A stretch of 20,204 bases of DNA from a virus. Made by a program: the position numbers and the translations under genes. The stretch lies in the IMG/VR virus record IMGVR_UViG_3300017751_000333, positions 1 to 20,204 of that record. One strand, given 5' to 3'. Under the pieces are notes generated by a model that worked only from the letters and a program-made list of their open reading frames with translations, made no database searches and was not told the DNA's origin. Within the stretch, counting starts at the first letter, position 1. Each line of letters opens with the position of its first letter. Shown here piece by piece: positions 1-20,204 of the stretch.

Positions 1-1923
1 GCAATTGGAGATAGTTCAATGTCAAGTGGTAACCTAAGTGGTTTACAAAATACTTGTGTTGGTTATACATCGGGAAATTCTTTATCAACGGGAGGAGGTA
101 ATCTTTTTATTGGAAATGGTGCGGGTAGTTCAGTTACTACGGTGTCAAATAATGTTATTTTAGGATCAAATAATGGTAGTACTATAACAGATAACAACAA
201 CATTATCATTTCAGATGGTGGTGGTAATAATAGAATACAAGTTGATAGTGGGGGTAATGTGGGTATTGGAGTTACACCAACAGATGCTCATCAAATAAGT
301 AGAACATCGGGAACAACTCAAGACGCAAAAAACATTCAATTAAGAATAGGTTCATCAACTACATCATTATCACCATATATTAGATTTCAAGGGCAAACAT
401 CAAGTTCTGTAAATCGTTTTGCGGACATTCAATTAGATACAGTTAATGATCTATTATCATTTTTTCCTCCATCTCAATATGCAAATGTTTCTTCTGCACT
501 TAACATCTCAACGGGGGGCAACGTGGGTATTGGAACTACTTTGCCCGAACAAAAACTTCACGTAGAAGGAACAATTCAACTTGGAAATACAGAACAGTTA
601 GGTTGGGCTTATGACAACGGTTCTTACTATAATTATATAACTAATAGTTATAATTCAACTGATGGATTAACATATCGTAGCGGTTCTTGGACTAGTACTT
701 CCTCAACAATTTGTCACTCATTTGAAACTTATGTAGGTGATTGGCAAAAAAGACTAGTAATTAGACAAGATGGCAACGTGGGTATTGGAACTACTTCGCC
801 CGTAAGTTTTAATAGTCAAACATCACTTACCATACAAGGCACAAGTATTAGTCGTTTAGATTTAAAAGGTGCAAGTGGTGCGGGGGGTGGAGTTATTTTT
901 GGTTTTGCTAGTGGATTTACGGTTCAAGGAAATTATGGCGTTCCTTTAACCCTTGATGCGGGTACGGGAGCAAATATGCTTTTTAATATAGGTGGTTCAA
1001 ATAAACTCACCATCTCTTCGGGGGGTAATGTGGGTATTGGGGTGAATCCCGATACAAATAGTAGATTAACAATAAAAGGTTCGGGAGATAGTAGTACAAG
1101 CAATTCTATTGCCGTTTACAACTCTACAAATGCCTCTATTTTTACGGTAAGAGATGATGGTGTTGCTACTTTTAGTGGTAAATTATCCGTCAGTAAATCA
1201 AGTACTGATTTTATTGCTGAATTTCAAAACACAAACGGAACTAATCCGTATGGAGTACGAGTAAAAGATGCATCAACTCCCGCAAACAATTACCCATTAT
1301 TTAGTGTATCAAATAGCGGTGGCACGGTGGAATACTTTCGGGTAAATAGTGGGACGGGTAATGTGGGAATTGGACATAGCGGTTATAGTGCTTATAGATT
1401 ATCAACTAGGGGTGCTACATCTGATGCTACTAATTTTGCTTTTATAGCAGAAAATTTGGGAACTTATGGATTAATTACCGTAAGAAATGATGGGCATATA
1501 ACAATGAATGCCCTTACTAACGGGCCATATTCAAATGGAGTATCGGGAAGAGATTTAATAATTAATAGTTCGGGGCAATTGGGTACATCTGTATCAATTA
1601 GAAAAGCAAAAATTAACATTGAAAACGAAATCGATGTTAGTTGGTTATATAATTTAAACCCCGTAAAATTTAATTACAGAAAAAAAGATAAAAAATTTAA
1701 TTATTTAAACGAAGCAGAGGAAGAGCAAAGGCACGGATTGATTGCTGAAGAAGTTGAAGAAATAAATACTGATTTTTGTTGGTATAATGTAAATGAGGAA
1801 GGAGATAAAACTTTAGCGGGAGTTGATTATAAAATGTTAATTACTCCAATGCTTAAAGCAATGCAAGAACAACAAACCATCATAGAAGATTTAAAAAGTA
1901 GAATTGAAACACTAGAAGGGTAA
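1..1923 (+). CDS. Phage fibre protein with C-terminal S74 intramolecular chaperone (5' partial)
   Basis: The reading frame is open from base 1, and the codons before the first ATG (base 19) continue the same repeat style (AIGDSS), so the gene starts upstream. Numbering from that ATG, the first ~60 residues are G/N/S-rich. Residues 78-460 hold five GNVGIG units separated by beta-rich modules, as in trimeric fibres of Bacteroidota phages. The end (about 520-634) is a peptidase S74 chaperone domain: 'NLNPVKFNYR', 'HGLIAEEVEEI', 'GVDYKMLITPMLKAM' and a closing coiled coil. In this family the domain trimerises the fibre and then cleaves itself off at a serine, assisted by a lysine five residues later. 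Here S526 and K531 have that spacing, so cleavage looks possible. Probably host-binding; whether it sits on tail or head is unknown. It lies before the tail-terminator gene, an unusual place for a tail-tip fibre. Confidence 0.88.
   Translation, partial: AIGDSSMSSGNLSGLQNTCVGYTSGNSLSTGGGNLFIGNGAGSSVTTVSNNVILGSNNGSTITDNNNIIISDGGGNNRIQVDSGGNVGIGVTPTDAHQISRTSGTTQDAKNIQLRIGSSTTSLSPYIRFQGQTSSSVNRFADIQLDTVNDLLSFFPPSQYANVSSALNISTGGNVGIGTTLPEQKLHVEGTIQLGNTEQLGWAYDNGSYYNYITNSYNSTDGLTYRSGSWTSTSSTICHSFETYVGDWQKRLVIRQDGNVGIGTTSPVSFNSQTSLTIQGTSISRLDLKGASGAGGGVIFGFASGFTVQGNYGVPLTLDAGTGANMLFNIGGSNKLTISSGGNVGIGVNPDTNSRLTIKGSGDSSTSNSIAVYNSTNASIFTVRDDGVATFSGKLSVSKSSTDFIAEFQNTNGTNPYGVRVKDASTPANNYPLFSVSNSGGTVEYFRVNSGTGNVGIGHSGYSAYRLSTRGATSDATNFAFIAENLGTYGLITVRNDGHITMNALTNGPYSNGVSGRDLIINSSGQLGTSVSIRKAKINIENEIDVSWLYNLNPVKFNYRKKDKKFNYLNEAEEEQRHGLIAEEVEEINTDFCWYNVNEEGDKTLAGVDYKMLITPMLKAMQEQQTIIEDLKSRIETLEG
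250..1374 (+). repeat. Five dispersed GNVGIG-coding repeats in the fibre gene
   Basis: Copies begin near 250, 513, 772, 1021 and 1355. Each encodes (G/D/T)GNVGIG, usually followed by a short variable stretch with a proline. The copies at 513 and 772 are almost identical for about 30 bases, with a T/C difference before GCCCG, and encode GNVGIGTTxP. The copies at 250, 1021 and 1355 use GGTAATGTGGG instead of GGCAACGTGGG. Near-identical DNA in two copies suggests recent duplication or exchange between modules, a common route to variation in fibre length and specificity. Confidence 0.85.
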
Positions 1924-1956
1924 GAATTACCCACATTATTAAAACAAGAGTAAATT

Positions 1957-2232
1957 ATGAAACAAATAGAACCAATTTCAATATGGCAGAACGGAACAAC
2001 CAAAACTGCCACTCAGTTACAAGTACAAGGTACTAGTGTAACTTTAGGACAAAATGCATCTTTTTATTGGCAATTGCTGACAGAAGAAGGACATCAAGTA
2101 TCAAGTGGTAACCTCGGAATTAGCGGTGAGCAATATACTGCTTGGGGTGCTGATGATGATTACGTTTATACAATTATAGCAGAGGATTTAAGCCTTGTTA
2201 TTGTAGAACCATCTGAGGAGGCATCAGCATGA
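1957..2232 (+). CDS. Small beta-rich protein downstream of fibre, function unknown
   Basis: A 91-residue acidic protein with no signal peptide or membrane segment. The sequence alternates polar and hydrophobic residues in a beta-like pattern ('SVTLGQNASFYWQLL', 'YVYTIIAEDLSLVIVEP') and has a central 'GISGEQYTAWGADDDYVY' block that reads like a conserved core. I do not recognise a named family. Its place between the fibre gene and a DUF5675 gene suggests a structural or fibre-associated part. The leader 'AAAACAAGAGTAAATT' is A-rich and lacks a Shine-Dalgarno sequence, as usual for Bacteroidota. The stop overlaps the next start as ATGA, so translation is probably coupled. Confidence 0.7.
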   Translation: MKQIEPISIWQNGTTKTATQLQVQGTSVTLGQNASFYWQLLTEEGHQVSSGNLGISGEQYTAWGADDDYVYTIIAEDLSLVIVEPSEEASA

Positions 2233-2678
2233 ATTTAGAATTAAAGAGATTTAGTTCACAAAATGATTCTACTTTAGGATTACTTTTTGTTGATGGTGAA
2301 TTTGAATGCTTTGTGTTAGAGGATGAATACAGAGATGTAAAAGTTAAAGGTGAAACAAGAATACCTTGTGGCTCTTATGACATCAAAAAACGAGAAGTAC
2401 TAAGTGGATTAACCAAAAAGTATAGGGCAAAATTTGATTGGTTTGATTACCATTTTGAAATACAAGACGTAAAAAACTTTAACTATGTATATTTGCATAT
2501 TGGAAATGACACGTCAAATAGCGATGGTTGTCTTCTCCTAAACGATGGAATAAAATCTAATGCTCATGGATTAAGCCAAAAGAATAACGGCTCAAGCAGT
2601 ACATCAGCATTTAAGAGATTATACCAAAAGATGAGTAAAAATGAATGTATAACAATTAATATAACAGACAATGTTTGA
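2229..2678 (+). CDS. DUF5675 family protein, L,D-transpeptidase-like H...GC motif
   Basis: 149 residues. The features I associate with DUF5675 are visible in order: an N-terminal 'STLGLLFVDGEFECFVLEDEYR' segment (residues 14-35), 'GETRIPCGSY' (41-50), and 'HIGNDTSNSDGCLLLNDG' (90-107). The last block, a histidine followed by G-N-D and then S-D-G-C, resembles the histidine/cysteine active site of YkuD-type L,D-transpeptidases (H90, C101). That suggests a cell-wall-active enzyme, but activity has not been shown for this family as far as I know. The gene lies in the structural module, start-coupled (ATGA) to the gene before it and overlapping the next by eight bases, so it may act during entry or as a virion-associated wall enzyme rather than in lysis. 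Confidence 0.75.
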   Translation: MNLELKRFSSQNDSTLGLLFVDGEFECFVLEDEYRDVKVKGETRIPCGSYDIKKREVLSGLTKKYRAKFDWFDYHFEIQDVKNFNYVYLHIGNDTSNSDGCLLLNDGIKSNAHGLSQKNNGSSSTSAFKRLYQKMSKNECITINITDNV

Positions 2679-3087
2679 AAACAAAACAATCACATTTAAG
2701 GAGGCAGAGGATTATCACAAAGGTTTAATTATGTTAACTAATGCGGTAGAAGCCTCAGAAAAAGGAGTAGGTTTAGATTTAACCTATAAACTAATACAAG
2801 GATTAAAAAAGATTGAGGAGCAAGTTGAATCAATCAATAAGGCTAGGACTAAATTATACGAGGTTTACGGCACTTTAGATGACAAAGGTGTACTTACACC
2901 ACATGAAGGAAAAGAAGACATTCTAGAGCCTCTAAATAAGGATATGGAAGAGTTCTTAGCCAAAGAAGATGAGTTTAGTTTAATTAAGGATAAAATTAAA
3001 GTTGAGGATATAAAACATCTCATATTAAAGCCAAGTTTCTTGATTTTATGGGATAAATATCTTGAGGGATTAGAAGAATATGAATGA
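2671..3087 (+). CDS. Small helical phage protein, possibly DUF1617-like
   Basis: 138 residues, strongly charged and apparently almost all alpha-helical: long runs rich in E, K and L with little predicted beta. It begins with 'TITFKEAEDYHKGLIML', continues with 'LDLTYKLIQGLKKIEEQVESI' and 'TLDDKGVLTP', and ends in 'LILWDKYLEGLEEYE'. The pattern of a helical pair followed by a 'DDKG' turn resembles DUF1617-type small phage proteins, but this is a loose likeness. It overlaps the genes on both sides by eight bases and lies just before the tail terminator, so a role in connecting or assembling the tail is possible. No membrane segment or catalytic motif is visible. Confidence 0.6.
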   Translation: MFENKTITFKEAEDYHKGLIMLTNAVEASEKGVGLDLTYKLIQGLKKIEEQVESINKARTKLYEVYGTLDDKGVLTPHEGKEDILEPLNKDMEEFLAKEDEFSLIKDKIKVEDIKHLILKPSFLILWDKYLEGLEEYE

Positions 3088-3508
3088 TACTAGTAAGAAT
3101 GTAAGAGCGTATATATATGGGTTACTAGATGGAAATGTAACACATGATGCTAGTGCCGTTCCGGTAGTGGCTAAACCAACCGATCTTACTGATTATCCTT
3201 ACATAGTAGTTCAATCATCTAATTTTGCTGATGATAGTTTAAAAGATAGGTTTTATGGTGTGCATGAAGTAGAGATACAAGTTCACACCAAATTTCCACT
3301 AAACTTCGGAGGACAAGATGATTGTGATGACATATCAAATTCAATATTACAATTAATAAGAACTCGTAATGCTACTTCTGATTTTGGTAGTGATACAATG
3401 TTTGTATTTAAACAAACTACACAAAGGTATTTAAATGATGATGATGGGCAATTTGATTATTACACCAAATCATTATTCTTTGATGCAGATGTTATAAGCA
3501 ATAGTTAA
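3080..3508 (+). CDS. Tail terminator/completion protein (DUF3168-like)
   Basis: 142 residues. The N-terminus 'NVRAYIYGLLDGNVT' followed by 'VPVV...YPYIVVQSS' and the central 'DRFYGVHEVEIQVHTKF' beta strand match the plan of DUF3168 proteins. These are small alpha/beta proteins that form the ring capping the head-proximal end of the tail tube and stopping tube growth in siphophages. A helix 'DDCDDISNSILQLI' follows, then C-terminal strands. The position agrees with this: tail-tube genes come immediately after, and the stop codon overlaps the next start (TAATG). It could instead be another neck protein of similar size, but the order terminator, tube, chaperone, tape measure is the standard one. 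Confidence 0.72.
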   Translation: MNDTSKNVRAYIYGLLDGNVTHDASAVPVVAKPTDLTDYPYIVVQSSNFADDSLKDRFYGVHEVEIQVHTKFPLNFGGQDDCDDISNSILQLIRTRNATSDFGSDTMFVFKQTTQRYLNDDDGQFDYYTKSLFFDADVISNS

Positions 3509-4059
3509 TGAATGGAAGTAGCTTACTCTTATATATTGATAACGATAAACTTTTATATTCAAAATCTCACAGTTTTTCGTTTAGTGGAGACACGATTGAC
3601 ATCTCTACCAAGTTATCAGATATATCTGCAATTGAGGAAAGCTACTATTGGGAATCTGCAAACTTCAATTGGGAACAACTTGATGAAACTTGGGAAGGTA
3701 TAACTAGAAGCCAATCAGTTACCGGTTGGAGTGAAAGTATGCCTAGTTTTCGTTCAGCAAACTTTTCTTCTGAAGGATTATATGTAGTAGATGGGATAAC
3801 CCAAACATGGGACACAACAGATTATTATTGGGAGTTGTTTAATGTAGATTGGGAAGATGGTGCAATTGAACCAAATCCAACAACTACTTTAGATAATTTA
3901 GTTATTACCGGTGAAGAAGTTAAATTTGAAATATTAGATAGTAATTTAAATTCTGTATTTGTTGGTAGATGCTATGTAGCTAATTATGAATTGGTGGCTG
4001 ATAATGAGGGAGCAATGTTTTATAACGCTGATTTTAGCGTAACAAGTGGGGTAGCATAA
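3508..4059 (+). CDS. Tail-tube paralogue with Trp/Glu-rich insertions
   Basis: 183 residues. It aligns by eye with the major tail-tube protein encoded just downstream: 'NGSSLLLYI' against 'NGTSLTLYI', 'SFSGDTIDISTK' against 'SISADTPDISTK', 'WSESMPSFRSANFS' against 'WTEVMSGMKSFSID', and a shared C-terminal 'VFVGRCYVANYEL' / 'YWYGDCIISSLES' strand pair. So the two are tandem duplicates. This copy carries extra material: residues 46-64 ('YYWESANFNWEQLDETWEG') and 106-118 ('YYWELFNVDWEDG') look like two copies of a YYWE...N..WE motif absent from the partner. It may be a minor or specialised tube subunit, for instance at one end of the tube or with surface decoration. The TAATG overlap with the previous gene indicates coupled translation. 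Confidence 0.75.
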   Translation: MNGSSLLLYIDNDKLLYSKSHSFSFSGDTIDISTKLSDISAIEESYYWESANFNWEQLDETWEGITRSQSVTGWSESMPSFRSANFSSEGLYVVDGITQTWDTTDYYWELFNVDWEDGAIEPNPTTTLDNLVITGEEVKFEILDSNLNSVFVGRCYVANYELVADNEGAMFYNADFSVTSGVA

Positions 4060-4078
4060 TTATATATATTTTTTTATT

Positions 4079-4086
4079 TATCTTTG
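4079..4086 (+). promoter_or_regulatory. Possible sigma-A -7 box before major tail-tube gene
   Basis: The 43-base gap before the major tail-tube gene is nearly all A/T and contains TATCTTTG, an exact match to the Bacteroidota TAnnTTTG -7 element, 16 bases before the ATG. No TTG/TTTG -33 element lies at the usual distance upstream, so the match is partial. An extra promoter here would fit the need for many copies of the tube subunit. Confidence 0.35.
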
Positions 4087-4102
4087 AGTTAAAATTAACA
4101 AT

Positions 4103-4561
4103 ATGGCTGCAATTAACGGAACTTCATTAACTTTATATATCCCTCAGATAGATGCATCAGCAAATCCAACATCAGCTTGGATACCTATAGGATTAGCTAA
4201 ATCAGCTAGTTTATCTATTTCTGCTGATACTCCGGATATATCTACCAAAGATAGTAGTGCTTGGACAGAAGTAATGTCGGGTATGAAAAGTTTTAGTATA
4301 GATTTTGAGGCTTTAATGGATTTAACTACAGATACGGATGCATCTGCAAACAATTTTAAGCCATTATACGATTACTTTACTAATAGATCAACAATCAAAG
4401 TAGCTTTTGGTAAAGATGCAACTTATTGGTATGGAGACTGTATAATTTCTTCTTTAGAATCAAGTGCAGAAGCTGAACAACCGGTAAGTTATAGTGGTTC
4501 TTTAACGGGAACGGGTGCATTAACTTATGGAACTGCAAGTCCAATTGCATATCCAAGTTAA
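4103..4561 (+). CDS. Major tail-tube protein
   Basis: 152 residues, mostly beta, rich in S, T and A, as expected for the ring-forming subunit of a siphophage tail tube. The pattern 'NGTSLTLYI', 'SLSISADTPDISTKDSSAWTE', 'MKSFSIDFEALMDLT', 'TIKVAFGK...YWYGDCIISSLE', 'YSGSLTGTGALTY' resembles the TP901-1-type tail-tube family. The conserved idea is a beta sandwich with a 'D-I-S-T-K' turn, and a final 'SGSLTGTG' strand. It follows the tail terminator and its own paralogue, and precedes the assembly chaperone and tape measure, which is the usual order. It has its own A-rich leader (AAAATTAACAAT) and a possible promoter, so this copy is the better candidate for the abundant subunit. Confidence 0.82.
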   Translation: MAAINGTSLTLYIPQIDASANPTSAWIPIGLAKSASLSISADTPDISTKDSSAWTEVMSGMKSFSIDFEALMDLTTDTDASANNFKPLYDYFTNRSTIKVAFGKDATYWYGDCIISSLESSAEAEQPVSYSGSLTGTGALTYGTASPIAYPS

Positions 4562-4585
4562 ATAAAACTTAAATAAAACTTAAAT
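4558..4585 (+). repeat. Tandem 11-base repeat in the chaperone gene leader
   Basis: TTAAATAAAAC occurs twice in direct tandem and a third partial copy (TTAAAT) follows, spanning the stop codon of the tube gene and the leader of the next. It probably arose by slippage in A-rich DNA and supplies the A-rich start region typical of Bacteroidota genes. No further function is evident. Confidence 0.6.
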
Positions 4586-4588
4586 TTC

Positions 4589-4978
4589 ATGGCAAAAAAC
4601 AAACACAGAGGTACTTGTATCATAGATATAGGTGGTAAAAAAAGAGGATTAGTATTTAATATGAATACCTATGCAATATTTTGTGAAGGTATGGATATTG
4701 AACTAGCTGAAATGGATGAGGCATTTGGTGGCAGAAAACAAGCCAAAGCAATATGTTGGTTAATGTATTCCGGATGTGTAGCTTATGATGAGAAAAACTC
4801 ATCTAATATAGATTATGACATACATGATTTTTACGATTGGGTTATGGACATATCTAGTGAGGATACAGAAAAGGTAATGCAAACAATGGTTGGCTCTAAA
4901 ACTTTAGATAATGATTCTAATAATGGTATGGCAAGAAATGTTGTTGAATCAACAAAGGATGATGTAAAAAAAAATTAA
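4589..4978 (+). CDS. Tail assembly chaperone, zero-frame product (gpG-like)
   Basis: 129 residues, placed between the major tube protein and the tape measure, where siphophages encode the tail assembly chaperone that coats the tape-measure protein during tail building. 'GKKRGLVFNMNTYAIFCE' (a strand and a helix start), 'AKAICWLMYSGCVAY' and 'FYDWVMDIS' give the short alpha/beta core usual for this class. The zero-frame protein ends soon after a run of nine A residues (4966-4974). Just there, the -1 frame opens and continues to 5289 without a usable ATG. This is the classic arrangement for lambda G/GT-like frameshifting. The last ~20 residues, N/D/K-rich, look like a flexible linker. Confidence 0.8.
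   Translation: MAKNKHRGTCIIDIGGKKRGLVFNMNTYAIFCEGMDIELAEMDEAFGGRKQAKAICWLMYSGCVAYDEKNSSNIDYDIHDFYDWVMDISSEDTEKVMQTMVGSKTLDNDSNNGMARNVVESTKDDVKKN
4966..4972 (+). other. Programmed -1 frameshift site (A AAA AAA)
   Basis: In the zero frame the codons are GTA AAA AAA AAT TAA, so the heptamer at 4966-4972 is a perfect X-XXY-YYZ slippery site. The -1 frame has a stop at 4960-4962, right before the site, and is then open through to 5289. After slippage, translation would continue K-L-T-T-F-D-D and on into the second chaperone segment, giving a fusion of about 233 residues. No ATG starts the downstream segment. This is well-established behaviour for tail assembly chaperones of siphophages. Confidence 0.82.
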
Positions 4979-5289
4979 CTACATTCGATGACATATTAGA
5001 TCAAGGAATAGGAACGTTGGGTTTATCACCCGACGTTTTTTGGTTATTGACATGGGCAGATTTTATTAGGCTACTAGAGGCACACATACACAACCACAAT
5101 CAACATTGGGATAGGACAAGATATCAATCTACAATGATAGCTAATTGTGCTATGGGTAGGAAGAAAACAATCGCTCCAAAAGATTTGTTTAGGCTACCGC
5201 ATGATTATGATGGTAAGAAAAAAACACCATTACCTACAAAAGAAGAAGTTAATAAGATTAAAAATAGAGCAATAAAATTACCTATTTAA
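4972..5289 (+). CDS. Tail assembly chaperone, -1 frame extension (gpT-like)
   Basis: About 105 residues are added to the upstream chaperone by -1 frameshifting. The segment begins 'KLTTFDDILDQGIGTLG', then 'SPDVFWLLTWADFIRLLEAH', 'NQHWDRTRYQSTMIANCAMG' and a basic tail 'APKDLFRLPHDYDGKKKTPL'. The 'W-x-D-F-x-x-L' helix and the 'R-x-x-x-x-I-A-N' helix are typical of T-domains, which recruit the tape-measure protein. The first possible start is a TTG at 5017, inside a strong hairpin and with no proper leader, so independent translation is unlikely. It is followed directly by the tape-measure gene. Identification rests on reading frame and gene order more than on sequence likeness. Confidence 0.78.
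   Translation, partial: KLTTFDDILDQGIGTLGLSPDVFWLLTWADFIRLLEAHIHNHNQHWDRTRYQSTMIANCAMGRKKTIAPKDLFRLPHDYDGKKKTPLPTKEEVNKIKNRAIKLPI
5010..5041 (+). terminator. Terminator-like hairpin within the -1 frame chaperone
   Basis: AACGTTGGG (5013-5021) pairs with CCCGACGTT (5029-5037) across a seven-base loop, nine pairs with one U-G, and wobble pairs can extend it outward. It is followed by T residues up to 5041, which makes it look like an intrinsic terminator. It lies inside coding sequence that is translated only after frameshifting, about 40 bases past the slippery site, further than usual for a frameshift-stimulating structure. It may be a weak attenuator before the tape-measure gene, a distant stimulator, or simply a coincidence of codons. 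Confidence 0.45.
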
Positions 5290-5308
5290 TATTAATTAAA
5301 TTTGCTAC

Positions 5309-7399
5309 ATGGCTGAAGAAAAATTAACGCTGAAAACGTTCCTAGAATCATCTCAATTTATAAAAGGGGCGAAAAAAGTAAAAAATGCATTAGGAAGTAT
5401 AGGTAAAGCAGCATCTACACTTGGGGCAACTATGACGGGCGCAATGGCGTTAAGAGGTGTTAAGGCAATGACTGATTTAGCGGGTGAAGCTGAAAAAACT
5501 GATTTAAGATTTAAACGAGTTTTTGGATCAATGTCTTCTGAGGTTACCATGTTTTCTTCATCATTATCTACTGATTTAGGAAGAGTTAAGTCTGATATAG
5601 AATCAGGAATGGTTTCATTTCAAGCATTCTTTCAAGGATTAGGTTTTGGAGGACAGGAAGCTATTAAAATGTCTTCAAGTATGCAAGCATTGTCTCTTGA
5701 TTTGGCCTCATTCTTTCAGTTACAGGATGGTAACGCACAAAAAAGATTTCTAGCAGCGTTAGCGGGTTCTCCGGAAGTTCTTGATCAGTTTGGTATAAAC
5801 TTAAAGGAAGCAAGATTAGAGCAAGAGTTGCTCAATATGGGTATTACAACAACCGTTCAAAAAACGGATGAGATGACAAAGACACACGCTAGATTGTCTG
5901 TTATAATGAAGGCAATGACTGCTAATGGTATTGTTGGTGATGCTAGGAGAACAATGTTTACTTATGCTAATACATTAACAAGGGCAGAAGGCTCATTGAA
6001 GGAATTAGCTATATCAATAGGTGATAAATTCATTCCTTTTGCTAAAGAAATGCTTGAGGTAGTTATTAGTGTCTCCAATGGTATTGATAAGTTATTTGGT
6101 GGTGGAACTAAATTATCAAAACTTAATGAAGAACAACAAAAACAATTCCAATTACTAAGCGCTGCATTAATAGATTCAGAAAAAGGAGCCTCTGATTATG
6201 AATTAATATTGAATAAGTTAGTTTTAATGTATCCAAAATTTTTGAAAGGATTGGACAGGGCAACTGTAAGTACGGAGGAATTAGAAAAAAGGGTTTCAGA
6301 AATTAATGGTGCATTTGAAACTCAACAAAAAATAGTTGATAACGGAATTAAGATACAGGAGTTAAAGGTAGATTTAACAAAAAAAGAAAACAGAGTCTTA
6401 GCGCTTAAACAAGAGATTCAGAAGAACATAGCTAATGGGGAAAAGAGGAATCGTGATGGTGAAGTTGAAAGAAACGAAATACTTAAAGAACAATTAACCG
6501 GTTCTATTCGTGGGACAAATGCTACTCTAGATTTAGCAGCAGCAACAAAAGAATATAGTGATGCCGTTGCGGAAAATGTAAGATTATTAGCATTAAGGGA
6601 TGTTGTTTTTGAGGATACTTTTGGCGGGAAAAAGAAAAAAGAAGAAAAACCTCCAAGAAGCGTTCCATTAGCCCCTAGTTTTGGTAAATTAGGTAGTAGT
6701 ATGCAAATGATTGATTCTATGGCAATTGCCGGTGATATGTCAGAAGAATTAAAGAAAATACCCGAAAATATAGAACCAGTATCAATGCTTTGGAAAGATT
6801 ATTTTAATCTTGGTGGAATTGAATTTGTAAAAGATACAATATTACAAAATGGTAAATTAATTCATAAAACTTTTATTGATCTTGAAAGTACAATGGCTAA
6901 TGCTCTTGAAGGATTTGCTAGTAATATGGGACAAGCGTTTGGAGGTGCTATACAAACCGCATTAAAAGGAGGTGCTAATTTAGGTACTGCAATTAGATTA
7001 GCAACAAAAGAAGCATTAGGAGGAATGGCTGCTGATCTTGCAGCAAATGCAATGTATTTTGGTATTCTTGCATTAGGTTATAAAGCCGGTATAATAGCTA
7101 CGGGTGGGGCAACCGGAGCACCCGCAGTAAGTGCAGCAAAATCTGCCGGAATATTTGCAGCCGGTGCAACGTTGTTAGGTGGAGTAAGTGCTGCTATTAG
7201 TGGCAAAGGAGGGGGTGGCACGACTCCATCATCTAGAAATACCGGTGGTAGTGCTAACGGAGGTACGGGTGTAGGTGGAGGAACGTTTGAAGATTTTATG
7301 GATTCAATAAGAGGAGAACAAGTTTTTAGATTAGCCGGTAATGACTTAGTAACTGCAATTAACAGAACAAATACATTTCAAGGATCAATAGGAGGATAA
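5309..7399 (+). CDS. Tail tape-measure protein
   Basis: 696 residues, the second-largest complete gene, directly after the tail chaperones, as in siphophages. The N-terminal half is helical ('FLESSQFIKGAKKVKNALGSIGKAASTLGATMTGAMAL', described here in parts: residues 11-48), followed by a region with 'MSSSMQALSLDLASFF' and 'LAALAGSPEVLDQFGI' that is common in tape measures. Residues ~340-430 form a charged coiled coil ('KIQELKVDLTKKENRVLALK'). Residues ~565-650 are rich in G and A with hydrophobic stretches ('MYFGILALGYKAGIIATGG'), which may insert in the host membrane during DNA entry. Using the usual rule of about 0.15 nm per residue, the tail would be near 100 nm. No lysozyme or peptidase domain is visible. 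The leader is A/T-rich. Confidence 0.92.
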   Translation: MAEEKLTLKTFLESSQFIKGAKKVKNALGSIGKAASTLGATMTGAMALRGVKAMTDLAGEAEKTDLRFKRVFGSMSSEVTMFSSSLSTDLGRVKSDIESGMVSFQAFFQGLGFGGQEAIKMSSSMQALSLDLASFFQLQDGNAQKRFLAALAGSPEVLDQFGINLKEARLEQELLNMGITTTVQKTDEMTKTHARLSVIMKAMTANGIVGDARRTMFTYANTLTRAEGSLKELAISIGDKFIPFAKEMLEVVISVSNGIDKLFGGGTKLSKLNEEQQKQFQLLSAALIDSEKGASDYELILNKLVLMYPKFLKGLDRATVSTEELEKRVSEINGAFETQQKIVDNGIKIQELKVDLTKKENRVLALKQEIQKNIANGEKRNRDGEVERNEILKEQLTGSIRGTNATLDLAAATKEYSDAVAENVRLLALRDVVFEDTFGGKKKKEEKPPRSVPLAPSFGKLGSSMQMIDSMAIAGDMSEELKKIPENIEPVSMLWKDYFNLGGIEFVKDTILQNGKLIHKTFIDLESTMANALEGFASNMGQAFGGAIQTALKGGANLGTAIRLATKEALGGMAADLAANAMYFGILALGYKAGIIATGGATGAPAVSAAKSAGIFAAGATLLGGVSAAISGKGGGGTTPSSRNTGGSANGGTGVGGGTFEDFMDSIRGEQVFRLAGNDLVTAINRTNTFQGSIGG

Positions 7400-7402
7400 A
7401 AT

Positions 7403-10378
7403 ATGGGTTATTATATAAATAAATATACATTAGAATTTGATGACATAATACAAGGAGAGTTTAATGATTATAAATTAGAAATACATAAAAAATATTCAAG
7501 TGATACTTCTGATAATGTATATGCTACAGTAACTGCAAATGAAAACATTACTATAGGTGATCCCGTTATTTATGTACAATCCGGAGTTGTTGCTAGAGCA
7601 AAAGCATCTACTAGTTCTTTAATGCCACATGTTGGTGTAGCTTATGAAAATATTAATCAAGGTGCATCGGGGCAAATATTAATTAGCGGAATTTTTCCAA
7701 ATCCTACAAGCGTTAATGCAACGTATTACGTTGGTGAGAATGGCGGTTACACAACTTCTACTGCGGGATTAACAATAATAGATGTAATAGGTTATCAAGT
7801 AGCTTATGGCACATTAGTTTTAACTGATGATAATGTACAATTAAAAGGAAATGGAAGTCCAATACAGTTAAATTACAATTTAGTTGAAGATGATATTTTA
7901 AGTTGTTTTAGATCAAGTTATTTAGATGTTTCTTTTTATAAAGAAAGTTTATCAGAAGATTTTTCTGAATTATTTATAGCAGAAAATGATAGCTTTAAAG
8001 TTTTTTTGTACAAAAATGATAATTTATTTTGGCAAGGATGGTTGGCAACACAACTATTTTCAGAACCATTTGCATCACCTCCATATGTAATAAAATTAAG
8101 AGCATATGATGGAATACATTTATTAAAAGATATACCTTATTTTACTAGTACAGATATATTTCAAGCTACATCTAATTTATTTAACGATAGGTATGGATAT
8201 CATAATATTACTGATATCATAGAAAAATGTATTTACAATACCGGTGTTTTAAATGATGTTTTTTATTACATAAACATAAAAAATCAAGAAACAACAAATT
8301 TAACATCTGAATTTCAAAAGAAAACAAGAATACATCACCAAACATTTTTAAATGGAGAATCTGATTCAATGAACATGAGAGAGGTTCTTGAAATTATTTT
8401 TAAAAGTTTAGGTGTTACAATTTATCAAAGAGATGGTAATTGGTGTATAATTAGGGTGTCAGAGTTTACTACAAGCAATAGTAATTCTGTAATAAAAAGA
8501 AGTAATTGGAGAGCAGTTGATAATCCAACTGATACAAATTATGTGTTAACAACAGAATCATTAGAATCTGTTATAAGCACTAAAGTATCTTCAGAAGTAG
8601 ATTTTTTTCAAGTTGATAATAGTTCTACATTAACACTTCAATATCCACTAAAAGAGGTTATAGTAGAGCAAGAATTTGATCATAATATGGTTACAAATAC
8701 AACCATAGATAATGTTAATGATTTAGGAGCATCTGATCCAAGTGGATTGTATTTAATGGATGATTGGCAACCTCAAGGATCAAATATACAAGAGGCAGTT
8801 GTTTTAAGAAAAAATGAACCTCAAAGTCAATCTAAAAATTTAAATAAATCATTATTAGAAGCAGATTTGGGGTATGATTCTGTTAAAATAGATCATTGTG
8901 ATGGATCATTACACTACCCGTCTGATCATGATGTTATAATAGATTCATCTACAATAACCGGATTACGGGCAGAAGCAAAAGCACGTCCGTTAGGTAGAAG
9001 TTTAGTTGGTGATCAAGCAATTGGATTGTTGTTTTCACCAAAACTACACGAGGAAGGGACGTTAGTTTATACCGGATTTGGTAGATCGGCTATTGATGAG
9101 GTATCTATGATTAACAATACAATACTAAGGTTTAATGAAACTGCGGGTTTATATAATGACTTAATATTAGGTGTTTTAGATGTTAATGTAACGGGGCAAA
9201 GTTATGTTGTTAAAGTTTATCAAAATGGTGCTATATTTTTTACAAGTCCAACAATGCCGGCTAGGCTTTTTTCTGATCCAACCGTAGAAATGGGAGGAGG
9301 TTCGGGTGCTACCGGTATACCAACTAATTTGACTTTTAAAATGAATTTTAGTGCTATTAGTGATTATACAGTACAAATAGTTACTACCGGAGGTACAATA
9401 CAAGATGCTCAATGGAAATTAAGAGGATACGAGTCAAATGGTGTAGATATTTGGGGAACTTTATACTATAGTATGTCAAATATAGTTGTTAATACATTTA
9501 GTATAAATAACTATCAATATTCAGATATAAATGGTAATGCAATATCGGGTGGAAACATTGGAACTGTTGCTCCAAATATTGACACAAAAGATATAATTTC
9601 TACTGCATTTATAAAAAACTTTACTTGCGCTAATGATTTTGTAGCAAGTAGTTTTATATCAAACAGAATAAACGATTGGGAAACATATTCTGTTACTGCA
9701 ACAAGAAATTGGCAATCAAATATATCTAATTTAAATATTGAGTTACATTTGTTTGGATCGGCTATTGTGCAAGATGAAAATGGGGCAAAACTTTCTAGTC
9801 CTTATTACGATGTTTTTGATGTTAGTTATACTGATATTAAATTATTGCCGGTTGTTACTGATTCTAAGTTTGTACCAAAAAAACAAGAATATGTAATTTC
9901 ACAACCAAGTAATTTTAGTAATAAAAAAACATTAGAAACTAAAATTGGTTCGGCATTATTTCAAACCGGATATAATAGATATATAGGATTTGATTCAACC
10001 ACCTCAACGACTTTTGAGAAAAGTTGGACAAATTGGACAGATAGTAAATTTACTTCTGTTACTATGCAACATTTATTAGCATCATGTTATATGGAATTAT
10101 ACAGAATACCCGTAAGAAGAATTGATGGAACACATTACGGTAATTATAAATATGGTGATAGATTGGTTTTAAAAGTTAATGGATCAACAGATACTTTAAA
10201 TGGTTCTCAAGGTAAATTTTATCCAATGAAGGTTACAATGGATTTAAAAATGGCTAGAACAAGTTTTAGTGGAGATGATTTATTAGACAATACCGGAACA
10301 GATTGGCAGACGGGATTAACTAAAACAATTAAGTGGATTGGTGAAAACGATATTACCGAAACAGAAACTTTAACCTAA
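7403..10378 (+). CDS. Tail hub/baseplate protein with inserted N-terminal domain
   Basis: 991 residues, following the tape measure by three bases. The N-terminal part resembles the hub-type proteins of Bacteroidota phages: 'YTLEFDDIIQGEFNDYKLEI' (residues 8-27), then 'GSPIQLNYNLVEDDI' (151-165), 'SSYLDVSFYKE', 'YKNDNLFWQGWL', 'SEPFASPPYVIKLRAYDG' and 'LLKDIPYF'. Between the first two blocks, residues ~36-147 form an extra module ('NITIGDPVIYVQSG', 'PHVGVAYENINQGASGQIL', 'NATYYVGENGG') that reads like a small beta-barrel decoration or fibre-type domain. The remainder is long and beta-rich with 'WCIIRVSEF' early on and a C-terminal 'YRIPVRRIDGTHYGNYKYGDR' block. It probably closes the tail tip and anchors receptor-binding parts. 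No enzymatic motif seen. Confidence 0.8.
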   Translation: MGYYINKYTLEFDDIIQGEFNDYKLEIHKKYSSDTSDNVYATVTANENITIGDPVIYVQSGVVARAKASTSSLMPHVGVAYENINQGASGQILISGIFPNPTSVNATYYVGENGGYTTSTAGLTIIDVIGYQVAYGTLVLTDDNVQLKGNGSPIQLNYNLVEDDILSCFRSSYLDVSFYKESLSEDFSELFIAENDSFKVFLYKNDNLFWQGWLATQLFSEPFASPPYVIKLRAYDGIHLLKDIPYFTSTDIFQATSNLFNDRYGYHNITDIIEKCIYNTGVLNDVFYYINIKNQETTNLTSEFQKKTRIHHQTFLNGESDSMNMREVLEIIFKSLGVTIYQRDGNWCIIRVSEFTTSNSNSVIKRSNWRAVDNPTDTNYVLTTESLESVISTKVSSEVDFFQVDNSSTLTLQYPLKEVIVEQEFDHNMVTNTTIDNVNDLGASDPSGLYLMDDWQPQGSNIQEAVVLRKNEPQSQSKNLNKSLLEADLGYDSVKIDHCDGSLHYPSDHDVIIDSSTITGLRAEAKARPLGRSLVGDQAIGLLFSPKLHEEGTLVYTGFGRSAIDEVSMINNTILRFNETAGLYNDLILGVLDVNVTGQSYVVKVYQNGAIFFTSPTMPARLFSDPTVEMGGGSGATGIPTNLTFKMNFSAISDYTVQIVTTGGTIQDAQWKLRGYESNGVDIWGTLYYSMSNIVVNTFSINNYQYSDINGNAISGGNIGTVAPNIDTKDIISTAFIKNFTCANDFVASSFISNRINDWETYSVTATRNWQSNISNLNIELHLFGSAIVQDENGAKLSSPYYDVFDVSYTDIKLLPVVTDSKFVPKKQEYVISQPSNFSNKKTLETKIGSALFQTGYNRYIGFDSTTSTTFEKSWTNWTDSKFTSVTMQHLLASCYMELYRIPVRRIDGTHYGNYKYGDRLVLKVNGSTDTLNGSQGKFYPMKVTMDLKMARTSFSGDDLLDNTGTDWQTGLTKTIKWIGENDITETETLT

Positions 10379-10382
10379 AATA

Positions 10383-10414
10383 TTTGCAGTTGTAAAATCT
10401 ATTATATACAATTG
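10383..10414 (+). promoter_or_regulatory. Putative Bacteroidota sigma-A promoter for the recombination module
   Basis: TTTG (10383-10386), a 20-base spacer and TACAATTG (10407-10414, seven of eight matches to TAnnTTTG). The start of transcription would be near 10421, about 30 bases before the ERF gene. The same DNA contains an inverted repeat (CAGTTGTA ... TACAATTG) covering the -7 box, which could be an operator or the stem of a weak terminator for the tail genes. This is the only gap between the structural and replication modules. Confidence 0.45.
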
Positions 10415-10451
10415 TAGGGTTAAACATTTTTTAAACAATAAACAAGCATAT

Positions 10452-10982
10452 ATGACAAAGACAAGTAAATCTCTAAACGAGAAGTTATTTGCTTTACAAA
10501 ATGAGATAGGTGCTATTAGTAAAGATGCTAAGAATCCTTTCTACAAAAGCAAGTACTTTGACGTTAATTCATTAATTAAACAACTACAACCATTACTCCA
10601 AAAGCATAGATTATTGCTATTACAACCAATAGAAGAAACGTTGGTGTATAGTAAAATGATATGTATTGATAGTAATGAGTTTGCAGTTAGTTGTATGAAA
10701 TTACCGGACATACCCGATCCTCAAAAGATGGGTTCTGCGGTAACATATTACCGTAGGTATACTTTGGGTTCATTGTTAGGATTACAATCAGTTGATGATG
10801 ATGCAAACCTTGCTAGTAGCGTTGGTAATAGTAGTTCCAATAAACTTCCAAAGGATAGATTTGATAAAGCAATTAAAGCATTTAAAAGCGATCCCGAAGG
10901 AGTTAAAAAAGAGTTGAGGAAGTATGTATTGGATGCTCCTCAGTTAACCATTTTAAAACAAAACAAAATAGATTTAAAATAA
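10452..10982 (+). CDS. erf: ERF-family single-strand annealing protein
   Basis: 176 residues. ERF proteins anneal complementary single strands during phage recombination. The hallmarks are visible: 'LNEKLFALQNEIGAISKDAKNPFYKSKYFD' region (residues 8-37, with the conserved NPFxKSKY), 'LIKQLQPLLQKHRLLLLQ' (41-58), 'PDPQKMGSAVTYYRRYTLGSLLGL' region (88-111, with GSAxTYxRRY), and an acidic 'VDDDAN' (114-119). The C-terminal third, K/D-rich, is variable in the family and may contact partner proteins. It opens the recombination module behind a promoter-like sequence, and a RecE-like exonuclease lies two genes downstream, so the two probably act together as a nuclease-plus-annealer pair. Length is at the short end for the family but the core is complete. 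Confidence 0.88.
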   Translation: MTKTSKSLNEKLFALQNEIGAISKDAKNPFYKSKYFDVNSLIKQLQPLLQKHRLLLLQPIEETLVYSKMICIDSNEFAVSCMKLPDIPDPQKMGSAVTYYRRYTLGSLLGLQSVDDDANLASSVGNSSSNKLPKDRFDKAIKAFKSDPEGVKKELRKYVLDAPQLTILKQNKIDLK

Positions 10983-10984
10983 TT

Positions 10985-11224
10985 ATGGCTGATTTATATT
11001 TAGGTAGTTTGAATATCGAAGCGATTGAAAAACTAAAAAGCAAAGCGTATAACAACAAGAATTTAAATGTTGCTATATGGGTAAATAATGATGTTGATCC
11101 AAATGATGATAATGAAAATTGGAAAGCAATTAGCATATCACATGGTAATAAAAAACAAGGTGAAGACGTTGTATATCTTGGTAATGCAAAGAAATTTGTT
11201 ACTCAAGAAAAAGTGCCATTTTAA
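10985..11224 (+). CDS. Small conserved protein between annealase and exonuclease
   Basis: 79 residues. It begins 'MADLYLGSLNIEAIEKLKSK', then 'LNVAIWVNNDVDPNDDNENW', 'AISISHGNKKQGEDVVYLG' and a basic-to-aromatic tail ending 'KVPF'. The alternation 'AIWVNND' and 'VVYLGNAKKF' suggests a small beta barrel, and I have an impression of similar short proteins near recombination genes in Bacteroidota phages, but I cannot name a family. Its position between an ERF-type annealing protein and an exonuclease would suit a single-strand-binding or accessory factor; that is inference from context only. Start two bases after the ERF stop; stop overlaps the next start (TAATG). Confidence 0.7.
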   Translation: MADLYLGSLNIEAIEKLKSKAYNNKNLNVAIWVNNDVDPNDDNENWKAISISHGNKKQGEDVVYLGNAKKFVTQEKVPF

Positions 11225-11976
11225 TGTTTGAAATAAAGAAGGTTATACCGGATTTATCAAACGAATTATACCATTCAGTAGGAGCGGGGATTATATCCTC
11301 CTCCTTTTTGAAAGGTGTGTATAAACATAGCGTAAGAAAAGCTAAGATACCTTTAGAGCCAAATGATGCTTTAACGTTTGGTTCTCAATTTCATGACATA
11401 TGTGAATTGGGTAGTAAAAAGTTTCAGAGCAAATACTCTGTCATTCCCGAAGAGAATAGTAATAAAAGAACTAAGGCTTATAAAGATTTTATCAAGGACA
11501 ACAAAAATGCCATTACAAAGGCTGATAGTGTTAGAATAAATAAAATGTTTGATAACTTAAATAGTAATGAATTTTATCGAAGCCTAGAGGATAATTATGA
11601 TGTTCACGCAGAGCATTCATTTTATGCAGAAAGAGATGGTTTAGATTTTAGGATACGTCCGGACAAACATTACTCACATGAGGGTGAAATATTATATGTT
11701 TGTGATTTTAAAACTACTTCTGATTGCAGTACTTTTAAATATGACATAACTAAATATTCTTATGATTTACAAGCAGTTTTCTATTCGGATGTACTCGGTA
11801 TTAATCCGTCTGATTTTTACTTTATCGCTATTGAAAAAACGTACCCGTACACATGCCAAGTGTTTGGATTATCGGATGATTCAATACGAAGAGGTAGAAC
11901 CAAAATGGATATAGCCATAGGTAAAATTAAAAGAGGTGAACAATCTCTTGGTTACGAATTAGTAGAGAGAGTATAA
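11224..11976 (+). CDS. RecE/Exo VIII-like PD-(D/E)XK exonuclease
   Basis: 250 residues. The arrangement matches the family that includes exonuclease VIII C-terminal nuclease and DUF3799: 'YHSVGAGIISSSFLKG' (16-31), 'LTFGSQFHDICELG' (50-63, histidine H57), 'HAEHSFYAERDGLDFRIRPD' (128-147), 'YVCDFKTTSDCSTF' (158-171, the D-x-K signature at D161 and K163) and 'YSYDLQAVFYSDVLG' (179-193, Y/Q motif). Such enzymes degrade one strand of duplex ends from 5' to 3', leaving a 3' tail for an annealing protein. The pairing with the ERF gene close upstream is the typical two-component phage recombination system. All expected active-site residues appear present. Confidence 0.85.
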   Translation: MFEIKKVIPDLSNELYHSVGAGIISSSFLKGVYKHSVRKAKIPLEPNDALTFGSQFHDICELGSKKFQSKYSVIPEENSNKRTKAYKDFIKDNKNAITKADSVRINKMFDNLNSNEFYRSLEDNYDVHAEHSFYAERDGLDFRIRPDKHYSHEGEILYVCDFKTTSDCSTFKYDITKYSYDLQAVFYSDVLGINPSDFYFIAIEKTYPYTCQVFGLSDDSIRRGRTKMDIAIGKIKRGEQSLGYELVERV

Positions 11977-12590
11977 TGTTATTAAAAGATTATAAAAAAG
12001 TATTACCAAACGATGTGTACATATTTGGTAGTGGCTCATCTTTGGACTTATATGCCGAAGATTATTGGGATGGTAAGTTTACTGTTGGAGTAAATAAAAG
12101 CTATCAGTTTGATAAGCATTTAGATGCAGTTGTATTGTCTCATAAAACTTATATAAAGGACGTAGAACAAAATTATTCTCACTTAGACTTGTTTGTATCT
12201 AGATATGATTCAACGCACGTTAAATACGGTTTTAATAAATTTAACGATGCAATAACATATGTTTATGATCATTACGAAAACACCGGATTTGATATTATAC
12301 CAAAAATAGGGTTAATGGATAAGCCGGAAGATAATAAAGTTATTACATGTGGTGATACAGTATGTAGAGCGATTGGTGTATTTGTATATCTTGGAGCAAA
12401 AAATATATGGCTAGTAGGATGTGATGGTGTAGGTAATCCGGAAAACAAAATAAACAGAAAGGATTATTACCCTAAAAACGTAAACATTAATGCTACCGTA
12501 GGACATGCTACAAGAAGTATGAAAAGTAAAATATATCTAAGAGATAATCTAAAAAAGTACGGGATAAATATTAAATTTTTAAAACCATGA
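11976..12590 (+). CDS. GT42/DUF115-like Rossmann protein, possible sugar transferase
   Basis: 204 residues. An N-terminal nucleotide-binding-like strand-loop 'VYIFGSGSSLDLY' (14-26), 'FTVGVNKSYQFDKHLDAVVLSH' region (35-56), and 'TCGDTVCRAIGVFVYLGAKNIWLVGCDG' region (124-151) recall the plan shared by GT42 sialyltransferases and the DUF115/MAF_flag10 proteins: a glycine-rich first loop, an 'N-x-x-Y' asparagine, and a late 'T-S/C-G-x-x-x-x-x-A' helix before an 'I-x-L-x-G-x-D' strand. The reaction and substrate are not deducible. It could modify host surface glycans, virion proteins or DNA bases. Located between the exonuclease and HNH genes, sharing TAATG and ATGA overlaps with its neighbours. 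Confidence is good for a real gene and moderate for the family. Confidence 0.6.
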   Translation: MLLKDYKKVLPNDVYIFGSGSSLDLYAEDYWDGKFTVGVNKSYQFDKHLDAVVLSHKTYIKDVEQNYSHLDLFVSRYDSTHVKYGFNKFNDAITYVYDHYENTGFDIIPKIGLMDKPEDNKVITCGDTVCRAIGVFVYLGAKNIWLVGCDGVGNPENKINRKDYYPKNVNINATVGHATRSMKSKIYLRDNLKKYGINIKFLKP

Positions 12591-12739
12591 AAATAGATTT
12601 ATTAACGGTTTATATAAATGAAAAAGATTTTTACGGATTTGATATATTATCTGTAAATTCAAAGTGCTTGTTAAGCATTGCTTATGACAAGTTTTTTAAA
12701 AGGATACAAATAGAAATATTTTTTAAGCCTTTGTATTGA
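12587..12739 (+). CDS. Short coupled protein of unknown function (50 residues)
   Basis: A 50-residue frame fills the whole interval between two genes. It starts at the ATGA overlap with the upstream stop and ends at a TGATG overlap with the HNH start, which is strong evidence that it is translated. The product begins 'MKIDLLTVYINEKDFYG' and ends 'FFKRIQIEIFFKPLY'; it contains hydrophobic and basic residues and probably folds as a few strands. I recognise no family and see no signal peptide. Confidence 0.6.
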   Translation: MKIDLLTVYINEKDFYGFDILSVNSKCLLSIAYDKFFKRIQIEIFFKPLY

Positions 12740-13113
12740 TGAGAAAACCAAAGACAAGGAATAATGGCTCAATGACAGAGGCAGCGTTCTTTGGTTGGTT
12801 GCGTTCATTGCTTAGAAATAGGTACATGAGGGGTTGGAAACCTCACAATGAAGTTGCTAAAAATAATCGTAGGGCAATAACATATAAAAGCAGATCAAAA
12901 TGGGAATACCAATGCGCTGATTGCGGTAATTGGTTTTTAAGAAAAGAGATTGATATTGATCACATAAACCCATGTGGTACATTAAAATCTTTTGAAGATT
13001 TATCTGAATTTGCTAAGAAATTATTTGTAGAAAAGGATGGATTGCAAGTATTGTGCAAACCTTGCCACAAAAACAAGACATATGACAATGAAATTAATTC
13101 ACCATTACTTTAA
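12739..13113 (+). CDS. HNH endonuclease with zinc-binding cysteines
   Basis: 124 residues from the ATG at 12739, chosen because it gives a TGATG overlap with the preceding short gene; a TTG one codon earlier is possible but unneeded. A basic N-terminus (residues 1-50) is followed by 'CADCGNWF' (C59, C62), 'IDIDHINP' (D74, H75), and 'LQVLCKPCHKNKT' (C106, C109, H110). This is the HNH layout with two CxxC pairs that hold a structural zinc and the D-H catalytic pair plus the terminal H-K-N. Such nucleases occur in phages as homing enzymes, packaging accessories or recombination factors. Here the recombination and replication neighbours favour a DNA-processing or homing role. Confidence 0.83.
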   Translation: MRKPKTRNNGSMTEAAFFGWLRSLLRNRYMRGWKPHNEVAKNNRRAITYKSRSKWEYQCADCGNWFLRKEIDIDHINPCGTLKSFEDLSEFAKKLFVEKDGLQVLCKPCHKNKTYDNEINSPLL

Positions 13114-13291
13114 AAATTACAAAGAAGACAAAATTGTTGATCTAGTAATTAAAGATAATAGAGTATACGCTATAAATAAATCAACAAAATGTAAACATAT
13201 TTTTGTTAATTCAGAGGAAAGTATTAAGATTACAAACAAAAAGGATTTAGAAAAAGTTAAAGATTACATTTATGACAAGAACAAGTTTTAA
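13082..13291 (+). CDS. Small basic protein of unknown function
   Basis: The frame is open further upstream, but the first plausible starts are ATG 13082 and ATG 13088, near the end of the HNH gene; earlier in-frame starts would overlap its zinc motif. From 13082 the protein has 69 residues: 'MTMKLIHHYFKNYKEDKIVD', 'DNRVYAINKSTKCKHIFV', then a K/E-rich helix 'NKKDLEKVKDYIYDKNKF'. Basic overall, with beta strands and a final helix. No family recognised. It overlaps the following gene by 20 bases, so it is part of the same tightly packed operon. Confidence 0.55.
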   Translation: MTMKLIHHYFKNYKEDKIVDLVIKDNRVYAINKSTKCKHIFVNSEESIKITNKKDLEKVKDYIYDKNKF

Positions 13292-13553
13292 ACATAAACA
13301 CCAACCAACCAAAGCATCATTGATTTTATTTGATAGTTTGATACATAAAAGAATAAATCAGTATGATAGCTTGGAGGAGGCTTACCATATGAATAGATAT
13401 GATTGGATGGCTAAAACCAAATGTTATTTGCCAACAACTTACAATGGATATAGAGCAAAAGTTAGTAAAATGACTCGAAAAAAGTTTACGGGTGTTAAGG
13501 CAAATAGACTAGCTAATAACTTAGTTAATTTCTATAGAGAATTACAATCATGA
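13272..13553 (+). CDS. Small basic protein upstream of helicase, unknown
   Basis: 93 residues, strongly basic (many K and R) and largely helical: 'SLILFDSLIHKRINQYDSLE', 'YDWMAKTKCYLPTTYNGYRA', 'KMTRKKFTGVKANRLANNLV', 'NFYRELQS'. The charge suggests nucleic-acid binding. Its stop overlaps the start of the helicase gene (ATGA), so it is probably made in step with it and may be a replication accessory or loader; this is inferred from position only. I do not recognise the family. Confidence 0.6.
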   Translation: MTRTSFKHKHQPTKASLILFDSLIHKRINQYDSLEEAYHMNRYDWMAKTKCYLPTTYNGYRAKVSKMTRKKFTGVKANRLANNLVNFYRELQS

Positions 13554-14575
13554 TTGATTCATTTTTAGAAAATATTGATCATTTACATGATTTGGTAGTG
13601 ATTAAAACTAATATACCAAAAGGTGTAAAAAAGGATGTTGTAATGCGTATTCGAACAATGAAGAAAAATCTTGTAGAATATGTAGAAAGTAATGCATTAA
13701 CTGATGTTGATGGTGTAAATGCTGATAAAGCAGATTTTTGGAGTTGGTTGAACAGTAGTAATAGTGCTGAAACAACTTTTATAAAAGAATACGATAGGAT
13801 ATTTAAATGGAAGAGAGGTTGGGTAAACACTTGGACGGGATATTCAAATGAAGGTAAGTCATCTTGGTTGTATTTTATTTTGTTAATAAAGCTATTACAA
13901 GATAAAAATGCGAAGGTTGCCATATTTAGTCCGGAAAATTATCCTAGAAATAGATTTGTAAAGGATTGGGTTAAAACTATGTTGGGTTATGATCCAAAAA
14001 ATAGCACAAAGGCAAAGTGTGAGAAGATGATAGAGATGTTTGAGGATAGGTTATTTTATGTTTATCCATCATCACATGATATTGATTCTATTGAAAATCA
14101 ATTTCAAAATCTTGTTAAACTTCATCAAGTAAATATTACTGTAATTGATCCTTACTTAAAAATTAGTAAACCTAGTGGAGTAAATGATTTACAGTATTTA
14201 ACATCATTTGTTAAAAGGCAAGAAGTTTTTGCCAAACAAAATAATGTAAGTCATCATGTAGTTTATCATCAACTAACACCACAAATGGATGAAAGTGGTA
14301 ATTATGTTCCGGTTGATATGTATAGGATAAAAGGTGGAGGTAGTATTACTGATGGTTCTGATACTGTTAGTTCTGTACAACGTCCTTATAGAAAAACGGA
14401 TGCTGAAGATAAATCAGTTGTAATAACAACACAGAAGGTAAAAGATTTTGATTTGTTTAGTGACGGGTATTTACGGATTGAATATCATTTGAGTAAAAAT
14501 AGATATTTTTTAAATGGAATTGATATCTTTGAACAAGCTATGAAGAATAGCGAGTTCAAGACTGAACTATTTTAA
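13550..14575 (+). CDS. DnaB-like replicative helicase (RecA-fold ATPase)
   Basis: 341 residues. A helical N-terminal part (1-85) is followed by a RecA-type ATPase core: Walker A 'TGYSNEGKSSW' (96-106, K103), 'VAIFSPENYPRNRF' (123-136), Walker B 'NITVIDPYLKI' (195-205, D200), and 'HHVVYHQLTPQ' (235-245), where H240-Q241 fit the sensor motif after the fourth strand. The tail has 'IKGGGSITDGSDTVSSVQRP' (260-279), which is like the arginine-finger region of DnaB and Twinkle-type helicases. No primase (TOPRIM) domain is present, and the N-terminal domain is shorter than that of bacterial DnaB. It presumably unwinds phage DNA at the fork. ATPase identity is clear; a non-replicative RecA-fold role cannot be excluded. 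Confidence 0.8.
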   Translation: MIDSFLENIDHLHDLVVIKTNIPKGVKKDVVMRIRTMKKNLVEYVESNALTDVDGVNADKADFWSWLNSSNSAETTFIKEYDRIFKWKRGWVNTWTGYSNEGKSSWLYFILLIKLLQDKNAKVAIFSPENYPRNRFVKDWVKTMLGYDPKNSTKAKCEKMIEMFEDRLFYVYPSSHDIDSIENQFQNLVKLHQVNITVIDPYLKISKPSGVNDLQYLTSFVKRQEVFAKQNNVSHHVVYHQLTPQMDESGNYVPVDMYRIKGGGSITDGSDTVSSVQRPYRKTDAEDKSVVITTQKVKDFDLFSDGYLRIEYHLSKNRYFLNGIDIFEQAMKNSEFKTELF

Positions 14576-14576
14576 T

Positions 14577-15056
14577 ATGAAAACGATAATAACGATACTA
14601 GCGTTGTTAAGTGCAGTAGCTGCACCGAACGCAACATTAGAGAATAATTACGATACATATTACTCTATAGAATACGATGATGCACCATCAATAGATTCCC
14701 TCCTCCAAAGTATTATAAAAGTTGAATCAAATGGCGATTCATTGGCGGTAGGTGATAAGCACATGAGTACACCAAGCATAGGTTTACTCCAAATTCGTAG
14801 AGTAATGGTAGATGAAATTAATAGGATTCTCAGAAAACGTAATGATACGATAAGATATTTTTATTCAGATAGGTGGAGTGCGTCTAAATCAATAGAAATG
14901 TATTACATATGGAAAGGTTATCACCATAATGAATCTAGTGATGAAGTAATAGCTAGAAATTGGAATGGTGGTACATATGGATATAAGAAAGTATCCACAG
15001 TTAAATATTGGGCAAAGGTTAAATCTAAAATGTATGGGAGTAAGAAAAGCGTTTGA
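14577..15056 (+). CDS. Exported lysozyme/lytic transglycosylase-like endolysin
   Basis: 159 residues. The first ~17 residues (MKTIITILALLSAVAA) are a signal peptide or signal-anchor. The mature part has 'LLQSIIKVESNGDSLAVGD' (42-60) with a likely catalytic E50, then 'SIGLLQIRRVMVDEINRI' (67-84), 'YYIWKGY' (109-115) and 'EVIARNWNGGTYGYKK' (123-138), ending in 'TVKYWAKVKSKM'. The E-S-x-G, G-L-L-Q-I and 'A-R-x-W-N-G-G' blocks are the signature of SLT-type peptidoglycan-cleaving enzymes. With a signal sequence it could reach the periplasm by the Sec system and degrade the wall at the end of infection. It lies one base after the helicase stop, not beside an obvious lysis cassette. Could alternatively serve as an entry enzyme. 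Confidence 0.78.
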   Translation: MKTIITILALLSAVAAPNATLENNYDTYYSIEYDDAPSIDSLLQSIIKVESNGDSLAVGDKHMSTPSIGLLQIRRVMVDEINRILRKRNDTIRYFYSDRWSASKSIEMYYIWKGYHHNESSDEVIARNWNGGTYGYKKVSTVKYWAKVKSKMYGSKKSV

Positions 15057-15069
15057 ATTAAACATTAAT

Positions 15070-15255
15070 ATGTTAGAAGAGATTTTAGATGTATTAAATG
15101 ATGAATACGAACAAATAGAATATGTTGACATATCAGATTATAACAACAAAGAAAAGATAATTGCAAGGTTAATTGAATGTATGTTAAGTTTTAATGAGGA
15201 TATACACAATGAGATGATAGAAGATGAAATATATAAAATATTAAGCGATGATTAA
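15070..15255 (+). CDS. Small acidic helical protein, unknown
   Basis: 61 residues from ATG 15070, chosen because it lies 13 bases after the lysozyme stop with a good A-rich leader (TTAAACATTAAT). The frame is open further back into the lysozyme gene, with an alternative start at 15034. The protein is very acidic and helical: 'MLEEILDVLNDEYEQIEYVD', 'KEKIIARLIECMLSFNEDIH', 'EMIEDEIYKILSDD'. The charge pattern is like that of DNA-mimic or small regulatory phage proteins, but there is no specific evidence for either. It overlaps the next gene by eight bases. Confidence 0.55.
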   Translation: MLEEILDVLNDEYEQIEYVDISDYNNKEKIIARLIECMLSFNEDIHNEMIEDEIYKILSDD

Positions 15256-15445
15256 AGGATATTATCCCCCAAGAGACATTGAAGGTTATCTAGTTGATAA
15301 CTTATTAGATGTACCAAAAGAATCTGAATTGATTGATTACAACGAGTTTTATAGGTTGTTTAAAAATAAAAAAACGCATTACATATATAAAATTAAAAAA
15401 CCTAAAAGTCCATTATCAAATTTAATGAGCAAAATTCTAGATTAA
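15248..15445 (+). CDS. Small protein of unknown function
   Basis: 65 residues: 'MIKGYYPPRDIEGYLVDNLL', 'VPKESELIDYNEFYRLFKNK', then a very basic 'THYIYKIKKPKSPLSNLMSK' end. An acidic first half and basic second half, no membrane segment. I recognise no family. Its start overlaps the previous stop and the next gene begins five bases after its stop, consistent with one operon. Confidence 0.55.
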   Translation: MIKGYYPPRDIEGYLVDNLLDVPKESELIDYNEFYRLFKNKKTHYIYKIKKPKSPLSNLMSKILD

Positions 15446-15450
15446 CACAT

Positions 15451-15903
15451 ATGAGAAATTGGACATTACCCACCTACAAACCAAAGGTTACAGAGGTTGA
15501 ATTTAATGTTAAGAACATACCTAGACAAATTACTCAAGGTATTATTATTAAAGCAGACAACGAGGATTACAATAAAAAAAGCATAGCACATGCTTACATT
15601 CATTTAAATGGTGAAATAAAACTATGTTTAGATGACAAAATGATATCGGAAAATGATAATTACTTAGTAATTAAAGTTCTTGTAATAAATAGACGTGATA
15701 ACAAAACGGAAGGATTAAAACAAATAATTTCCGGAAGTGATTATCTTAAAGCACCTCAATTAGATGCAATAGCATGGTTATGTAGAAAATGGTGTGTTGA
15801 ATATTATACTGATAATATAATCAACGAGGCCGGTATAATGTTTCCTATGGATTTGTTAACAAAATATGTTCGTAACGAAGGTTTTACTAAGTATCAAGAA
15901 TAA
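15451..15903 (+). CDS. Hypothetical protein in the replication module
   Basis: 150 residues of mixed alpha/beta character. The first half looks beta-rich ('VTEVEFNVKNIPRQI', 'GIIIKADNEDYNKKSIAHAY', 'YLVIKVLVINRRDNKT'); the second half is helical ('LDAIAWLCRKWCVEYYTDNI', 'GIMFPMDLLTKYVRNEGF'). No motif I can tie to a family. Two cysteines and several tryptophans in the helical half may form a hydrophobic core. No signal peptide or transmembrane segment. It stands between small unknown genes and a membrane peptide. Confidence 0.6.
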   Translation: MRNWTLPTYKPKVTEVEFNVKNIPRQITQGIIIKADNEDYNKKSIAHAYIHLNGEIKLCLDDKMISENDNYLVIKVLVINRRDNKTEGLKQIISGSDYLKAPQLDAIAWLCRKWCVEYYTDNIINEAGIMFPMDLLTKYVRNEGFTKYQE

Positions 15904-15906
15904 ATA

Positions 15907-16029
15907 ATGAAATTAGGCAAAGCACAGAAACATAACATGATTATTGCTTTAATGGCATTATTCTCTTTCTGTATTGTTGTTTTTTCAATTTTAACAATAG
16001 TTTATTATGCGGTTTTTAGTTATAATTAA
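15907..16029 (+). CDS. 40-residue single-span membrane peptide, candidate holin-like
   Basis: ATG 15907 follows the previous stop by three bases and the frame runs 40 codons to TAA at 16027-16029, overlapping the glycosyltransferase start by 23 bases. The product is a basic head 'MKLGKAQKHN' followed by one long hydrophobic span, 'MIIALMALFSFCIVVFSILT' continuing 'IVYYAVFSYN'. The charge rule predicts an N-in, C-out topology. Short single-span phage peptides with this shape include pinholins and other lysis or host-membrane effectors, and an exported lysozyme lies about 850 bases upstream, but sequence alone cannot show that it is a holin. Confidence 0.6.
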   Translation: MKLGKAQKHNMIIALMALFSFCIVVFSILTIVYYAVFSYN

Positions 16030-17059
16030 ATCAAAGCAAAGTGGGGTTTCTTATCATAGGCTAATTAAGCCTTTTGAGAAACTAAAAGAAAAGGGTTGTT
16101 CTGTTGACATTGTTAAAACTTATCACGAGCAAGAAATAAATAAATCTGATTACGATTATTTAGTTTTCAATAGAGGACTAGGATATAACTATGAAGATTT
16201 GGCTATAATTGATGAGTTTAAGAATGAAGGGGTTAAGATTATCATGGACATAGATGATTATTGGGAACTTCCGGAACATCATCCAATTAAGTGGAGGGAG
16301 GATATTGATTACGATATGTGGAGGGGAAGTATAGTAGCTAATTTAGCTTTGGCTGATTACATATGGACGTCAACGGAATGGCTCAAATCTAAAATAGAAA
16401 AACTTGTACCTAATAAGCCAATTGCAATAGCTAGGAATGCAGTAGATTATTATGATGAAGATCAATGGAGTAAGGCACAGAGTAAATCTAAACACAATGA
16501 TAAAGTTGTTGTTGGGTATGCCGGTAGCACAACACATTACAAGGATTTAGATATACTTAAATCACCTATAAGAAGAATAAACTCTAATAAGATTTTAAAA
16601 AATAAAACAGTATTTGGTTTGTTTGGTGTTGATCATATGTCAAATTACGGAATAAAAGTTTGGCAAGAGCAAATAAATATATTTACAACCAATGGTAGAA
16701 ACACTAACTATCAATTAGAATCCGGTAGATCAGTTTATCAATATGCATCTTTTTATGATGAGATGGACATATCAATAGCATCTGTATTGGATAATGATTT
16801 TAACAAATGCAAAAGTGAACTAAAGATTATAGAAGCCGGAGCAAAATATAAACCATTCATTGGTACAGATATAATCACATACAGTAGAACTAACGCTAAC
16901 ATAGATTTGTGTACTACAGAGGATGATTGGGTAGAATCAATAAAGGAATTGGTTTTAGATAAAACATTAAGAACAGAACTAGGGAAAGAGTTAGGTGAAT
17001 ACGTTCGGGATGAATATATAATTGATAAAGAAAACGAAATTAGATTAAGTATTTTATGA
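16007..17059 (+). CDS. GT-B (GT4-like) glycosyltransferase
   Basis: 350 residues with the two-domain plan of GT-B transferases. N-terminal: 'FLVIIKSKQSGVSYHRLIKP' (3-22), 'VFNRGLGY' (53-60), 'KIIMDIDDYWELPEHHPI' (77-94), and 'IAIARNAVDYYD' (139-150). The second Rossmann domain starts 'VVVGYAGSTTHYKDLDIL' (167-184), the strand-glycine-loop-helix that binds the sugar nucleotide. Near the end, 'KCKSELKIIEAGAKYKPFIG' is the C-terminal donor-site motif, with a conserved glutamate before a helix. The donor and acceptor are unknown. In phages such enzymes modify DNA bases, virion proteins or host surface sugars. It starts within the membrane-peptide gene and its stop is an ATGA overlap with the next gene. 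Confidence 0.82.
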   Translation: MRFLVIIKSKQSGVSYHRLIKPFEKLKEKGCSVDIVKTYHEQEINKSDYDYLVFNRGLGYNYEDLAIIDEFKNEGVKIIMDIDDYWELPEHHPIKWREDIDYDMWRGSIVANLALADYIWTSTEWLKSKIEKLVPNKPIAIARNAVDYYDEDQWSKAQSKSKHNDKVVVGYAGSTTHYKDLDILKSPIRRINSNKILKNKTVFGLFGVDHMSNYGIKVWQEQINIFTTNGRNTNYQLESGRSVYQYASFYDEMDISIASVLDNDFNKCKSELKIIEAGAKYKPFIGTDIITYSRTNANIDLCTTEDDWVESIKELVLDKTLRTELGKELGEYVRDEYIIDKENEIRLSIL

Positions 17060-17424
17060 ACCTAGGAGAATACTCTGAATCATTATTTACTACAATATGC
17101 ATAGGAAAGGGATACACCGTTTCTAAGCCATTTTATTACGAGACAAGGTATGATTTAGTCGTTGATGTAAATAATGTCTTACAGAGGGTTCAAGTAAAGT
17201 CTACGGATCATGTGCGTCCGAAAGACAATCAATGTCAAGTTAGAGTAAATTATAATAAAGAGGAGGTAGATTGGTTTGCTATTTATATAAATAAAACCAA
17301 TGATTGGTATGTATTACCAATAGATGTTGTTGAAGATATTAAGCAATTCTCAATAAAATTAGGTTATAAGTCAAAGTACGATATTTTTAAAAATAATTTT
17401 GGATTTGTCAGACATGGTTTTTAG
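17056..17424 (+). CDS. PD-(D/E)XK endonuclease-like protein
   Basis: 122 residues. 'GEYSESLFTTICIGKGYTVS' (4-23) with E8, then 'YDLVVDV' (32-38, D33 with D37) and 'RVQVKST' (44-50, Q46-V-K48). A helix glutamate, an aspartate and a Q-x-K two strands later make the PD-(D/E)XK core, in the small form found in intron-encoded and archaeal-type endonucleases (PDDEXK_5-like). 'VDWFAIYINKTNDWYVLPID' follows, also usual there. Possible jobs are homing, repair or junction resolution; no group I intron is visible around it. Coupled to the glycosyltransferase by ATGA. Confidence 0.72.
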   Translation: MNLGEYSESLFTTICIGKGYTVSKPFYYETRYDLVVDVNNVLQRVQVKSTDHVRPKDNQCQVRVNYNKEEVDWFAIYINKTNDWYVLPIDVVEDIKQFSIKLGYKSKYDIFKNNFGFVRHGF

Positions 17425-17429
17425 ATTTG
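17398..17429 (+). promoter_or_regulatory. Putative sigma-A promoter at the end of the nuclease gene
   Basis: TTTG (17398-17401), a 20-base spacer and TAGATTTG (17422-17429), an exact match to TAnnTTTG. The -7 box begins on the stop codon of the nuclease gene. Transcription would start near 17436, about 23 bases before the 21-codon frame. In such AT-rich DNA a chance match is possible, but both boxes with ideal spacing in the one short gap of this operon are suggestive. Confidence 0.45.
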
Positions 17430-17445
17430 ATTAAATATCAAATTT
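17423..17445 (+). terminator. Weak hairpin after nuclease gene
   Basis: ATTTGAT (17425-17431) pairs perfectly with ATCAAAT (17437-17443) over a five-base loop and the stem can be extended by one U-G and one A-U pair. Only a short T run follows, so it would be a weak terminator at best. It overlaps the promoter-like sequence and could instead act on the new transcript or as an operator. Confidence 0.3.
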
Positions 17446-17458
17446 TAATAGCAAATAC

Positions 17459-17524
17459 ATGGATGATACATATAATTTAAAAGAACTGTTTGAGGGTTTA
17501 AATCCTAAACCTAAAACAAAATGA
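17459..17524 (+). CDS. Putative 21-residue peptide
   Basis: ATG 17459 opens a 21-codon frame that ends in an ATGA overlap with the zinc-finger gene. The product, 'MDDTYNLKELFEGLNPKPKT' plus K, is acidic then basic, with an amphipathic 'LKELFEGL' helix. The leader (AATAGCAAATAC) is A-rich. Coupling to the next start supports translation, as a peptide in its own right or as a leader that brings ribosomes to the next gene. No family can be assigned at this length. Confidence 0.45.
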   Translation: MDDTYNLKELFEGLNPKPKTK

Positions 17525-17799
17525 TTTGTTTGAATTGTAAAAAAGAATTTACTTCTAAAGTAAAGAAAAAGTTTTGTTCAGTTGAATGTAGAACAATACA
17601 AGCATACAAGAGAAAACAAATAAGAAGAACTAAACCAAATTCCCTTGACGTGGATAAAATAATATTAAGTCATGATCCTAGTTTAGTTGTTGAAGATAAT
17701 GATTGGGTATTTTCTGAATCATTAACTGATTGGTGTAGATCAAGTAAAAGTATTACTAGAAAAAAAGATAGAGATAGATATAGAAATAGAAAAAAATGA
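17521..17799 (+). CDS. Small zinc-finger protein, basic tail
   Basis: 92 residues. The N-terminus 'MICLNCKKEFTSKVKKKFCS' continues VEC, giving C3-x2-C6 and C19-x3-C23, a compact zinc-binding finger found in many phage and plasmid proteins of unknown job. The middle is acidic ('DVDKIILSHDPSLVVEDNDW'), and the C-terminus is strongly basic ('ITRKKDRDRYRNRKK'), suitable for nucleic-acid contact. It could be a transcription factor or a nuclease accessory; nothing visible decides this. Its stop overlaps the next start as ATGA. Confidence 0.65.
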   Translation: MICLNCKKEFTSKVKKKFCSVECRTIQAYKRKQIRRTKPNSLDVDKIILSHDPSLVVEDNDWVFSESLTDWCRSSKSITRKKDRDRYRNRKK

Positions 17800-18026
17800 A
17801 AAATAAAAAACACAAACAAAACATGTACGAAATGTTATTGAGTCATGTACAAGCTAAAAAAACTAAGGCTTTATTAACGTTAGATTTACTATGTGATAAT
17901 CCCGCCGGTATTGGCGATCATTCAACAGATGATTTTTACAATAACGCTATAGATGCTATAGAGAAGTTAACTGATGCTCATGATCAATTAATGACTATAA
18001 AAATTTACTTTGATGTCGATAGTTAA
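17796..18026 (+). CDS. Small helical protein with 'GDHSTDDFY' motif
   Basis: 76 residues, mostly helical. The central 'LLTLDLLCDNPAGIGDHSTD' segment continues DFYNNAIDAIEKL. I have seen this 'N/H-PAGIGDHST-DFY' block as a recurrent feature in small phage proteins of marine and aquatic viruses, so it is likely conserved, but no function is known to me. The histidine and acidic residues could be a metal site. It overlaps its upstream neighbour (ATGA) and its downstream neighbour by 14 bases. Confidence 0.65.
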   Translation: MKNKKHKQNMYEMLLSHVQAKKTKALLTLDLLCDNPAGIGDHSTDDFYNNAIDAIEKLTDAHDQLMTIKIYFDVDS

Positions 18027-18246
18027 AGATTATTTTGTTTTAAGTGAAAGTAGATATGGTAAAAACCTCATTATGTTTTGTAAAACTATTGATGGAGTTT
18101 ACGCATATAACCATGATAAGGTTTATGATAACCACATAAAACACTTAGAAACATTAGATTGTTGGGGCAAATACAAAAGATATACAAAAACTTTTGGGAT
18201 TCCTCATCCTTTCTGCTTAGATTGTACATTAATAAGTAAAACATAA
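18013..18246 (+). CDS. Small Cys/Tyr-rich protein, unknown
   Basis: 77 residues from ATG 18013; a TTG one codon earlier is possible but less likely. 'MSIVKDYFVLSESRYGKNLI', 'FCKTIDGVYAYNHDKVYDNH', 'LDCWGKYKRYTKTFG', 'PHPFCLDCTLISKT'. It is aromatic-rich and ends with C-x2-C, and a further C-W lies at about residue 51, so it could bind a metal, although the motif is incomplete. No family recognised. It begins before the previous gene stops. Confidence 0.55.
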   Translation: MSIVKDYFVLSESRYGKNLIMFCKTIDGVYAYNHDKVYDNHIKHLETLDCWGKYKRYTKTFGIPHPFCLDCTLISKT

Positions 18247-18257
18247 ACACAAATATT

Positions 18258-18539
18258 ATGAAAAAGCACATTAAGGGGTATACGGTGGTTAGTTATGTAG
18301 TTGGAATATTTTTTGTCCTAATTTCAAACGCATGTTCCTATAGCGGTTATGCTACAACTTCTGTTAGTAAAAATCCGAATATAATTGATGCACAATCTCA
18401 TTTAGATAATTATACTGTTATTAGAGTAAAAAGGCATGATCCAATTAAATTAAATTACAACAATATTTCTCCTTACAATAACAGATTTAATAACAATAAC
18501 TGTAGCAGAAATATTAACTGCAAATGTGACAAACATTAG
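18258..18539 (+). CDS. Secreted or lipoprotein-like small protein
   Basis: 93 residues. Basic start 'MKKHIKGY', hydrophobic span 'TVVSYVVGIFFVLISNA' and C26, after which the chain becomes polar: 'SYSGYATTSVSKNP'. This is a signal peptide with a cysteine where lipid attachment would occur, although S-N-A-C is not a classic lipobox (leucine is missing at -3). The rest is N/R-rich, with three more cysteines near the C-terminus ('NNNNCSRNINCKCDKH'), which may form disulphides or bind metal. Possible jobs are an outer-membrane spanin subunit, superinfection exclusion, or another envelope function. It is the last gene before the long gap. Confidence 0.6.
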   Translation: MKKHIKGYTVVSYVVGIFFVLISNACSYSGYATTSVSKNPNIIDAQSHLDNYTVIRVKRHDPIKLNYNNISPYNNRFNNNNCSRNINCKCDKH

Positions 18540-18578
18540 GAGCAAAAAACTTTTCTTTTTTTTTGATTTGAATGATTG

Positions 18579-18613
18579 AAATATTCTAGGAGAAATTCTA
18601 GGATATTTTTTTT
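18579..18613 (+). terminator. Intrinsic terminator of the replication/accessory operon
   Basis: AATATTCTAG (18580-18589) pairs with CTAGGATATT (18598-18607): ten pairs, one of them U-G, around an eight-base loop, and one more outer A-U pair is available. A run of eight T residues overlaps the base of the stem, and more T-rich DNA follows. It lies 40 bases after the last gene of the operon. The two arms also contain a direct repeat ATTCTAGGA, 12 bases apart. Confidence 0.75.
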
Positions 18614-18657
18614 ATTTTTTTTTTATTTTTTTTCTAAAAATATTTTTTTTAAAAAAA
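18604..18657. repeat. Pure T/A homopolymer tract
   Basis: Except for one C near 18634 the stretch is only T then A: runs of T broken by single A bases, then TTTTTTTT followed by AAAAAAA. Such DNA melts easily or bends. It could be the tail of the terminator, an unwinding element, or both. Confidence 0.6.
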
Positions 18658-18681
18658 GCTATCTATAGCAAAAAAAACTTT

Positions 18682-18729
18682 GGGGCAAATTCTCGGAGCA
18701 AATTTTCGGAGCAAACGGGGCAAATTTTC
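18682..18729 (+). repeat. Four iteron-like repeats (GGRGCAAATTYTC)
   Basis: Units begin at 18682 (GGGGCAAATTCTC), 18695 (GGAGCAAATTTTC), 18708 (GGAGCAAAC, shortened) and 18717 (GGGGCAAATTTTC). The spacing is 13, 13 and 9 bases. The G-rich core in an otherwise A/T-rich gap is notable. Tandem direct repeats next to an A/T-only tract are the usual architecture of iteron replication origins and of multi-site regulator binding regions; the sequence cannot tell which. Confidence 0.65.
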
Positions 18730-18903
18730 TGACACAGAGTTGGAAATAATAGTTATTAACATTTTGTGATTTTACCCTTTGTGGAAAACTAATAATGACA
18801 TTTTATAAAAAATTGTTTTGAATTTTGCGTTTTATTGATTATTCGCGCGGTTCAATATCTTAGAACAGTTTAAACCGGCATTATAAAATAAAGTAACAAT
18901 TAT

Positions 18904-18934
18904 TTTGTTTTTTGAATGTGTTTAAATATACTTG
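18904..18934 (+). promoter_or_regulatory. Putative sigma-A promoter for the 19002 gene
   Basis: TTTG (18904-18907), a 19-base spacer and TATACTTG (18927-18934; seven of eight matches to TAnnTTTG). Transcription would begin near 18940, giving a leader of about 60 bases. A 12-base palindrome sits immediately after the expected start, where a bound repressor would block transcription. Confidence 0.55.
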
Positions 18935-18946
18935 CTATCGAATAAC

Positions 18947-18958
18947 GGCAATATTGCC
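18947..18958. promoter_or_regulatory. Palindrome GGCAATATTGCC, operator candidate
   Basis: A perfect 12-base palindrome about 7-18 bases after the expected transcription start. The half-site GGCAAT is the same as in the larger palindrome at 19653, which lies before the DUF932 gene. As DNA it may be a repressor operator; as RNA it would form a four-pair hairpin at the transcript's 5' end. Confidence 0.5.
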
Positions 18959-19001
18959 TTAATTACTAACACAATTAGCAAATACTAAAATTACTAGCAC
19001 T

Positions 19002-19382
19002 ATGAAAAATACAACTGGAACACCTACAAAAACACAATTATTTAATCAGTTAAAAGATAGAAATCTAAGATTTTCATTTATTAAAATGGGTATTATTAAT
19101 AGTATTAAAGTTGCATATTATGCAGAAACCCTAAACGATTTTAAATGTAATTTAATCCATGAAATGGACAGATTAAAGCATATAAAAGAATTGGATAACA
19201 AGGGATGTTATGAAATATCAGAACACAATTGCAATAAACGTTATGTTTATTATTTGGGTGAAAAACAATATTATAGATCATCCAAAGTAATACATCAAAT
19301 TAAAAGCCTTTATTTAATGGCTAATTACATGGGTTATAATATATTACCCCGTATTGGCGGACATGACTTAATCGCTAAATAA
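19002..19382 (+). CDS. First gene after the control region, unknown
   Basis: 126 residues, basic, mixed helix and strand. 'TPTKTQLFNQLKDRNLRFSF' opens the protein, then 'NSIKVAYYAETLNDFKCNLI', 'KGCYEISEHNCNKRYVYYLG', and a helix 'HQIKSLYLMANYMGYNILPR'. No signal peptide, membrane span, or helix-turn-helix that I can identify with confidence. As the first gene behind a promoter-palindrome pair it may be an early regulator or replication factor, but this is position only. Confidence 0.6.
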   Translation: MKNTTGTPTKTQLFNQLKDRNLRFSFIKMGIINSIKVAYYAETLNDFKCNLIHEMDRLKHIKELDNKGCYEISEHNCNKRYVYYLGEKQYYRSSKVIHQIKSLYLMANYMGYNILPRIGGHDLIAK

Positions 19383-19407
19383 ATAGATTAACCTAAAAAA
19401 TAATATT

Positions 19408-19614
19408 ATGAAAATTTCAAAAAAAAATCAAGAAATATTAAACCATTTAAATGGTATCGAAATAAATTCTATTAAATATGAAGGCATTGTAGGTATACGC
19501 AAAGACTACAATAACATCCATTATGTGATTCAATACGGTAAAATTATTGATTGGTTAACTACTAACAATAAGATTAATAATCTTTGGGACGAATATATAT
19601 TTGATGAATTATAA
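19408..19614 (+). CDS. Small protein of unknown function
   Basis: 68 residues: a basic helix 'MKISKKNQEILNHLNGIEIN', then 'SIKYEGIVGIRKDYNNIHYV' and 'IQYGKIIDWLTTNNKINNLW', ending acidic 'DEYIFDEL'. It is probably a small alpha/beta domain. Separated by 25 bases from the previous stop, so likely co-transcribed. The sequence after both its stop and the preceding one contains similar AATAG(AG)ATTAAC stretches. No family recognised. Confidence 0.55.
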   Translation: MKISKKNQEILNHLNGIEINSIKYEGIVGIRKDYNNIHYVIQYGKIIDWLTTNNKINNLWDEYIFDEL

Positions 19615-19652
19615 TAAATAGAGATTAACTGAGGATGGGTTCAATACTCGAA

Positions 19653-19674
19653 ACACGGCAATTAATTGCCGTGT
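19653..19674. promoter_or_regulatory. 22-base perfect palindrome (half-site ACACGGCAATT)
   Basis: A perfect 22-base inverted repeat about 34 bases before the DUF932 start. As RNA it makes a nine-pair stem with a UUAA loop. Downstream there is no good T run (CTTAATCAAATTTT), so as a terminator it would be imperfect. It shares CGGCAAT half-sites with the palindrome at 18947, although the half-site spacing differs by two bases. Confidence 0.65.
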
Positions 19675-19707
19675 CTTAATCAAATTTTAACATAAACAAA
19701 CAAAACA

Positions 19708-20204
19708 ATGAATAATCTAAATAATGATACATTTAACACATTAGAAGAAACCGGAACGAATTACACGGTTAACAAGCTACCACTTTACGCAATGAATGAA
19801 AAGACGTTTGAATCTATGCAGACAAACTCATTTGGTATTTTTCGCAATGATTCCGGCGCATGGCTCGGGACGGTTGGCGAAAGATACACCACTATTCAAA
19901 ACAAAGATTTAGCAGATATAATAGTTAAGATTAAAAATGAATTTGGTGGTAAGATTCGCGGGGGATCCTTTAAGAATGGCGCAAAGGTTTACTATCAAAA
20001 TAGCCTACCGGATCACGTTATAAATGAGCATAAGATTAAAAGATTTATAACTTCTTTGAATAGCCATGACGGTAGCGGTTCGGTTTCGTTTGGCGCATCT
20101 AATACGGTTGTAATTTGTGACAATCAATTCCATTACATGTCGAAAGAACTTGAATCTTTCCGGCACACGTCCAACGCTGAAACACGCTTAAAATTAGCGG
20201 TTGA
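19708..20204 (+). CDS. DUF932 family protein (3' partial)
   Basis: The gene starts at ATG 19708 after an A-rich leader and runs off the window; 165 codons are seen. The sequence 'LPLYAMNEKTFE', 'GAWLGTVGERYTTIQNKDLA', 'GKIRGGSFKNGAKVYYQNSL', 'LNSHDGSGSVSFGASNTVVI', 'CDNQFHY', 'NAETRLKLAV' matches the DUF932 (TIGR03299-like) phage/plasmid family, including its 'V-G-x-x-Y-x-x-x-Q-N' and 'S-H-D-G-S' blocks. The molecular job is unknown; members are usually early genes near replication or recombination functions. Arginine is mostly CGC or CGG and GGC and TCG codons are frequent, unlike most genes in the window, hinting at different origin or selection. Confidence 0.85.
   Translation, partial: MNNLNNDTFNTLEETGTNYTVNKLPLYAMNEKTFESMQTNSFGIFRNDSGAWLGTVGERYTTIQNKDLADIIVKIKNEFGGKIRGGSFKNGAKVYYQNSLPDHVINEHKIKRFITSLNSHDGSGSVSFGASNTVVICDNQFHYMSKELESFRHTSNAETRLKLAV

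Follow-up and report, generated by a model that had tools for sequence, protein, structure and literature searches.

A conserved A9 run at the predicted frame transition between two tail assembly chaperone reading frames of an uncultivated phage clade

We analyzed a 20,204-nucleotide stretch of DNA from a marine bacterial virus (positions 1 to 20,204 of IMG/VR record IMGVR_UViG_3300017751_000333; hereafter, the window) and identified two overlapping open reading frames, denoted G and T, between the major tail protein gene and a tape measure-like gene, the order found in the G/GT type of phage lambda (Table 1). T occupies the -1 frame relative to G and most likely has no start codon for itself. 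The T segment is homologous to known tail assembly chaperones, scoring 26.3 bits against PF09550 (Phage_TAC_6; cutoff 23.4), and also matches phrog_16333 (E 9e-9); the only such homology of G is to phrog_2115, annotated as "tail protein" (E 2.2e-6). For the product of the tape measure-like gene, the matches better than phrog_1533 are to families without known function. The adjacent genes 3508-4059 and 4103-4561 both match the major tail protein family phrog_1407 (E 5e-11 for the former), a possible duplication of the tail tube gene. The protein encoded at 13550-14575 matches Flavobacterium phages (93/95 records) and a Tenacibaculum phage, and the host is likely to be flavobacterial.

Table 1. 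Features of the G/T junction and the flanking genes, in window coordinates
Feature	Position	Strand	Basis
Major tail (tube) protein, upstream gene	4103-4561	+	phrog_1407 (E 2e-33), PF06199
gpG-like tail assembly chaperone ORF (G), zero frame, 129 aa	4589-4978	+	phrog_2115 match, gene order, 57 relatives with junction
TGA stop of the -1 frame, just 5' of the run	4960-4962	+	Sequence
T-like segment, -1 frame, C-terminal part of the proposed G-T fusion	4963-5289	+	PF09550, phrog_16333, coding signature
A9 slippage run with in-phase A AAA AAA (4966-4972)	4966-4974	+	Sequence, relatives
Zero-frame stop of G, TAA (TAG in some relatives)	4976-4978	+	Sequence, relatives
Covarying hairpin with trailing U tract, within T, 38 nt past the heptamer	5010-5040	+	Alignment covariation
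Tape measure-like protein, downstream gene	5309-7399	+	phrog_1533 tail length tape measure protein (E 2.5e-4, weak), position

G ends in the zero frame with GTA AAA AAA AAT TAA (4964-4978). As originally predicted from the window alone, the heptamer A AAA AAA is in phase, a -1 stop lies just upstream of it, and the -1 frame then contains no stop until the TAA at 5287-5289. The accompanying claim that this frame contains no ATG was wrong: ATG codons are present at 5134-5136 and 5152-5154 (M54 and M60), both deep within the conserved domain, and the TTG at 5017 opens an ORF of 90 aa. Because potential start positions vary among the relatives and residues upstream of 5017 are invariant, none of these codons appears plausible as the start of T. 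Five A9 runs occur on the two strands of the AT-rich window compared with 4.9 expected, so that an A9 by itself is unremarkable; what exceeds chance is its conservation among relatives.

Three scans of viral contigs yielded 58 distinct related contigs, of which 57 hold the junction; the remaining one, L079, starts inside T and was left out. The run is exactly A9 in 56 of these 57 relatives, thus retaining the in-phase slippery X XXY YYZ heptamer, and is interrupted in none. The single exception, L004, is otherwise near-identical to the window and carries A8, which places T at +1/-2. In all 57 A9 sequences (the window and 56 relatives), G lies in frame 0 and T in the -1 frame, although G is truncated to 33 codons in one of them. 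Among 36 distinct T segments, there are no stops in the T frame compared with 5-14 in each other frame, and the variable columns are distributed over the three codon positions as 59/39/94 of 104. The first ATG of the T frame falls at codon 18, 25, 33, 34 or 54, and the first ATG, GTG or TTG at codon 8, 15 or 25, so that no start codon is conserved in these 36 segments. Given this coding signature, the lack of stops and the five different places of the first ATG, we infer that T is translated, most likely not from a separate start codon.

The run itself is evidently under constraint, because every one of the 38 distinct G sequences has AAA for both lysine codons of the run (K128 and K129), whereas AAA and AAG are both found in seven of the eight other lysine columns conserved in G and T. 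Across the loci of the 57 relatives (277,295 bases in total), a partly redundant set of contigs, the + strand contains 57 A9 runs and none longer, and 56 of the A9 runs are the junction. Within the clade of the window, A AAA AAG is never used at the slip site, and A10, which would fuse the two frames, is found in none of the 57 relatives. The original prediction proposed comparing related phages for the A run and the frame, and both features are kept in 56 of 57; relatives with a single fused frame, which it named as contrary evidence, are missing from the 57 clade members, and the 26 remoter records described below likewise have separate frames.

The same comparison bears on the possibility that G and T are two separate genes, with T translated from TTG 5017 or another codon without any frameshift. 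Apart from the ORF opened by TTG 5017, this reading can draw on Cellulophaga phage phi39:1, in which gp20 is annotated as a gene in its own right with a start inside the T-like segment. However, no start codon, ATG or otherwise, is conserved in the T frame across the 57 clade relatives, L075 has CTT in place of TTG 5017, and the invariant residues upstream of 5017 as well as the conservation of A9 would be left unexplained. We consider two separate genes quite improbable.

Remoter relatives were gathered outward from phi39:1 by weak match and gene order, yielding 26 records that include phi39:1 as well as Aquimarina and Paenimyroides genomes. T is at -1 in 25 of the 26. G-type heptamers are present in 16 records, namely G GGA AAG in 14 (L137, L138, L144, L153, L154, L158, L159, L161-L165, L170 and L171), G GGG AAA in L136 and G GGA AAC in L148. 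Nine other records carry A-runs, A9 in eight (L139, L143, L145, L147, L155, L156, L157 and L160) and A10 in L152. These A-type runs occupy three codon phases (XXA AAA AAA AAN, GAA AAA AAA AGC and GAT AAA AAA AAA GGC), and every A-type record with T at -1 has an uninterrupted run of nine or more, never one of just seven or eight. Several of the homologies are weak (E 3.4e-7 for L145, 3.2e-8 for L147, 2.4e-4 for L148 and 5.7e-4 for L152), the junctions of L139 and L157 are identical, and a further candidate site, A AAA AAG, lies near the run of L145. In phi39:1 (L134, 4943-4960), the run is A8 and gp20 is at +1/-2, unlike in the other 25 records; a single A missing from the record (a miscounted A9) would explain this exceptional frame, the alternative being a -2/+1 shift. 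L155 is close to L153 and L154, but its junction has G GGG AAG in place of G GGA AAG, contains A9 and keeps the downstream hairpin; region 2430-2500 of L155, compared with L153 and L154, appears to show that A9-G has naturally replaced G GGA AAG at this junction.

Additional searches recovered few relatives. The T profile of the clade gave no match in genome contigs, and the T of L143 had none in viral contigs; neither G nor the tube protein nor the protein encoded at 7403-10378 had a match in a phage collection. Broader genome searches gave matches in 4 of 397 (also with another query), 3 of 395, 3 of 101 and 1 of 199 genomes.

We also considered an assembly error, in which a miscounted homopolymer would have split a single gene. 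A-runs are error-prone and L004 does have A8, but the frame-fusing A10 is absent from all 57 clade relatives and the same -1 geometry recurs at the G-type sites of 16 of the 26 remoter records. This explanation is refuted in practice and carries next to no weight.

Thus, the homologies, the gene order and the conservation of both frame and run strongly support a programmed frame transition of the lambda G/GT type, whichever machine performs the slipping step, with a probability of about 0.93. Most translation of G would yield the G-like protein that ends at TAA 4976, whereas a minority would shift by -1 on the A9 and read the -1 frame to 5289, yielding a G-T fusion with the predicted junction ...VKKKLTTFDD. 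We infer the production, amount and role of this fusion from the features described above; by analogy with lambda, G would coat the tape measure protein, with the tail tube protein recruited by the T part. Xu, Hendrix and Duda reportedly described in 2004 the conserved tail chaperone frameshift, with lambda G/G-T. The lambda heptamer is G GGA AAG, which several of the remoter relatives share. The window resembles lambda G/G-T in gene order, in the two overlapping frames, in the -1 direction and in having a small G with a T extension. It differs in its A9 with A AAA AAA, in the lack of a proximal hairpin and in the presence of a distal covarying one, and the fusion here is a predicted product. 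The gene order is also that of phi39:1 gp19/gp20 (NC_021804), where gp20 belongs to phrog_16333, as does T of the window; however, the two T proteins are only 22% identical (E 0.3), and the phi39:1 run is the possibly miscounted A8.

The original prediction described the site as a textbook -1 frameshift. The frame transition between the chaperone pair is strongly supported, but ribosomal slippage is only one of two plausible mechanisms, because conservation covers a pure A9 and not just the heptamer, which also fits polymerase slippage. We narrowly retain the ribosome, with two Lys-tRNAs slipping in tandem on A AAA AAA, at about even odds. This assignment has the general tail chaperone precedent and the G-type sister sites on its side; for the 16 G-type sites in the remoter records, ribosomal slippage is the natural reading. 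Furthermore, PMC3711429 gives the rule that orthologues shifting in one direction point to ribosomal slippage and those shifting in both directions to transcriptional slippage, and by this rule the single direction seen throughout, including 25 of the 26 remoter records, favors the ribosome. Only phi39:1 and L004 break the rule, both with A8 and T at +1/-2, and sequencing error is possible in either; if they are not errors, the rule would favor transcription. Also counting against the ribosome, a slippery heptamer needs only seven A's, yet a pure A9 is kept, and A AAA AAG, which according to PMC5009743 is slippier than A AAA AAA in Escherichia coli, does not occur as the site in the clade of the window.

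The rival to ribosomal slippage is transcriptional realignment, in which RNA polymerase slips on the A9, some mRNAs gain one A and normal translation of these yields the G-T fusion; we regard it as a serious contender that falls a little short of even odds. RNA polymerase slippage requires pure runs of nine or more. The A9 of the window is such an uninterrupted run, and what the relatives conserve is the pure run itself (56 A9 and one A8), with the junction accounting for nearly all A9 runs at these loci. The remoter A-type runs (eight A9 and one A10) occur in three codon phases, which would be expected if what counts is the length of the run and not the phase of the ribosome. According to PMC1088944, selection in many bacteria acts against slippage-prone A/T runs at a length of nine. 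By contrast, the uniform direction of the shift and the G GGA AAG sites of the same family, which are hardly transcriptional, argue against the polymerase, as do the second candidate heptamer near the L145 run and the small number of A-type lineages.

Proximal stimulators were assessed by folding 47 nt starting 3 nt behind the heptamer, with z below -2 taken as a hairpin; L157, L158 and L165 were omitted as near-copies of L139, L153 and L164, the first of two candidate sites was used for L148, and the L147 heptamer was placed one base early. Hairpins were found at 9 of 14 G-type sites, including one of 12 pairs in L153, and at 3 of 12 A-type sites (L075, L152 and L155), four of these 12 sites being from the clade of the window. 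The rarity of hairpins at A-type sites would fit the polymerase, but the statistics make this a weak contrast, with p 0.053 in Fisher's test and 0.019 in a rank test (0.11 after collapsing relatives). Directly behind the A9 of the window, the same 47 nt hold no significant hairpin (z 0.27). An alternative outer stem, 4982-4992/5043-5054, which would place a structure 6-9 nt behind the site, was rejected, with many broken pairs across 29 aligned rows. The earlier remark that an upstream Shine-Dalgarno (SD) stimulator is unlikely appears reasonable: an SD-like motif precedes only 3 of 27 starts in the window, and AAGGA 5' of the run, counted by eye, is present in 13 of the 29 aligned rows and hence not conserved. 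Some phages of this kind therefore appear to use a downstream hairpin, and at most A9 sites no stimulator is evident. Stimulators of ribosomal slippage are not known to be obligatory, so the missing stimulator does not exclude the ribosome.

The distal hairpin listed in Table 1 was evaluated in an alignment of 29 of the 30 distinct 120-nt junctions, with L004 left out. In these 29 rows, 93.6% of cells are paired and double changes occur at four pairs; none of 500 shuffles attains the covariation score, which drops when the partner strand is slid. The same pairing is kept by different letters (ACG/GAC, ACA/GAT and ACT/GAA), and L075 re-makes several pairs together. The clade of L101, L111, L114 and L116 lacks the hairpin, and the six U's are broken in the L101 clade. 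As the hairpin starts 38 nt past the heptamer, which we judge too far for contact with a ribosome at the site, it is unlikely to act on the ribosome directly. A role in masking TTG 5017 was also rejected, since L075 has no TTG yet keeps the hairpin. A terminator scan lists the hairpin, but the two terminator-like sites in the stretch compare with 1.9 expected, which alone is no evidence. The hairpin and U tract might be a partial terminator or an RNA-stabilizing element that lowers tape measure mRNA relative to that of the tail tube and G.

A tentative synthesis, to which we assign slightly less weight than to polymerase slippage in the window itself, is that the family uses either machine, the ribosome at G GGA AAG, often aided by a hairpin, and the polymerase where A9 has been swapped in, as in the clade of the window and other lineages, with the distal hairpin perhaps acting besides as a partial terminator or stabilizer. 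In PMC5009743, nine A's are associated with efficient polymerase slippage, with dnaX of Thermus thermophilus as a case. That gene shares with the window the nine-A run and homologous genes elsewhere that use ribosomal frameshifting (PMC5009743 and PMC1088944), but dnaX is cellular and its slippage gives a shorter product, whereas that of the window would give a longer one. If the polymerase indeed reads the A9, the window would be the tail chaperone counterpart, in a phage, of the dnaX case. Among the open-access texts retrieved, which were reviews, prediction tools and papers on other subjects, we found no paper on a G/GT frameshift in Bacteroidota phages, and those on tail chaperones, or on Flavobacteria, and transcriptional slippage do not describe this case.

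The G/GT frameshift is classic, and the window offers a real programmed transition of this familiar type that an uncultivated phage clade has conserved well; what makes it of interest is the split between A9 and GGGAAAG, along with the covarying hairpin. Natural pairs, such as L153 and L154 with G GGA AAG versus L155 with A9, would allow ribosomal and transcriptional slippage to be tested against each other within a single gene family whose hosts make little use of Shine-Dalgarno pairing. Elsewhere in the window, region 18540-19000 contains no listed forward ORF and is marked by clustered T8-T10 runs and repeated ggagcaaa/ggggcaaa words.
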